From Acidobacteriota bacterium (GTDB taxonomy: Bacteria > Acidobacteriota > Blastocatellia > UBA7656), in NCBI GenBank assembly GCA_016201275.1, contig JACQDB010000025.1, positions 1 to 61,722 of the forward strand: a DNA stretch of 61,722 bases, given 5' to 3'. A program made the translations under genes and the position numbers. The first letter of the stretch is position 1. Every line of letters begins with the position of its first letter. Below the pieces are notes generated by a model, which did not search any database, was not told where the DNA came from, and saw nothing but the letters and a program-made list of their open reading frames with translations. Positions 1-61,722 of the stretch are shown here, piece by piece.

Positions 1-1
1 T

Positions 2-1321
2 AATTGGACAGCGGCAAGCAACGACAGTTGGATCACCATCACGTCAGGCGCGAGCGGCACGGGCAGCGGCGCGGTCAATTTCAGCGTTGCCGCCAATGGC
101 GCGACCAGTTCGCGCAGCGGCACGATGACGATTGCCGGTCAGACTTTCACGGTCACGCAAACCGGGGTGACGCCCACTTGCTCGTATTCGATTTCGCCCA
201 CGGCGAACAATCTCTATGGCTCTAACTCTGGCAGCGGCAGTGTCAGTGTCAGCGCGACTGCCGGTTGCAGTTGGACCGCCGCAAGCAACATCAGTTGGTT
301 GACGGTGACCACAGGCGCGAGCGGCACGGGCAACGGCACGGTCAATTATTCGGTTGCGGCAAATCCTGATTCCCTACAACGCACAGGCACCTTGACCATT
401 GCCGGACAGACCTACACGGTGACGCAGGTCGGGCGCGGCTGCGCGACGTTGATCACACCCTTGACGGCGAGTTTCACCACCAGTGGCGGCTCTTTACAGA
501 TTCGTCTGGATACCGCTTTAGGGTGTAGCTGGACGATCACCAACATACCGGGGTGGGTGACCGTGACCTCTGGAACGACGGGAACGGGGACGAAGAAAAT
601 TAACTACACGGTAGCGGCCAACTCCGGTGCAGCACGGCACGCCGATTTGGTCATTAGCGGACAGGTGCATTCGATTGATCAGGCAGGCAGCGGCGGCCCC
701 TGCACCTATGCGATTTCTCCGACCAGCCAAACCTTCATCGCCGCAGGTGGCAGCGGCAGCACCAACGTCACCACTCAAGCCGGATGTAATTGGACAGCGG
801 CAAGCAATGACAGTTGGATCACTATCACGTCAGGCGCGAGCGGCACGGGCAACGGCACGGCGAGTTTCAACGTCGCGGCCAACGCCAGCACCAGTCAACG
901 CAGCGGAACCATGACCATCGCTGGTCAGACCTTCACGGTTACACAATTGGGCGCATCCCCAACGTGCAGTTATGCGGTCAGCCCTACGAGTCAAAGTTTC
1001 ACTTCAACGGGCGGCACGGGCAGCAGCAATGTCACGACCACTGCCGGATGTAATTGGACAGCGGCAAGCAACGACAGTTGGATCACCATCACGTCAGGCG
1101 CGAGCCAGATTTCCAGCGCGCTGTCGGTGACCGCAACCTCCGGTTGCAGTTGGACCGCCATCAGCAACGTGACTTGGATTACGGTCACGTCAGGCGCGAG
1201 CGGTACGGGCAGCGGCACGGTTGGCTACACGGTTCTGGCCAATCCGAATCGCACGGCGCGCAGCGGCACGATGACCATCGCCGGACAGACCTTCACGATT
1301 AATCAAGCCGCTCACCCGTGA
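2..1321 (+). CDS. Tandem BACON-domain surface/secreted protein, 5' end outside window
   Basis: The reading frame is open to the left edge, so this is the C-terminal ~439 residues of a larger protein. It consists of BACON-type beta-sandwich repeats of about 85-90 residues. Each starts with C-x-Y-x-[IV]-SPT, carries a GC-[NS]-WTA motif and S-W-[IL]-T-[IV]-TSGAS, then SGT-[ML]-TIAGQ-[TF]-x-VTQ. A partial repeat, three complete repeats and a hybrid fourth/fifth repeat are visible. BACON domains occur in secreted or surface proteins and are thought to bind carbohydrate or mucin; no enzymatic domain is visible here. The last repeat is odd: after SGAS at 1105 the frame jumps to the middle of a repeat, so half of one domain and half of the next are missing. 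Bases 1-55 and 1051-1105 are identical, consistent with recombination between repeats. It ends with a TGA at 1319-1321. Confidence 0.85.
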   Translation, partial: NWTAASNDSWITITSGASGTGSGAVNFSVAANGATSSRSGTMTIAGQTFTVTQTGVTPTCSYSISPTANNLYGSNSGSGSVSVSATAGCSWTAASNISWLTVTTGASGTGNGTVNYSVAANPDSLQRTGTLTIAGQTYTVTQVGRGCATLITPLTASFTTSGGSLQIRLDTALGCSWTITNIPGWVTVTSGTTGTGTKKINYTVAANSGAARHADLVISGQVHSIDQAGSGGPCTYAISPTSQTFIAAGGSGSTNVTTQAGCNWTAASNDSWITITSGASGTGNGTASFNVAANASTSQRSGTMTIAGQTFTVTQLGASPTCSYAVSPTSQSFTSTGGTGSSNVTTTAGCNWTAASNDSWITITSGASQISSALSVTATSGCSWTAISNVTWITVTSGASGTGSGTVGYTVLANPNRTARSGTMTIAGQTFTINQAAHP

Positions 1322-1336
1322 TTGCGGAAAGTAGAG

Positions 1337-1510
1337 AGTGGGAGAGACAGAGAAGGGGAGACAGGGAGACAGGGAGACAGGGAGAAGGGGAATAGGGGAG
1401 TGGGTGCGTAGGGGCGTAGGGGAGCTTTTTTATCAGTCGAAAAATTCCCCATCGCATCTTCTCCCCATCTCCCTATCTCCCTGCCTCCCTTTCTTCCTTT
1501 CTCCCTTTTG
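1337..1510. repeat. Purine-rich GGGAGACA tract followed by pyrimidine-rich tract
   Basis: Bases 1337-1420 are almost all purine on the plus strand, with three copies of GGGAGACA and runs of GGGG. Bases 1446-1510 are almost all pyrimidine, built from TCTCCC and CTTTC words. The two halves are imperfect reverse complements and could fold back. The G-runs could form quadruplex and the polypurine stretch a triplex. The same GGGAGACA words recur at 15970-16035. The tract fills the spacer between the BACON gene and the HAD gene. Confidence 0.7.
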
Positions 1511-1573
1511 CCTTTCCTTTCTGACTTGAGGCACAATGGTGAAGCAATGCAGGGTTGCTGATGCAACAAGGCC

Positions 1574-2338
1574 ATGAGCGAAAATCCTAACAACCTTTTG
1601 CTTTCCTCGATGAACCGCCGCGCAACGGTGGCGAGCTTGCCGCGCATACTGCTTTTCGATATAGACGGAACCTTGATTCGCGCCGTGCGGAGACCGGAAT
1701 ATCGCCGCCTCATCAATGAAATGCTGTTGGAGGTATTCGGCACTTGTGGGCGCATACGGGAAGTGGATTTTGGCGGTCGCACAGACCTTTCGATTTACCG
1801 CGAGGCGCTGGAATGCGAAGGCATCACCATCGAGATGATTCAAGAAAAATTGCCGCTGGTGGAAACTCGCATGGTGGCGATTCTGGAACGACTGGCGGCC
1901 AGCGGCGAAGTCTTCAAGCTGTGCGCGGGAGTGCGCGAGTTGCTGGATTTGCTGCATCACGATGAGCGATTTTTTTCTTGTCTGCTGACCGGCAATGTCG
2001 AAAAACTGGCGCAGGCGAAATTGCGCGTCGTGGATATTCATCACTATTTTCAAGGACGCGGCGCATTTGGCAACGAGGCGGAAAACCGCGACCACCTGCC
2101 GGAAATCGCCGCGCAAAGAATGCGCCAGCATTTCCGTCGGCATATCGAAGCCAAACACTTTGTCATTATCGGCGACACGCCACGAGACATCTCCTGCGCC
2201 CGTTACTTCGGCGCAAAAGTCGTTGCCGTAGCCACCGGCACGCACTCCGTCGAAGAGTTGCAACAGCATCACCCCGATGCGGTGTTGGCGGACTTGAGCG
2301 ACACGCCGACGCTGCTGCCTTTACTGCACGAGATTTAA
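1574..2338 (+). CDS. HAD-superfamily hydrolase (phosphatase-like)
   Basis: A 254-residue cytosolic protein with the HAD motifs in order. Motif I is LLFDIDGTL, with nucleophile Asp29 and acid/base Asp31. Motif II is the Thr of LLTGN near residue 139. The C-terminal motif is FVIIGDTPRDISCAR, whose Asp binds magnesium. A helical cap lies between motif I and motif II, as in phosphoglycolate phosphatase/beta-phosphoglucomutase-like members. Substrate cannot be read from sequence; a small phosphorylated metabolite is the family norm. ATG at 1574 has only a weak upstream AAGG, and a second ATG lies at residue 13, just before the conserved core. The next gene, 50 bp downstream, appears to have its own promoter, so the two need not be one operon. 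Confidence 0.85.
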   Translation: MSENPNNLLLSSMNRRATVASLPRILLFDIDGTLIRAVRRPEYRRLINEMLLEVFGTCGRIREVDFGGRTDLSIYREALECEGITIEMIQEKLPLVETRMVAILERLAASGEVFKLCAGVRELLDLLHHDERFFSCLLTGNVEKLAQAKLRVVDIHHYFQGRGAFGNEAENRDHLPEIAAQRMRQHFRRHIEAKHFVIIGDTPRDISCARYFGAKVVAVATGTHSVEELQQHHPDAVLADLSDTPTLLPLLHEI

Positions 2339-2353
2339 CGCCTGCCGTTTTAA

Positions 2354-2383
2354 CTGACAAGGCGGAAACCGAGCCTGTATAAT
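2354..2383 (+). promoter_or_regulatory. Sigma-70-type promoter placing +1 at the ATG (leaderless)
   Basis: A perfect TATAAT at 2378-2383 is preceded by CTGACA at 2354-2359 with an 18-bp spacer. The normal start of transcription, about 7 nt past the -10 box, falls on the A of ATG at 2391. No Shine-Dalgarno sequence lies between the -10 and the ATG. A leaderless mRNA is therefore the simplest reading. Confidence 0.65.
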
Positions 2384-2390
2384 TTTGCTC

Positions 2391-3392
2391 ATGCAGAATG
2401 AACCGCGCTCGATTCTGGTGGTTGACACTTCGCGCTTCGGCGTGGCGGTGCTGGCGCTCCCGGCCTTGCAAGCGCTGCGTCAACAATTCCCCCATACCTA
2501 CATATTGACGGCGACGACCAGAGGTCTCAGCGAATTGCTCAAGGCTTTTCAACTCGCCGACGAAGTGGTGGATTTAGGATTGATCAAACCGGCGGAGCAG
2601 AGTTACGCCAAAGCGGTCAAACGGCTGGCGCAATTGTTGCAGGCGACGCGGCGCAGAGACTTCGATTATGTCTGCGATTTTGCGCCGCGCCTGGAAACGC
2701 AAATGGCGGCGCGGCTCGGCTGGCGAACGCGCCATCTGACGCCTTCTCGCTACACCCATCTTCTGGATTTTTTTTTCAAGCGCGACGCCGTGCCTGGCAC
2801 TGACCACGCCGAAGAATGCGCCACGGTGGTGAAAAAAATCGGCATCCGTGCTATCGCGCAACGCTTCGCTTTTGTCTTGCCTATGGAAGGGCATCAGCGT
2901 TTTGAAGAGTTGTTAAAACGCCACGGTTCGCGTGGCGCGGAGCCGTTGGTGGTCTTGTATGCGTCGCAATGCGGCGCGGCGCGGCAATGGAGTGTCGCGC
3001 AGTTCGGCGAAATCGCGGTTCGTCTGGTGAACAATTTCGCGGCTCGCGTGGTGGTGCTGGATGAGCCATTTGGCAACGACGGGACGCGGACGTTGAAAGC
3101 GTTATTGCCGAAAGGTTCGATAGTGCTAGCGGCTCCACGCGCTATGGATTTTTTGGCCGCCCTGGGGCGCGCCAGTCTGGTGATTACCGATGAGCGCGGC
3201 ATCGCGAAAACCGCCAGCGATCTGGATGCGCCGGTCATCGAGTTGGCCGATTCGCCTTCGCCGTATGCCGCGTTGGCGTCTTATCGCGTGCTGCGCGCCT
3301 CGTCTTTGAATCGCATCACCACCGATGCGGTGTATGAAGCCGCCGCCGCCATGATTCAGGAAGGGCGCACCATGTCGCTCTTTCGCCGCTAG
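2391..3392 (+). CDS. Glycosyltransferase family 9 (heptosyltransferase-like)
   Basis: A 333-residue protein of the ADP-heptose:LPS heptosyltransferase (GT9) fold. The N-terminal Rossmann half begins SILVVDTSRFGVAVLALPAL followed by QALRQQFP, the usual GT9 opening. The C-terminal half has RQWSVAQFGEIAVRLV and ASLVITDERGIAKTASDL, corresponding to the W-x-x-F-x-x-L and late Asp-containing motifs of the family. GT9 enzymes transfer heptose or related sugars to lipopolysaccharide or cell-surface glycans at the inner face of the cytoplasmic membrane. The frame also has a TTG at 2385, but ATG 2391 is preferred because TATAAT ends 7 nt upstream and there is no ribosome-binding site. No other LPS genes are adjacent. 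Confidence 0.75.
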   Translation: MQNEPRSILVVDTSRFGVAVLALPALQALRQQFPHTYILTATTRGLSELLKAFQLADEVVDLGLIKPAEQSYAKAVKRLAQLLQATRRRDFDYVCDFAPRLETQMAARLGWRTRHLTPSRYTHLLDFFFKRDAVPGTDHAEECATVVKKIGIRAIAQRFAFVLPMEGHQRFEELLKRHGSRGAEPLVVLYASQCGAARQWSVAQFGEIAVRLVNNFAARVVVLDEPFGNDGTRTLKALLPKGSIVLAAPRAMDFLAALGRASLVITDERGIAKTASDLDAPVIELADSPSPYAALASYRVLRASSLNRITTDAVYEAAAAMIQEGRTMSLFRR

Positions 3393-3526
3393 GTTTGCCG
3401 CGCCACGGCAAAAGACCGCTGACGGGCTATACTAATTTTTCGCTTGGTGTATAATTGACTCGAACTTCATCTTTACCAAGTCATCGCTGTTTCACAATTC
3501 GTGCTTACGAATCGAAGGAGGGAGCT

Positions 3527-3733
3527 ATGAAGCATCTACTTTGGGTAGTCGGATTGATTACACTTTGCGCCGGAGCTTGGTTCACATACAAGTATATGTA
3601 CACCGTCGAGGGCAAATCAGATTTGGTCATCGCCGCCGTTGCGTTTGCCATTTCGCTGATTTGCTGGGGCACCTTCTTCTTCATGCGCTTCCGCGAAGAA
3701 GGCGAACAGGACATCAGTATCACCAAGTTCTGA
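3527..3733 (+). CDS. Small two-helix membrane protein, unknown function
   Basis: A 68-residue protein starting at ATG 3527, directly after a strong AAGGAGGGAG Shine-Dalgarno sequence; a longer reading of the frame from 3455 has no such signal. Two hydrophobic helices are evident, roughly residues 4-20 (LLWVVGLITLCAGAWF) and 32-50 (LVIAAVAFAISLICWGTFFF). A charged tail RFREEGEQD follows. A TATAAT at 3450-3455 could serve as its -10 box. I do not recognise the family. It is likely a real expressed gene given its ribosome-binding site and its separation from neighbours. Confidence 0.7.
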   Translation: MKHLLWVVGLITLCAGAWFTYKYMYTVEGKSDLVIAAVAFAISLICWGTFFFMRFREEGEQDISITKF

Positions 3734-3916
3734 GGTCTGGGCTTTGAGGTGAACCTTCACGGCCTGCGCCACATTTGTATCCCGCTGTGGAGCCGACAAA
3801 CCCCGCTGCTGTCGGCGATAGGGGCTTATCTATGTTTTAATCCCCTGCACTCCGTATCACTTTTTGCACTCCCCGCTGTCAATTTTTTGCGTTCTTTCAT
3901 TGAGCATTTTTTGCGT

Positions 3917-3931
3917 TGGCACTGCTCTTGC
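3917..3931 (+). promoter_or_regulatory. Sigma-54 (-24/-12) promoter
   Basis: TGGCAC at 3917-3922 and TTGC at 3928-3931 are separated by five bases, giving the obligatory GG-N10-GC geometry of RpoN promoters. Transcription would start near 3942-3944 and give a leader of about 226 nt before the receiver gene at 4170. The leader begins with a CCC-GAAA-GGG tetraloop hairpin near 3949-3958. The rest of 3734-4169 holds no gene that I can support: a 124-codon frame at 3749-4123 lacks a ribosome-binding site and any recognisable sequence. Confidence 0.7.
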
Positions 3932-4169
3932 CTGAATGAGAACGAATTCCCGAAAGGGCTGAGAATTAGTCTGTTTGTTGCTTTGAATCAAGACAGGTTG
4001 ACTGATTTTCCTGCATACGCGGTTGTTGTTATGGCGGTTAGTTGGAGCCTATTGATGCAGCGCTGCGTTTGCATCGGCAGGAAAACCACGGTGCAACTTC
4101 CACCTAAAGTGCCGTTGGCCTAGTCGGTATCGCCTCTCCATTCAGCCTGCAAGCAGCGGATGAAGTGTT

Positions 4170-4568
4170 ATGTCTGCCAAAATACTCGTCGTCGAAGATA
4201 ATTTTGATTCCAGAGAGATGCTTGGAGTTTTTCTGCGCTGCAATGGCTTCACCGTAAGCTTTGCCGAAGATGGTTGTCAGGCCTTGGCGGCCATCAAGCG
4301 CGACCCTCCTGATTTGATTATCACGGATCTGGAGATGCCGAACCTGAACGGCATCGAGATGATTCGGCAATTGCGGCAGCACGAGGAGACCCGCCATCTG
4401 CCGGTGCTGGTACTCACCGCCTGTCGTCCGCCGATGATTCAAGCGGCGCTCGAGGAAGGTGCCAATGCGGCGACCTCAAAACCTGTGGAGATTGATGCAC
4501 TGGTGGACTTGATTCGCCAACTGGCGTTGCCGTTTATTCTGCTGTGCTGTGGCTGTGTGAACTTTTGA
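4170..4568 (+). CDS. Single-domain response regulator (CheY-like receiver)
   Basis: A 132-residue protein that is nearly all receiver domain. The acidic pair is in ILVVEDN, the phospho-acceptor Asp is in LIITDLEMPN, the switch Thr in VLVLTA and the Lys in TSKPVE. It has no output domain, so it would act by protein contact, like CheY or Spo0F. ATG 4170 has a weak GGATGAAG upstream. A sigma-54 promoter lies 239 bp upstream with nothing else between, suggesting RpoN-dependent expression. The last ten or so codons (FILLCCGCVNF) overlap the 3' end of the convergent receiver gene by 35 bp and do not look like family sequence. No partner kinase is adjacent on this strand. Confidence 0.85.
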   Translation: MSAKILVVEDNFDSREMLGVFLRCNGFTVSFAEDGCQALAAIKRDPPDLIITDLEMPNLNGIEMIRQLRQHEETRHLPVLVLTACRPPMIQAALEEGANAATSKPVEIDALVDLIRQLALPFILLCCGCVNF

Positions 4569-4929
4569 ACTGCTTTTCAAGCGTTCGCACCAGATAGTTC
4601 ACGTCCACAGGTTTGATGAAGCAGCCTTGCGCTCCGGCCTGCAAGGCTTTTTGAATCTCTTTCGGATAAGCGACGCCGGTATAAAAGAAGATCGGAGTAT
4701 CCTGGTCGAAATGGCGAATCTGTCGGCACAGGTCAATGCCAGTGCCGTCTTTCAGATTCCAGTCCAGCAAAATGAAATCGAAGGCGAGACTTTGCGCGTG
4801 GCTAAAGCCTTCGGCAATGCTCGACACCGTGACGCATTCATAGCCGCTATAGTGGAACAAGGTTGCCACCATCAGCCGCGTGTCTTCGTCATCTTCTACA
4901 AGAAGAATTTTTCTGATCGATTCCTGCAT
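4534..4929 (-). CDS. Single-domain response regulator receiver
   Basis: A 131-residue stand-alone receiver. ILLVEDDEDTR carries the acidic pocket, FILLDWNLKDG the phospho-acceptor Asp, IFFYTG the switch Thr and CFIKPVD the Lys. ATG at 4929 follows a good AGGAGG with 6-nt spacing. It converges on the receiver at 4170-4568 with a 35-bp tail-to-tail overlap, so the two could interfere through antisense transcription. Proteins of this type act in phosphorelays or bind a target directly. The kinase is unknown; the nearest candidate, the large kinase at 6174-9926, already has its own regulator. Confidence 0.85.
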   Translation of the reverse strand: MQESIRKILLVEDDEDTRLMVATLFHYSGYECVTVSSIAEGFSHAQSLAFDFILLDWNLKDGTGIDLCRQIRHFDQDTPIFFYTGVAYPKEIQKALQAGAQGCFIKPVDVNYLVRTLEKQFKSSHSHSTAE

Positions 4930-5520
4930 GGTAAACCTCCTGCGTTAGAATGCTGCAAGTGATGGGAGAAGAGGTGCGGTCATCTGCAAGCAAATTCGTT
5001 TGTCAGATCCTTTCAGCGATCTAAGACTGAGAGATTCGTTTATCTCCGCTTACGTTTATCGGTCAGCCTTAACGAGTTCTTATCAGTAGTGCGAGGCGAT
5101 GCCAATGCTTATGATTTTTTCATGAAAGCACGCTGCAACAATTTGCTGAATGTGTAAGGAGACTACGTAGTTGGTTCTGAATGGAAAAAAAGACCGGTTA
5201 AAAACAAACTTCAGAAGCTTAATCCACAACTACGCAGGCTCCGATACCGCTATATTATGGTGAAAACGAAATGGCAAAGATATTAGGAAAATACGAAGGC
5301 GCATAGGAAAATGCGAATTGCCATATAGCGAGTTGCAGAGGTGTACGCTTGATTGAGAGGCGGTACGTCAGCGTTAGGGGATCAGCGGCGGTTGGTGGCG
5401 TCGCAAGAATGAAGGGTTACGCGATAGTTGATGAGCCAAGGGGCGAGGGGAAGGGAAGATCAACAAGACAGCGCCCCGGCGTTGCCAGCACAATAGCGCA
5501 GAGGGAAATCAAGCGCCGCG
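4930..5520. other. 591-bp non-coding stretch
   Basis: The part next to 4930 must hold the promoter of the minus-strand receiver. The middle (about 5080-5340) is more AT-rich than its surroundings. I see no complete gene, palindrome or structured RNA here. A frame at 5349-5636 runs into the antisense of the regulator at 5521 and is not convincing. Confidence 0.5.
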
Positions 5521-6174
5521 TCAAGTATCAACCAGCCAGCCTTGCAGCAAGGCATAGCGCACGATGTCTATGCGGCTGTGCAGATCAAGTTTTTTCATGG
5601 CGTTGGCCTTGTGCGCCTCGACGGTCTTCAGGCTGACTTCAAACTGCGCGGCAATCTCTTTGTTGCTGTAGCCCAAAGCGATCATCTTCAACATATCTTC
5701 TTCGCGTTCGCTCAAGGCGTTTTGCGCGTCGGCGCTGATCTGCAAGGGTCTGCCGACGTAGCCGCTGATGACTTTGCCGGTAATCGCCGGGTCCAGGTAA
5801 TTGTTGCCCTCGGCGACGATGCGTATGGCGTTGACCAGTTGCGCCGACTGGCTCTGTTTCAAGATGTAGCCCGAAGCGCCAGCGCGAAACAGTTGCTGGA
5901 TAAAGCCTCTGTCGGTGTAGCGCGTCAACACCAGCACTTTGACGCTGGGGCATTCTTCGACAATGCTGGTGGTCGCCTGCTGACCATTCATCTTTGGCAT
6001 GGAAACATCCATGACCACGACATGAGGTTGTAATTCTTTCGCCTGTTGCAATGCCGAGCGTCCGTCTTCGGCTTCGCCGATGACCGTCATATCGGTTTGC
6101 GAATTGATTAAGGCTTTCAAGCCCTCGCGTACCATCGCGTGGTCTTCGGCCAGCAGGATGCGATATTTTTCCAT
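5521..6174 (-). CDS. NarL/FixJ-type response regulator with LuxR helix-turn-helix
   Basis: A 217-residue two-domain DNA-binding regulator. The receiver (about 1-120) has LLAEDH, phospho-acceptor Asp56 in VVVMDVSMP, the switch Thr in VLVLTRYT and the Lys in YILKQ. The LuxR/GerE domain (about 150-210) has LSEREEDMLKMIALGYSNKEIA followed by VSLKTVEAHKANAMKKL. It is translationally coupled to the upstream kinase: the kinase stop and this ATG share one base (TAATG at 6172-6176). The kinase is of the HisKA_3 class that normally pairs with NarL-type regulators, so the two form a cognate system. Regulated promoters are not known. Confidence 0.9.
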   Translation of the reverse strand: MEKYRILLAEDHAMVREGLKALINSQTDMTVIGEAEDGRSALQQAKELQPHVVVMDVSMPKMNGQQATTSIVEECPSVKVLVLTRYTDRGFIQQLFRAGASGYILKQSQSAQLVNAIRIVAEGNNYLDPAITGKVISGYVGRPLQISADAQNALSEREEDMLKMIALGYSNKEIAAQFEVSLKTVEAHKANAMKKLDLHSRIDIVRYALLQGWLVDT

Positions 6175-9100
6175 TAGGGCTTTCCTTTCCGCTTGGCCGA
6201 CTGCACCGGTATGCGCGCAAAGACCGTCGTGCCTTTGCCGGGGGTGGATTCGATTTCCAGCGTGCCGCCCACCAAGGCGGCGCGCTCTCGCATACTGAGC
6301 AAGCCGATGCCGCTCTCTAAATTCAATTTCTCTGAAGTGTCGAAGCCTTTGCCATTGTCTTCGATAACCAGTATGACCGACGGATTGCGATGTTCCAGAA
6401 TAATATCCACGCGGCTGGCGTTGGCGTGTTTATAGACATTATTCAAGGCTTCCTGCCCGATGCGATAGAGGTTGATTTCGATTTCCGGGTTCAGGCGTAC
6501 CGCCACCATGCCGGAAGTATGAAAATCGGTGGCGATGCCAAAATGTTTCGACCAATCCTGGATGAAGCCTTCGAAGGCTGCCACCATGCCGAGTTGGTCA
6601 AGCGTCAAGGGGCGTAACTCCCAAGCCATAAAATCCACTTCGGTGTCCAAGCGTCTGGCCAACGCCTGCGTCTGTTCCAGTTGGTCGAGCAAAGCGGGTT
6701 GCTCTTTGCTCCACTCTTTTAACGATTCCAGTTTCAAGCGCAGCGCTGTCAATTGCTGGCCGAAAATATCGTGAACATCGCGGGCGATGCGCTGGCGCTC
6801 CAACTCTTGAGCGCTGACGATGCGGCGCAATAATTCCTGCACCTGGGTTTGCGCCGCGCTGCGTTCGGCGATCTCTTTTTGTAAAGCGCGATTGGCTTTT
6901 TCCAATTCGGCGGTGCGTTCGGTGACGCGGCTTTCCAATTCGTCGCGGGAGCGGCGCAACTCTTCTTCGGAAAATTTGTGCGCCGTCAAATCGCGCAGCA
7001 CTTTAACAAATCCGGCGGCTTCGTGATCGCGCATAGGCGTCATCACGCCGCTGGCAAAAAAGCGCGAACCGTCTTTGCGTAATTGCCAGCGCTCGTCTTC
7101 AGCGCGTCCTTCGGCCAGCGCTTTGGCAATCTCTAGTTGCGGGATTTGCTGTTTGCGGTCTTCTGCGGTGAAGGTTATTTCCGCAAGTTGGCCGACGGCT
7201 TCGCTCTCCGCGAAACCAAAGATGTGCGTCGCTCCGGCGCTCCAGGTTTTGATGCGCCCTTCCATATCGAGCGTAAATATGGCGTAATCTTTGGTGCTTT
7301 CGACAATCATTCGCAGATGCTCTTCGTTGGCGCGCAACCGCGCTTCGCTGTTTTTGCGCTCGGTGATGTCCACAAAGGTCAGCACCACGCCGTCAATCCT
7401 GTCCTCCATTGTGCGATAGGGCAACAGCCTTGCCAAATACCAGCGCCCGTCCTGGCTGCGGACTTCGCGTTCGACGCGCATCAGAGTCTGCAAGACTTTT
7501 TCGGCATCTTCGGCCAGATCGTTATAATCAAGTTTGTGCGTCAGATGGATGAACGGGCGATCCAGATCGGAAGCAATGACGTTGAACAAATCCTGCACAC
7601 GCGGGGTGTAGCGTTTGAGGTAGAGGCCGCGATCCAGAAAGATGGTGCCGATGTCTGTCGAAGCCATCAGGTTGGTCAAGTCGCTGTTGAAACGGCTGAT
7701 TTCATCCACCTTCTCCTTCAATTCATGATTGACGGTGGTCAATTCTTCGTTGACCGATTGCAACTCCTCCTTGCTGGTTTCCAGTTCTTCGGTCGTCGAG
7801 CGCAACTCTTCATTGATGGCCTGCAACTCTTCGTTCGAGGCTTTCAATTCTTCGGTCGAGGTTTCGTACTGTTCGATGGTCGAGCGCAGTTGTTCTTTGG
7901 TGCGTTGCAACTGGTCATCGAGTTGTCGCACCACCATCTCGATTTCCGACGATTCGTTTTGGGTTGGCACTTCCACCGCGCTCTCTGAGGTGGTGATTGT
8001 CGAGGCATCTTCAAAGATGACCAGCAGAAAACTGCGTACCGCTTCCGGGCGCTCGATGCGGCGCACCAGTATATTGATCAGGTGATTTTCGCCATCCAGT
8101 TTCAGACGCACATTGCGAACTTCGCTCTCCAGCTTGCCCTGCAAGGCGGCAAACAGCGCGGCGCGTAAATCCAGCCGTAAATCCGGGTGGACAACTTTGA
8201 GCAGATTGCGCGACGGTTCGCCTCCGGCAAAACGCAGATAGCGTCCGGCGTTTTCGCTCAGATGAACGATCTCATAATCTTTGTTAATCAAGACGCTGGG
8301 CGGCGCGAAATGCTCAAGCAGCGAATGATGCAACTCGCTGTAAGTGACCGATTTTTTCTCTACGGTGAGGACATTGGGCAGCCGCACTTCCCAACGCCCG
8401 GACATCGGCATCTCCGGCAGAAAAGGCGACGGAGCGATCATCGGACGGCGCAGATAGACGCGATGCTTTTTATCTACGGAGGTGTAGAGGTCGGGCAAAC
8501 TTTCGGCGGATTCGGAAGCGCCCAGAAACAGAAAGCCGTTCGGGCGCAGAGCGAAATGAAAAATTTCCAGCACGCGCTCCTGGGTTTCGCGGTTGAGATA
8601 GATCAGCAGATTGCGACAACTCACCAGATCGAGTTTGGAAAACGGCGGATCGCGCAGCACATTATGCGGCGCAAAGAGTACGGCTTCGCGCACCTCTTTT
8701 TTAACGCGATAATGATGACCTTCCTTGTGAAAAAAGCGGCGCAGGCGTTCGGGCGAAACGTCGGCCTCTATGCTTTCCGGGAACACGCCGTCGCGTGCGT
8801 GCGCGATGCCCTCGTCGTCTATGTCGGTGGCGAAAATCTGCACGCTCGGCGGTTGCTCAAGCGTCTCGGCGTATTCAAGCAGCATAATGGCAAACGAATA
8901 GGCTTCTTCGCCGGTGGCGCAGCCCGTCACCCATACTCTCACTTGATCGCCGAGTTCCTTGCCTTCAAACAGGCGCGGCGTAATCTCCTCTTTCAGGAGC
9001 GCGAAGGATTCCGCGTCGCGAAAGAAATTGGTGACGCTGATGAGCAGGTCTTTCAAGAGTTCGGGGGCTTCGCTGGGATGGTCGCGCAGGAATTGCAGAT

Positions 9101-9926
9101 AATGGCTGATCTCCTCGATATTGTTGACCTGCAAACGGCGGGCGATGCGGCGCAGTATGGTCGAGCGTTTATAATTGCTGAAGTCGTGATTGGTGCGCGC
9201 CCGTAAAAATGCCAGCACCCCGCGCACCGCTTCGGCATCGGCTTCATCGGGCAGTTGGTCGCCTTCCGGCCAGTTGGGTAGGCGTTCGGTGGTCTGGCGC
9301 AAGGTCACCAGTTTTCGCGGTATGTCTGTCGCCGACAAGACGAAATCCACCAGCCCTGCGTTGATGACGCTACGCGGCATTCCGTCATACTCGGCTTCCT
9401 GCGGGTCTTGGGCGATAGAGACGCCGCCGCGTTCCTTGATGCGGCGCAGCCCTATGGTGCCGTCGGTTCCGGTTCCCGAAAGCACGATGCCGACGGCGTG
9501 TGTCGTGTAGGCTTCGGCCAGCGAGCGAAAAAAGAGATCAACAGGGACGCGGCGACCGCGCTGCTGTTCGGGTTCGATGAGGCGTATGTGGCCGTCTTCC
9601 ATCGCCAGATGCTGGATCGGCGGAATGACATACACATGATTGGGTTGGACGGCAATCTGTTCCTGCACCTGTATGACCGGCATGGCGGTCTTGCGTTGCA
9701 GCATCGCCGCCAGATTGCTTTCGTGTTCGGGTGACAGATGCAGTATGACTACAAACGCCATATTGGCATCGGCAGGCATGCGCTCGAAGATGGTTTCCAG
9801 CGCCTTGATGCCCCCGGCGGACGCGCCAAAGCCGACTACCAGAAACGGCGGCTTTTTGTTATTGGTGCGCTTGTTATTGGTGCGCTTGTTATTGGTGCGA
9901 GTGCCGCGTTTGGGTGTATCTGCCAT
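6174..9926 (-). CDS. Hybrid CheB-CheR-PAS-PAS-HisKA_3 histidine kinase
   Basis: A soluble ~1250-residue sensor kinase. From the N-terminus: a CheB methylesterase domain with triad Ser36 (GASAGG), His63 (ILHLSP) and Asp155 (GTGTDG); a CheR methyltransferase domain with FFRDAESF, the SAM motif VWVTGCATGEEAYS and DLVSCRNLLIY; a long Glu-rich coiled coil (repeats of EELKASNEEL type); a PAS domain ending VDITERK; a second PAS (IVESTKDYAIFTLDMEGRI); a coiled coil; and HisKA_3 (RIARDVHDIFGQQL, His phospho-acceptor) with a HATPase_c domain (NVYKHANA, IEDNGKGFD, GIGLLSMRERA). There are no membrane segments. The start is ATG 9926 after AGGGA; a TTG nine codons upstream is less likely. It forms an operon with the LuxR regulator at 5521. 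CheB-CheR-PAS fusions are a recognised sensor type; the ligand is unknown. Confidence 0.9.
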   Translation of the reverse strand: MADTPKRGTRTNNKRTNNKRTNNKKPPFLVVGFGASAGGIKALETIFERMPADANMAFVVILHLSPEHESNLAAMLQRKTAMPVIQVQEQIAVQPNHVYVIPPIQHLAMEDGHIRLIEPEQQRGRRVPVDLFFRSLAEAYTTHAVGIVLSGTGTDGTIGLRRIKERGGVSIAQDPQEAEYDGMPRSVINAGLVDFVLSATDIPRKLVTLRQTTERLPNWPEGDQLPDEADAEAVRGVLAFLRARTNHDFSNYKRSTILRRIARRLQVNNIEEISHYLQFLRDHPSEAPELLKDLLISVTNFFRDAESFALLKEEITPRLFEGKELGDQVRVWVTGCATGEEAYSFAIMLLEYAETLEQPPSVQIFATDIDDEGIAHARDGVFPESIEADVSPERLRRFFHKEGHHYRVKKEVREAVLFAPHNVLRDPPFSKLDLVSCRNLLIYLNRETQERVLEIFHFALRPNGFLFLGASESAESLPDLYTSVDKKHRVYLRRPMIAPSPFLPEMPMSGRWEVRLPNVLTVEKKSVTYSELHHSLLEHFAPPSVLINKDYEIVHLSENAGRYLRFAGGEPSRNLLKVVHPDLRLDLRAALFAALQGKLESEVRNVRLKLDGENHLINILVRRIERPEAVRSFLLVIFEDASTITTSESAVEVPTQNESSEIEMVVRQLDDQLQRTKEQLRSTIEQYETSTEELKASNEELQAINEELRSTTEELETSKEELQSVNEELTTVNHELKEKVDEISRFNSDLTNLMASTDIGTIFLDRGLYLKRYTPRVQDLFNVIASDLDRPFIHLTHKLDYNDLAEDAEKVLQTLMRVEREVRSQDGRWYLARLLPYRTMEDRIDGVVLTFVDITERKNSEARLRANEEHLRMIVESTKDYAIFTLDMEGRIKTWSAGATHIFGFAESEAVGQLAEITFTAEDRKQQIPQLEIAKALAEGRAEDERWQLRKDGSRFFASGVMTPMRDHEAAGFVKVLRDLTAHKFSEEELRRSRDELESRVTERTAELEKANRALQKEIAERSAAQTQVQELLRRIVSAQELERQRIARDVHDIFGQQLTALRLKLESLKEWSKEQPALLDQLEQTQALARRLDTEVDFMAWELRPLTLDQLGMVAAFEGFIQDWSKHFGIATDFHTSGMVAVRLNPEIEINLYRIGQEALNNVYKHANASRVDIILEHRNPSVILVIEDNGKGFDTSEKLNLESGIGLLSMRERAALVGGTLEIESTPGKGTTVFARIPVQSAKRKGKP
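9856..9900 (-). repeat. Three 15-bp tandem repeats in the kinase N-terminus
   Basis: Three consecutive copies of a 15-bp unit (plus strand TTGTTATTGGTGCGC, last copy ending GA) encode a repeated RTNNK in the basic N-terminal tail of the kinase. The unit is a multiple of three, so slippage would change tail length without breaking the frame. Confidence 0.9.
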
Positions 9927-10204
9927 TGGATAAATCCCTGTACGCACAGGCAAGAGGACTCTGCTGCAAAATCTTTTGGCGTGCGTCTTTCGTTAAAATG
10001 AATTCAAGAAAATAAAAATACTGGTGCAAGTGTAGTGCAATCGCCCAACCCTGTACAGTACAATTGCATACAGGCGAGCGTGACAAGATAACCTTAGTGC
10101 ATGAATACCGTTGAATTGATTGACTCCGATTGCGAACGCATCGTATGGATGGGCTGAAAATTTTTCTCGATCATTTTGTATTCACCACATAAGCGAGGGA
10201 AGCG
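9927..10204. promoter_or_regulatory. Divergent promoter region between kinase and CheB-like gene
   Basis: 278 bp separate two divergently transcribed genes that both carry CheB domains. The palindrome TGTACAGTACA lies at 10052-10062 inside a wider CTGTA...TACAG arrangement (10051-10073) and could be an operator. The part near 10000-10030 is AT-rich. No perfect -35/-10 pair stands out on either strand. Confidence 0.35.
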
Positions 10205-11209
10205 ATGCGGAAAAAAGATATCGTGGTAATTGGCGCAAGCGCCGGGGGCTTTGATGCGCTGAGACTTCTGGTTGGCGCATTGCCAAAGAATTTTTCGGCG
10301 AGCCTCTTCATCGTTCTGCACATTGCGCCGCAAAGTCCCGGCGTGCTGGCCGACATCCTGTCGCGGGCTGGACACTTGCCTGCTCTGCATCCGAAAGATG
10401 GGGAAGCGATACGCTCCGGACATATTTATGTAGCGCCGCCTGATCATCATCTGCTGCTTGAAGCCAATGATACGATGCGTGTGACGCGCGGCCCGAAAGA
10501 GAATCGCTTTCGCCCGGCGGTTGACCCGCTGTTTCGCTCGGCAGCGCGCGCCTATGGTGGGCGCGTCATCGGGGTGATTTTGACCGGCGGACTCGATGAC
10601 GGCACCGCCGGAATCTGGGCGGTGAAACGGCGCGGCGGCACGGCCATTGTGCAAGACCCGTTGGAGGCTGTCGCGCCCTCGATGCCGCTCAATGTTCTGC
10701 GGCATATCACCGTTGATTACTGCGTACCGCTTGTTGAGATCGCGCCGCTCCTTGCGCGCCTGACGCCGGAAGCCGCCACGGATGAAGGAGGTTTTGCGAT
10801 GCCGGAAGAACTGGATATTGAAGTCGAGATCGCTGCCGAAAAAAGCGCCATGCGCGCCGGAGTGATGACCTTAGGCGAACCTTCTATTTACACCTGCCCG
10901 GAATGCCACGGCACGTTGTTACAGATGAAGGACAGCAATTTGTTGCGCTTTCGCTGTCACACCGGACACGCTTTTTCGGTCAACAGCCTGTTGGCAGAGT
11001 TGAACGACAATATCGAAAACACCATGTGGAATGCGGTGCGTGCGCTGGAAGAAAGCGCCATATTGATGCGTCATCTGGCCGAGCATCTGAGCCAGAGCGC
11101 GGAGGGCGAGGAGGCCGAAGCCTTATTGCAAAAAGCCAGCGCCGCGCAGCAGCGCGCCGAGGTTATCAAACAGGTCTTGATGAATCATGACCGCCTGAGC
11201 AAAGAGTAG
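10205..11209 (+). CDS. CheB-type methylesterase with C-terminal zinc ribbon, no receiver
   Basis: A 334-residue protein. The CheB catalytic domain (about 5-190) has Ser12 in GASAGG, His39 in VLHIAP and Asp132 in TGGLDDGT. The usual N-terminal receiver is absent, so activity is not controlled by phosphorylation as in enteric CheB. The C-terminal part has CPECHGTL and FRCHTGHAF, a Cys/His zinc site, followed by a helical segment. This layout is known in CheB homologues outside classical chemotaxis operons. ATG 10205 follows GAGGGAAGCG. The gene is divergent from the CheB-CheR kinase, so it may act on the same methylated target; no chemoreceptor lies in the window. Confidence 0.85.
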   Translation: MRKKDIVVIGASAGGFDALRLLVGALPKNFSASLFIVLHIAPQSPGVLADILSRAGHLPALHPKDGEAIRSGHIYVAPPDHHLLLEANDTMRVTRGPKENRFRPAVDPLFRSAARAYGGRVIGVILTGGLDDGTAGIWAVKRRGGTAIVQDPLEAVAPSMPLNVLRHITVDYCVPLVEIAPLLARLTPEAATDEGGFAMPEELDIEVEIAAEKSAMRAGVMTLGEPSIYTCPECHGTLLQMKDSNLLRFRCHTGHAFSVNSLLAELNDNIENTMWNAVRALEESAILMRHLAEHLSQSAEGEEAEALLQKASAAQQRAEVIKQVLMNHDRLSKE

Positions 11210-11464
11210 ATGGAGACGCGCTGCCAACCGCTTGGAAAAGCCGTATGGAAAAGTAAAGGGCAGACGAGGTGGTATTCGGCATTCCTTGAGAGCGGCGTTT
11301 CTCAGCGCTTCAAATTTGCAAACAGACATCAGTTGTTTTCTGCATCTGTTTCCTTTAGAATTTCCTTACCCAGTCTGAACACGCATCAAGACTGAATATT
11401 TGAATTGGCAGTTTCCGTCAAAGGCCAGGCTTCTGACGGCGTCCGGTGAAGGGAAAGCGAACGC

Positions 11465-13132
11465 ATGAAATTAATCAACCGCTACTTGTTACTCGTCATG
11501 GCATTGTTGTTGCCATTGGTATTTGCTGGCGCGCATACCTCGCAACGGTTTTCCGGCGGCGATGGCAATGATTATCTAAGCCGCAAGAAAATCACTACGG
11601 ATCTTTTGACTGCCATGACCATTGCCGAGGCCAATTATGCCGACAAGCTCGATTTCGACAAGGTCTATAAAGCTTCGATTCTCGGAATGCTGCATACCCT
11701 TGACCCGCACTCTTCCTACTTTGATCGCAAAGAGTGGGAGGAATTTCAAAACGATCAACGCAGTCGCTATTCCGGCATCGGCGCGTATATCGCGCAGCGC
11801 AATGATAAGGTTTATATCACTTCACCGTTCAACGATACTCCGGCTTATCGCGCCGGTCTGCGCTACGGCGATCAGATTGTCGAAATCAGCGGCGAATCCA
11901 CCCTTGGCCTGAGTTCCAATCAGGTGTCCACTAAACTCATAGGCCCGGAAGGCACGCCGGTCACGGTAAAAGTCAAACGCGCCGGAGTTGCCGAGCCGCT
12001 GGAATTCAAACTCGTGCGGCGCGGCGTGCCGCTGCCTTCGATTCCCAATTATGGCATGATTGGCAACGGCATCGGCTACATCAATCTGTTTCGCGGTTTC
12101 AATTTCACCACCACCGACGAAATGCGTAGCGCCATTGCTGATTTGAAGAGTCAAGGCATGACGCAACTCATCCTCGACATACGCGGCAATCGCGGCGGTC
12201 TGGTGGATCAGGCCAACAAAGTGGCGAGCCTGTTTTTATACAGCGGCCAGAAAGTCGTTTCCATGCGCGGACGCAATCAGGATATTTTCCCGCCGCGTGA
12301 TCTGGGGTCGCGCAACAGCACGCCCGATGAATACCCTCTGGTGGTGTTGATTGATCGCGGCTCGGCCTCGGCTTCGGAGATTCTCGCCGGTGCGTTGCAA
12401 GATCACGACCGCGCCCGACTGGTGGGCGAAAACAGCTTTGGCAAGGGGCTGGTGCAAAACGTCTTTCCGCTGCGCGATGGTTCGGGGCTGACCTTGACCA
12501 CCGGCCATTATTACACGCCGAGCGGACGCATGATTCAGCGCGCTTATGAGAATCGCTCGTTCTATGATTATATTTTTCACTCCGACCGCGACACCACCAA
12601 ACGCACCGAAGAGAAGCGCACCGATGCCGGGCGCATCGTCTATGGCGGCGGCGGCATTGACCCAGATGTAGCAGTGAAACCGTCTCCGAAAGAGATAGAT
12701 TATCGCCGCACCTGGTGGGAGCCGACCTTTCAATTTGCCCGTCAACTGGTCAATGGTCAGATTGCCGGATTGCCGGAATTCAAAATTGACCACGCCCCCG
12801 ATCACTCGCATCGGCTGGCGGCAAGCGATTATGTCATCAATGACAAAGTGATGGCGGCGTTTAAGAAATATCTGGCCGACTACAAAAAAGAGTACAAGGA
12901 CGCCAAGGCCGATGACGCACGCTTGCTGAAAGATATGGATTGGGTCAGACGCCAGATTCGCTATGAAGTGATTACTGCTGCCTATGGTCAGGAAGTCGCC
13001 AGCCAGGTCTTGTTGGAAGGCGATGTGCAGGTGCAACGCGCCATCGCTGAATTGCCCAACGCCAAAATCATGGCCGAAGAGTTTCGCAAAGAACGGGCTG
13101 CCCTCAAAACTGGTGGTACGCAAAAAGACTAA
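11465..13132 (+). CDS. S41 family carboxyl-terminal processing protease
   Basis: A 555-residue exported serine protease. A signal peptide covers about residues 1-22. The N-terminal S41 cap contains DPHSSYFDRKEWEEF, a PDZ domain spans about 95-185 (SPFNDTPAYRAGLRYGDQI), and the catalytic core follows. Catalytic Ser302 lies in GSASASEI, Lys327 in NSFGKG and Gln331 four residues later, matching the spacing of the E. coli Prc Ser/Lys/Gln set. After the core there is an extra ~150-residue C-terminal helical region rich in Lys/Asp. CTP proteases trim periplasmic proteins or lipoproteins and help turn over cell-wall hydrolases. ATG 11465 follows AAGGGAAAG. A strong intrinsic terminator ends the unit at 13199-13231. 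Confidence 0.9.
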   Translation: MKLINRYLLLVMALLLPLVFAGAHTSQRFSGGDGNDYLSRKKITTDLLTAMTIAEANYADKLDFDKVYKASILGMLHTLDPHSSYFDRKEWEEFQNDQRSRYSGIGAYIAQRNDKVYITSPFNDTPAYRAGLRYGDQIVEISGESTLGLSSNQVSTKLIGPEGTPVTVKVKRAGVAEPLEFKLVRRGVPLPSIPNYGMIGNGIGYINLFRGFNFTTTDEMRSAIADLKSQGMTQLILDIRGNRGGLVDQANKVASLFLYSGQKVVSMRGRNQDIFPPRDLGSRNSTPDEYPLVVLIDRGSASASEILAGALQDHDRARLVGENSFGKGLVQNVFPLRDGSGLTLTTGHYYTPSGRMIQRAYENRSFYDYIFHSDRDTTKRTEEKRTDAGRIVYGGGGIDPDVAVKPSPKEIDYRRTWWEPTFQFARQLVNGQIAGLPEFKIDHAPDHSHRLAASDYVINDKVMAAFKKYLADYKKEYKDAKADDARLLKDMDWVRRQIRYEVITAAYGQEVASQVLLEGDVQVQRAIAELPNAKIMAEEFRKERAALKTGGTQKD

Positions 13133-13198
13133 CGCCACTGGTTTGACAGCAAACAGCCGTTGAGCAAATTGTGAACTGACAATTTCGGTTGACGTGGG

Positions 13199-13231
13199 CG
13201 GCCTGAGCTTGCAAAAGCTTAGGCCGTTTTT
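13199..13231 (+). terminator. Rho-independent terminator after the S41 protease
   Basis: Arms 13199-13210 and 13215-13226 (core GGCCTGAGCTT / AAGCTTAGGCC, one G-U pair) close a GCAA tetraloop and are followed at once by TTTTT. Confidence 0.9.
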
Positions 13232-13316
13232 CTTGCTGTCGCCATTCGCAAAACCGCCAACCCCTCAACCATCGTTTCATGAGTAGCAACAAAAACTGAG
13301 TTTGCCGGAGGCGCAA

Positions 13317-14501
13317 TTGAAAAAAGGGACACCCGATCAACCGCAAATGATTCGCGTCTGGACCCATGTGTTTGTCCGCGTGATCGCCATTATCATTGGC
13401 CTGTTGATTGCCATCTGGTTGCTATACAAGATTCGCACCCTGCTGTTACTGCTGCTGATAGCGGTCTTCTTCTCGTATCTGCTTGCGCCTATCGTCAGCC
13501 TCTTCGAGAGTCCGATTTATATACGCGGACGTGAAGTGAAACTGCCCCGATGGGCGGCGATTCTGGCGGTCTATGTGGTGGTGGGCAGCGTCTTGTTCAT
13601 TGCCATGCAAATCTTCCTGCCGATGCTGTGGGAGCAGGTGACGCAACTGACCACCAATCTGCCGACCTATATGACTTCGGCCTCTGCCAATATCAACAAG
13701 ACCATCAAAGACGCCAATAGCTGGATGCGGCATTTGAACCTGTCGCCCAATGTGCAGGATTATTTGCAGGAGCAGATCAGCCAAGTGGCTCAAGCGCTGT
13801 TGCCGTGGTTGCGCGAGAATCTACTGGGCTTGCTGACCTATCTGCAATACCTGCCGTGGCTGATTTTGATTCCGATTATTTCGTTCTTTATGTTGAAGGA
13901 CGCGCATTCTTTTGGCGAAGCCTTCGTCGAATCTCTGCCCAATGAAAAGTTGAAAAAGCGCGTTCGCTGGATGCTGCTCGATATGAGCAAAACCATAGCC
14001 CTCTACATACGGGCGCAAATCACTGCCTGCATCGTCGTAGGATTTCTGGTGGGCCTTGGTTTGGCGATCATCGGTGCGCCTTATGCCATCGTCTTGGGAG
14101 TGTTGGCGGCGCTGATGGAATTCGTGCCGCTGGCTGGTCCTTTGATTGCGGCGGTCGTCATCTTCAGTTTGACGGCGATTTATTCTTTCAAGACCGCGCT
14201 AGTAGCCGCTGTCTTTCTGCTCGTCCTGCGTCTGGTGCAGGATTATGTGATCTATCCGCGCATCATTGGCGAAGGCATCCATATGCCGCCGTTTCTGGTC
14301 ATCATGGCGATTCTTGCCGGAGCCGAAATCGCCGGACTCCTGGGCATCTTCTTTTCCATTCCGGTGGTCGGGTTGATTCTTGTCGTCTTTCATCACTACC
14401 GCGCTTATAAAGGGCTGGAAAAAATTCGCGCCGAAGCCGTCGAAATTGACAGCATACAATTGATGCCCAGCGAATCACCGCCGCCGGAGATGACTTCGTA
14501 A
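13317..14501 (+). CDS. AI-2E family transporter (PerM/TqsA-like permease)
   Basis: A ~394-residue polytopic membrane protein. A hydrophobic pair opens the chain (VIAIIIGLLIAIWLLYKI and LLLLLLIAVFFSYLLAPI), followed by a ~100-residue extracytoplasmic loop and a cluster of helices. Family hallmarks are WLILIPIISFFMLKD, the charged stretch LPNEKLKKRVRWMLLDM and DYVIYPRIIGEGIHMPPFLV. This family exports small solutes, AI-2 or sodium; the substrate here is unknown. TTG 13317 is chosen because GGAGG lies about 6 nt upstream; TTG 13302 lacks a site and ATG 13347 would cut the N-terminus. Its own promoter is expected because a terminator sits just before it. Confidence 0.8.
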   Translation: MKKGTPDQPQMIRVWTHVFVRVIAIIIGLLIAIWLLYKIRTLLLLLLIAVFFSYLLAPIVSLFESPIYIRGREVKLPRWAAILAVYVVVGSVLFIAMQIFLPMLWEQVTQLTTNLPTYMTSASANINKTIKDANSWMRHLNLSPNVQDYLQEQISQVAQALLPWLRENLLGLLTYLQYLPWLILIPIISFFMLKDAHSFGEAFVESLPNEKLKKRVRWMLLDMSKTIALYIRAQITACIVVGFLVGLGLAIIGAPYAIVLGVLAALMEFVPLAGPLIAAVVIFSLTAIYSFKTALVAAVFLLVLRLVQDYVIYPRIIGEGIHMPPFLVIMAILAGAEIAGLLGIFFSIPVVGLILVVFHHYRAYKGLEKIRAEAVEIDSIQLMPSESPPPEMTS

Positions 14502-14575
14502 ACGCCAAGGGCCAGCAGCATTTTTATGCCAATGAATACACTGGAACCTAAATTACTTTAGTTTTGAGGAATGGA

Positions 14576-14668
14576 GTAGGGGCAGGGCTTGTCCCTGCCC
14601 AGATTTTGCGAAGCACAATGCTGGTCATCGCCTGCGGCGATCCGGGCAGGGACAAGCCCTGCCCCTAC
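14576..14668. repeat. 25-bp perfect inverted repeat, each arm itself palindromic
   Basis: Arms 14576-14600 and 14644-14668 are perfect reverse complements with a 43-bp spacer. Each arm also contains GCAGGG-CTTGT-CCCTGC and can fold on its own, so either one long cruciform or two hairpins can form. It is the first of several palindromes in the coding-free tract 14502-15608. Confidence 0.9.
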
Positions 14669-14681
14669 TAATGTCAACAAA

Positions 14682-14812
14682 CTTAGGATGGTGGATGAAA
14701 TCAAGTGCAAGTTCAGAGGTACGCCTTTAGGCGTGAAGCGTCTGCGTCAACTCACGCCTAAAGGCGTACCTCTGAACCTCAAGAATTGCGTCTTATTTCA
14801 TCCACAATCCTT
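14682..14812. repeat. Composite palindrome: conserved outer arms, 26-bp core
   Basis: The core is a perfect 26-bp inverted repeat (14711-14736 and 14752-14777) with a 15-bp loop. Flanking it, the left arm CTTAGGAT...GTGGATGAAAT (14682-14701) pairs imperfectly with ATTTCATCCACAATCC (14795-14810). The same outer arms occur at 15476-15587 around a different core. Confidence 0.85.
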
Positions 14813-14813
14813 A

Positions 14814-15185
14814 GCTCGACTTTGTACAATTTCAGATTAAACAACACCAATCACGCACTGACGTTGCGGTTCGCGCTTGGAATTATTGAACCTCAGCTTG
14901 TTGAGGTGAGGCTCAATAATTCCCAGGGGTGAAAAAGCCGATGAAATCAGGCTGCTTCGCCACTAAAAAATCTACCAATGGAGAGCCGAGGCGGTTTGGC
15001 CATTCATCTGAAAAGTCCAGCCTTGAGCCTCGGGCAAGGTTGGATTTTAACTATCCCCCGATTGCCATCGGGGGGATTCGATTATCGTAGGCAGCGTTTC
15101 ATAGGTTGGATTTTAACTATCCCCCGACGGCAGTCGGGGGGATTAGCAAGGCTGCTTCGCCTCTGAAAAATGTACAAAGTCGAGC
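14814..15185. mobile_element. MITE-like element with terminal inverted repeats
   Basis: A ~372-bp non-coding element. Its ends, AGCTCGACTTTGTACA (14813-14828) and the exact reverse complement (15171-15186), are 16-bp perfect inverted repeats. Both ends are flanked by TTA, a possible 3-bp target duplication. Inside are two copies of a TTGGATTTTAACTATCCCCC motif, each followed by a CCCCCGA...TCGGGGGG hairpin, and an AT-rich palindrome near 14880-14922. A second copy starts at 61414 and runs off the window; a decayed copy lies at 39440-39605. It encodes no protein, so it would need a transposase in trans. Confidence 0.7.
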
Positions 15186-15475
15186 TTAGATTCCAATGTA
15201 ATGAACCGCAAGACAAAAGTAAAAAGTGAAAAGGCAAAGACTCTCGCCAAGAGCGTTTGACTTGCTTGATCTACCGAAAAAAATTGCCTGCGTGTTGAGG
15301 CAAGGCCGAGTTGTGGCGAATTCTGCACGGCGGCGCTTTTATCTTGCAAGGGGCGCGTGCTATGCTCTGGGCGCTTTGATGAAGATAATATTGGCGCGGC
15401 GCATGACGGTCTCAACAGTTTCTTCGCGTCAGAATTGAGTTGGCCGGGCGTCGTTGCGACAGCAAATTTTTAAGC

Positions 15476-15587
15476 ATTGTGAATGAAATAACCTGCAAGA
15501 CTTGAGCGATTTTCCCAGGCCCGGTACAGGCGACCACCGCAGGGTCGCCTGTACCGGACTGCACTTTATTTTGTCCACAATCCTAAG
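15476..15587. repeat. Second composite palindrome with a different core
   Basis: The core is a perfect 15-bp inverted repeat (15521-15535 and 15543-15557, CCGGTACAGGCGACC type). It is flanked by ATTGTGAATGAAATAACCTG (15476-15495) and a right arm CTGCACTTTATTTTGTCC followed by ACAATCCTAAG, which match the outer arms of the palindrome at 14682-14812. The AdoMetDC-like gene starts 21 bp further on. Bases 15188-15475 between the two elements hold no gene I can support. Confidence 0.75.
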
Positions 15588-15608
15588 AAGGTTTTTCCCG
15601 AAAATGCC

Positions 15609-16040
15609 ATGATGAATGTAGGCACTGAGTGGATGGTTGATGCTCTGGATTGTTCGCCGCAACGATTGCGCGAGGTGCGAACGCTGGAGGCTATCTGCAA
15701 ACAAATCATCAATGATTTAGACCTCCGCGTGGTCGGGCAACCGCTGTGGCATCAATTCCCCGACCCGGGCGGCGTCACCGGTTTATATCTGCTCACCGAA
15801 TCGCATCTCGCTTGTCATACCTATCCTGAAACCGGCATCGCTACTTTTAACCTTTATTGCTGCAAGGCGCGCCCCGAATGGTCGTGGTCGGCGCAGTTGC
15901 GCGCCAGACTTGGCGCTACCCAAGTGACCGTGCGTTATGCCGAACGCGGCGCGGACGCGGAAGAGCTAGAGACGCGAGGACAGGGAGACACGGAGACGCG
16001 AGGACAGGGAGACACGGAGAAGGGGAGACAGGGAGCATGA
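15609..16040 (+). CDS. S-adenosylmethionine decarboxylase-like protein
   Basis: A 143-residue protein of the bacterial class-1B AdoMetDC (SpeH/SpeD) fold. The N-terminus has EWMVDALDCSPQRL. The key segment TESHLACHTYPETGIATF aligns with the ESH...HTxPE motif: Ser65 would become the pyruvoyl group after self-cleavage, and His70 and Cys85 are the other catalytic residues, all present. The classical role is making decarboxylated SAM as aminopropyl donor for spermidine. Here no spermidine synthase is adjacent, and the gene is coupled by ATGA overlap (16037-16040) to a DUF4178 gene, a pairing I recall from other bacteria where polyamine-based modification has been proposed. The last ~23 residues (ETRGQGDT repeats) come from a purine-rich minisatellite and are probably not structural. 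Confidence 0.8.
   Translation: MMNVGTEWMVDALDCSPQRLREVRTLEAICKQIINDLDLRVVGQPLWHQFPDPGGVTGLYLLTESHLACHTYPETGIATFNLYCCKARPEWSWSAQLRARLGATQVTVRYAERGADAEELETRGQGDTETRGQGDTEKGRQGA
15970..16017 (+). repeat. 24-bp minisatellite inside the AdoMetDC 3' end
   Basis: Two exact copies of a 24-bp purine-rich unit (AGACGCGAGGACAGGG then AGACACGG), followed by AGAAGGGGAGACAGGGAGC. The unit keeps the frame (ETRGQGDT twice). The final GGGGAG (16022-16027) also sits 9 nt before the DUF4178 ATG, so the repeat appears to supply that gene's Shine-Dalgarno sequence. Confidence 0.85.
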
Positions 16041-17980
16041 GTCTAGTGGAAGCCACTTGTCCCGCTTGCGGCGGGCCAATCACGTTCAAAACCGGTTCGT
16101 CCATCGTGGTGGTCTGCGACTATTGCAACTCGGCCATTGCTCGCGGCGATAAGAATCTGCAAGACCTGGGCAAAGTCGCTGACCTGGTGGATACCGGCTC
16201 GCCTCTCGATGTAGGTTTGTCGGGCGTCTATCAAGGCGTGCCGTTTCAATTGACCGGACGCGCTCAACTGGGTCATCAAGCGGGCGGCGTGTGGGATGAA
16301 TGGTACGCCCTGTTTGCCGATGGGCGCTGGGGGTGGCTGGCGGAAGCCCAAGGCCGTTTTTACATGACCTTTGCCAGACCGGTTGATCAGCGTTTGATTA
16401 TGCCTTTCGAGATGCTGCAACTTGGGCAGCCGATTCCCTCGCTGGGCGGCGCTGTGCCGCTGGTGGTTGCGGAAACCGGCGTCGCTACAGCGCTCGGCGC
16501 GAAAGGCGAAATTCCTTACGCTCTCATACCGGGCAGAAAATATTACTACGCTGATCTGTCGGGCGCGCATGGCGAATTCGCTACGCTTGATTACAGCGAC
16601 GTGCCACCCACGTTTTTTGCAGGCCGCGAAATTCCTCTGGAGATGCTCGGCTTTCCGGCTACGGCACGCGCCCCGGAACGCGAAGCCAAACGAGTCACCG
16701 CTAAACAATTGAACTGTCCGCAATGCGGTGGGCCTATGGCGTTGCGTGCGCCGGATGTGACCGAGCGCGTCGCCTGCCCGAATTGCGGTGCGCTGCTTGA
16801 TGTCAAAAGTTGGAAGTTCGAATATTTCAAAGCCCTGAAACCCGGTCGCGTAGTGCCGATTCTTCCCCTCGGTTCAAGCGGCGTTTTCAATGATGTGCAA
16901 TACACCTTGATCGGTTTCATGCAGCGCAGCGTCACCTTTGATCAGAAATATTTTTGGGAAGAGTATCTGCTCTATAATCCGCAGGTCGGCTTTCGCTGGC
17001 TGGTGCGTAGCGATGACCATTGGAATTTTGTGCAGGTGGTGTCACTTGGCGAAGTGATGGACAGCGGACGCAATGTGCGTTTTGGCGGCAAGAATTTTCG
17101 TATTTTTCAAGACACCGCTGCGACCGTTGAATATGTGGCCGGAGAATTTTATTGGCAGGTGACTTATGGCGAAAAAGTGCAGGCTGCCGATTTCATCGCC
17201 CCGCCGCTGATGTTGTCGCGGGAAATTTCGTTGAGCGCGGCGCAACAGAAAACCCCTAATGCTCCGAAGACCGGCGAAGTGAACTGGTCGCTCGGCACTT
17301 ATCTGCAACGCGACGAGGTGGAAAAGGCGTTTGGCATCAGCGGCCTGCCCAAGCCCAACAACATCGCGCCCAATCAGCCCTTCCTGCACAAGAAGATTTA
17401 CAAATACTGGTTGTGGTTTATGGTGGCGGCGCTGGTGCTGCTGATAATTTTCGGAGTCATCAGCCCCGACCGCAAAGTTTTCGAGCAGACTTATGTGCTT
17501 GACCCTTTGAAGAACCCCGATGATTCACAGGTGCGTTTCACCGACCCGTTTGAATTGAAAGCGTGGCAGAACATACGCATCACGGCGTCAGCCACTATTG
17601 ATAACACTTGGGTAGATGTGCAAGGCGATGTCATCAACAACGAGACCAATGAAAGCGAGGGATTTTCCCTGCCCATCGAGTATTATCATGGCGTGGATGA
17701 TGGCGAATCGTGGAGCGAAGGCAAGACCAGCAGCAACGATTATTTGTCGGCCATGCCCGCCGGACAATACATTCTCGGTTTGGATGTGCGCTGGGAAAAG
17801 ATTCAACAACCGATGACCATCACTGTCAAAGTCGAGCAGGGCGTTATGAACGGCGGCTATATCCTGCTAACTTTGGGGGTGCTGTCCATCTTGCCGTTTT
17901 TCGTGTTGATTTATCACTGGAGCTTCACGACGCGAAGATGGAAAGATAGCGATTTCAACCCGTATCAATCGTCTTCATAA
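16037..17980 (+). CDS. DUF4178 membrane protein with two zinc ribbons
   Basis: A 647-residue protein. The first zinc ribbon (CPACGG...CDYC, near residues 8-33) is followed by a DUF4178-type beta-rich domain with WDEWYALFADGRWGWLAEAQ. A second ribbon (CPQCGG...CPNC, near 225-250) precedes a second DUF4178-like domain with YFWEEYLLYNPQVGFRWLV. Two membrane helices lie near 457-475 and 605-629, enclosing a ~130-residue probably extracytoplasmic beta domain. ATG 16037 overlaps the AdoMetDC stop (ATGA); the frame stays open upstream but that part is antisense-like to nothing and encodes the repeat. Function is unknown. The coupling to an AdoMetDC-like enzyme suggests a shared SAM- or polyamine-related process. 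Confidence 0.8.
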   Translation: MSLVEATCPACGGPITFKTGSSIVVVCDYCNSAIARGDKNLQDLGKVADLVDTGSPLDVGLSGVYQGVPFQLTGRAQLGHQAGGVWDEWYALFADGRWGWLAEAQGRFYMTFARPVDQRLIMPFEMLQLGQPIPSLGGAVPLVVAETGVATALGAKGEIPYALIPGRKYYYADLSGAHGEFATLDYSDVPPTFFAGREIPLEMLGFPATARAPEREAKRVTAKQLNCPQCGGPMALRAPDVTERVACPNCGALLDVKSWKFEYFKALKPGRVVPILPLGSSGVFNDVQYTLIGFMQRSVTFDQKYFWEEYLLYNPQVGFRWLVRSDDHWNFVQVVSLGEVMDSGRNVRFGGKNFRIFQDTAATVEYVAGEFYWQVTYGEKVQAADFIAPPLMLSREISLSAAQQKTPNAPKTGEVNWSLGTYLQRDEVEKAFGISGLPKPNNIAPNQPFLHKKIYKYWLWFMVAALVLLIIFGVISPDRKVFEQTYVLDPLKNPDDSQVRFTDPFELKAWQNIRITASATIDNTWVDVQGDVINNETNESEGFSLPIEYYHGVDDGESWSEGKTSSNDYLSAMPAGQYILGLDVRWEKIQQPMTITVKVEQGVMNGGYILLTLGVLSILPFFVLIYHWSFTTRRWKDSDFNPYQSSS

Positions 17981-18074
17981 TATCGAACAGATGTTCGTAA
18001 TATCGAACAAGCGCATTCGTGCGTTACCGGCTTGAGAACTCGCCGCAGCGATGAAAAGCTTTGATAATGTAATT

Positions 18075-18174
18075 AGAGCGTGTCGCAGAATTCCAGTAAC
18101 CGCCCATATGTTGTAGATAGTCAAACCATCGCACACAATATCTGGATAAAACATCCATTCCTGCGCCACGCTCT
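18075..18174. repeat. ~100-bp element with imperfect 18-bp terminal inverted repeats
   Basis: AGAGCGTGTCGCAGAATT (18075-18092) is an imperfect reverse complement of ATTCCTGCGCCACGCTCT (18157-18174). The inner ~64 bp show no coding capacity. It could be a MITE or the remnant of an insertion sequence. Just upstream, at 17978-18012, CGAACA-GA-TGTTCG lies between two copies of TAATATCGAACA directly after the DUF4178 stop. Confidence 0.5.
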
Positions 18175-18201
18175 AGTTACTTAATAATTTGGTAAACGGC
18201 A

Positions 18202-18331
18202 GCGGCTTCGCGAAGCCGCGAATCAATGCCGCGAGTGAAGAGGTTCGGCTATCGTGCGAACCTCTTCACTCGCGAAGCCTGCGTATAGCCGCGCTCGCCG
18301 TGTTGCTGTTGCGTTGCGGCGAGCGCGGCTA
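18202..18331. repeat. Three adjacent perfect palindromes
   Basis: GCGGCTTCGCGAAGCCGC at 18202-18219 is an uninterrupted palindrome. Arms 18230-18247 and 18257-18274 (18 bp, CGCGAGTGAAG...) close a 9-nt loop. Arms 18286-18300 and 18317-18331 (TAGCCGCGCTCGCCG) close a 16-nt loop. They fill the space between the convergent ends of the DUF4178 and radical SAM genes and may act as bidirectional terminators or REP-type sites. Confidence 0.85.
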
Positions 18332-18349
18332 TGCTAAAGCCCGGCGACG

Positions 18350-19909
18350 TTAAATCGGTCTTTCGAGGTCGGTGTTCGGGCTGACGGCTTTCGGCAAGTG
18401 GCGCGCTTTGCGCCGATTGTTCAGCGCTTCCTTGACGAGCTTGAAGATGGTGTGGCGGTTTTGGGCAATCACTTTGAGCCAGGCAAGTTTGCCCATCTGC
18501 GGAAAATAGATGCCGCGAAAACACAAGCGCGCAATCAGTATGTTCAAGCGATGACCGAGTGGTTTATCGCGAATCGAATCCACGGCGGCAGCGATGGCTT
18601 CGGGGCTGTAGGAACTTGCCCAGGCGTGATTCACCTCTTCATGAGTTTGTTCGATGGTCATCTTCAGCGGCGTATGTGCCATCTTGTAGGGTTGAAAATC
18701 CAGCCAGTGCTGTGGCCGCGTCAAACGTCCTGCTACCGCCAACCGATCATACAGCGGCGTCGAAGGAAAGGGAATCAAAGTGCCAAACACCGGCAATCCC
18801 GCAGGCCAGGTGCGTATCTGTGCCAGTGTGCGGTCTGCCGCGCCGGGCTTGTCGTTATCCATACCAAAGATGAAGGAAGTGATGGCGTGAATATCGCGCT
18901 GCACCAGACGTTCCAGCACGCCTTTGTACTCGTCCGGTTTGTTGAAGCCTTTGTTGGCAATGGCTAGGTTGGCGGTGTCTATGGATTCCATGCCGATGAA
19001 AATCCATTTGCCGCCCGAAGCTGCAATCAGGTCAACCAATTCTTCGTCGCGCAGCAGATTGGCGCTGATCTGCGCCACCCAATTCATCTGCGCGCCAGCG
19101 GCGATAATATCGCGCAGCAAGGATTTGGTGCGTTTGACGTTGATGGCGAAATTATCATCAATGAAGAAGACGGCAATCTGACCGCCTTCCTGGTGGGCGC
19201 GGGCTTTCAAGCGCAGCATCTCTTCGACGACGCTTTCATTGGTGCGAAAGCGTATGGAGTCGCCGAAGAATCCAGTAACGGTGCAGAACTCGCAACCATA
19301 CGGGCAACCGCGTCCCGATTCAATCGGAATCAGACGAAAGCTGCCCCAACCATCGCCCAGACGTTTCAACAGAGGTTGAAAAAATTTGGGCACTAGATTG
19401 AATTGCGTCAAATCCATAGTCTCCCAAGGAATGGTCGGATACGGTTGCAGACTGGGCTTGCGTTCTTTGCCAGTTTCGTCAAGCGGCGCATAGGTGTCTT
19501 TGAGTTGGCCGCGTGCCGCATCGGCGACAATCTGCGGCCAGGTTTCGTCGGCTTCACCGAGGGCTACGGCATCGGCGTGGCGCGGTCCGCCTGTGCGTCC
19601 GAGCGCTTCGTCCGGCACTTCGGTGACGTGCGGGCCGCCCATCACCACCGGCACTCCGGCGGCGCGAATCGCATCGGCCATGCGATAGGCTTTCTGAATC
19701 ATACGGGTCATCGCGCCGATGCCGACCAAGCCGATGTTTTCTTCACGCACAAACCGTGCAATGCCTTCTTCGTCCATGCGCTGGGCATTGCCGTCAATCA
19801 ACACCACTTCATGTTCGGGTGGCGTCAACGACTTGAGCAGAAACATCCATAGGTGCGGCATGAAGTTGCGGGTGATGCCGTTGTCGGGATTAAAAAGTAA
19901 AATTTTCAT
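18350..19909 (-). CDS. B12-binding-domain radical SAM protein
   Basis: A 519-residue enzyme. The N-terminal cobalamin-binding-like Rossmann domain (about 1-140) includes EHEVVLIDGNAQ and VVMGGPHVTEVPDEAL, though it lacks a clear DxHxxG cobalamin motif. The radical SAM core has ESGRGCPYGCEFCTVTGFFG, whose three cysteines (CxxxCxxC) ligate a 4Fe-4S cluster. FFIDDNFAINVKR and a C-terminal DUF4070-like region follow. Members of this family perform radical methylations or rearrangements in lipid, hopanoid and natural-product pathways; the substrate is not evident. ATG 19909 follows AAGGAAC. It is a single gene without clear pathway partners. Confidence 0.85.
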   Translation of the reverse strand: MKILLFNPDNGITRNFMPHLWMFLLKSLTPPEHEVVLIDGNAQRMDEEGIARFVREENIGLVGIGAMTRMIQKAYRMADAIRAAGVPVVMGGPHVTEVPDEALGRTGGPRHADAVALGEADETWPQIVADAARGQLKDTYAPLDETGKERKPSLQPYPTIPWETMDLTQFNLVPKFFQPLLKRLGDGWGSFRLIPIESGRGCPYGCEFCTVTGFFGDSIRFRTNESVVEEMLRLKARAHQEGGQIAVFFIDDNFAINVKRTKSLLRDIIAAGAQMNWVAQISANLLRDEELVDLIAASGGKWIFIGMESIDTANLAIANKGFNKPDEYKGVLERLVQRDIHAITSFIFGMDNDKPGAADRTLAQIRTWPAGLPVFGTLIPFPSTPLYDRLAVAGRLTRPQHWLDFQPYKMAHTPLKMTIEQTHEEVNHAWASSYSPEAIAAAVDSIRDKPLGHRLNILIARLCFRGIYFPQMGKLAWLKVIAQNRHTIFKLVKEALNNRRKARHLPKAVSPNTDLERPI

Positions 19910-20450
19910 AAGTTCCTTTCTTGCTAACGAACGATTCGTGATGCTGTCAGACGGTGTTCTTCCTGCATCAAGCGGACAGTGCGGTGCGGCGGTGAATCCG
20001 GCGGCGGCTGGAAGCGTACTTCATAGGCTTCGGCATGATCCGGCGGATTGCGACGCTCAGTGCTGCGGCGGTTTTTCAGCGCACACTTCTATTGACGCAT
20101 CGCGGAAATTCACTGGTGCTGGCAATCCGACAATTCTCTATACGCCGTCGGCAGACGGCATCGTACTGTTGATGATTAGTTATGGACGTTCGACTGCCGC
20201 TTATGGTCAGGTGATTAATTCGTCCGGAGCCGTGATGAAGAGAAATCCGCTTGCGTTTAACCGGTGCCTCAATGTGTTATCCAGCCACAGAGGTTTGACG
20301 AATTCAGCCTATCGGTCCCCTCTTGCAAGGCAACTGGCGGCACAAGGCATTTCTTCGTGTAGATTGGCCTGGTGTCGGAAGTTGTGAATGCAAATATTCA
20401 GCAGGGCGCAGTATAGCATATGTTTGATGACAAACATAAAGGCAATTGGC
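19910..20450. other. 541-bp intergenic region, possible gene remnant
   Basis: Between a minus-strand radical SAM gene (whose promoter must lie here) and the 3' end of the Crp-type gene. Plus-strand bases ~20090-20250 translate to a short stretch that looks protein-like (GNPTILYTPSADGIVLLMIS), but there is no start, ribosome-binding site or recognisable family. It may be a decayed gene fragment. Confidence 0.25.
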
Positions 20451-21170
20451 TTAGTAGCCAAGCCCTATGCGATTGAACTCGGCTTTGCTGATGCGATAAC
20501 AATCACAGGCGGTCGCCATCAGGCGTTGGCTGTCCAACACCGAAACGTGACCACGGCTATAGCGAATCAAGCCGGCCTTCTGCAAAAGCCCTGCGGCAAG
20601 CGTGACATCCGAGCGTCGCGCTCCCAACATACTGGCGATGAATTCATGCGTGAGATACAACTCATCGGAACTGGTGCGATCCCGAATCATCAGCAACCAG
20701 CGACAGAAGCGTTCCTGTATGGGATGAATGCGATTGCACACGGCGGTGCGTGCGACCTGTATAAACAGGCCGTGCATATATTGCAGCAGCAGATGGTGCA
20801 ATGCGCCATGGCGGTTGAATTCGGTCATCAAAGCCGTAGTCTTGATCTTCATCGCGCCGTCCGCTCCTTGCACGACCGATTGATAAGGCAGCGTTTTGAT
20901 GCCTGCAATAATGCAGATTCCGGTCATCCCTTCGCTGCCCACCATGCCGACTTCAATGGTCGAATCATTTGCCGTATTCCAGATGAATGACACCACGCTT
21001 TTGATGGGGAAATAGACATAGCGGATGGTCTCATCCGCCGCATAAAGGATGTCGCCCAATTGCAAAGACACGGGCTTGAGATCAGGCAACAGGCGCTGAT
21101 AATCGCTGTCGGGCAGCGACGCGAGGATGCGGTTTTCCGATAATAAAGCGAGCTTGCGATGTCGCAACAT
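20451..21170 (-). CDS. Crp/Fnr-family transcriptional regulator
   Basis: A 239-residue DNA-binding protein. The cyclic-nucleotide-binding-like beta barrel covers about 12-130 (LQLGDILYAADETIRYVYFP, EVGMVGSEGMTG). The long dimer helix contains RTAVCNRIHPIQERFCRWLL. A Crp-type winged helix follows (LYLTHEFIASMLGARRSDVT). The phosphate-binding cassette of true cAMP receptors is not conserved and there is no N-terminal Fnr cysteine cluster, so the effector is unknown. ATG 21170 has AGAGGC upstream. Genes of this subtype are common in soil bacteria. The neighbouring envelope cluster (21649-24839) is a possible target but that is conjecture. Confidence 0.85.
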   Translation of the reverse strand: MLRHRKLALLSENRILASLPDSDYQRLLPDLKPVSLQLGDILYAADETIRYVYFPIKSVVSFIWNTANDSTIEVGMVGSEGMTGICIIAGIKTLPYQSVVQGADGAMKIKTTALMTEFNRHGALHHLLLQYMHGLFIQVARTAVCNRIHPIQERFCRWLLMIRDRTSSDELYLTHEFIASMLGARRSDVTLAAGLLQKAGLIRYSRGHVSVLDSQRLMATACDCYRISKAEFNRIGLGY

Positions 21171-21648
21171 TCAGAGCCTCTTTCTGCGTAACGCTGACCT
21201 CTGGCATGGTCAGCCAACCTCGACTGCATCGAAGAGAAAGCGATGGATAACCTCTCTTCACTTCTGGAAACAGCCGCTGCTGAACAGAGATAAAGAGTAC
21301 CCGGTTGATGACAGACACCCATAAAAGTTTGCAGGTAGCACCGGAAGGAATAAGTCTAACCATACACGGCTTCCGGCTTTCCTGATAGCTCAATCGGGTT
21401 TTCGCGCCAAAATAAATTGGTAGTGGCGCAAGGCCGCAACTCAAGCACCTGCGAAAGCTCAATGGCGTGCTGCCCGTGCAAGAATAATTGCGCCTTCCAT
21501 CGTCGGCTGTCAGGTATTTTTAACTATGTTCTTTATTGCACTGAAATTCATTGCCAATTAGCGTAGCATGAAATAGCAACCGGGTTGTTGAGAAAGGCGT
21601 TGGCACACTCGAACCGGTCAATGCGAATAAAGGCACTGGAGGTGCATT
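21171..21648. other. 478-bp divergent spacer
   Basis: Holds the promoters of the minus-strand Crp-type gene and the plus-strand DUF5670 gene. Frames crossing it on either strand have no ribosome-binding site and no recognisable sequence. TTGGCACACTCG at ~21599 resembles a sigma-54 -24 box but the required GC at -12 is missing. Confidence 0.4.
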
Positions 21649-21798
21649 ATGATTTGGACAATCTTTATTATTCTTCTGGTTCTGTGGTTGCTGGGGATGA
21701 TCGGCCATGTTGGTGGCGGCTTGATTCATCTGTTGCTGGTAGTGGCGGCCATCGTTTTGGTCGTCAATCTGCTCGGTGGCCGCCGAAGAATTATCTAG
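21649..21798 (+). CDS. Lmo0937-family (DUF5670) small membrane protein
   Basis: A 49-residue protein starting MIWTIFIILLVLWLLGMIGH and ending NLLGGRRRII. Two hydrophobic segments flank a glycine-rich turn (GHVGGGLIH), the typical shape of the lmo0937/DUF5670 family. It follows an excellent GGAGG with 7-nt spacing. Function is unknown; relatives are often near stress and envelope genes, as here, where a peptidoglycan-binding protein, a GlsB/YeaQ protein and a YggT protein follow on the same strand. Confidence 0.85.
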   Translation: MIWTIFIILLVLWLLGMIGHVGGGLIHLLLVVAAIVLVVNLLGGRRRII

Positions 21799-22020
21799 CG
21801 CACTCACCTCAATCGCCCATTCTTACTGCCGGGAACGCCCGAAGGCGATCCTGCATAACATCCGCAGCGATCATTCTGCGGATGCCATCAACCCTCTCGA
21901 CGCAATATCAAAGGCGTATAGGAAAAATTGATAGAGAACGCGGCGCGTCGCAGGGCTAGATATGCAGCAAGCCTTGCGGGACGCGCCATGAAAAAACAGC
22001 AATAAAAGGAGAAGTTCATT

Positions 22021-23898
22021 ATGAATAAATATTATCAAAGGATGATCAGTTTCGGTTTGTCACTGGCGCTGATGTTGGCCGTAGTTGCGTTGGCAAGCGG
22101 ACAACCGCTTGCCGCCACGGTGCCTGTAGGCACTATCATTGCGCTCAAGATGGACACTTACGTGAGTTCGGATTCTTCGCAGGTCGGGGATCGTTTTACC
22201 GCAACCGTCTTTCGTGCGGTAAGTGTAGATGGTCGCACGGTTGTGCCGGTTGGAGCGAAGGTCGAAGGCCACGTCACCAGTGTGACCCCGGCAGAGCGCG
22301 GCAGCAAAGCCGGAACCCTTGCCGTAGCCTTTGACAGAATCATTCTTGCCAACGGCAGTTCGATTCCCGTGGATGGCACGCTGACGACGCTCAACGAAGA
22401 AGGGCGACGCAAGATCGAACAGGACATCAGCGCTGAAGATCGCATTTCAGGCGGCAGCCGGACACGCCGTGCTGTGATCTTCATCGGTGGCGGCGCGGGC
22501 GCAGGGGCGGTAATCGGCGCAGTGACCGGGGGCGGCCAGGGCGCGGCAGTGGGCGCAGGGGTCGGCGCGGTGCTTGGCACCATAGGCGTATTTCTAGGCA
22601 AAGGCGAGAAGGCCGAAGTGCAGCCCGGCAGCGAATTCGGAATGATGGTGGAACGCTCCTTCACGGCTGACACCAGCACCGTCAATGTCGCCGGTGATCG
22701 AGTCTTTCACGATGGTGATTACAACAGCGGAGCGCCCTCGCAAACTATTTTGACTTCGGTTGATGCGATACGCTCGGCGCAGGCCGCGCTTCGTAACCGT
22801 GGCTTCTATGAAGGTCCGCTCAATGGCGCAATGAATCAGGCCACACGCGCCGCGATTCGCAATTTTCAGCACGACCGCAATCTTAGTGTCAGCGGCGATT
22901 TGGATACGGCAACCGCGCAGGCGCTGGGCATCTCGACCGATGTTGACAATCCGCCGCCGCCGAATGTTTTTACCTCGGCGGAAACCATTCGCTACGCCCA
23001 AACTACGCTCAGGGATCGCGGCTATTACAACGGCCAGATCAACGGCCAGATGACCACGGCGACGCACACGGCGATTCGCCAGCTACAGCAAAATAATAAT
23101 CTGCCGGTTAACGGCGACCTGGATATGCGAACGGCGCAACTGCTCGGCATCGTCAGCGAAGCCGGATACGAAGCCAAGCCGATTGACATCGTCAACCCTC
23201 GCGCCGAACGCCTTGACCGCGATTCGATTCGCATCAGCATGGATGTTCACACTCAAGGCAGCGGCTGGGAAATTTTTGTCAATCGCTTTGTGACCGGCAA
23301 CACCCTGCACGTTTATGTGCGCGGCACGCCGTCGCCATATACTCAGGGAACGACCACCGACCATCGCCCGTTCACCGAGACCTACAAGAATCTGGCCAAT
23401 GTAACCCGCGTCAACATTCACGGGCCGCAACGAGATTTTACCGTTGACTTGCTCGGTGGCAGCACAACCGGCGGCACGACTGGCGGCACGACCGGCGGCA
23501 CCAGCATCGGCAATCCTCGACAAATCGCTACGCTTGCGCTGCGTCTGTTGCAGAGTTATCAGCGGGATTTGAATATTCGCAATAATCGCGGCCAGATCAC
23601 TTTTGACAGTCGCCGCAATCTGGAGCAGAACGAAGTGCAAATCTTGTCGCAGCTCAACAGCCTACAGGCGGCGGCGCAACTCTATTATCAGTTGACCGTT
23701 TCGATCACTGACCCGGATGCCGTCAGAGGCGGAGCCGAGGCGTTGGTCCGACAGGCGCGTTTGCTGGAGCGACTGATGAAGCGCTACACGCAGTTGACGC
23801 TTTCGGCAACCGTGAGCGCCGACTGGCAGCGTTTACAAGCCGAGTTGGCGCAAATCAATGTGACCGACGCCAACCCGGATAACGAAATCATCCGCTAG
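22021..23898 (+). CDS. Secreted protein with two peptidoglycan-binding domains
   Basis: A 625-residue exported protein. A signal peptide covers about 1-32. An N-terminal beta domain follows (PVGTIIALKMDTYVSS, VPVGAKVEGHV), then a glycine-rich, glycine-zipper-like segment (~155-195). Two PG_binding_1 repeats lie near 245-305 and 315-375, each with the pattern IR.AQ..LR.RG.Y.G..NG......T..AIR..Q. A beta domain rich in charged residues comes next, then a (GGT) linker repeat and a C-terminal helical domain. ATG 22021 has AAAGGAGAAG upstream and the gene ends in a strong terminator. It likely coats or anchors to the cell wall. No catalytic motif is visible. Confidence 0.8.
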   Translation: MNKYYQRMISFGLSLALMLAVVALASGQPLAATVPVGTIIALKMDTYVSSDSSQVGDRFTATVFRAVSVDGRTVVPVGAKVEGHVTSVTPAERGSKAGTLAVAFDRIILANGSSIPVDGTLTTLNEEGRRKIEQDISAEDRISGGSRTRRAVIFIGGGAGAGAVIGAVTGGGQGAAVGAGVGAVLGTIGVFLGKGEKAEVQPGSEFGMMVERSFTADTSTVNVAGDRVFHDGDYNSGAPSQTILTSVDAIRSAQAALRNRGFYEGPLNGAMNQATRAAIRNFQHDRNLSVSGDLDTATAQALGISTDVDNPPPPNVFTSAETIRYAQTTLRDRGYYNGQINGQMTTATHTAIRQLQQNNNLPVNGDLDMRTAQLLGIVSEAGYEAKPIDIVNPRAERLDRDSIRISMDVHTQGSGWEIFVNRFVTGNTLHVYVRGTPSPYTQGTTTDHRPFTETYKNLANVTRVNIHGPQRDFTVDLLGGSTTGGTTGGTTGGTSIGNPRQIATLALRLLQSYQRDLNIRNNRGQITFDSRRNLEQNEVQILSQLNSLQAAAQLYYQLTVSITDPDAVRGGAEALVRQARLLERLMKRYTQLTLSATVSADWQRLQAELAQINVTDANPDNEIIR

Positions 23899-23909
23899 GC
23901 GAAATCCAA

Positions 23910-23945
23910 AAGGGGAGGAGAGGAAAAATCCTCCCCTTACTTTTT
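23910..23945 (+). terminator. Rho-independent terminator
   Basis: AAGGGGAGGA (23910-23919) and TCCTCCCCTT (23929-23938) form a 10-bp stem with a 9-nt loop, followed by ACTTTTTAC. It ends the peptidoglycan-binding gene and separates it from the GlsB gene. Confidence 0.85.
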
Positions 23946-23998
23946 ACTCGTATTGATTTCGTCGGTGGTGACGCGGTTCAACAGAAACGGAAGAGACC

Positions 23999-24283
23999 AT
24001 GAATTTGACCATAGAAAGTTTCATCATACTGCTGCTGGTCGCCGGAGTGATAGGGGCGATTGGGCAAAAGCTTACGGGGTATTCGCGCGGCGGTTGCCTG
24101 ACTTCCATCGCGCTCGGCTTCATCGGCGCTTTGCTTGGTAGTTGGGCTGTCAAGCAATTCAACTTACCGGAAATTTATACCTTGAAAGTTGCCCATACCA
24201 GTTTCCCGATTATCTGGGCGATTATCGGCGCGGCGGTATTTGTTGGCGTTTTGGGTTTGCTGACCCGACGCCGGATGCTCTGA
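23999..24283 (+). CDS. GlsB/YeaQ/YmgE-family stress-response membrane protein
   Basis: A 94-residue transglycosylase-associated-type membrane protein. Three hydrophobic helices are interrupted by the family signature GYSRGGCLTSIALGFIGALLG. A paralogue is at 46680-46994 (shared GGCL-x-SIALGFIG and SFPIIW/AFPIIW). ATG 23999 is preceded by a modest CGGAAGAG. The YggT-family gene follows 28 bp downstream, so the two are probably co-transcribed. Homologues rise under envelope or general stress, but no biochemical activity is established. Confidence 0.9.
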   Translation: MNLTIESFIILLLVAGVIGAIGQKLTGYSRGGCLTSIALGFIGALLGSWAVKQFNLPEIYTLKVAHTSFPIIWAIIGAAVFVGVLGLLTRRRML

Positions 24284-24311
24284 AGCGCAGCCCATCGAAA
24301 GGAGAATTGTG

Positions 24312-24839
24312 ATGACACCAGATGAGGACACCAACAAGGTGCTGTTAGACGAAGAGCGGCGTCAGGCTTCGCATCAAGAGGTCAAAGCCACTATTGATGG
24401 CGATGTCAATGCCCGCATACAACAGGAGTCGGCGCGTACCAAGCCGGAGGAATCGGCAGCGGTTGCCGAGGTGGCCAGCAAATTGAAACAGCAGGCCGTG
24501 CAGGAAGCGATAGATATGGAACGCGAGACCGGACGCGGCAGAGTCGCCGCCCGCCTGTCCCAATTTGTAGATTATCTTTTCTATCTTATCTACGGACTGA
24601 TTGGCCTCGAATTCCTGCTTCGCTTGATGGGAGCGCGAACCGGCAACGGCTTCGTGCAATTCATCGGCGGCGTCACGCGACCGCTGCTTGCGCCGTTTGA
24701 ACGCATCGTGCCGACGGCCTCGAACGGCGCGAATCAAATCGTCTTTTCGTACCTGCTGGCGCTGATCGTTTATGTCTTGCTTCATCTGGCTGTCAATGGC
24801 TTGTTTCGCTTAGTCGCGCACCGCAAGGTAACGGTTTAA
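24312..24839 (+). CDS. YggT-family membrane protein
   Basis: A 175-residue protein. The N-terminal ~85 residues are charged and probably cytosolic or coiled (EERRQASHQEVKA, VASKLKQQAVQEAID). The C-terminal part has two hydrophobic helices around LMGARTGNGFVQFIGGVTRP followed by LLAPFERIVP, the recognisable YggT core. ATG 24312 has GGAGAA at the right distance; an in-frame GTG three bases earlier is less likely. It lies 28 bp after the GlsB gene. YggT proteins are linked to osmotic tolerance and division-related envelope functions. Confidence 0.8.
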   Translation: MTPDEDTNKVLLDEERRQASHQEVKATIDGDVNARIQQESARTKPEESAAVAEVASKLKQQAVQEAIDMERETGRGRVAARLSQFVDYLFYLIYGLIGLEFLLRLMGARTGNGFVQFIGGVTRPLLAPFERIVPTASNGANQIVFSYLLALIVYVLLHLAVNGLFRLVAHRKVTV

Positions 24840-25189
24840 GGCCGAAGTCAAAATCGCATATAGCGAATTTCATTTTGCCCACGATCACAAGGCTTTGTTT
24901 AGAGATAGTTTTGCCCACTGGAACAAATGATCCAAGACCGCCTCTACACAGCGAACGGCTCATTTTGTTTTGCCCGCCATATGGTCTTGATTGCGGCGTT
25001 TGTGCGGCGTGCCAACAATGTTGTAGAGGCGTTGCCCACGCTGTCTGTTAAAGGGCGGTCGTACCGGGAACGCAGACCTCCTTGTCTGCCCCTTCAATCA
25101 TGCGAATAGAAGGTTCGCTCCCAGTTTGAAAATATTGCCACTGGCGTGAAGGCGGGATGACTCTTCTCCTTGCTCTACTACCAACCACC
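24840..25189. other. 350-bp intergenic region with a dispersed repeat
   Basis: No gene. Bases 24858-24884 (ATATAGCGAATTTCATTTTG...) are the near-exact inverted copy of 45089-45114, differing by one indel and one substitution. GCAGAC-CTCCTT-GTCTGC near 25074 is a small palindrome. The stretch separates the convergent YggT and GNAT genes. Confidence 0.5.
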
Positions 25190-25687
25190 TCAAAAATATT
25201 TCACCATCAAGTAGCCATCATCACCGCTGGTGTAATAATGCGGCATACGGCGAATGATGCCGTAGCCCAATTTGGCGTATAGCCGTTGCGCGCCATCGTT
25301 GGAGGTGCGGACTTCGAGGCGCACCGTGGTGATGCCGCTTTTCAGAAAACTGCTTTCCACGGCGTCCATCAACTGCATGGCAAAACCTTTGCGCCGCTGT
25401 TCCGGCGCGACGCCCAGGGCGACTACATGGCCGGTGTCATCCGGTTCGATCATGCCGATGATAAACGCGAGCATTTCATTTGAGGTGGAGATGACTTTGT
25501 AGCAGAACGATTTGTTGTGCGACAGCAGATAGCGCAGGGTTTCGCGGTCGTAGGCTTCGCCATCCGAAAAGCAGCGTTGATCCAGACGCCAGCATTCATT
25601 GATGTCCGAATAGCCCATCGGTTTGACGACGGGTTCAAGCGGCATTCCAAATGGAGGTTCAGGCTTGTCTTTTCGCCTCAGCCACAT
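25190..25687 (-). CDS. GNAT-family N-acetyltransferase
   Basis: A 165-residue protein with the GNAT fold. The acetyl-CoA-binding motif A is VVALGVAPEQRRKGFAMQLM (the QRRKGFA loop binds the pyrophosphate), and the C-terminal RLEVRTSNDGAQRLYAKLGY is motif B. It resembles RimI-like protein acetyltransferases. The first ~20 residues are basic and proline-rich. ATG 25687 is preceded by AAGGACT; a TATAAT reading leftwards lies at 25726-25731. The acceptor is unknown. Confidence 0.85.
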   Translation of the reverse strand: MWLRRKDKPEPPFGMPLEPVVKPMGYSDINECWRLDQRCFSDGEAYDRETLRYLLSHNKSFCYKVISTSNEMLAFIIGMIEPDDTGHVVALGVAPEQRRKGFAMQLMDAVESSFLKSGITTVRLEVRTSNDGAQRLYAKLGYGIIRRMPHYYTSGDDGYLMVKYF

Positions 25688-25780
25688 GGTCGAGTCCTTC
25701 GCTGTTGGTCAGAAAGTCAGCACCATTATACAGGACAGCCTGCAAGTCGAAAAGAAATAAGATTTTGACAGGCGCTGAGG

Positions 25781-26479
25781 TTAGTTATCTTTGCCGAAAA
25801 TTTTCTTGAAAACGCCAAAGAAACCGCCCTTTTTCTTCTTCTCATCTTTTTTTCCGGCAGCTTCTTTCGCCGCAGATTTGGCCTCCGCCTTGCGCGGCTC
25901 TTTGGCTTCCGACGCCGGCGTAGCGCTGTGCGGTTGCTCAGTTTCTTTGCTTTCACCGGCGGCAGGTTCGGTTTTGGCTACGGTTTTCGCCGCCGGTTGC
26001 TCATTGGGTTGAGCGGCGGCTTTCGCGGCTTTGGGATCGTTGGCCGGGTCTGGCATCGCATCTTTCGGATTGGGAGTTTCCGCGCCGCTGGCATCCGTCT
26101 TGGCGACTTTCTCCTTCTTCCGGGTTTCGGTGGTCGGCAACAGCGCTTCGCTGTCGGAGGAGGCCACCGCATCCGTAGCCGCCGCAGGCGTCGTGTCTAT
26201 GACCGCAGGCGTAGGCGAAGTCGTTTGTTGCGGCGGCGCTACGGCTACCGAATCTTTGGTCGGACCGGAAGCGGAGAAGCGCGCTTTCGGCGCGAAGAGA
26301 ATCGTCGCCACGGTAATCAACACCGCGCCTAAGACCAGCACCAGACCGAGCAGCGACCAATCTTTTTTCGCCCCCGGCTCCGCCGCTCCGCCGCCTTGCC
26401 GCTTTAACTTGGTGCCATCAAGTTCGCAAAAACTGAAATCATCGCTGAAGGTTTCGCTACACGCGGGACAGATTTTCAT
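25781..26479 (-). CDS. Zinc-ribbon, single-pass membrane protein with low-complexity tail
   Basis: A 232-residue protein. The N-terminus MKICPACSETFSDDFSFCEL has a four-residue Cys zinc ribbon of the CPxC...FC..DGT type. One membrane helix follows (LLGLVLVLGAVLITVATILF, about 43-62). The rest is an Ala/Pro/Glu/Lys-rich disordered region with a very basic end (KEAAGKKDEKKKKGGFFGVF). ATG 26479 has GGAGAACG upstream. Proteins of this shape are frequent in Acidobacteriota; function unknown. It is the last gene of the minus-strand set that includes the HU-actin, amidase and SPOR genes, and shares the zinc-ribbon plus membrane-helix layout with the SPOR protein. Confidence 0.75.
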   Translation of the reverse strand: MKICPACSETFSDDFSFCELDGTKLKRQGGGAAEPGAKKDWSLLGLVLVLGAVLITVATILFAPKARFSASGPTKDSVAVAPPQQTTSPTPAVIDTTPAAATDAVASSDSEALLPTTETRKKEKVAKTDASGAETPNPKDAMPDPANDPKAAKAAAQPNEQPAAKTVAKTEPAAGESKETEQPHSATPASEAKEPRKAEAKSAAKEAAGKKDEKKKKGGFFGVFKKIFGKDN

Positions 26480-26828
26480 GAGACGTTCTCCAAATGGCTC
26501 AAATAAAAAATAGCGTTGTTGACAACGCCGTTATTCTACCATTTCGTAGATTTTTATTCCAAGCGTGTTGCTTTTGTTGTCCTTAGTCTCTGGTCATGAG
26601 TCCTTAGCAAGTCGCCTCAACAGCACTTAGTTTAGTGGCGGTCTCTGACCGCCCACAGCCTGCCGCTCAACTAATCGCACAGACCTGCAACCCGCTATAC
26701 AAACCAGCTAAGGGACGGGGAAGAACATATCATTCCATCATTCCAGTTGAGAAGCGGTTACAGACCGCCTCTCAACCCTACGCTTATTGCTTTCCGCTTC
26801 TCTACTGACCACGGGCTACGGACGATTT
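26480..26828. other. 349-bp spacer with two copies of the GCGGTC palindrome family
   Basis: GGCGGTC-TCT-GACCGCC at 26637-26653 and GTTGAGAAGCGGT/ACCGCCTCTCAAC at 26746-26776 (one mismatch) are members of a dispersed hairpin family also seen at 41745, 44990 and 61354. No gene is visible. Confidence 0.7.
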
Positions 26829-28196
26829 TTACGCATCATAAAGCGCCGCAATCAGACAGCCGCGAGCGGTTGCGGTGAGCGGGTCACGCGCCATACGGAT
26901 TTCCGAAATCGCCAGCGGGAATTTATCGCGCTCGACGGCCTGTTGGAATTTTTCCAGAAAGCCTTTGGGCATGGCAGTGCCGCCGCTCAACACAATCGGC
27001 ACGGGCTTTTCCGAACCGGGCATATTCTTGGCATCCGACAAGGCGTTTCGCAGCGATTCGACCAGCGACAAAATCACATCGTCATAATAAATGTGCAGAG
27101 CGCTTTCAAATTTGTCTTCCGGCGAGTGCGATAAATCCAGACTCTCTTCTTTGATTAAACGGATTCGGGTCGCGCCTTCGCCGGTAACCGAAGCGACGCT
27201 GCGATCAATATAATCACCGGCTTTGTTGATGCTGAAGGTCATCACCGGTATGGACATAAAGGCCAAAGCGACGTTGCACATACCGCCGCCGCAACTGATG
27301 CCGATGCCGCTGAAGTTCTCTTTCTCCAATTCTGCGAAGACCACCGCCAAGCCTTCGTTGACACCTTTGGAGTTGAAACCTTTGGTGTCGAGAAGTTTTT
27401 TCAGCATGGCTTCGTGATAAACGAGGTCGGCAGCGGCGCTGCCATCTCGACCGGGGCCGGGAACGCTGAAGCGCAGGCTTTCGCCTTTGCCCGGTTGTTT
27501 CAGTAGTTGTTGAATGATTGCTTCCATCACCGACATGGATTGCTCTTCATCGGGGTTGAGCGTACCGGCCATCATCGGTCGGCGAGTTTCGATATTAAAG
27601 ACATTGGCGAAACGCCCGGCTTCATTGCCGTACACCTGCAAAGCCGTGCCGCCATTCTGGTAGTAATGAATTTTGTTTTGCTTGAGTATATTTTCGGTGA
27701 ACTTTGAATACGGCACGGTGATAAACGCATTCAATTCGGTTTCGGTTTTGACATTATCAATCGCGCCGCCAGCCAACACCAGACGACTGGTTCCCACATC
27801 CAGCCCTAACGCATTATGGTCGCTGCTGGCTGCCGCTTCGTTGTTGTCATGATCTTTCTCTTTTGCCATGGTTATCTTGCCTCCAATTCTTCTTGGTTGA
27901 GGATAGAGCTTTACAGGCTCTTCCGCTATCGTTCTAAACGCTGTCCTGCTCAGTTTCAGCGTGACGGTGTTGCCGGTCGCGTGGGTTCGCTTGGCCTCGG
28001 CCTTTCCGGCAACCGGCAACAGGCTACGTCTTTTCGGCCTCAATTTCAAACTGCCGAGACCTTTGATGGTGATGACCTGTCCGGCGACCACCTGTGTTGA
28101 GATAACCCGTAACGCCGCGTTGATGCCGCGTGCAGCGGCGCGTTTGCTCAACCCGGTGCGCGCCGCAACTTCGTTGATCAGGTCAGCCTTGTTCAT
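26829..28196 (-). CDS. HU-type DNA-binding domain fused in frame to an actin-like ATPase
   Basis: A continuous 455-codon frame. Residues 1-90 are an HU/IHF fold: MNKADLINEVAARTGLSKRA, ISTQVVAGQVITIKGLGSLK, and a C-terminal strand TGNTVTLKLSRTAF. After a linker, residues ~128-455 form an actin/ASKHA ATPase. Phosphate-1 is GLDVGTSRLVLAGG (131-144), phosphate-2 GIGISCGGGMCNVAL (297-311), and the adenosine motif VLSGGTAMPKGF (402-413); NEGLAVVFAEL (280-290) fits connect-1. Met110 has its own GGAGG (27880-27884) and would give a separate 346-residue actin. So the locus could yield both a fused and a free actin, or two genes may have merged by loss of the HU stop. I do not recognise a named family for the actin half. 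Role is inferred only: a filament or switch that can touch DNA. Confidence 0.8.
   Translation of the reverse strand: MNKADLINEVAARTGLSKRAAARGINAALRVISTQVVAGQVITIKGLGSLKLRPKRRSLLPVAGKAEAKRTHATGNTVTLKLSRTAFRTIAEEPVKLYPQPRRIGGKITMAKEKDHDNNEAAASSDHNALGLDVGTSRLVLAGGAIDNVKTETELNAFITVPYSKFTENILKQNKIHYYQNGGTALQVYGNEAGRFANVFNIETRRPMMAGTLNPDEEQSMSVMEAIIQQLLKQPGKGESLRFSVPGPGRDGSAAADLVYHEAMLKKLLDTKGFNSKGVNEGLAVVFAELEKENFSGIGISCGGGMCNVALAFMSIPVMTFSINKAGDYIDRSVASVTGEGATRIRLIKEESLDLSHSPEDKFESALHIYYDDVILSLVESLRNALSDAKNMPGSEKPVPIVLSGGTAMPKGFLEKFQQAVERDKFPLAISEIRMARDPLTATARGCLIAALYDA
27867..27884 (-). promoter_or_regulatory. Internal ribosome-binding site and ATG for the actin part
   Basis: On the minus strand GGAGG (27884-27880) is followed after 10 nt by ATG (27869-27867), opening MAKEKDHDNN in the same frame as HU. 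The upstream HU start at 28196 lacks a comparable signal. Confidence 0.7.
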
Positions 28197-28377
28197 AGTT
28201 TCAGTGCATCGTGAACCTGGAATCGTGAGTAGTGAAAAATGGTATTAAGAAGATGACTGAATAAAAATATGACCGCCACAACCGAACACTCACGCGGTGC
28301 GAAGGTGCTGCCTATCATGTGTTGTTGCACAACTGCTGCCCAGCGTTCTTCACGATTCACGCTTCGGGATTCACGAA

Positions 28378-29748
28378 TCACGGCTCACGGCTCACTTCTT
28401 TCACGTCTTCTTCACTGGCCAGGCGTTCCTGATCTATGGCGTGCTGCTTGGCGTAGGCGCGTTGAAACACCTCCCAGAAGGCGCGGCGCTGTTGTTCGAT
28501 GACCACACCGTTTTTCTTGGCGGTCTCCCACAAAGCGCTATCGGCGCGACTCAAACCCGCCCAGCGTTTGCCGCCCGCCGCTGTCACATAAGCCTGATCG
28601 TAGGCAAATCCGAATCTGGAAATGGCGTACATTTCGGTCTCGTATTTGTTCGTCAAGCCGACCGCTTCAAAAGGAAAATTCGCCACCCAATCGGTGTGAT
28701 GACCTAACAAACGACTGGTCGGATTGGTGGACACCAGACCGTGCGTGGTGCAGTTGGCATCGTTGATCTGATACTTCGAGCGCAGCACGGCGGTCAACAC
28801 CCGCGCCGCGTAAAGCTGCGCTTCGGTGATGCCGTCCGGCCCTTTACCGGCTTCCGCTTTGCCTTCAAAACTGATGCCGAGAAAACTCGAATTCAAATTG
28901 ACATAGACGCTGCGCCCATCGCACCAGATGGAATTGCCAGCGTGATTGGCTACGCCTTCATCGCGCACGATGCGATAGATGCGCCCGAAACGGTCTATGA
29001 TGTAATTATACAAACGATGAGCGCGAGCATACTCCATCAGCGCTTGCGAGCTATGCTTGAGCGAAGCGTTGTACTGATTGGAAAACGGCAACAGGTCGCT
29101 TTCGGTGAGGTGATAAATGATGCCTACGGGTTTGGACTGTAGAGGGAAATTGGCGTTGTCGCTGTTTACTTTGTCGAGATCGAAGCGATAAAATTTGCGT
29201 TCGGCTCCGGCGGTTTCAAAATCTTTGAGGATGCGCGCCCCGTTGCTGTATTCCTCGAAGCTCTCGCTTTTTTCCACCAGCCAAACTTTATCCAGCGGCA
29301 ATCCGGCTTCATTGCCAATAGTGGAAACCGCTTTGCTGGGGTCTAGCGCGTCGCCGGTTTCGGCTGGGTCAATGCTTTTGGCCACCGTAGGACTGGAAAG
29401 ATTGCTGATCGCTTTGGAGGCGATGAAGACCAGACCGCTGGCCGCCGCCAGTGTGGCGACCACGCAGACCGCGTACACCGCAAAGCGTAGGCGATAGAGC
29501 AGCGACGTGAAACGCAAGGCCAGCGGCATGGGATTACTGGGCGGCAAGAGTTTCGATAGCTCGACAATCAGACGGGCGCGTTCCGGCAACGAGCCAACCA
29601 ACGGCAACTTCATCAGCAGGCTGTCAGGTTGCGGCGTTTTCAAAACCGCATTGAGATATTTCAAGCGCAAGACCGGCGATTCGATATAGCGCGAATAGCG
29701 GTCAACGATTTTTATATAAGCGCTGTCTTGCTGTTTGATGTCCTTCAT
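28378..29748 (-). CDS. Membrane-anchored N-acetylmuramoyl-L-alanine amidase (Amidase_2/PGRP fold)
   Basis: A 456-residue protein. A cytosolic helical segment (about 1-85) precedes one membrane helix (AVYAVCVVATLAAASGLVFI, near 92-111). A linker leads to the amidase domain. Key stretches are PVGIIYHLTESD (first zinc His), YNYIIDRFGRIYRIV, GVANHAGNSIW (second His region), FLGISFEGK, QLYAARVLTAVL and GLVSTNPTSRLLGHHTDW (third His/Asp region). It should cleave the amide between N-acetylmuramic acid and L-alanine in peptidoglycan, outside the membrane. ATG 29748 begins 5 bp after the stop of the SPOR gene, so both form an operon. SPOR domains bind amidase-denuded glycan, which fits the pairing. 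Confidence 0.85.
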   Translation of the reverse strand: MKDIKQQDSAYIKIVDRYSRYIESPVLRLKYLNAVLKTPQPDSLLMKLPLVGSLPERARLIVELSKLLPPSNPMPLALRFTSLLYRLRFAVYAVCVVATLAAASGLVFIASKAISNLSSPTVAKSIDPAETGDALDPSKAVSTIGNEAGLPLDKVWLVEKSESFEEYSNGARILKDFETAGAERKFYRFDLDKVNSDNANFPLQSKPVGIIYHLTESDLLPFSNQYNASLKHSSQALMEYARAHRLYNYIIDRFGRIYRIVRDEGVANHAGNSIWCDGRSVYVNLNSSFLGISFEGKAEAGKGPDGITEAQLYAARVLTAVLRSKYQINDANCTTHGLVSTNPTSRLLGHHTDWVANFPFEAVGLTNKYETEMYAISRFGFAYDQAYVTAAGGKRWAGLSRADSALWETAKKNGVVIEQQRRAFWEVFQRAYAKQHAIDQERLASEEDVKEVSREP

Positions 29749-29753
29749 CGCGT

Positions 29754-31583
29754 TTACGGATTGTCGTAGGCACACACCACCAGTTGCAAATTGACGCCGG
29801 TTGCCTGGGCGCGTTGTTTGGCCTGCCCGGCATATTTTTCTGCGTCTGCCGCTGTCATGAAGCGACCGACACGAACCCGATACCAGCGCCCTTTGCCGCT
29901 CAGGTCAGCGGCAATGATATAAGCGGGAATCCCCGAACGAATTAATTTTTCAGAGAACTCTTTGGCCGCCTGTGCGTTGGGAAACGAGGCCGCCTGCAAC
30001 GAAACTTTGCCTTGACCGGAGGGCGTTTCAGCCGTGGGCTTGCTTTCGTTTGCGGTCGCCGCTTGGGTGTCCGGCGTGGTCGCTGCTGGCGTGGTCGCAT
30101 TCTTTGTCGCAGGGGTTTCCGTTGGCGTTGCGGCGGGCGCAGAGGCTTGCGGTTTTAGCGGCGGTGCAGTCGGTTTATTCTCTTCATTGGGAGTGCCAGC
30201 GCGTTGCGTTGGACTGACGGGCTTGTTGCCAAAGTAAGGTTTGTAAACCAGAAAATATCCTGCCGTAGCCGCCAGCGCCAGAAGCACCACAGCGGCAATG
30301 GTGAGCAGCGGCTTGGACCGCGGACGCTTCTCTTGCTGCACCATCAACACCGGGTAATGGTCCATCGCGGTGTCCCACGGATTCGCCAAGTTGTCCGAGA
30401 CCGGCGCTAGGTGTTGAGCGTCGGCTGGAAAAGGCGGCAACGGGTCGGCAGCCGCAAGAGGCGCGACCTGCGGTTCATAAGATGACGGCGTTTGCGGGTC
30501 AGGCAACGGCGTATAAAACTGCGCGACGGGTGGCTCTTGCACTGACGGATAATATCGGGGCGCAGGCGATTCCAGCACCGGCGGATAATATTGCGGCTCG
30601 GCGTTGGCGATTTGACTGTGGTCTCTGGCCATAGGTTGCGGCGGCGGCGCAAAGGAAAAATTTTCAGACGGCTTGCGAGTCTCCGGTTCCGGGGTGTTCA
30701 AACTGCCGGACCCCGATGGCGATGAAGCGTAAATTTTTTCTGCGTAAGGGGATTGAGGAAATGAATTGTCGTCAGGCGACGGAGCAAATGAATTGTCGTC
30801 AGTTGGCTGTGAAAGATGATTCGCGAAAGCTTGCGGTTGGCTTTCGACTGCCGCTTGCCACATGGCGGCCTCCGGCGTTTGCGGCGTATCAAACGACACT
30901 TCTTCATAAGCGGGTTGAGTATAAAACGCCTCGGCTTGATAAGCGGTTTGTTGATTGAACGACACCGCTTCAGGTGCAGGCGCGGCGCGCTCTTCGGTGA
31001 CGACAATCGGCAATGCTATATCAGCCGTTTTGTTGCCGTTGGCAACGGTCGCGTCAGCCGCTTTCTCGTCGCTTTGAAAATAGAAATCGGCGTAATGATT
31101 TTCGCTCGATGACAGGGATGGCTCAACGCTTGCCTGCACCATTGGTGCGACGATTGGCGCGGCGTCATCGAATGACTCAAAGCTCGACGCCGTTGGTCTA
31201 GGCGCTTCATACGCAGCATGATTTACGGCTGGTGCTGGGGGCGTCTCGATGGGCGGCGCGACCGCATAATGATTTGCCACATTGGTTGCCGGAACCTGTA
31301 GGGCTGGCGGCGGCACGGTGACGGGCGCAGGGCTGCTCTCGAAGGCAAAGCCGAAAGGGTTGCTGGCTCCCGCATCGCGGTTGGCGGCAAACTCTGCCGC
31401 TAGCTGCGCGGTCGGCGGTTTGGCATCCACGATAATCGTCGAACCCGAAGCCGCCTGCGGCAATATGGTTGCCAGCATGGCGCGACACTCTTCACATAAA
31501 TGAGAAGGCAAGGCGCTGTTGGTGGCGCTGCCGGAAACTTCCTTACATAAAGGACAAATTGAACTCACCGTAGTTGTCTGCAT
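29754..31583 (-). CDS. Zinc-ribbon / single-pass / SPOR-domain protein
   Basis: A 609-residue protein. An N-terminal zinc ribbon (CPLC near residues 10-13 and CEEC near 31-34) is followed by a ~370-residue disordered, Pro/Ala/Glu/Tyr-rich region. One membrane helix (LLTIAAVVLLALAATAGYFL) lies near residue 430. An Ala/Thr/Pro linker leads to a SPOR domain at the C-terminus (SLQAASFPNAQAAKEFSEKL, WYRVRVGRFMTAADAEKYAG). SPOR domains bind denuded septal peptidoglycan. The bulk of the chain would be cytosolic, with the SPOR domain outside. The upstream AGAGAG precedes ATG 31583. It heads the operon with the amidase and is a plausible division or septal factor. Confidence 0.85.
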   Translation of the reverse strand: MQTTTVSSICPLCKEVSGSATNSALPSHLCEECRAMLATILPQAASGSTIIVDAKPPTAQLAAEFAANRDAGASNPFGFAFESSPAPVTVPPPALQVPATNVANHYAVAPPIETPPAPAVNHAAYEAPRPTASSFESFDDAAPIVAPMVQASVEPSLSSSENHYADFYFQSDEKAADATVANGNKTADIALPIVVTEERAAPAPEAVSFNQQTAYQAEAFYTQPAYEEVSFDTPQTPEAAMWQAAVESQPQAFANHLSQPTDDNSFAPSPDDNSFPQSPYAEKIYASSPSGSGSLNTPEPETRKPSENFSFAPPPQPMARDHSQIANAEPQYYPPVLESPAPRYYPSVQEPPVAQFYTPLPDPQTPSSYEPQVAPLAAADPLPPFPADAQHLAPVSDNLANPWDTAMDHYPVLMVQQEKRPRSKPLLTIAAVVLLALAATAGYFLVYKPYFGNKPVSPTQRAGTPNEENKPTAPPLKPQASAPAATPTETPATKNATTPAATTPDTQAATANESKPTAETPSGQGKVSLQAASFPNAQAAKEFSEKLIRSGIPAYIIAADLSGKGRWYRVRVGRFMTAADAEKYAGQAKQRAQATGVNLQLVVCAYDNP

Positions 31584-31809
31584 AAAAAAACTCTCTGTTG
31601 AAATTTTGCTTTCAGCCGCTCAATGAACCTGCGAAACGCTTCGCTACCCGCGCCATCAGCTTATGAATTTAGGTCTTGTCCTAGGGCAACCGTTTAGATT
31701 TTCTGTGGGGCAGACGCTCAATCGCCTCGATTATAGCACAGGGGTAAACTTTTACAATACGACCTCTAACCGTTACCTGTGCCACTTGAGGGCAGAGGCC
31801 GCAACCCGC

Positions 31810-32175
31810 TCAGGCGGATTTTCTGGTGCGCGGTTGCAACGAGTTGATGTACTCTTTCAATTCTTCGTGGTCGTCTTCATCGAGGCTCAAAAACTCCACC
31901 CCCAGCCCTACGCCTTTTTTAGCATAACGCACCCGCGAGACGGCAATCACCCGATGTTTATTGGGTAATTCGAAGCGCACCACCATGCGGGTTCCGGCGC
32001 GAATCGGTTCTTCGGTAGCAATGAACAGTCCGCCTATGCTGATGTTTGCCATGTTGCGACGCACCCTTGACGGGCCGCTGCTGCTGTTGGTCAATTCATA
32101 TTCAACTTGCGCCGTCACTTCGGCGCGGTTGGCTTTGCGACGTTCTGCCGCGCTGGAACTTTTAATCGGTTTCAT
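31810..32175 (-). CDS. PilZ-domain protein
   Basis: A ~121-residue protein. The N-terminal RRKANRAEV approximates the RxxxR part of the cyclic-di-GMP site, and NISIGGLFIATEEPI corresponds to the [DN]xSxxG part. RVIAVSRVRYAKKGVGLGVEFL completes the PilZ barrel. Such proteins bind c-di-GMP and regulate motility or polysaccharide export through partners. ATG 32175 is preferred; a TTG at 32226 would add 17 unconserved residues. Neither start has a strong ribosome-binding site. Confidence 0.8.
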   Translation of the reverse strand: MKPIKSSSAAERRKANRAEVTAQVEYELTNSSSGPSRVRRNMANISIGGLFIATEEPIRAGTRMVVRFELPNKHRVIAVSRVRYAKKGVGLGVEFLSLDEDDHEELKEYINSLQPRTRKSA

Positions 32176-32458
32176 AGTTTTTTCGCTTGAATTTTTTCGG
32201 GTCAAGAGATTTCTCTGTTGATTCAAAATATCTATTCGGGGGATTCGCTAACCTGCCAAGTTCAGTAAGAGCCAGATGCAATCGTTGCTTTACATTGACA
32301 CAAGCCTGGGGGTCTTGACAAGTCTAAACTGCGAAAAAGAAATTGACCGCGCACACGGTTCAAGGGCTGTGCAAAAGCGCCCGACCGGGCGGCGTGCAAC
32401 CGCATTGTGCGGCGGTTCGCGGTGCGGCTGTACGTCCCTGCAAAACCGATCCTTGCGG

Positions 32459-33790
32459 TTACGGCAGGCGTTTGCCAATCGCCCGCTCCAATTCGATTCG
32501 GGCTTGCAACCATTCGCCTTTGGCCTGCGCCGCCGAAGTTTGCGCTTCGGCCAGACGGCGCTGCTCGTTGATATAATCGAGCATACGGATTTCGCCCATA
32601 TCAAATCCCAACTTCGCCATACGCGCATTCTCCTGTGCCAGCGGCAAAATTTTTTCTTCGTGTAATGTCAAGTTGCGCGCTGCCTGTTGCAGGTGCTGCA
32701 TAGCGGTCAACACGTCGCGGCGAATCAACTGCTCAAGACTGGCGCGATGCAAGCGCGCCTCGGCCAGCGCAGCGCTCGCTTCCTGTAGCAAGCCTTGCTG
32801 ACGATTGAACAACGGCAAGGTAATAGAGACTCCGGCCTTCACTTGCCAATCGGTCGCAGGCAGCGGCGCGGGGCTGACCGTGAAGGTGCGTTTATAGCCG
32901 AAGATCGCGCCCATATCAGGAAGCTTGCCGGTCTGAGCTAGATTGATTTTCGCTGTGGCTTCGCGTTCGGCCTGCTTTGCCGCCAGCAAATCCGGGCGCG
33001 CCGCAAAGGCCATCTGTACGGCGTCGGCAAAACTGTAGGTCACATTTTTGAAGTCATTGAAATCATCGCGCAAAGTCAAAGCTTCGTCGCCAGGGATACC
33101 GGCGAGGGTTTTGATTTGCAGCAGCAAGCCGTCGAGCTTGCTGGCTGAACGAATCATCTCGGCTTGCAGGCGCAGGAGTTCGGCTGCGGTTTGATTCGCT
33201 TCATAACGCGAGGCGTCGCCGACGTTGACGCGCAACTCGGTTGCCGCACGCATGGCTTCGTTCAATTCATAAATGCGCTCGCTGGCAAACAGTTGCGCCG
33301 CTTCCTGCAACGCCTGGGCGAGGAGGGTTTCGAGTTCGTTGAATTTATCGCGTTCGATGACGGCAATTTCAAGGCGTATGCGCTCAACTTCCGCCTGCGC
33401 TGCGGCCAGTCGCAAGCGACGTTTGCGCCCGAAATCAAACGGCTGATTGAGGGTGAACTCTTCTTCGCGGTCGCCGTTGTTGCCGGTGAATTTATCGCTC
33501 AAAAATTGATAATCGAGCGTGGGATTTGGCCTCAACGCCGATTGCTGCAAGCGCCCTTCGGCCTGCGTCAGGCGTTGCCTAGCGGCCTGTAAATCAAGGT
33601 TGTTGGCCCGCATACGATGGAGCAACTCATCAATTGAAAGGCCATTGGCAGAAACATAATCGCTGCTTTTCGGCAGGCTTTGACGGACGGCTGCGGCTGG
33701 CGTCGTCTGTGCCATGCCAGTTGCAAACAGCGCGCAACCAAGCGTCCATGCGGCTAGAGCGCGTTGTAAAAATGATGCAGGAGACTTCAC
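32459..33790 (-). CDS. TolC-family outer-membrane efflux protein (CzcC-like)
   Basis: A 443-residue exported protein. A signal peptide ends near residue 27. Long helices of the outer-membrane factor family follow, with the duplicated motif SALRPNPTLDYQF / LAQTGKLPDMGAIFGYKR and an L-[FN]-x-R-Q-Q-G segment (SITLPLFNRQQGLLQEA). It forms the outer-membrane channel of a tripartite metal-efflux pump. The GTG start overlaps the stop of the upstream RND gene (GTGA at 33787-33790), so the two are translationally coupled. Confidence 0.9.
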   Translation of the reverse strand: MKSPASFLQRALAAWTLGCALFATGMAQTTPAAAVRQSLPKSSDYVSANGLSIDELLHRMRANNLDLQAARQRLTQAEGRLQQSALRPNPTLDYQFLSDKFTGNNGDREEEFTLNQPFDFGRKRRLRLAAAQAEVERIRLEIAVIERDKFNELETLLAQALQEAAQLFASERIYELNEAMRAATELRVNVGDASRYEANQTAAELLRLQAEMIRSASKLDGLLLQIKTLAGIPGDEALTLRDDFNDFKNVTYSFADAVQMAFAARPDLLAAKQAEREATAKINLAQTGKLPDMGAIFGYKRTFTVSPAPLPATDWQVKAGVSITLPLFNRQQGLLQEASAALAEARLHRASLEQLIRRDVLTAMQHLQQAARNLTLHEEKILPLAQENARMAKLGFDMGEIRMLDYINEQRRLAEAQTSAAQAKGEWLQARIELERAIGKRLP

Positions 33791-36700
33791 TGTGACTCGC
33801 TTCCTTCCTGCCTGGATTCCGCTTTGACGCGCTTGCCAAATTTCAGAAACAGCGTCGGAATCACCAGCAGATTCAAAATCGTTGACGAAATTAATCCGCC
33901 CAGAATCACCACCGCCATCGGTTGTTGCAACTCGCGTCCCGGCTCGCCAACGCTGATGGCAATCGGCAACAAACCCAATCCGGCGGCACAGGCGGTCATC
34001 AGTATGGGCGACAATCTTTCCATAGCGCCGCGCCGCGCCAGTGCTTCGCCGAAAGGCAAACCTTCGGCTTCCATCAAGTGTTGATAATGGGAAATCAACA
34101 TAATCGAATTTCGCATGGTGATGCCAAACAGGGCGATTAAACCAATCAAAGAGGCGACCGATTGCGTACCGCCTGAAACCACTATGGCGACGATGCCGCC
34201 AATCAACGCCAGCGGCAGATTCACCAGCACCAACGCCACCAGACGCGGCGCACCCAACGCCACATACAGCAGCAGTATGATGCCCAGCAATGCCGCGCCG
34301 CCCAGTAAAGCCAGTTGTCTTGTCGCCGCCTGTTGCGCCGCGTACTCGCCGCCGTATTCGAGGTAATAACTTGTAGGCAGCGTCACCTGTGCGGCGACTG
34401 CCGCTTGCACATCTTTGACGACGCTCGATATATCGCGGCCTGCGGCGTTGGCGTGAACGACGATGAAGCGTTGCGCCGCTTCGTGTTCAATCACCGCCGG
34501 GCCGTCTTGGATCGAGACTTGGGCAAGCGATCCCAATTCGATGCGCGCCCCCGTAGGCGTATCCACCAGAGTGTGTTGAATGTTGGCGAGCGTAGTGCTG
34601 GCGGCGAACGGATAACGCACCATCAGATTGTAACTGCGCTGGCCTTCGATGACCTGCGACACGACCTGTCCGCGAAACGCCGCTTCGATCAGGCGCGACA
34701 GTTTGGCGCTGCTCAAACCATAGCGCGCCAGTTGCGCGTGGTCGTATTGCACCACCACTTTCGGTATGCCGGTCTGTTGATCGAGTTTCAAATCAACGAT
34801 GCCCTTCACGCCTTTCATCGCCGCTTCGATCTGTTCGCCTTTTTGTTTCAGGGTGTCCAGATCGGGGCCGAAAAGTTTGACCGCCAGAGATGCCGTGGTG
34901 CCGGACATCACTTCGGCTATGCGTTCGGAGAGATAGCTTTCGATTTCAAAATCCACGCCTTTGATATTCTCCAACGCTTGGCGCGCATCGGCGGCAATGG
35001 CGTCGCGTTTGCGCCCGTGTAAATTGATTTTCACATCAATCTCGGCGCGATTAGTGCCAGCAGGGTCTTCGTCCAGTTCGGCGCGACCGACACGCGGCGC
35101 GACATTGATGACATCGGGAATCTGGTGCAGTCGTTGCTCGACCAAGTGACCTACGCGCATCATCTCTTCGAGCGAAGTGCCGACTTTGGCTTCGGTCAGA
35201 ATTACGAAATTGCCTTCCTTGAATTGCGGCAGAAACTCGCCGCCCAAAAACGGCACGATGGCCAGCGAGGCCGCCAGCATCAACAACGAAGCGGTTGCCA
35301 GAAGGTACGGATGATGCAAAGCGCCATTGAGAATCGGCTCGTACAGGCGTTTCAAAAAACGCACCGTGAGGCTGTCTTGGTGATGCGTAGCGGCGGCTTT
35401 CGGCAACAGCAGATAACACAGCGCCGGAGTGATGACGAGCGCCACCAGCAATGAAGCGAGAATCGCCGTGATGTAGGCGATGCCCAGGGGCGCAAAGATC
35501 GCCCCTTCCAGTCCGCTCAATTTGAAGATTGGCAAAAACACCAGCACGACAATCAAGGTGGCAAAGACCACCGAACCGCGCACTTCTACAGCGGCTTTGT
35601 AGATGACCGACAGCACCGCTTCAGGCTTGGGGCTGGCGTGATTTTCGCGCAAACGGCGATAGACGTTTTCTACATCTATGATGGCATCGTCCACCACTTC
35701 GCCAATCGCTATGGCCAGGCCGCCCAGCGTCATGATGTTCAAGGTCGCGCCGCTGTTGGTCAGTACCAATATCGCTGCAATCAAGGAGAGGGGGATAGCC
35801 AACAGGCTGATTAAGGCCGAGCGCCAACTGAACAGAAACAACGTCAGCACCAGGATGACCAGCACCGCGCCTTCCAGCATGGCGCGATTAACATTGGCTA
35901 AAGCGACGTTGATGAACTCCGATTGGCGAAACAGATTGGTGGTGAAGTTGACGCCTGCGGGCAAGCTTTTTTTAATTTCGTCAAGCCCTCTGTCGGCGTC
36001 TTCGGTGACGTTCAAGGTGTTCGCCCAAGGCAATTTCATCACTGTTAAAAAGACACAGGGTTTGCCATCAAGCGAAGCGTCGCCCAGTTTGAAAGCTGCG
36101 CCGATGTGGACCGCAGCGACCTCTCCGACCGTGACCGGCACATTGTTTTTGACGGCAACGACGGCGTTGGCAATGTCTTCGACGTGGTGTATGCGCCCCT
36201 CGCCTTGAATCGAAAGCGATTGTGAAGGGCTGACCATAAACCCCCCACCGGCATTACGATTGGCTTCGGTCGTCGCCGCCATCACTTCGTCGAGCGTCAC
36301 GGCGTAAGCGCGCAAGCGTTCGGGCGACACGATGACTTGATACTCTTTCAAATCCCCGCCGAGAATCAAGACCTGAGAAATTCCCGGCACCGCCAGCAAG
36401 CGCGGTTTGATCGTCCATTCGGCAAGGTCGCGCAAGGCCGCAGGCGACACTGTGTCCGAGGTCAGCGTCATTTTCATGACCATACCGACCGGCGCTTGTA
36501 TCGGCGTCATCTGCGGGTCGTGAACCGTTGTCGGCAATTGGGCGCGTGCTACGCTGAGTTTTTCATTGACCAGTTGCCGCGCCAAAAACAGATTGGTCTT
36601 GGCCTCGAAGGTGCAAGTGATGACAGAGATACCGGCGAGCGATTGCGAGCGAATGTTGGTGAGTGAGGAAGTACCGTTGAGGGTTGCTTCAATCGGCGAG

Positions 36701-36897
36701 GTGACCAGCGCTTCAACCTCTTCGGGAGAAAAGCCCGGCGCTTCGGTTTGCACGATGACCTGCGGCGGCGCGAAATCGGGAAAGACATCCAACGGCGCTT
36801 GTTGTGCCGAACGCAGCCCGAAAAGAATCATCAAGGCCGAAGCCACCAACACGATGAAGCGATTCTGCAGCGACCATGAAATGATGCGATTGAGCAT
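33787..36897 (-). CDS. HME-RND heavy-metal efflux pump (CzcA/CusA family)
   Basis: A 1036-residue inner-membrane proton/metal antiporter with twelve membrane helices and two large periplasmic loops. The N-terminus has APLDVFPDFAPPQVIVQTEAPG. The helix-4 signature is AIAIGEVVDDAIIDVENVYR, which differs from the DFG..VDGAVVMVEN signature of zinc/cobalt/cadmium pumps and from the Cu/Ag type; it belongs to another HME subclass, so the metal is uncertain. It is co-directional with its adaptor (37010) and channel (32459). The two-component pair and PepSY protein further upstream may control it. ATG 36897 lacks a clear Shine-Dalgarno sequence. Confidence 0.9.
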   Translation of the reverse strand: MLNRIISWSLQNRFIVLVASALMILFGLRSAQQAPLDVFPDFAPPQVIVQTEAPGFSPEEVEALVTSPIEATLNGTSSLTNIRSQSLAGISVITCTFEAKTNLFLARQLVNEKLSVARAQLPTTVHDPQMTPIQAPVGMVMKMTLTSDTVSPAALRDLAEWTIKPRLLAVPGISQVLILGGDLKEYQVIVSPERLRAYAVTLDEVMAATTEANRNAGGGFMVSPSQSLSIQGEGRIHHVEDIANAVVAVKNNVPVTVGEVAAVHIGAAFKLGDASLDGKPCVFLTVMKLPWANTLNVTEDADRGLDEIKKSLPAGVNFTTNLFRQSEFINVALANVNRAMLEGAVLVILVLTLFLFSWRSALISLLAIPLSLIAAILVLTNSGATLNIMTLGGLAIAIGEVVDDAIIDVENVYRRLRENHASPKPEAVLSVIYKAAVEVRGSVVFATLIVVLVFLPIFKLSGLEGAIFAPLGIAYITAILASLLVALVITPALCYLLLPKAAATHHQDSLTVRFLKRLYEPILNGALHHPYLLATASLLMLAASLAIVPFLGGEFLPQFKEGNFVILTEAKVGTSLEEMMRVGHLVEQRLHQIPDVINVAPRVGRAELDEDPAGTNRAEIDVKINLHGRKRDAIAADARQALENIKGVDFEIESYLSERIAEVMSGTTASLAVKLFGPDLDTLKQKGEQIEAAMKGVKGIVDLKLDQQTGIPKVVVQYDHAQLARYGLSSAKLSRLIEAAFRGQVVSQVIEGQRSYNLMVRYPFAASTTLANIQHTLVDTPTGARIELGSLAQVSIQDGPAVIEHEAAQRFIVVHANAAGRDISSVVKDVQAAVAAQVTLPTSYYLEYGGEYAAQQAATRQLALLGGAALLGIILLLYVALGAPRLVALVLVNLPLALIGGIVAIVVSGGTQSVASLIGLIALFGITMRNSIMLISHYQHLMEAEGLPFGEALARRGAMERLSPILMTACAAGLGLLPIAISVGEPGRELQQPMAVVILGGLISSTILNLLVIPTLFLKFGKRVKAESRQEGSESQ

Positions 36898-37009
36898 TGT
36901 CGTAGATGTCAGAAATTAGCTGCCGGTAAATCTGCGCCTCCCTTGAAAGTGGCTCTGGTAGCCGTTTTCAAGGCGGCGGGGTGAAATATTGCGAGCGCGC
37001 AGCCGACCA

Positions 37010-38239
37010 CTATTCTTCGCCTCCCGCTTTGCCTTTACCGGCATTGATTAACATTTGCGCGCCGGTTGAAACCACTTTTTCACCGACCTTCAAGCCGTCG
37101 CTGACGATGACGCTGGAGCCAGCGCGATTGCCGGTTTTGACTTCGCGTTTTGCAAAGAGGCCGGGGGCGGTCTCGACGAAGACGAGGGAATGCCCTTGCT
37201 CTTCGAGGACGGCAGAGGTCGGCACCACCAGGCCGTTTGCCAGATTGCCCGACGGAAAGTGCATATCGGCGTTCATGCCGATGGCAAGCCAGTGTTGGTG
37301 GTTGGCGACTTCAAAAAGTACGCCCTCGGTTTTATTCACCGGGTCAACCTGTTGACTGAAATTGACCAGGCGGCCTGTGAAGGTGATGCCCGGCGCGGCG
37401 CGTGTGGTAATCGCGACAGCACGAGCGCCTCGCACCAGCGGCAGTTGGTCTTCAAAGACCTGCGCTTCGATCCACACGGTGTCGAGGTTGACGATTTCAA
37501 ATATGGCTTTGGTGTTGTCCACCTGTTGATTGGGCGCGGCGTTGACGGCGGTGATGACGCCGGTAATCGGGGCCAGCAGGTTGAGGCGACGGCTGCTGGT
37601 TGACGCATTGCTCTGCACTTTTTCATAGGCGGCACGGGCGCGCTGCGCCGCCTGTTGATGCGCCTCGGCGATGTGCAAATCAGTTTCGGCCAGTTGTACC
37701 TGTTTGAGCGCCACGACGCCGCCCTCATAGAGCGCTTTGGTGCGTTCGAGGTCGCGGGTTTTTTGCGCCACCTCCTGATTCGCCTGTTGAATCTGCGCGT
37801 CCAAGTCTATGCGTTTTTCGGCCAAGGTTGCGGCTTCGGTGGCCGACAATTCCTGCACCACGATGGCGAGTGTTTGACCTTGCCGCACCGCATTGCCGAC
37901 GACCGGAAAGCGATTGCCAGCGGTCAGCAGGCGACCGGGAAAGGTTGGAATGACGGCGGCCTGTTGGCCGCTGCGCGGCAGGACGCGCCCTTGAATCGCC
38001 AGCGTTTCATCCACCGCGCCCTCGACCACGGCGGTGGTTTGGATGCCGGAAGCGGCGATCTCTTCGGGCGAAAGTTTAAGGCGTTCTTCTTGCGCTGCGC
38101 CGGTCTCTTCTTGCGCTACCGGCTGAGTTTGTTCGGCAGTTGCGTCTGGCTGGCTCGTGGCTTTCTTTTTGCTGCCACAGGCCAGCAGCAGTGTGACCAG
38201 AAAGAGCAGCACGAGGCTGAGGCACGATTGACGAATCAT
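37010..38239 (-). CDS. Periplasmic adaptor lipoprotein of RND pump (CzcB/CusB-like)
   Basis: A ~409-residue membrane-fusion protein. The lipobox LLLAC near residue 22 marks a lipoprotein. The chain has a barrel-sandwich hybrid start (GRVLPRSGQQAAVIPTFPGR), a long coiled-coil hairpin (TLAEKRIDLDAQIQQANQEV onwards), a lipoyl return (LLAPITGVITAVNAAPNQQV) and a C-terminal beta-barrel and membrane-proximal domain. It links the RND pump to the TolC channel. ATG 38239 is chosen; a TTG at 38248 would add three residues. A palindrome cluster (38263-38742) lies directly upstream where its promoter is expected. Confidence 0.85.
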   Translation of the reverse strand: MIRQSCLSLVLLFLVTLLLACGSKKKATSQPDATAEQTQPVAQEETGAAQEERLKLSPEEIAASGIQTTAVVEGAVDETLAIQGRVLPRSGQQAAVIPTFPGRLLTAGNRFPVVGNAVRQGQTLAIVVQELSATEAATLAEKRIDLDAQIQQANQEVAQKTRDLERTKALYEGGVVALKQVQLAETDLHIAEAHQQAAQRARAAYEKVQSNASTSSRRLNLLAPITGVITAVNAAPNQQVDNTKAIFEIVNLDTVWIEAQVFEDQLPLVRGARAVAITTRAAPGITFTGRLVNFSQQVDPVNKTEGVLFEVANHQHWLAIGMNADMHFPSGNLANGLVVPTSAVLEEQGHSLVFVETAPGLFAKREVKTGNRAGSSVIVSDGLKVGEKVVSTGAQMLINAGKGKAGGEE

Positions 38240-38262
38240 CTTGGTCAAAGTTTACTTTTCCC

Positions 38263-38742
38263 TTTCGTATGGCTAGCCCGCGCAGCGGGCGCAAGCATAA
38301 AGCCACGGGCGTTAGCCCGTGGACGAGCGCCCATTCGTATGGTTAGCCCGCGCAGCGGGCGCAAGCATAAAGCCACGGGCGTTAGCCCGTGGACGAGCGC
38401 CCAGGTATGGTTAGCCCGCGAAGCGGGTGATAGCCAATTATCTATCACCCGCTTCGCGGGCTAGGGAGTCGTCACCATCCACCTACCCAGCGCTGGCGCA
38501 CTGGGCTTTATGCTGTCACCCGCTGCGCGGGTTAAGAGGCGATGACGATTAGCCTACCCAGCGCTGACGCACGGGGCTTTATGCTTCGCGGGTTCTCACC
38601 ACCCGCCTCCCCAGCGCTGACGCACTGGGCTTTATGCTTCGCGGGTTCTCACCATCCACCTACCCAGCGCTGACGCACTGGGCTTTATGCGGTCACCCGT
38701 TGCGCGGGTTCTCACCTACCACCACAATTTTAGGACACTACC
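38263..38742. repeat. Cluster of palindromic repeats, copy A
   Basis: Three copies of a unit beginning TATGGTTAGCCCGCG or close to it, two of them with AAAGCCACGGG-CGTTAG-CCCGTGG, then four units of CCCAGCGCTGRCGCACTGGG with a CCCGC...GCGGG hairpin. It ends ACCACAATTTTAGGACACTA. The same series and ending occur at 48488-48963. It separates the adaptor gene from the PepSY gene; 38743-38967 holds nothing recognisable. Confidence 0.9.
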
Positions 38743-38967
38743 GGCCATGGCGAAAAAGAAGCAAGCCACGAGGAGCGCGGCTTGATAACGCAAAACAATT
38801 TTATTTTGGCGCTCTGGTCTTTTGCGTGAAGGCTCTCTAACTGTTGTATGCCATGGCGATGTACAACACAATATGTTGATGCCCTGCACGGAAGATATGG
38901 GAGAGCCTTGATTTTTCATTACTACCTGATTTTCTTACCGCCTCGATTTATGAATAGGCGGCGACAG

Positions 38968-39318
38968 CTATGGCTTCTTGGCTTTTTTCTCAGCCGCTTT
39001 TTCTTTGGCCTCGGTTGCGGCGGTCTCTTTCTCTACGGAAAGCACTTTGCCATCGAGCGCGTCCACTTGCACCTCTTGGATGCCGTCTTTGGTTTTAATA
39101 TCGAAGGAATAGATGAGCTTGCCGTCTTCGCGTTCCAATTCGGCTTCTTTAATTTTGCCGGGCGCAGCCTGCAAAGCCGTAGCGCGAGCTTGCTTCATGG
39201 TGATCTTGGCTTCTTTGGCGAGCGCTTTTTGGCGCTCTTTTTTATCTGTAGCAGCGACGCTCAAGGCGAGCGCGAAAACCAGCGCCAGCCCAAGCACGAG
39301 ATGGGTCATAGATTTCAT
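38968..39318 (-). CDS. PepSY-domain periplasmic protein
   Basis: A 116-residue exported protein. A signal peptide covers about 1-24 (HLVLGLALVFALALSVAA). The PepSY domain follows (ITMKQARATALQAAPGKIKE, LIYSFDIKTKDGIQEVQVDA), then a Lys/Glu/Ala-rich tail. ATG 39318 has AAAGGAA upstream; a longer frame to 39408 lacks such a site. PepSY proteins next to two-component systems are thought to modulate periplasmic signalling or proteolysis; the sensor kinase and regulator lie just upstream on the same strand. Confidence 0.85.
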   Translation of the reverse strand: MKSMTHLVLGLALVFALALSVAATDKKERQKALAKEAKITMKQARATALQAAPGKIKEAELEREDGKLIYSFDIKTKDGIQEVQVDALDGKVLSVEKETAATEAKEKAAEKKAKKP

Positions 39319-39439
39319 ATATGGATTCCTTTCAATCATAATGTGCAAGCGAAAACTCTGTCTGAATGGTTGGCAGAGCGTGCGATGCGAATACAGTATA
39401 TCAGGCAAAGATGAACGCCAGATGACAGGGCTGGCGGCA

Positions 39440-39605
39440 AGTTGGCTGCTTGAGAGCCGAGGCGGTTAGGCCATTCGCCTGAACTCCCCAACTGCCGTTG
39501 GGGGATTGGTTGATCGTAAGTTGGATTTTAACCATCCCCCGATTTCCATAGGGGGGATTGGCAAGCTCGGTTCACCTCTGAACAAGGTACCAAGTCGGAT
39601 GCTAT
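39440..39605. mobile_element. Decayed copy of the MITE-like element
   Basis: GAGAGCCGAGGCGGTTAGGC, GTTGGATTTTAACCATCCCC and a degenerate right end (GGTACCAAGTCGGATGCT) match the right half of the element at 14814-15185. The left terminal repeat is missing. It sits between the sensor-kinase and PepSY genes. Confidence 0.65.
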
Positions 39606-39633
39606 ACCAATCACGAATGACAGGCGTGGAGAA

Positions 39634-41022
39634 TCACTGTGGCAGCATAACAGTGAAGATGCTGCCTTGTCCGGGGAGGCTGGTGAATTGAATCGAGCCG
39701 TGATGTGCTTCGGCTACCCAACGGGCGATTGCCAGCCCCAAGCCGCTGCCGCCTTCGGCGCGGGAACGGGCTTTATCCACGCGGTAAAAGCGCTCGAAGA
39801 TATGCGCCGCTTCAGCAGCAGGAATGCCGATGCCGCTGTCGGTGACGGTCATCTGAATGTGCGGTTCTGCGAGGCGCAATTGCACCGCTACGACGCCGCC
39901 TCGCGGGGTGTATTTGATGGCGTTGTCCAGCAGGTTCAAAAGCATACGCCTGAGCAATTCTTCGTCGCCGCGAAAGGCGAGGTCGGCGGTTGTATGGCAA
40001 GTCAACGAAATCTCTTTTCGTAAGGCCAGCACTTGCGCGGCGCGGCAACAATCTTCGACTACATCGTTCAAATAAAATTCTTCAAGCGTGAGTTGTCGTT
40101 CTCCGGCATCGGCACGCGCCAGCGCCAGCAGATCGTCAACCAACCGCGTCAACAGGCGCGCTTCGTCGGCAATGACTGTAAGCGTTTCCTGATATTCAGC
40201 GGCGGCGCGCTTTTGCGTCAACGCGACTTCGGCTTCGCCGCGTATGATGGCAATCGGAGTACGAAGTTCGTGCGAAGCGTCCGCCATAAATTCGCGCATA
40301 GTCGCAAAGGAATGATGCAAGCGGCAGAGCAATTCATTGAAGGTGGCCGCCAACTGACCGAGTTCATCGGCGGCGTTGGCAACCGGCAGACGCTCGTGCA
40401 GATTGCTGGCGCTGATGCGGCGCGCCTGATGCGACATCGCTAGCACCGGCGCGAGACTTTTTTTCGCCAGCAGAAAGCCGCCGCCGCCGGCAATCAGCAG
40501 CGCCGCCGGCAGACCGAAGTAAAAGATGCGCCGGATGGCTTCGAGTTGTTCGATGGTTTCGTCGAGCGGTTGCGCGGCGGTCACAATGAATTCATGTTGT
40601 GGGCGCGATATGCGAATGGCGACCAATCTTGCACCGGCTTCGCCAAAGCCTGCCAGGGTGGTGAAAGCGCGTGGTTGCTGTTGCAAAGAGCGGCGCAGCG
40701 TGATCGGCAGCAAGGCTGCTTGCGGTTCAGGATAATTGGAATGCAGCAACTGCTCATCGGCGAAAATCGCCGTGTACACTTCCGGTATATGAATTTCGCG
40801 CAGCGCTTCTACGGCGCTGGCTTGACTATCGTCGTGGCTTTCGTCCAATTCATTTTCGAAAGCTGCCGTGATTATCTCGCCCGAATGCCATAACGAGTTG
40901 TCGAACTGGTAGTAAAGATTTTTCTCTAGGCTCAAATAAACGAAGACGCTGAACAGCAGCAGCAGCACACCGAAAACCAGCGTGTACCACAACGTCAATC
41001 TGAGGCGGACGGTGTTAAACAT
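39634..41022 (-). CDS. Sensor histidine kinase (heavy-metal/CusS-like architecture)
   Basis: A 462-residue membrane kinase. Helix 1 is WYTLVFGVLLLLFSVFVYLS and helix 2 is FYFGLPAALLIAGGGGFLLA; between them is a ~145-residue periplasmic sensor domain. A HAMP domain (LAPVLAMSHQARRISASNLH) leads to HisKA with the phospho-acceptor His in FMADASHELRTPIA. The ATPase has N-box NLLDNAIKYTP, G1 DSGIGIP, F-box FERFYR and G2 GGSGLGLAIARW. It overlaps the OmpR-type regulator by 8 bp. Position beside an HME-RND operon suggests metal sensing, which is inference. Confidence 0.9.
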   Translation of the reverse strand: MFNTVRLRLTLWYTLVFGVLLLLFSVFVYLSLEKNLYYQFDNSLWHSGEIITAAFENELDESHDDSQASAVEALREIHIPEVYTAIFADEQLLHSNYPEPQAALLPITLRRSLQQQPRAFTTLAGFGEAGARLVAIRISRPQHEFIVTAAQPLDETIEQLEAIRRIFYFGLPAALLIAGGGGFLLAKKSLAPVLAMSHQARRISASNLHERLPVANAADELGQLAATFNELLCRLHHSFATMREFMADASHELRTPIAIIRGEAEVALTQKRAAAEYQETLTVIADEARLLTRLVDDLLALARADAGERQLTLEEFYLNDVVEDCCRAAQVLALRKEISLTCHTTADLAFRGDEELLRRMLLNLLDNAIKYTPRGGVVAVQLRLAEPHIQMTVTDSGIGIPAAEAAHIFERFYRVDKARSRAEGGSGLGLAIARWVAEAHHGSIQFTSLPGQGSIFTVMLPQ

Positions 41023-41704
41023 TGTCGCAGTCCACAGTGGTCGAGAAGAGATAGCCTGCGCCGCGCCGCGTGTGAATCAAGGCGCGGTCAAAGCCTTCGT
41101 CAAGCTTGCGGCGCAGGCGGCGCACATAAACATCTATGACATTGGAAAACGGATCGAAGTTTTCATCCCATACGTGTTCGGCAATTTCACTGCGCCCGAC
41201 GAGTTTGCCTTCGCGCAGGACAAAAAATTCCAGCAAAGCGTACTCTTTGGCAGTTAAGTTGATCGCTTGTCCGTGTCGGGTGACGGCATGGTTGGCGGTG
41301 TTCAAACACAAATCCGCCACCTCTATAATTTCCGGTCGAAACGATTTGGCGCGGCGCAGCAGAGCGCGCACCCGCGCCAGCAACTCGGCAAAGGCGAACG
41401 GTTTGCTCAGATAATCATCCGCGCCGCAGTCCAGACCCTTGACGCGATCTTCGATGGCATCGCGTGCCGTTAACATCAAGACCGGCGTGCGTATGCCTTG
41501 CTGGCGCAAGTCGCGGCACACTTGAAACCCGTTTTTCAGCGGCAGCATAATGTCCAGCACGATGACATCATAATCGTTGATGCTGATTTTATAGAGCGCC
41601 TCTTCGCCATCGCTCGCCAAGTCAACGGCATAGCTTTGCTCGCGCATTCCTTTGGCGATGAAATGCGAAAGGCGTGGCTCGTCTTCTACCAGTAAAATTC
41701 TCAT
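41015..41704 (-). CDS. OmpR-family response regulator
   Basis: A 229-residue regulator. The receiver has ILLVEDEPR, the phospho-acceptor Asp in VIVLDIMLP, the switch Thr in VLMLTARD and the Lys in YLSKPFAF. The winged helix has VTRHGQAINLTAKEYALLEF and NVIDVYVRRLRRKLDEGF. ATG 41704 begins right at the conserved core; the frame upstream to 41761 has no ribosome-binding site. It is the first gene of an 8-bp-overlapping pair with the kinase. A likely target is the efflux operon downstream. Confidence 0.9.
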   Translation of the reverse strand: MRILLVEDEPRLSHFIAKGMREQSYAVDLASDGEEALYKISINDYDVIVLDIMLPLKNGFQVCRDLRQQGIRTPVLMLTARDAIEDRVKGLDCGADDYLSKPFAFAELLARVRALLRRAKSFRPEIIEVADLCLNTANHAVTRHGQAINLTAKEYALLEFFVLREGKLVGRSEIAEHVWDENFDPFSNVIDVYVRRLRRKLDEGFDRALIHTRRGAGYLFSTTVDCDNV

Positions 41705-41744
41705 CTCGCGATTCGTAACACTAAAATCAGAATAAAATAAATTG

Positions 41745-41777
41745 GGTTTAGAGGCGGTCAAAAACCGCCTCTAAACC
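41745..41777. repeat. Perfect 14-bp hairpin GGTTTAGAGGCGGT
   Basis: Arms 41745-41758 and 41764-41777 with a CAAAA loop. It is a variant of the GCGGT/ACCGC palindrome family. It lies between the divergent OmpR regulator and Ser/Thr kinase genes. The rest of 41778-42145 contains a possible extended -10 (TGTGATAAT, 42046-42054) for the kinase and nothing else I can identify. Confidence 0.8.
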
Positions 41778-42145
41778 GTGCGATTCTTATTTTGTTGGCA
41801 ATTCGGTATCAGCCCTTTTCGGGAGTAAACGAATCACCGAAAGTATAGCAGGCGCAACATGAAAATCCGATGAACGGCGCTTACCGAAATTTCTGGAGGC
41901 CGAATGCAGCATCGTCACAGCGCCGCACCGTGCGCCCGGTTGTTCCGCTTGTTGCACCAGGCCGACGGTAAATAAATCTAGCCTTTTGGCGCGCTTTCCC
42001 TGTCAAAATAGTTTGTGGCCATCTGTTTACTAGGCGTAGTCGTTGTGTGATAATGGCAGCGTCGTCTCGACAATGACGCTTCGCTCCAGCAGACTGCACG
42101 GCTGCAATCTTCAAGTCATAGACTTTTCGCACGGGGAGTATGGGT

Positions 42146-44461
42146 ATGAGTGGCAGACGCATAGGCAATTACCTGATCAGCGATTATCTGGGCGGCGGCG
42201 GCTTCGGTTCGGTCTTCAAAGCCGAAGATACCTCGACGCCCGGGCGCATCGTCGCCATCAAAGAACTGCATAAAAAACACACGCGCAGCGCGGTCATCAA
42301 ACAACGCTTCTTTCAAGAAGCCGTCGCTATGGCGCGCCTCGACCATGTGAACCTGCCGCGCCTCTACACCTTTGGCGAAGACAACGGCTCGTATTATCTG
42401 GTCATGGAATTTCTCTCCGGCAAACTGCTCACCGATGAAATTCAGGACCAAGGGCAACTGCCGATGCCGCAAGCTCTGACCATCATCAAACAGGTTCTGG
42501 AAGCGGTCTCTTACGCGCATCGCAACGGCATCATTCACCGCGATTTGAAACCCGATAACATCATGCTGTTGGGCGAGGTCACTAACCCCAAAGTCAAAGT
42601 CCTGGATTTCGGCATCGCCCGCATGATCGGCGGCGAAAATTTGACTATGGCAGGCGAAGGCTTCGGCACGCCTACCTATATGTCGCCCGAACGCATCGCC
42701 GGAAGTTTGGAGCCGGATACCCGCGCCGACATCTATTCACTGGGCATCATTTTGTATGAGATGTTGAGCGGCAAAGCGCCGTTTCGATCCATTGCTACTG
42801 ACCCCATGCTTTATTGGTCAGAGATGCGAACCATGCACGAAAGCCACCCTATGCCATCGCTCGCGGCGTTGGGCGTGGCTGATGAAGTGGAGCGCATTAT
42901 CCGCAAAGCGACCGCCAAAACGGTGGATTATCGTTATGCGACAGCGGACGAAATGCTGGCCGATTTGCTTCCCGCTTCGGAACACAACACCGGCGCGGCG
43001 GCGAACGCGAGCGCTACGGCTGCACAACTTTTTGTGACGACGGTTCCGACCGCAGCCGAGGTTTATGTTGATGAGATGGTGCGCGGCGCTTCGGATGCCA
43101 CGCACGGCAAGCTCTTCATAGATGCTTTGACGCCGGGGCTGCACAGCGTGCGGGTGTGCAAGAGCGGCTATAACGAATACCGCATCAACGTGGTTTTGGA
43201 AGATGGCAAGCGCACCGAGTTGCAGGTGCCTTTGGCGGCGCGCTCAACCGTGATGATGCCGCTGGCAGGCGAGGCAACCTCGCCGATGGATTTGCAGACC
43301 GTGCGCATGGAAAGCGGCGACAATGTGGCTACTGCTATGGTGATGCTGGAAGGCATACCGGCAGGCAGTCAGGTCTTCGTAGGAGCGCAGGCTTTGGCGT
43401 TGGCTGGCGATGACGGGCGAGCGACTTTGCAACTTGCGCCCGGCAGACATGAAGTGCAGGTGCGAACGCCCACCGGCGAGACCAACAAGCGCATCGTCAC
43501 CTTGACGCCGGAAGACAGCGGCTCGTTTCGCACTATGGCCATGCCGTTTGCCACCGGCGAAAGCCCTATGAAAGCTACAGACGCGACCCGTGCGGTTGAG
43601 GGGGCAAACATCACCGCGCCATCTAAGGTTGCGTCCACTGTGGTCATGGCAAAACCGCAGGTCAACGCACCTTCGCCGACCAAGAAGCGTGCGGCGATGG
43701 CGGCAGCGGTCGTGTTGTTGTTAGGGCTGGCGGCGTCGGCTTTTTTCGTGCTTCGCAAACCCAATATCAATCCGCTGCCGGGTGACACCACCACAGCGGC
43801 GCAGAATTTTACGCCGCCTGTTGACGCACAAGCTACACCGGCGACCGCGCCCTCTGATACGGCGAAATCCGAGGCTGAACGCCAACAGTGGGAACTCCAA
43901 AAGAAACAACTGGAAGCCGAAAAGAAAGCTCTGGAGAAGCGCGAGCAGGCCATCGCCGAAGAGAAAAAAGGCGAGCACCCGCAGACCGAAACACCTGTGC
44001 AGGAGCCTGCGCCGACTCCTCCCGCGCCGGTCGAGCCTGCGGTTTCCACGCCGTCGCAAACCACTGATGAGAGCGCCTGCGTGGGCGTGCGCGTGGTTGG
44101 CCCGGGAGGCCAACCTGCCGCACAAGTCAAAGTGGTGTTCGTGCCGTCAACTGGAGGCGGTCAACAGGCACGCACCAATTTGCGCGGCGAAACTCATGCG
44201 TGCGGCATGATCGTCGGCTCGCAGGTGCGAATCAATGTCTTTGCCTTGGGCAGTCAATTGGCCAGCCGTGATGTCACCGTGTCTTCCAACCGGGTGAATG
44301 TGTCCATAATGATTGAGCGGCTTCCCGAAGGCGTGACCGGCGCGGGCAATCCCGACCAAGGGCAGCAGCGCCGACCACCGATTCAATCGGGCGATATGGG
44401 ACCAAAAGACGGCAAACGCGGCGGCAAAAATTTCCCTTTCCGCAAACGACCGCTGATGTAA
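42146..44461 (+). CDS. Membrane Ser/Thr protein kinase with PEGA-like domain
   Basis: A 771-residue Hanks-type kinase. The glycine loop is LGGGGFGSVF, the ATP Lys is in VAIKEL, the catalytic loop IIHRDLKPDN, the magnesium loop LDFGIAR and the activation end GTPTYMSPERI. A PEGA-like beta domain follows at about 290-365 (LFVTTVPTAAEVYVDEMVRG, GLHSVRVCKSGYNEYRI), then a second similar beta segment. One membrane helix (AAMAAAVVLLLGLAASAFFVL) lies near 513-533. A coiled coil (QWELQKKQLEAEKKALEKRE) and a C-terminal beta domain should be outside. ATG 42146 is preferred because GGGGAG lies 8 nt upstream; ATG 42140 is too close to it. Substrates are unknown. Confidence 0.9.
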   Translation: MSGRRIGNYLISDYLGGGGFGSVFKAEDTSTPGRIVAIKELHKKHTRSAVIKQRFFQEAVAMARLDHVNLPRLYTFGEDNGSYYLVMEFLSGKLLTDEIQDQGQLPMPQALTIIKQVLEAVSYAHRNGIIHRDLKPDNIMLLGEVTNPKVKVLDFGIARMIGGENLTMAGEGFGTPTYMSPERIAGSLEPDTRADIYSLGIILYEMLSGKAPFRSIATDPMLYWSEMRTMHESHPMPSLAALGVADEVERIIRKATAKTVDYRYATADEMLADLLPASEHNTGAAANASATAAQLFVTTVPTAAEVYVDEMVRGASDATHGKLFIDALTPGLHSVRVCKSGYNEYRINVVLEDGKRTELQVPLAARSTVMMPLAGEATSPMDLQTVRMESGDNVATAMVMLEGIPAGSQVFVGAQALALAGDDGRATLQLAPGRHEVQVRTPTGETNKRIVTLTPEDSGSFRTMAMPFATGESPMKATDATRAVEGANITAPSKVASTVVMAKPQVNAPSPTKKRAAMAAAVVLLLGLAASAFFVLRKPNINPLPGDTTTAAQNFTPPVDAQATPATAPSDTAKSEAERQQWELQKKQLEAEKKALEKREQAIAEEKKGEHPQTETPVQEPAPTPPAPVEPAVSTPSQTTDESACVGVRVVGPGGQPAAQVKVVFVPSTGGGQQARTNLRGETHACGMIVGSQVRINVFALGSQLASRDVTVSSNRVNVSIMIERLPEGVTGAGNPDQGQQRRPPIQSGDMGPKDGKRGGKNFPFRKRPLM

Positions 44462-44603
44462 AAAGGGCTTTGCCGCTGGCTACAGGGGCCGGAAGTTTTT
44501 GCGCGTTGATTGACAAGCGCGGACGCTTTCTGGCAATCTTAGCGCTTGCGTTATGCGCCGGAGTCGCGCACAGACGTAGCCTATTGAAAGGAGACTGAAG
44601 CTA

Positions 44604-44840
44604 ATGTCGAAGAGAACCAGAGGTGGGCGCGCCGTTCGTTTGACCTGCCCGAAATCAGGTCAGCAATTTACTGTCGTGGCCTTTATACCGAAAGGCGTTG
44701 ACGCGGCGGAATACTGGAAAGAGCGCGCCGCCGAACACGATCCCGTTGCCTATGCCAAATATCTTGACGCTATGCAAAATTCCGACGGCACGAAAAACCC
44801 GCTCAAGGCTTCAAAAGCTGCCGCTCGTGGCAAGAAATAG
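44604..44840 (+). CDS. Small basic conserved-looking protein, unknown function
   Basis: A 78-residue protein with a Lys/Arg-rich start (MSKRTRGGRAVRLTCPKSG) and end (KASKAAARGKK) and a central YWKERAAEHDPVAYAKYLDAM segment. The upstream AAAGGAGACTG is a strong ribosome-binding site and a clean terminator follows, so it is very probably real. I do not recognise a family. It lies 142 bp downstream of the kinase and may be a separate unit. Confidence 0.65.
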   Translation: MSKRTRGGRAVRLTCPKSGQQFTVVAFIPKGVDAAEYWKERAAEHDPVAYAKYLDAMQNSDGTKNPLKASKAAARGKK

Positions 44841-44870
44841 CCTGCGCGATTTTTATTTCATTTTCAAACT

Positions 44871-44912
44871 CGGCGAGAGCAGAAAAAAATCCTGCTCTCG
44901 CCGATTGCTTTT
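44871..44912 (+). terminator. Rho-independent terminator
   Basis: CGGCGAGAGCAG (44871-44882) and CTGCTCTCGCCG (44892-44903) form a perfect 12-bp stem with a 9-nt A-rich loop, followed by ATTGCTTTT. Confidence 0.8.
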
Positions 44913-44950
44913 CGCGTAGGTTGTCGAGCCGCCTTTTCAGCCTCTGCCGA

Positions 44951-45079
44951 CTAGAGCGGTTTCCATATGGGTGTACGGAACGCGCTATCGTTGAGCAGCG
45001 GTCTGTGACCGCGCGAAGGTCTTCGACCGCCGCTCAACGGGTTTAAGGTTTCCGTAATTTCAAACACAAACCGCTCTAG
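44951..45079. mobile_element. 129-bp MITE-like element with CTAGAGCGGTTT ends
   Basis: CTAGAGCGGTTT (44951-44962) and AAACCGCTCTAG (45068-45079) are perfect 12-bp inverted ends. A second nested inverted repeat, GTTGAGCAGCGGTC (44990-45003) with GACCGCCGCTCAAC (45025-45038), lies inside and belongs to the dispersed GCGGTC hairpin family. Immediately after, 45089-45114 is the inverted copy of 24858-24884. No coding capacity. Confidence 0.55.
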
Positions 45080-45211
45080 GTGTCATGGTCGTGGGCAAAT
45101 GAAATTCGTTATATAAGGTTTCATTCAGCGCATCTTCCTGCTCAGGCATCATCGAATTCCTGGCTCGCATCACACCCTCACAAAATAAATTGATTCAGGA
45201 GTTTTGCTGTG

Positions 45212-45994
45212 ATGCTAAAACGATTGCTTTGCACGCTGGCCATTTCATCGCTGATGTGGTCTTCAACCGGCGCTCAAGTCAAGAACGTCAAATCCGCCGA
45301 GCGGCAGCCCGTAGTTGCCGCCGCGCCGTTTACTGTCGGCGAAAAATTGGAATACGAAGTGTCGTGGTCGAGCTTTATAGTCGCCGGTGAATTGTTGTTG
45401 GAAACCAAAGAACGCCGCGCTGTTGATGGCGTAGATGCGTATCACGTCACGGCGCAGGCGCAATCCGTAGGCTTGGTGAATCTGACCGTCTTGAAAGTCA
45501 AAGACAATTACGATTCCTATATCAACGCCGCGACTTTGCAACCGTTTCGTGCGGAAAAAAATTCACGACGCGGCAAGAAACGCCAGCAAGGCAGTCTTTT
45601 GCTGGATCAACAAAACGGCAAAGCGACGCTCGAAGACGGGCGCACGCTGGAGATTCCGCAAGGCACTTATGATTTGGCGTCGTTGCTGTATGCGATTCGC
45701 GCTATGGATTTGACGCCGGGTAAATCGCAGCACTTCACCTTGATTGAAGACGGCAAACTTTATCAATTGCTCGCCCAAGTCGAAGGCCGCGAAAAAATTA
45801 CTACGCGCACCGGCAAGTACGACACTGTGATTATCCGCACACGCGCCGCCGATGGGCGCGGCAAAGACCCTTATAAGTTGAAGATAAATTTGACGACCGA
45901 CGCCGCACGTTTGCCGGTATTGATGACCGCCGAACCCACCTGGGGCGAAGTGCGCGTCGAATTAATTTCCGCAACCGGAACCCGTAAAAAGTAA
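45212..45994 (+). CDS. DUF3108 exported protein
   Basis: A 260-residue protein with a signal peptide (about 1-21, LLCTLAISSLMWSSTGA). The mature part begins with the family opening FTVGEKLEYEVSWSSFIVAG and continues as a single beta-rich DUF3108 domain (YHVTAQAQSVGL, VKDNYDSYINAATLQPFRAE). Such proteins are periplasmic with a lipid-carrier-like barrel; activity is unknown. ATG 45212 follows CAGGAG; the GTG three bases earlier is a weaker choice. A REP-like region follows. Confidence 0.8.
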   Translation: MLKRLLCTLAISSLMWSSTGAQVKNVKSAERQPVVAAAPFTVGEKLEYEVSWSSFIVAGELLLETKERRAVDGVDAYHVTAQAQSVGLVNLTVLKVKDNYDSYINAATLQPFRAEKNSRRGKKRQQGSLLLDQQNGKATLEDGRTLEIPQGTYDLASLLYAIRAMDLTPGKSQHFTLIEDGKLYQLLAQVEGREKITTRTGKYDTVIIRTRAADGRGKDPYKLKINLTTDAARLPVLMTAEPTWGEVRVELISATGTRKK

Positions 45995-46679
45995 GGCACA
46001 AGGCAAAAGTGTGTGTGCCGCTTTGCCATAGCGCGACGCCAGCGATTTCTGATTATGTCGCTATGCCGCGTTGCTTCACGTTGAGGCCAGAGGGCAAAGA
46101 GCGTTTAGCTGCTTGGCGAAGGTTCGATGTTCGCCAACCCAAGTGGCCTTACTAGCGGAGGCGACGGAGGCAGCGGATAGGCGCGGATAATTCGTCTTCA
46201 TCTGCTACCTCCGTCGCCTCCGCTGGTAATTCAAACCACGTATTCGCCGCCTTGATTTTCCGCACTTGGCAACCCTCTTGGCAGGGTATGGTGAAATGAC
46301 TCCAAGCGGCTTTCTATTCCTCCGCTTGGAAGAATAAAAAGCCGCTTGGGAGTTTTGCGCGTGTTAGACCGAAACGACTCTCATCGTTTTTGGAATTTGA
46401 GCGGCGTTGAATTTTTTTTCATCACCGTTCGGCGTTTGATATTGCAAGGCTCAGGCCACAAGGCTCTGTTACAATCCTTCACCTGCATTCAATGATTTAG
46501 CGGTGCGGCGAAAATTTCTGCTGCAAGATTCAGCTTGCGATTGTCGAAACAATGCTGCGCCAACTGTGCGTATAAGTTCCTGTCAGAACGCCTGACAGGA
46601 GTGCAATGAAAGCGGCATTACTACCCTGTTCAACTTCGGCGAAGCGTTTTAGGGCATTCGCTGTGATGGAGGAATCGCT
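45995..46679. other. 685-bp spacer with three inverted repeats
   Basis: AGCGGAGGCGACGGAGG (46154-46170) pairs perfectly with 46208-46224. ACTCCAAGCGGCTTT (46299-46313) pairs with 46338-46353 with one bulge. TCCTGTCAG (46578-46586) pairs with CTGACAGGA (46592-46600). No gene is visible; the GlsB ribosome-binding site GGAGGA lies at the right end. Confidence 0.75.
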
Positions 46680-46994
46680 ATGACTCTGGCTTTCTTAATC
46701 GGCTTGTTTATCTTCAATATGTCCATCGGTTCGTTACTCGCGCTGCTCATCGTGGCGGGCATCTGCGGCGGCATCGGCAAATCCATCGCCGGGTATGGCA
46801 ACGGCGGCTGTCTCGCCTCCATCGCTTTAGGTTTCATCGGCTCGTTTCTAGGTATGTGGATTGCCGACGAATTGAGTTTGCCCAGATTGTTCACCCTCAA
46901 CATCGGCGGCAGAGCGTTTCCGATTATTTGGTCTATCATCGGCTCGGCGTTATTCGTAGCCGTTCTCGGCTGGTTTTCGCGCCGCAAAGATTGA
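46680..46994 (+). CDS. GlsB/YeaQ/YmgE-family membrane protein (second copy)
   Basis: A 104-residue membrane protein paralogous to 23999-24283. It has an extra N-terminal hydrophobic start (MTLAFLIGLFIFNMSIGSLL), then the signature GYGNGGCLASIALGFIGSFL and a last helix after AFPIIWSIIGSALF. ATG 46680 follows GGAGGAATCGCT, a strong site. It stands alone between repeats and the cytochrome gene. A stress-linked envelope role is the family norm. Confidence 0.9.
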   Translation: MTLAFLIGLFIFNMSIGSLLALLIVAGICGGIGKSIAGYGNGGCLASIALGFIGSFLGMWIADELSLPRLFTLNIGGRAFPIIWSIIGSALFVAVLGWFSRRKD

Positions 46995-47114
46995 GTTTTC
47001 CTAAACCCCATTGACCAGATTCGGATTGCACCAACGGCGGCGGAAACCTACAATCTAAGCCTCTAATACCACAGTGGACGGTTCAACTCATGACAACGGA
47101 GGCTTAATTTTCCC

Positions 47115-48368
47115 ATGACTAAAGAAACCTTCAAGCGCTTGATGCTTGTTGCATCAAGCGGTATGGCGCTGGTCTTTTCTTTTGCCACCGACCACGCTAC
47201 AAGCGCCGATTCACTAACGCCATCAGCAACTCTCCATTCCGCATCAACGCCTGATGCCGATGCCGCCAATGGCAACGAAGCGCACTTATGGGCTGCCTTC
47301 ATTCAGCAGGCGCAACCAACAGCTACGCCCACCGCCGCGCCGGTCGCCGCTGCCAGTCAAACCACCGCGCCGACCGCCGAACAGAAGTATAAAAACATAC
47401 AGGTGTTGAAAGGTTTGCCTGCCGCGCAATTGCCCGCTTTGATGCACCTCTTCAGCACCTCTTTGGGGGTGCGTTGCGATCATTGCCACGTCCGCAATGC
47501 TAACAACGAAATGGAATGGGACAAAGACGACAAGCCCGATAAGAAAACAGCGCGCAAGATGATTCAAATGACCATTGATCTGAATAAAGCCGCGTTCAAC
47601 AATCGCACCGAAGTGAGTTGTTACACCTGTCATCAAGGTCACGATCATCCGCTTTCGATTCCGCCTCTGCCAGCGGCCATCGTACCGGCGGAAATGCCCA
47701 GACCGGCGCTGACCGGAATGCCTGCGCCAGAGCAGATTCTTGAGCAGTATGTGCAAGCGGTCGGCGGCAAAGAAGCGATTGCCAAAGTGACCTCGCGCCA
47801 CTTGAAAGGGCAGTATCTGCCGCAAAGAGGCGGCCAGGTAGCGGTTGACGTTCTGCTGGCAGGCGATAAATTTTCTTCTACGGTGACGACTCCGCAAGGC
47901 GTGATTCAAAGAATTTTGAACGGCACGAAAGGCTGGCTCCTGGACCCCAAAGAAGGGCGTGAACTCGACAGCGAAGAACTCATCACGGTGCGCGATATGG
48001 CAGAAGCTTTCGACACCTTGAAACTCAAAGAGCCATTTCCCAAGATGACTTTTGGCGGCAAGGATAAAATCAACGAGCGCGAAGTTGTCATTCTCAGAGG
48101 CGCTTTGCCTGACAAACGCCGCGTGCGTTTATTCTTTGACACCGCCAGCGGCTTGTTGCTTCGCAAAGTGATTTACAACAACACGATTGTCGGCCCCGAC
48201 CCGGTGCAATTCGACTTCGACGATTACCAAGCGGTGGACGGCATAAAAGTGCCCTTCACGGTTCGCATCTCTTATACCGAGCCGGGCTTTTCCGGGACGC
48301 GCAAATTCACCGAGATCAAACATAACGTCGCCGTGGACGAGACGAAATTCGCAATGCCGAAAAAATAA
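47115..48368 (+). CDS. Dihaem c-type cytochrome of the reaction-centre cytochrome family, with C-terminal beta domain
   Basis: A 417-residue exported protein. A signal peptide and an Ala/Pro/Thr-rich linker precede a haem domain. Two CxxCH sites are present: CDHCH at residues 121-125 (in GVRCDHCHV) and CYTCH at 169-173. The flanking NIQVLKGLPAAQLPALMHLF and the spacing match the photosynthetic reaction-centre cytochrome c subunit family as found in non-phototrophic Acidobacteriota. The C-terminal ~200 residues are a lipoprotein-carrier-like beta domain (LKGQYLPQRGGQVAVDVLLA, DYQAVDGIKVPFTVRI). GGAGG lies 13 nt before ATG 47115. It probably carries electrons in the periplasm; partner enzymes are not in the window. 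Confidence 0.85.
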   Translation: MTKETFKRLMLVASSGMALVFSFATDHATSADSLTPSATLHSASTPDADAANGNEAHLWAAFIQQAQPTATPTAAPVAAASQTTAPTAEQKYKNIQVLKGLPAAQLPALMHLFSTSLGVRCDHCHVRNANNEMEWDKDDKPDKKTARKMIQMTIDLNKAAFNNRTEVSCYTCHQGHDHPLSIPPLPAAIVPAEMPRPALTGMPAPEQILEQYVQAVGGKEAIAKVTSRHLKGQYLPQRGGQVAVDVLLAGDKFSSTVTTPQGVIQRILNGTKGWLLDPKEGRELDSEELITVRDMAEAFDTLKLKEPFPKMTFGGKDKINEREVVILRGALPDKRRVRLFFDTASGLLLRKVIYNNTIVGPDPVQFDFDDYQAVDGIKVPFTVRISYTEPGFSGTRKFTEIKHNVAVDETKFAMPKK

Positions 48369-48487
48369 TCGCTACTCCTTTCGCCGTACTTTTTTCGCGC
48401 TACGCAATCGCTACTCCTTCCGCCTTACCTGTTTCGCGCCAGCACAAAACCTATGCTTTCGGGGCACTGCTAAACGGGTATATTGAG

Positions 48488-48963
48488 TAGTGTTCTAATT
48501 GTATAGTGCGGTTGGATAGCCCGCGCAGCGGGCGCAAACATAAAGCCACGGGCGTTAGCCCGTGGACGAGCGCCCATTCGTATGGTTAGCCCACGAAGTG
48601 GGCGCAAGCATAAAGCCACGGGCGTTAGCCCGTGGACGAGCGCCCATTCGTATGGTTAGCCCACGAAGTGGGCGCAAGCATAAAGCCACGGGCGTTAGCC
48701 CGTGGACGCACTGGGCTTTATGCTGTCACCCGCTGCGCGGGTTAAGAGGCAATGACGATTAGCCTACCCAGCGCTGACGCACTGGGCTTTATGCTGTCAC
48801 CCGCTGCGCGGGTTATCACCATCCACCTACCCAGCGCTGACGCACTGGGCTTTATGCTTCGCGGGTTCTCGCCACCCGTCTACCCAGCGCTGACGCACTG
48901 GGCTTTATGCGGTCACCCGCTGCGCGGGTTATCACTTACCACTACAACTTTAGGACACTACCG
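48488..48963. repeat. Cluster of palindromic repeats, copy B, with terminal inverted ends
   Basis: The unit series is as at 38263-38742: three GCCACGGG-CGTTAG-CCCGTGG hairpins, then four CCCAGCGCTGACGCACTGGG-type units with CCCGC/GCGGG hairpins. It is bounded by TAGTGTTCTAA (48488-48498) and TTAGGACACTA (48950-48960), inverted ends with one mismatch. Upstream, 48370-48440 holds an imperfect direct repeat of CGCTACTCCTT. Bases 48964-49293 hold only a weak minus-strand frame (48977-49222) without a ribosome-binding site. Confidence 0.85.
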
Positions 48964-49293
48964 CATATTGTCGCCATCAAAATTTTTTGCTATCTTCTTC
49001 ATTACTTTGAGAAGCCGCATAAATTGAGAAGCCGCCAAAACAATAACCTAGTGCTTTGTCGCCGACTGCCTGCGGCAAGCGCCAATAAACCAGGCGGCTT
49101 GCTTGTGTGTCCATCATCGTGACAAGGAAAATTTTTGACTCAGACGGCTCACCAACGGCGATTCTCCTCGCGGTTTCAACGGCTGCCTGAGAGCTTTGCT
49201 GTGCGCTCTCTGGATTTTCCATCGGGCGTTCGGTACAGTGAAATGGCTAACCAAAACTAGAACAAGATTGATTGAATTGAGAGGAATTTACCA

Positions 49294-51363
49294 ATGAGTG
49301 CAAATGAAATCACCCGCTTACCTTATCGCCCACTGGCCGACGCTCCGGGCATGGTAGAGCTAGACAAGCAACTGGAATGGTATCGGCTCATCAGCTTGGG
49401 ACGTATGCTTGACGATAAAGCGCGGAACTATTTACGTCAGGCCAAAGGCTGGTCGTATCACGCTTCGCACGCCGGACACGACGGCATTCAACTCGCCCTT
49501 GGTCTGGCCTTTCGTCCCAATAAAGATTATCTCTTCCCCTATTACAGAGATATGTTGACTTGTCTGGCCGCCGGTCTGACGCCTTATGAAATCATCCTCA
49601 ACGGCTTGTCGAAAGCCGCCGATGTGGCTGGTGGAGGTCGCCACATGAGCAACCACTTCGCCAAACTTTCCATAGGCATATGGAACGTCTCTTCGGCAAC
49701 CGGCAATCACACGCAACACGCTGCTGGCCTCGGTCGCGCCGTCAAGTATTACGACTCGGACGCCATTGTGTATAGCAGTCAAGGCGAATCATCTTCATCG
49801 GAAGGCTACGTTTTTGAAGCGCTCAATGGCGCAGCCCGCGAAAATCTGCCGGTCATCTTCGTCATTCAAAACAACGGCTACGGTATATCAGTTCCGGTTG
49901 CCGAGCAATCGGCCAATCACACAGTGTCGGAAAATTATCGCGGCATCAAAGGCTTGACGATTATCAATTGCGATGGCACCAATCCTTTCGACGCCGCCAA
50001 AGCCATGCGCCGCGCTACCGACCTCGTACACGAAGGCAACGGCCCGGTGTTATTGCACGCCTTCTGCGAACGCCTGCACGCCCATTCCAACTCCGACCGC
50101 CACGAACTCTATCGCAGCGAAGAAGAGTTGGCCGAAGTCCGCACCTTTGACCCTTACGAGCGTTTGAAACTGCATCTGCTGAATGTCGAAAATCTCGACG
50201 AAGCCAAACTCTTTGCCATCGAAGAAGAGAATCGCAAAGTGGTGCAGGAAGCCGCCGACCGCGCCGAAGCTGCGCCCGATCCCGATCCGAAAACCGCTAC
50301 CCTGTTTGTCTTTCCCGAAGAAGCCAAAGTCGCGCCCGCCGCGATGGTGGCCGAAACCGGCGGCGCGATTTTAACTTTGCGCGAAGCCATCAATGAAACT
50401 TTGAAAACCGAATTTCGCCGCAACCCGAACACTTTTTTGTGGGGACAGGATGTGGCCTCGAAAGAGAAGGGCGGCGTTTTTAACGTCACCAAAGGAATGC
50501 AGCAGGAGTTTGGCCCGGCGCGGGTGTTCAATGCACCGATTGCTGAAGATTATATCGTCGGCACGGCCAATGGCTTCTCGCGTTTCCGCGAAGATATATG
50601 GGTGGTGATCGAGGCGGCGCAGTTTGCCGATTATCTGTGGCCAGCTATGGAGCAGGTAGTGGATACCTCGCATGATTATTATCGCTGCAACGGACAATGG
50701 ACGCCGAACATCGTGGCGCGTCTGTCATCAGGCGGTTACATTCACGGCGGCCTGTACCACTCGCAGAATCTGGAACACTTCTTTGCGGCTCTGCCCGGCA
50801 TACGCGTGGTCACTCCGGCGTTTGCCGATGATGCCGCAGGGTTGTTGCGGCACAGTTTGCGAAGTCGTGGGTTCACCTTTTTTCTGGAGCCGAAATATTT
50901 ATACAATCAGGTCTTTGCCAAAGCCCCGAATCCGGGCGAACATTACGAGATTCCCTTCGGCAAAGCTAAAATTCGCCGCGAAGGTACAGACCTTTCGATC
51001 ATTGCTTACGGCACGCCTGTGCATTGGTGTTTGCGCGCCGCTTCGCAGTTGCAGGAAGAGCAGGGCATCAGTTGTGAAGTCATAGACCTGCGCTCGATTG
51101 CGCCGCTGGATTCGGAAGCGATTTATCAATCGGTACGCAAAACTTCCAGAGCTTTAGTGGTTCACGAAGCGCAATTGTTCGCCGGGTTCGGCGGTGAAAT
51201 TGCCGCGCAGATTGCCGAACATTGTTTCGACAGTCTGGACGCGCCGGTGATGCGGGTGGCCGGTGACGATTGCCCGGTTCCGTTTTCGGCAATCCTGGAA
51301 CGCGAAGTCTTGCCGCAGGTCGAAGACGTATATCAAAAGGCGCTGGCGCTGGCGCGATATTAG
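49294..51363 (+). CDS. Thiamine-diphosphate 2-oxoacid dehydrogenase E1, fused alpha and beta subunits
   Basis: A 689-residue enzyme. The alpha part (about 1-340) contains LISLGRMLDDKARNYLRQAK, AGGGRHMSNHF and the diphosphate-binding segment ending NLPVIFVIQNNGYGIS. The beta part (about 355-689) contains FLWGQDVASKEKGGVFNVTK, FNAPIAEDYIVGTANGFSRF and the Tkt_C region DLSIIAYGTPVHWCLRAASQ. It resembles branched-chain 2-oxoacid dehydrogenase E1, where alpha and beta are usually separate. The GDG Mg-binding motif reads GES in SSQGESSSSEG, a conservative Asp-to-Glu change. ATG 49294 follows GAGAGGA. No E2 or E3 gene is adjacent, so the complex must draw them from elsewhere. Confidence 0.9.
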   Translation: MSANEITRLPYRPLADAPGMVELDKQLEWYRLISLGRMLDDKARNYLRQAKGWSYHASHAGHDGIQLALGLAFRPNKDYLFPYYRDMLTCLAAGLTPYEIILNGLSKAADVAGGGRHMSNHFAKLSIGIWNVSSATGNHTQHAAGLGRAVKYYDSDAIVYSSQGESSSSEGYVFEALNGAARENLPVIFVIQNNGYGISVPVAEQSANHTVSENYRGIKGLTIINCDGTNPFDAAKAMRRATDLVHEGNGPVLLHAFCERLHAHSNSDRHELYRSEEELAEVRTFDPYERLKLHLLNVENLDEAKLFAIEEENRKVVQEAADRAEAAPDPDPKTATLFVFPEEAKVAPAAMVAETGGAILTLREAINETLKTEFRRNPNTFLWGQDVASKEKGGVFNVTKGMQQEFGPARVFNAPIAEDYIVGTANGFSRFREDIWVVIEAAQFADYLWPAMEQVVDTSHDYYRCNGQWTPNIVARLSSGGYIHGGLYHSQNLEHFFAALPGIRVVTPAFADDAAGLLRHSLRSRGFTFFLEPKYLYNQVFAKAPNPGEHYEIPFGKAKIRREGTDLSIIAYGTPVHWCLRAASQLQEEQGISCEVIDLRSIAPLDSEAIYQSVRKTSRALVVHEAQLFAGFGGEIAAQIAEHCFDSLDAPVMRVAGDDCPVPFSAILEREVLPQVEDVYQKALALARY

Positions 51364-51781
51364 ATCGGCTTGTACGGGCGACCTGCTCATCCCTTGACGG
51401 AGGGACAGCCACAGAGGATCGCCCGTACCTTTATTTGCAAGGCTCTCTGATAGCTATAAGTTGTGACGTTATCTTTATGCGACGGTATCGCTTGGATGTG
51501 CACAGAGCCTGTGCTTCCCTGTGCGGCAGTCCTATGGATTCTGCGGCGCGGCGTAGCCGTTAGGCTTGAGCGACAGGTCGCGCAAAAAAACCGAACCTTC
51601 CCGCACCGCAAAGTGGCATAGCCGCCGGAGGTTTCTGGTGCTACGGCGACTCTTGAAGCGTCGTCTATCCGTTGCGTCAATCCCACCTTTCTTTCAATAA
51701 CTACAACTTGTAGTTGCAAATTCTTCGCCACGGGTTTATATTGTTGCCCTTAGCAAAAGGCAGAGAGAGAGTTGGCAAATT
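51364..51781. other. 418-bp spacer before the metal-resistance locus
   Basis: GTACGGGCGA (51372-51381) pairs with TCGCCCGTAC (51419-51428). The interval 51700-51720 contains TACAACTTGTAGTTG, an ACAACTTGT-type imperfect dyad upstream of the BlaI-family gene that could be its operator (ACTACAACTTGTAGT reads nearly the same on both strands, 51699-51713). No gene is visible. Confidence 0.45.
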
Positions 51782-52228
51782 ATGGGCGTAAAACTGCACA
51801 TTACACGAAGCGGATTCCGGCCTGGGGCACGCGGCGCGGGGCACGTCTTGGGCGAGTTGCAAAGCGCTGTCATGGAAATTCTCTGGCGGCAGCCGGGGCT
51901 GACGGTCAACGAGGTGGAAGAGAAATTACAACTCCGCCGGGAGATTGCTCATACGACGGTGTTGACGACGCTTGATCGTATGCACCGCAAAGGCTATCTG
52001 CGTAGGGAGAAACACGGCAAAGCCTTTGTCTATGAGCCACGTTATTCACGCGAGGAGTTCGAGCAGGGCATGACGCAGGAAGTGCTGGGCGCGTTGTTGC
52101 GCCAGTACAGCGGATCGGCAATTTCAACCTTTGTTGATCTGGTGAGTGCGGATTCACAGGCGCTCGATCAGCTTGAATCTATGATTCGCGAAAAACGTCG
52201 GGCTATCGAAAAAGCCCGCAAAAAATAG
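51782..52228 (+). CDS. BlaI/MecI/CopY-family transcriptional repressor
   Basis: A 148-residue DNA-binding protein. The winged helix has LGELQSAVMEILWRQPGLTV, NEVEEKL, TTVLTTLDRMHRKGYLRREK and FVYEPRYSREEFEQG, the diagnostic pattern of the BlaI/CopY family. A dimerisation helix region follows. There is no CxCx4CxC metal-binding tail as in enterococcal CopY. It is followed after 11 bp by an M56-family peptidase, the partner that cleaves BlaI-type repressors. An imperfect ACTACAACTTGTAGT dyad lies about 70 bp upstream. Context (efflux pump and CDF exporter downstream) points to metal response rather than beta-lactams, which is inference. Confidence 0.9.
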   Translation: MGVKLHITRSGFRPGARGAGHVLGELQSAVMEILWRQPGLTVNEVEEKLQLRREIAHTTVLTTLDRMHRKGYLRREKHGKAFVYEPRYSREEFEQGMTQEVLGALLRQYSGSAISTFVDLVSADSQALDQLESMIREKRRAIEKARKK

Positions 52229-52239
52229 GGGATCGTTAG

Positions 52240-53319
52240 GTGCTGCTCACGTTTATTGAAAATTTTGTATTCCTGAGTTCGCTGCTGGCGGGCTTGTGCT
52301 TTGTGCTGGCTTGGGCGGTGCGGCGGCTCGCGCTGCACCGCTGGTTGCTGCATCCCTTAACGCTGGTGCGCTTCTATTCCGCTGCTCTCATACTGCCGCC
52401 GGTAATGGCGGCATGGGTGCTGCTGGCGGCGTTTCTGCCGGGATGGTGGTTAAGCCCACAAGCCTTTAAAGAGGCACACCCGCCCACCGCTCATCAACTG
52501 CATCTGTTAAGCGAATTGACCGCTGCTATGGAACCGCACCTTGCTTGGCTTACCTTGTGCTTGGCGCTGGGCGCGGCAGGGTTTGCGGGGTGGTCGAGTC
52601 TGCGGAATTATGTGAAAGTCGGAGAACTGCTTGGCCGTTTGACCATGACCGCCGCGCCGCCCCCTGGTGCTCAAATCGCGCTGGTCGAACAGGTGGCGGC
52701 GCAACATGGAATCCGCGTCGGGCTGGTGATGAGCGACTACCCGCTGTCGTTTGTGTGGGGGTATTGGCATTCACGAATTGTGCTGTCATCAGGGCTGCTT
52801 TCCACCTTAACGCCGAAAGAACTGCTGGGGGTGTTGGAACACGAAATCGCGCATCATAAACGCCGCGATAATCTGGTGAAACTTTTTCTCAACGGGTGCA
52901 GCTATGTTTCTCTGGTCGTGCCCTTGTCGCGCCGGATTTTGCAATGGCGCGCCATAGAAGTAGAGATGGTTTGCGATGAAGTGGCGACTGCACGAACTGC
53001 TGCCCCGCTTGACATCGCTGACGCGCTAATCAAGCTGAGAAGAAATACCGCCCCTGCAAGTTCGCCTACGATGAGGAACCCGTCAACTTCCGCTTTTATC
53101 CCGGACGAGATGCAAACGGTGGAGCGGCGCGTCTATCGTTTGCTCGCTTTTGCCGAAGCGATTCCTGCCCTCGACCAGGTTGCCGCAATGTCCATGCTGC
53201 GAAAGAGCAGCGCTTTTCTGCTGGCTGCCCTTTTCATCAGCACGCTGCTCGTGTTTACTCTGCTGTTCCCTTTAGCGGTTCATCAGGCAGCGGAAACTCT
53301 CATTCGTTTCCTGGCATAA
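52240..53319 (+). CDS. BlaR1-type M56 membrane metalloprotease without sensor domain
   Basis: A 359-residue integral-membrane zinc protease. Helices near 5-28, 45-68 and 100-118 precede the catalytic segment VLEHEIAHHKRRDNLVKLFL, with His201, Glu202 and His205 of HExxH. Downstream, VEMVCDEVATA provides the likely third ligand. A helix near 328-350 is last. The penicillin-binding sensor domain of true BlaR1 is absent; the chain stops after the last helix. The GTG start 52240 follows AGGGGAT. It is immediately downstream of the repressor gene, so derepression by cleavage is the expected mechanism. Confidence 0.85.
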   Translation: MLLTFIENFVFLSSLLAGLCFVLAWAVRRLALHRWLLHPLTLVRFYSAALILPPVMAAWVLLAAFLPGWWLSPQAFKEAHPPTAHQLHLLSELTAAMEPHLAWLTLCLALGAAGFAGWSSLRNYVKVGELLGRLTMTAAPPPGAQIALVEQVAAQHGIRVGLVMSDYPLSFVWGYWHSRIVLSSGLLSTLTPKELLGVLEHEIAHHKRRDNLVKLFLNGCSYVSLVVPLSRRILQWRAIEVEMVCDEVATARTAAPLDIADALIKLRRNTAPASSPTMRNPSTSAFIPDEMQTVERRVYRLLAFAEAIPALDQVAAMSMLRKSSAFLLAALFISTLLVFTLLFPLAVHQAAETLIRFLA

Positions 53320-53553
53320 GAAAGAGGATTGCCGTAAAAATGATTCACTTCCCGCAGCCTTTACAGGAAAAAACTACACCCTGTCGTTATACCATTCAGG
53401 GAGCGTCAGTCATGATCTATAGGGACAGCGAAGCGGTTTTCCTTCGGCTTCGCGCCCACGCCGTAGCTTTGCCGAGGGCTCTTCAAAAAGCTGGTCGCCA
53501 ACTGCAAACCCTGAGCCGTGGTTCAGGTTCATAGATGAGAATTCAGGGATTTT

Positions 53554-55053
53554 ATGATAATGAGGAATTTTTCTAAACCAGCGGTCAAGCCCTTGATTCG
53601 CTCTCTTCCGTTGATTGTTTTGCTACCGTGCCTACTCTTGCAGGCGAGGGTTCCGGTGTTCGCGCAAAGTGCCACAGACCTGGGAGCGGTAAAATCGGCG
53701 CAGTCGGTGCCGCCCCGCAGCGGCGACAAAGGCGCCATTAAACTGGAGGTCACAGAGGCCTCGCCGATAACGGAAACCACCCTCAGCAGTTCTGTCACGA
53801 GTGCTTATCGCGATCCGGTTCAAGGCGCTTCTTCCAGCGATCTGGGGCGGCGCGCCTTGGCCTCGAATGGCGAACTCAAGGCGGTACGTCTGGACCTTGA
53901 GCGCGGACGAGCGCGGCTGTTGCAGGCGGGACTGCGACCAAATCCGACGATTGATTTCGAGCAGTCCAGCGAAAAATTAACCGGCTCTGGCACGGATCGC
54001 GCCACTATGATTGGCTTTGCCCTGCCACTCGAACTCGGCGGCAAGCGCAGCAAGCGTGTGGAACTGGCGCGTGTCGAACTGGAAGCGGCGGAGGCCGAGG
54101 TGGCGGATCGAGAGCGTCTGCTGATTGGACAAGTCGCCAACGTGTATGCAGAAGCCTTGGCGGCTATTCGTGAGCTTGAGATTACCGAGGGGTTGAATAA
54201 TCTTGATGTACAGACGGTACGCATGGTTGAGGTGCGGGTCAACGAAGGCGACAGCGCCCCGATTGAATTGCGACTTCTGCAAGTTGAAGTAGAACGCTTG
54301 CGTGCGCGTCGCGCCATCGTCGAAGGCCGATTGCAGGCAACTCTGCTGCGCCTGAAACAACTGGTCGGTATGGCGTCAACCGAAGCCTTGCGCTTGCGCG
54401 AAGACATTACTGCGCCGGTGCTTAATGCGCCGCCTGCCACTGTGGAAGCGGCGCTTGACATCGCTTTGCGAACGCGCCCAGACCTGCGCCTGGCGCGCTT
54501 GTATGAAACAGCGGCGCAAGCCGGACTTGACCTGGCACAAGCGCAGGCGGTGCCCAATGCCACGCTGTTCACCCGATATTTTTTTGATCGCACGACCACT
54601 GACCTGCCGTTGCCGCTTGTGCCAGTGCCGAATCAATCGCGCCGATTGATCTTCGGGGTCTCCATCGGGTTGCCTTTCTTCAATCGGAATCAGGGCGGCA
54701 AGGCTGAGGCGGCGGCAGCGATTGCCCAAGCGCAACGGCGGCGCGAATTTGCCGAAACGGTGGTGCGTGCCGAAGTAAGTAGCGCCTACACGCGCTATGA
54801 AGCCGCACGCATCGCGCTCCACACTTTCGAGCAAGGGGTGATCGCTCGCACTAATGAAAACCTTCGCTCGATACGCGGAGCCTATGAAATCGGAGCGTTT
54901 CGCATTACTGATCTGCTTTTAGCGCAAAGGCGTCTGATTGATCTACAACGCGAGTTTACCGAGGCGCTGACCGAGCGCTATCGTGCGCTGATTGATTTAC
55001 AGATGGCTATGGGGACAGCGGCGCTCTCTCTGGAGCCTCGGAAGTCCCAATAG
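53554..55053 (+). CDS. TolC-family outer-membrane channel (CzcC-like), second system
   Basis: A 499-residue exported protein. A signal sequence (PLIVLLPCLLLQARVPVFA) ends near residue 37. After a ~55-residue linker come the outer-membrane-factor helices with QAGLRPNPTIDFEQSSEKLT and ALPLELGGKRSKRVELARVE, and the second repeat ASVPNATLF-like VPNATLFTRYFF and SIGLPFFNRNQGGKAEA. The opening layout mirrors the channel at 32459-33790 but identity is modest. It is the first efflux gene after the repressor-protease pair, 234 bp downstream, and is followed by adaptor, pump and CDF genes on the same strand. Confidence 0.9.
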   Translation: MIMRNFSKPAVKPLIRSLPLIVLLPCLLLQARVPVFAQSATDLGAVKSAQSVPPRSGDKGAIKLEVTEASPITETTLSSSVTSAYRDPVQGASSSDLGRRALASNGELKAVRLDLERGRARLLQAGLRPNPTIDFEQSSEKLTGSGTDRATMIGFALPLELGGKRSKRVELARVELEAAEAEVADRERLLIGQVANVYAEALAAIRELEITEGLNNLDVQTVRMVEVRVNEGDSAPIELRLLQVEVERLRARRAIVEGRLQATLLRLKQLVGMASTEALRLREDITAPVLNAPPATVEAALDIALRTRPDLRLARLYETAAQAGLDLAQAQAVPNATLFTRYFFDRTTTDLPLPLVPVPNQSRRLIFGVSIGLPFFNRNQGGKAEAAAAIAQAQRRREFAETVVRAEVSSAYTRYEAARIALHTFEQGVIARTNENLRSIRGAYEIGAFRITDLLLAQRRLIDLQREFTEALTERYRALIDLQMAMGTAALSLEPRKSQ

Positions 55054-55098
55054 AAGCCAGAATCGCAACCCTCAATCTAAAATGAAGGAACCCTGTTT

Positions 55099-56649
55099 AT
55101 GCCGGAAAAGTATTCTCTCAAAGACGCCAGTGGCGAACCAAATGCTGGTGAATCCCACCTGTCTATTGACGGTAGCGAGGCGCGTTCAAACCCTCATCAA
55201 GGGACAGCGGCATCACCTTTCCGTGGACGCCAAGACGATGTTGAGTATTCTCGTGGTGAAGCCCCTGCGGGCGCACCTCGAGCCTTTGCCTCTCGCCAAC
55301 GTGCGTTCATTCTCATTGCCGCGATTGCGCTGCTCGCGGTTATCACGGTGGTTTGGTGGGGGCGCACTCAAAACGCCAACCCGCCAAAGGCAGAGGCAAA
55401 ACCAGGCGAGAAAACCGAGTCTATGGATACTGATGTCGCGCTGACCCCGGAAGCAATCAGTGGCGCGGGCATTGAGATTGCTGGCGTCACCGAACGCCCC
55501 GCCATTGCGCTTCTGAAGGTCACCGGCACTGTCGAAGCCAATCAGCAGCAGATGCAGCAGGTAACGCCGCTGGTCGCGGGGCGGGTCGAGCGCGTTTATG
55601 TTGCGCTTGGCGACCGCGTGCGCGCCGGTGCGGTGCTGGCGCTGGTCGCCAGTCCACAGGTCGCGCAATTACACGCCAAATTGCACGAGACCGAAATGCA
55701 CTTGGCGCTGGCTGAACGCAATCTTGCCCGGGTGCAACGCTCGGAGAATCGCGTCGCCGTGCTACAGGCGAAGGCGCGGCTTGATGAAGCGGAGGCCACC
55801 CTCACGCGCACCCGTAAACTGATCGAACTGGGCGCGGGCGCAGGTAAAGACTTAATTGCGGCGGAAACCGCTTACAAGACAGCCAAGGCTGAGTATGATT
55901 TTCAAAGCAACATCACACTCAATAAAGAACTACAGGAAGCTCGCGCCGAAGTCGAAACCTCCCGCGCCGACGTGGCTCACCTGAAAGATGAACTAAGGGC
56001 GCTGGGCGCTTCCCCCAATGAGAGCGAAGGACATCAGGGCGATACGTCGCATATCACGTTTCGCGCCCCCACCTCCGGCATGGTCTCCGAGCGTTTCGTC
56101 AATCCGGGGGCAGGCATAGAAGCGGGCAAGCCTTTGTTTACGATTACCAATCTTGCGACCGTGTGGGTAATCGCGAGTGTGCCGGAGTCTCAAGTCCTGC
56201 ACCTGCGTGTCGGCACGCCTGCCGAGGTGCGCTCCGTGGCGCTTGGCGCGGTCACTCTTTCCGGGCGAATCACCTACATTGATCCGCAACTTAACGAGGA
56301 GACGCGCACGGCGCAGGTTCGTATAGACGTGGCAAATTCGAATGCGGCTTTGAAAGTCGGTATGTTTGCCGAAGTCGGTTTTCAGACGGGCGCGTTGAGC
56401 AACGGCGCGACCGCCAACGAACTGGTGGTGCCCACAGATGCAGTGCAGCGCATAGGCGAACGCACCGTGGTCTTTACCCCGAAATCGGGGGAGGCCGGAC
56501 ATTTCCTGGTGCGTGATGTTGAGCTTGGCGATGAAGTAGGAGGCTACTATCGTGTGCTGAAGGGGCTGGGGCTGGGCGACCGTGTGGTTACCAAAGGCAG
56601 CTTTACGCTCAAGTCTAGGTTGATGCGAAGTCAACTGGACGAAGAGTAA
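55099..56649 (+). CDS. Efflux adaptor (HlyD/CzcB-like), membrane anchored
   Basis: A 516-residue membrane-fusion protein. Unlike the first system's adaptor it has no lipobox; a single membrane helix (FILIAAIALLAVITVVWW, about 70-87) follows a ~68-residue cytosolic, disordered N-terminus. The periplasmic part has VTPLVAGRVERVYVALGDRV, a coiled-coil hairpin, FRAPTSGMVSERFVNPGAGI and a C-terminal barrel (RITYIDPQLNEETRTAQVRI). ATG 55099 has GAAGGAA upstream. It lies 45 bp after the channel gene. It couples the CzcA-type pump to the TolC channel. Confidence 0.9.
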   Translation: MPEKYSLKDASGEPNAGESHLSIDGSEARSNPHQGTAASPFRGRQDDVEYSRGEAPAGAPRAFASRQRAFILIAAIALLAVITVVWWGRTQNANPPKAEAKPGEKTESMDTDVALTPEAISGAGIEIAGVTERPAIALLKVTGTVEANQQQMQQVTPLVAGRVERVYVALGDRVRAGAVLALVASPQVAQLHAKLHETEMHLALAERNLARVQRSENRVAVLQAKARLDEAEATLTRTRKLIELGAGAGKDLIAAETAYKTAKAEYDFQSNITLNKELQEARAEVETSRADVAHLKDELRALGASPNESEGHQGDTSHITFRAPTSGMVSERFVNPGAGIEAGKPLFTITNLATVWVIASVPESQVLHLRVGTPAEVRSVALGAVTLSGRITYIDPQLNEETRTAQVRIDVANSNAALKVGMFAEVGFQTGALSNGATANELVVPTDAVQRIGERTVVFTPKSGEAGHFLVRDVELGDEVGGYYRVLKGLGLGDRVVTKGSFTLKSRLMRSQLDEE

Positions 56650-56806
56650 CCGCACACACGCATCGGCAGGCAAGCAAAAGTAAAAAGGCCAAAGGCAAAC
56701 CGTGTACTGGCAAGGCGGCGACCCCTTTACTTCTCGCTAACCGTTTGCTCAGGTAGCGACATCGTAGGCGATTTTTACACGGACCAGTCTAGTGGAGTAA
56801 TAATTT

Positions 56807-59800
56807 ATGATTAATGCCATTATCCGCTTCTCCATTTCTCAACGGGTCATCATTTTAATGATGGTCATTTTGCTATGCGGAGCGGGGATTTATAGCCTTC
56901 AGCAGTTGCCGATTGATGCCGTCCCAGATGTCACCAATGTTCAAGTGATTGTTTTAACTCCTGCGCCTGCGCTTGCGCCCATCGAGATCGAACGCCAGAT
57001 CACCTTTCCCGTCGAAGTGGCGATGAGCGGCTTGCCGAATGTCGTAGAGATTCGCTCCACCTCCAAAGTCGGGCTGTCGTTTGTGACGGTGGTGTTTGAC
57101 GAATCGGTGAGCGTGTACTTTGCGCGACAACTGGTCAACGAGCGACTGGCGCAGGCACGCGAACAAATTCCTTCCGCAATCGGTACGCCGCAGATGGGAC
57201 CGATTTCAACCGGGCTGGGTGAAATCTATCAATATGAGGTTAAGGCCGCGCCCGGCAGTGGCTATGATAATGCCACAGCGCTACGCACCATTCAGGACTG
57301 GAACGTGCGGCGGCAATTGCTTGGGGTTCCGGGAATCACGGAAGTTGGCAGTTTCGGCGGCCTGGAAAAACAGTATCAGGTGCGACTCGACCCGGCGAAA
57401 TTGCAAGCTTACGCGCTCACGATACGCCAGGTGCTTGAAGCGGTCGAACGCAACAATGCCAATGTCGGCGGGGCTTATATCGAACACGCTTCCGAACAAT
57501 ATCTCTTGCGCGGCATTGGCCTGGCACAATCGGCTAAAGACATTGCCAGAATCATCGTCAAGACGGGCAAAGACGGGGTGCCGATTTACGTGCGTGATGT
57601 TGGCGAGGTGGTGACCGGCGCGACCCTCCGGCAAGGCGCGGCGGTGGCCGATGGTCAAGGCGAGATCGTCACCGGCATTGCCATTATGCTCAAAGACGAA
57701 AACTCGCGCGCCGTCATAGACCGCGTGACCGAGCGTGTCAACGAGATTAAAAAGAGTCTGCCCAAGGGCGTTGACATCACGCCCTTTTACGACCGCACCA
57801 GCCTGGTCAATCGCACCATCAAGACCGCAACGACGAACCTTATCGAAGGTGCGATATTGGTTATCATTGTCCTGATCGTGCTACTCGGCAACTGGCGTGG
57901 CGCGCTGCTGGTGGCCACCATCATTCCGCTTTCCATGCTCTTTGCGGCCATCCTGATGCGCGTTTTCAACGTCTCGGGAAATCTGATGAGCTTGGGCGCG
58001 CTGGATTTTGGATTGATTGTGGACGGCGCAGTGGTGATGGTTGAAAACGTCGTGCGCCGACGCGCCGAAGCGCAACACCAAGGCAGTGAAGAGTTGCCGC
58101 AGCAGACCATTCTCAATGCCTGCCTGGAGGTGGGGCGTCCGGTCGTCTTCGCCGTGGCCATCATCATGATCGTTTATTTACCGATTCTCAGCCTGACAGG
58201 TATCGAAGGCAAAATGTTTAAGCCGATGGCGTTGACGGTGGTCTTCGCGCTGTTCGGCTCACTGATTTTGTCGCTCACCTTCATTCCGGCAGCCCTCACC
58301 TTGCTGCTGCGCGGACGAGTAGCGGAGAGCGAAAGCGTGGTGATTCGCTATGCGAAGAAGTGGTATCACCCAACTCTGGAATTGGTGAAGCGCCATCGCG
58401 GACGTGCGCTCGCCTTTGCCACCAGTATGGTGCTTCTCAGCTTCGTCATGTTTCCCTTTCTGGGTTCCGAATTCATCCCGCGTCTGGATGAAGGGATGCT
58501 GGTGATTGAAGCGAGAACCTTGCCGAGCGTATCGCTGCCGCACGCCATTGACGCGCATATGCAGGCTCAAAAAGTCCTGCTGCGTTTCCCTGAAGTCATC
58601 AAGGTGGTCTCTAAAATTGGGCGCGCTGAGGTGACCATTGATCCGATGAGCGTAGATTTGGCGGATATGTATGTTGATCTGAAACCGCCTGCGGCGTACA
58701 CCTCGGTCAAGAGCAAAGCGGAACTGGTCGAGAAGATGGCCGCCGCCCTGGAGGATGAAGTGCCGGATCTGGTCTTCGGGTTTTCGCAGCCCATAGAGAT
58801 GCGTATGTCCGAATTGATTGCCGGAGTGCGCGCCGACGTGGCGGTGAAAGTTTTTGGCGATGACCTGGAGACCTTGAGCAAGACTGCCGAGCAGATTGCC
58901 CGTGTGGTTGGCCGTGTGCCGGGCGCAGCAGATGTAAAGGTGGAGCAGGTTGCGGGCTTGCCGCAACTCCAGATCATCGCCAATCGCGAGACGATTGCGC
59001 GCTACGGAATCAATGTTGAAGATGTGAATAACCTTGTCGAATCCATTGTCGCAGGGCAGGCGGCGGGGCAAGTCTTTGAGGGGGAACAGCGTTTCAATCT
59101 CGTTGTCCGGCTGCAAGAAGATGCCAGCCGCAATATCGCCACCATCAAAAACCTGTTGGTTGCGGCCCCCAACGGGGCGAGAATTCCGCTCTCGCAATTG
59201 GCTGAGGTGGTGTTACTGGAAGGGCCGGGGCAGATTTCCCGTGAGCAGACGCGGCGGCGCGTCGTCGTGGAAATGAATGTGCGCGGGCGTGACATCGGCA
59301 GCTTTGTCAAAGAAGCGCAAGCCGAGATCGCCAGACAGGTAGAACTCCCTCCCGCCTACTATCTAACTTGGGGCGGTCAGTTCCAGAACCTCGAACGCGC
59401 CTCAGCGCGATTGCTGATCGTTGTTCCTCTGGCGCTCTTTTTAATTTTCATTCTCTTATTTACCACCTTTGGCTCGGTCAAGCAGGCGCTACTGATTTAC
59501 ACAGGGATTCCCTTTGCGATTGTTGGTGGCGTGTTCGCATTGTTTGTGCGCGGGATGCCGTTTTCGATTTCGGCGGGAGTTGGCTTCATCGCCCTGTTTG
59601 GTGTGGCGGTCTTAAACGGGGTGGTGATGGTGAGCTATATTAATCGCTTGCGTGAAGAAGGCTATACGTTGGCAGCAGCGGTAAGGGAAGGCGCGGAGAC
59701 GCGATTGCGACCGGTCTTGATGACGGCGCTGGTCGCTAGTCTGGGGTTTATACCGATGGCGCTGGCGACCTCCGCAGGGGCTGAGGTACAACGTCCGCTG

Positions 59801-59968
59801 GCGACCGTGGTGATCGGCGGCATTATCACCTCGACGTTGCTAACTTTGCTGGTGCTGCCAACCCTCTACAGTTGGTTTGAGCATAAGCGTATCAAGAGCG
59901 GTGCAGGCGAAGCCCGGTTGCGCGAAACGGAACACCGTTTGAACGGGCAGTCGCCAACCGAAGGATAG
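56807..59968 (+). CDS. CzcA-type HME-RND heavy-metal efflux pump
   Basis: A 1053-residue RND antiporter. The opening IIRFSISQRVIILMMVILLC is followed by LPIDAVPDVTNVQVIVLTPA, the usual CzcA start. The helix-4 motif LDFGLIVDGAVVMVENVVRR is of the HME1 (zinc/cobalt/cadmium) DFG-IVDGA type, in contrast to the pump at 33787-36897. The final helices include YTGIPFAIVGGVFALFVRG. ATG 56807 follows GTGGAG. It lies 157 bp after the adaptor and 33 bp before the CDF gene, making an operon for divalent-cation export with two transporters. Confidence 0.9.
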   Translation: MINAIIRFSISQRVIILMMVILLCGAGIYSLQQLPIDAVPDVTNVQVIVLTPAPALAPIEIERQITFPVEVAMSGLPNVVEIRSTSKVGLSFVTVVFDESVSVYFARQLVNERLAQAREQIPSAIGTPQMGPISTGLGEIYQYEVKAAPGSGYDNATALRTIQDWNVRRQLLGVPGITEVGSFGGLEKQYQVRLDPAKLQAYALTIRQVLEAVERNNANVGGAYIEHASEQYLLRGIGLAQSAKDIARIIVKTGKDGVPIYVRDVGEVVTGATLRQGAAVADGQGEIVTGIAIMLKDENSRAVIDRVTERVNEIKKSLPKGVDITPFYDRTSLVNRTIKTATTNLIEGAILVIIVLIVLLGNWRGALLVATIIPLSMLFAAILMRVFNVSGNLMSLGALDFGLIVDGAVVMVENVVRRRAEAQHQGSEELPQQTILNACLEVGRPVVFAVAIIMIVYLPILSLTGIEGKMFKPMALTVVFALFGSLILSLTFIPAALTLLLRGRVAESESVVIRYAKKWYHPTLELVKRHRGRALAFATSMVLLSFVMFPFLGSEFIPRLDEGMLVIEARTLPSVSLPHAIDAHMQAQKVLLRFPEVIKVVSKIGRAEVTIDPMSVDLADMYVDLKPPAAYTSVKSKAELVEKMAAALEDEVPDLVFGFSQPIEMRMSELIAGVRADVAVKVFGDDLETLSKTAEQIARVVGRVPGAADVKVEQVAGLPQLQIIANRETIARYGINVEDVNNLVESIVAGQAAGQVFEGEQRFNLVVRLQEDASRNIATIKNLLVAAPNGARIPLSQLAEVVLLEGPGQISREQTRRRVVVEMNVRGRDIGSFVKEAQAEIARQVELPPAYYLTWGGQFQNLERASARLLIVVPLALFLIFILLFTTFGSVKQALLIYTGIPFAIVGGVFALFVRGMPFSISAGVGFIALFGVAVLNGVVMVSYINRLREEGYTLAAAVREGAETRLRPVLMTALVASLGFIPMALATSAGAEVQRPLATVVIGGIITSTLLTLLVLPTLYSWFEHKRIKSGAGEARLRETEHRLNGQSPTEG

Positions 59969-60001
59969 AATCGGCAGCACGATTTTTGCCAGGAGGTAGC
60001 G

Positions 60002-61054
60002 ATGTCGAGTCATCACGATTCGCACGACGGCCACTCGCATAAGCCGCCGTCCTCAGTCTCGAAGGCAGAGGCTCACCGCCACGACCAAGGCGCTCACGGT
60101 CATCTGCACGGCACTGTTGATCCGACCATGTTCAGCACCAAACGGGGCATCTGGGCGGTGAAATGGGCGTTCGTAGGGTTGTTAATCACGTCGGCATTTC
60201 AATTGGTGGTGGTCTATTTTTCCGGCAGTGTGGCGTTGCTGGCCGATACCATTCACAACCTCGGCGATGCCGCGACGGCTGTGCCATTGTGGATCGCCTT
60301 CAGCCTCGCCCGTCGTTCACCCAGCAAGCGATTCACTTACGGCTATGGTCGGAGCGAAGACCTGGCCGGGGTTGCGGTTGTCCTCACCATTCTGGCCAGC
60401 GCGGTCGTTGCGGGTTATGAATCCGTACAACGACTGCTTCATCCGCAGCCGGTCAGCCACCTGTGGGCGGTGATGGTTGCTTCCCTAGTCGGCTTTCTGG
60501 GCAACGAAGGCGTGGCTATCTTTCGCATCAAGGTCGGCAAAGAAATAGGCAGCGCCGCGCTGGTCGCCGATGGCTACCACGCTCGTGTGGACGGCTTTAC
60601 CAGTTTGGCTGTACTCCTAGGCACGCTCGGAGTCTGGCTCGCTTACCCCTTGGCTGATCCGCTTATCGGTCTTCTGATTACCGTTCTCATCCTCAGAATT
60701 GTATGGGAATCTGCCGTAGTCGTGTTCACCCGTTTACTGGATGGCGTTGACCCCGCCGTGGTTGACCAAATCACAATCGCAGCCCGGCGTAGTGCCGGGG
60801 TCGAAGAGGTCAGTGAAGTGCGGGTGAGATGGTTGGGGCATCGCCTTCATGCAGAGTTGAACCTGACCGTGGCCGCAGGACTCTCGGTTGAGCAGGGACA
60901 TGATATTGCGACACAGGCACGCCATACGCTTTTGCACAATTGCCTATTTCTGTCCGGCGTCACCATTCATATTGATCCGGCCAATGCTTCGGGCGAGGCG
61001 CACCATCACATTGAAAGCCACTCGCATGACGATTCACCGGTGCATTCACATTGA
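60002..61054 (+). CDS. Cation diffusion facilitator (CzcD/ZitB-like)
   Basis: A 350-residue exporter with six membrane helices. The N-terminus is His-rich (SSHHDSHDGHSHK) and so is the C-terminus (HHHIESHSHDDSPVHSH), typical metal-binding tails. The transport site is His85/Asp89 (ADTIHNLGDA) and His193/Asp197 (ADGYHARVDG), the HD-HD set of zinc-selective members. A cytosolic C-terminal domain follows (VSEVRVRWLGHRLHAELNLT). ATG 60002 follows CAGGAGGTAGCG. It would move zinc or similar ions from cytosol to periplasm, feeding the RND pump 33 bp upstream. Confidence 0.95.
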   Translation: MSSHHDSHDGHSHKPPSSVSKAEAHRHDQGAHGHLHGTVDPTMFSTKRGIWAVKWAFVGLLITSAFQLVVVYFSGSVALLADTIHNLGDAATAVPLWIAFSLARRSPSKRFTYGYGRSEDLAGVAVVLTILASAVVAGYESVQRLLHPQPVSHLWAVMVASLVGFLGNEGVAIFRIKVGKEIGSAALVADGYHARVDGFTSLAVLLGTLGVWLAYPLADPLIGLLITVLILRIVWESAVVVFTRLLDGVDPAVVDQITIAARRSAGVEEVSEVRVRWLGHRLHAELNLTVAAGLSVEQGHDIATQARHTLLHNCLFLSGVTIHIDPANASGEAHHHIESHSHDDSPVHSH

Positions 61055-61208
61055 AGATTTGGGGCAAAAAAAAGGCGTAGCGAAGTTGGCCGCCGGTTGA
61101 GCCTTACGGTTTTCGCCCTACCCACTGAAGCGTCATGGGTCAGTAAAACAGCAGCAAAATTAGTAGTGCTAAAAAAGTAAGGTTCAACTGGCAAGCAACT
61201 GCGCCGCC

Positions 61209-61260
61209 TTAGCTTTGTAGGAGCGCCCCGTCTATAGAGAGGGCGCTCCTACAAAGCTAA
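61209..61260. repeat. Perfect 20-bp hairpin downstream of the CDF gene
   Basis: Arms 61209-61228 and 61241-61260 (TTAGCTTTGTAGGAGCGCCC and its exact complement) with a 12-nt loop. There is no T-tract, so it is not a standard terminator. AGCGGTC-AGA-GACCGCT at 61354-61370 is another member of the GCGGTC hairpin family. 61055-61413 holds no gene. Confidence 0.85.
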
Positions 61261-61413
61261 ACAAAGGTTCAATCAGGAATCCTTCGTATCTACCGAGCCG
61301 GTTTGAAAATTGGCGGTCGCTTCGTTGTTGCGCCGTCGGCGCACAGCCAAGCCAGCGGTCAGAGACCGCTGCTCAACGGGAATGATGGAATTATATTTTC
61401 TTCCCCTTCTCTT

Positions 61414-61722
61414 AGCTCGACTTTGTACAATTTCAAATTGAACAACACCAATCAAGCGCTGACGTTGCGGTTCGCGCCTGAAATGATTGAACCTCACCTC
61501 AACAATCTGAGGTTCAATCATTCCAAGGGTTGAAAAAGCCAATGAAATCGGGCTGCTGCGCTGCTGAAAAATCTAGCAACGGAGAGCCGAGGCAGTTAGG
61601 CAATTCATCTGAATCCCCCCAACGGCAGTTGGGAGATGCTTAAAGTCCAGCCTACACCAAGCAAGCAAAGTTTTTTTGCAATCCCCCCAACGGCAGTTGG
61701 GGGATGGTTAAAGTCCAGCCTT
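61414..61722. mobile_element. MITE-like element, second copy, cut by the window edge
   Basis: Starts with the same AGCTCGACTTTGTACA terminus (61414-61429), again preceded by TT, and matches 14814-15185 through CAACACCAATCA, GACGTTGCGGTTCGCGC and GGAGAGCCGAGGC. The right terminus is outside the window. The inner hairpins read CCCCCCAACGGCAGTTGGGG, a variant of those in the first copy. Confidence 0.7.

Follow-up and report, generated by a model that had tools for sequence, protein, structure and literature searches.

A shortened HU fused to a volactin-family actin in Blastocatellia retains an internal start and is encoded near a predicted partner amidase

In the window (the whole 61,722-nt stretch of DNA analysed here), an open reading frame on the minus strand (26829-28196, ATG start) encodes 455 aa comprising an HU part, a linker and an actin of the volactin family. 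Our explanation of the locus, to which we give a probability of about 0.55 as a whole, is that this is an old and functional fusion of a shortened HU with a volactin-type actin, that it makes two products, and that these form an amidase-bound filament linking the nucleoid to the cell wall. Sequence comparison between genomes establishes the fusion itself, the retained internal start, the selection on the HU part and the pairing of the actin with an amidase; we infer the two products and their ratio, the orientation of the amidase in the membrane, the binding of its tail to the actin and of the HU head to the nucleoid, and the role in coupling. The HU-actin combination is, as far as we know, new, and it is assembled from known families. 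The features of the locus are:

26829..28196, minus strand: HU-volactin fusion gene, 455 aa, predicted full-length product of about 49.0 kDa
27921..28196, minus strand: HU-like body, residues 1-92, with two helices, three strands and a last helix; the arm is degenerate
27813..27920, minus strand: linker, residues 93-128, mostly predicted disordered, holding the internal ribosome-binding site and start
27880..27884, minus strand: internal Shine-Dalgarno-like GGAGG, an in-frame Gly-Gly, in 12/12 fused genes
27867..27869, minus strand: internal ATG, predicted start of a plain actin of 346 aa and 37.4 kDa
26832..27812, minus strand: volactin-family actin domain, about residues 129-455 (PF25216, 249.8 bits), nearest solved folds MamK and MreB
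28378..29748, minus strand: Amidase_2 protein, predicted partner, 456 aa from the ATG at 29748 (a GTG at 29775 is possible), with one predicted membrane stretch
29754..31583, minus strand: SPOR-domain protein encoded just upstream of the amidase, for which no role in the system is claimed

Pfam recognised both halves of the frame, as a sequence-only reading of this DNA had proposed when it described an HU fold and an actin fold in one open frame. The HU family (PF00216) matched residues 1-56 with 39.4 bits (E 7.5e-10; profile positions 1-56 of 90; curated cut-off 22.4 bits), and the Volactin family (PF25216) matched residues 130-451 with 249.8 bits (E 6.3e-74; profile positions 3-321 of 321; curated cut-off 35 bits). 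The structure check of both parts, run with AlphaFold2, bore out the same layout: the model of the whole fusion, based on 46 aligned sequences, had a mean pLDDT of 85.8, with an HU-type domain over residues 1-91 and an actin fold from residue 129. Its N-terminal elements follow the HU order (helix 3-14, helix 18-37, strands 42-44, 48-54 and 76-82, helix 84-91), and pLDDT falls below 50 at residues 61-72 (the HU arm) and 92-126 (the linker, which is variable in length and sequence among homologues). Modelled separately, the HU part reached a mean pLDDT of 78.1 and resembled solved HU structures (best E 4.5e-5), Lactococcus lactis HU (5lvt) being the closest. The HU fold claimed by the earlier reading holds for the body, whose topology is complete, but not for the arm, which is without the RNPxTG motif. 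For the whole-fusion model, MamK and MreB ranked first among solved structures. At the sequence level, the match of the actin to MreB_Mbl (PF06723) was 16.3 bits, under the curated cut-off of 27, and MreB itself is represented in the same genome by two strong matches elsewhere (491.9 and 346.1 bits). In a profile alignment, the phosphate-2 motif of the actin reads SCGGGMCN, with a Ser opposite the Asp of MamK's DIGAGTTD.

The fusion extends well beyond this genome. A whole-protein search of 58 genomes, the window's own included, gave a match in 31, and 12 of these carry HU and actin fused in one frame with no stop between the halves; they are Blastocatellia genomes from nine genera and three families (seven from the window's own family, one from another family of its order and four from a further family of the class, f8). 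For one f8 genome (G029) the match was listed from residue 119 only, yet the open frame includes the HU. The sequence-only reading had proposed searching the two halves across genomes and had named a stop codon between them in close relatives as evidence against it; the fusion was found in the window's genome and 11 others, all six of the other family genomes are fused, and no stop occurs in the 1219 HU-plus-linker codons of the 12 fused genomes. Across these assemblies the fusion is kept down to about 50% identity.

Among 162 genomes of the class, PF25216 matched 35, with 34 over the cut-off and one match per genome; the 34 comprise the 12 fused genomes, 11 of family f6 and 11 of family f3, and an f3 genome (G132) fell under the cut-off at 19.2 bits. 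A scan of genome contigs gave 72 volactin loci in Acidobacteriota, Desulfobacterales and other deltaproteobacteria, and Gammaproteobacteria. Nine of these loci (L066-L073 and L131) matched an HU profile, and they are the same contigs as nine of the 12 fused genomes rather than extra cases. This profile had been trained on six genomic HUs together with nine fused HUs out of the 12, one of them truncated at an internal GG, so that its matches on fused genes are mostly built in; an independent test came from Pfam PF00216, which was over its cut-off in all six of the other fused proteins scanned, out of 11 others. Run in six frames over loci L006-L028 and L036-L137, the profile matched fused loci only, with no HU beside a standalone actin. 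The 11 f3 genomes, represented by 12 loci, gave no match; these stretches are a few kb long and would not reveal a more distant HU. For the 11 f6 genomes, visual inspection of the 560 nt preceding the actin likewise showed no HU. A search of the phylum with an HU alignment was unselective (HU in 396 of 396 genomes). In one actin-only relative (L075:1182-1362, genome G042), the frame is open for about 37 codons upstream of the GGAGG, with no HU recognisable in it.

The actin trees are consistent with one origin of the fusion. With 46 chosen rows, the fused rows lay on one side of a branch against f6 (support 100/100), and with 45 chosen rows they lay on one side of a branch against f6 and f3 together (100/99). 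The same trees may instead reflect an older fusion followed by loss in f6 and f3, since the fork with the fused rows alone is weakly supported (80/56) in the 45-row tree and is unresolved in the 46-row tree.

Codon comparisons indicate that the HU part is coding and evolves under purifying selection, which is less strict than on the actin. In the three least diverged pairs, dN/dS was 0.25, 0.14 and 0.35 for HU (residues 1-85) and 0.04-0.06 for the actin, and of five further pairs three gave HU values of 0.25-0.31 (dS 1.5-2.3) and two were saturated. The short stretches between the domains scattered widely in three close pairs (0.05, 0.88 and 0.28 over 15-18 codons of linker; 0.27, 0.46 and 1.22 over 22-25 codons from the GG to the actin), and thus neither is clearly constrained as protein.

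RNPxTG is the motif of HU's DNA-bending beta arm. It is visible in the genomic HUs and absent from all 12 fused HU parts, so that canonical HU-type DNA bending is unlikely and DNA binding by the fused HU is uncertain. HU plus linker is basic in every one of the 12 (pI 8.1-11.9), and binding or tethering of the nucleoid by the HU head is plausible. The main rival to nucleoid binding is dimerisation or docking: the fusion and both products would be real, and a head without DNA binding would cross-link filaments, cap them or bring in a further HU. The absence of RNPxTG in 12/12 with the HU body retained favours such a head, as do weaker HU-HIG matches in four of the six other fused proteins scanned (over the cut-off in three) and sub-threshold HU-CCDC81 matches, but the basic character of HU plus linker in 12/12 counts against it, and we judge it rather unlikely. 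Four other HU-family matches occur in the same genome, and the proteins concerned are possible dimer partners of the fused HU.

Returning to the two-product fusion that we favour, the gene probably yields an HU-actin of about 49 kDa and a plain actin of 37 kDa. The sequence-only reading had seen that the actin part keeps its own GGAGG and ATG and that the HU frame translates this ribosome-binding site as ...RRIGGKITMAK...; both points are confirmed here, and a conserved internal ribosome-binding site and start were found in all 12 fused genes. Its size estimates of about 49 and 37 kDa agree with the masses computed for the predicted products (49.0 and 37.4 kDa). The GGAGG stands 10 nt from the ATG in two fused genes, including this one, and 4 nt from it in the other 10. 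The codons of the site are GGA-GGC in six genes and GGA-GGA in six; the last position of the second Gly codon, which is not part of the GGAGG, differs between genes (C in six, A in six). The first Gly is GGA in 12/12 genes, compared with 67 of the 420 other Gly codons of the same genes, and GGAGG spells only 5 of their 61 other Gly-Gly pairs (Fisher 7e-10 for the codon and 3e-10 for the pair, kinship among the genes ignored); with one gene per genus, the corresponding value for GGA retention is 0.16^9 = 7e-8. The occurrence of GGAGG and ATG in 12/12 genes at a seldom-used codon therefore indicates that the internal starts have been selected. As each of the 34 class genomes has one volactin match, no other source of plain actin is known in these genomes.

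It is improbable that the full-length fusion alone matters and that the internal GGAGG-ATG is a relic from before the fusion. Inheritance of the site is possible because the standalone start in f6 is preceded by GGAGG in 11/11 loci (f3 actin genes have GGAG-type sites there), but GGA has been kept in all 12 genes despite synonymous differences of 0.61-0.82 per site in the actin (five inter-genus pairs), within a linker that varies in length and sequence and next to a third base that differs between the genes. Still less probable is that the internal start alone is used, with the HU frame being an extension that arose by chance or is decaying. None of the 12 genes has GGAG, GAGG or AGGA within the 20 nt preceding the start codon assigned to the HU, which would fit such a reading; this absence is not diagnostic, since other long ORFs of the window are also without a ribosome-binding site at their first starts and six of the 12 fused genes have other in-frame starts upstream of the ATG taken (in L011, a GTG 42 nt upstream with GGAG before it). 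An HU over the Pfam cut-off, with dN/dS of 0.14-0.35 and an open frame throughout the 12 genomes, argues against a decaying extension. A consensus scan of 26600-28600 gave no promoter-like site. The best reading of the sequence around the two starts is that initiation would be weak at the HU and strong at the actin. The alternative raised by the sequence-only reading, a recent stop-codon loss without function, can practically be dismissed together with an assembly error joining two genes or a chance frame, as these are ruled out by the selection on HU (dN/dS 0.14-0.35) and by the recurrence of the fusion across 12 assemblies, to about 50% identity; no evidence in favour of a stop loss or an assembly error was found.

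The actin is accompanied by the amidase across most of its range. Of the 162 class genomes, the 34 that have the actin are also the 34 that have the amidase (amidase search threshold, E up to 1e-25), although these are not 34 independent events because the pairing is inherited. An amidase relative occurs in 67 of the 72 volactin loci, always on the same strand as the actin (46 upstream, 21 downstream) and with a gap of at most 1,382 bases (57 of 67 within 500, 64 of 67 within 1,000), and the pairing is also found outside Acidobacteriota, in Desulfobacterales and Gammaproteobacteria. The five loci without it are L127, L128 and those of three fused genomes in which the amidase gene sits on a different contig; the pair thus need not share a transcript. 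A ParM-type segregation system would have an adaptor gene and centromere repeats beside the actin; the neighbours scanned here include amidase, SPOR and PilZ proteins, and a relative of the SPOR-domain protein is present in 13 of the 72 loci. The fused genes L069, L071 and L073 lie away from the amidase; in L069 and L073 the next genes encode cytochrome c assembly proteins and glutamyl-tRNA reductase, and one of these two loci also has a sensor kinase upstream, which gave no functional lead. Genes of matching size follow in L071.

Gene order is amidase-actin, with no HU, in f6, and amidase-HU-actin in the window's own family, in the other family of its order (f2) and in one f8 genome (G054). 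HU stands there between the two genes, directly in front of the ribosome-binding site belonging to the actin, and an insertion at this point is the simplest reading. The amidase and the bacterial volactin look like a two-gene module in their own right, and this pairing, together with the HU-less amidase-actin relatives, goes beyond what the sequence-only reading had envisaged.

The topology of the amidase was predicted from hydropathy alone. A hydrophobic stretch lies at residues 83-101 of this protein (start at ATG 29748), and one over the threshold was present in 60 of 68 amidase frames, with none in eight. With the threshold lowered slightly, 61 of the 68 frames and the amidase of this locus, giving 62 N-termini, were aligned around their best stretch and revealed a tail motif near I.DPv.KLRFLr, which occurs as P-x-x-[RK]-L in 61 of 62, in a looser form in 44 and as DPVxKL[RK]F[LI] in 13; in this amidase it reads SPVLRLKYL. 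It is plausible that this tail, presumably cytosolic, binds the actin through its PxxK/RL-centred motif, which is degenerate and constitutes a correlation.

In the mechanism that we propose, translation from the first ATG, without a recognisable ribosome-binding site, would give HU-actin, and translation from the internal ATG with its GGAGG would give plain actin. Plain actin would supply most of the filament, and HU-actin, incorporated in smaller amounts, would tag it with a basic head that probably dimerises and would bind the nucleoid. The sequence-only reading had likewise envisaged a DNA-anchored and a free actin, whose mix might nucleate filaments on the nucleoid. A further contact of the filament would be with the cytosolic tail of the membrane amidase encoded next to it; the enzyme domain of this amidase would be placed beyond the inner membrane, and the actin would in this way link the nucleoid to local peptidoglycan hydrolysis, with a possible use in coupling wall opening or septation to chromosome position. 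The specific claim that HU-tagged and plain subunits build a mixed filament, which physically connects the nucleoid with a transmembrane peptidoglycan amidase and thereby positions wall cutting relative to the chromosome, is put forward only tentatively, with the odds against it.

The usual connection of bacterial actins to DNA or membrane is a separate adaptor protein. Here, a DNA-protein head is built into the actin, and two starts in one gene apparently keep control of the number of tagged subunits. The actin-amidase pair further suggests a function for bacterial volactins, namely the control of a wall hydrolase. If true, the mixed HU-actin filament would provide a link between nucleoid and wall amidase for which we know no counterpart among other bacterial actins.

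Among known systems, HU/IHF proteins (PF00216) share the body fold and sequence of the fused HU, which differs from them in being joined to an actin and in its arm without RNPxTG. MamK and MreB are the nearest solved folds to the actin, with a weak sequence match to MreB. Haloferax volcanii is an archaeon without peptidoglycan, and its volactin would thus have no amidase role. According to the available part of its description, that protein (VolA, HVO_2015), a member of the same Pfam family (PF25216) as the actin domain here, forms dynamic actin filaments whose tips bind the membrane and has a role in disk formation; unlike for the fusion here, this part mentions no HU head or internal start (PMC10869688). 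The cyanobacterial actin FcmB is described as derived from plasmid-partitioning actins, and the terms volactin, Acidobacteria and amidase do not occur in the main text of that paper (PMC12645912). Neither an HU-actin fusion nor an actin-amidase pair appeared among the open-licence literature matches listed, and a 2017 HU/IHF survey may mention them. Internal starts are used by both SpaO and AerR. In the available portions of the respective papers, SpaO is reported to give full-length and C-terminal products (PMC13059759) and AerR two isoforms (PMC6199135), whereas the shorter product of the fusion gene here would be a complete actin.
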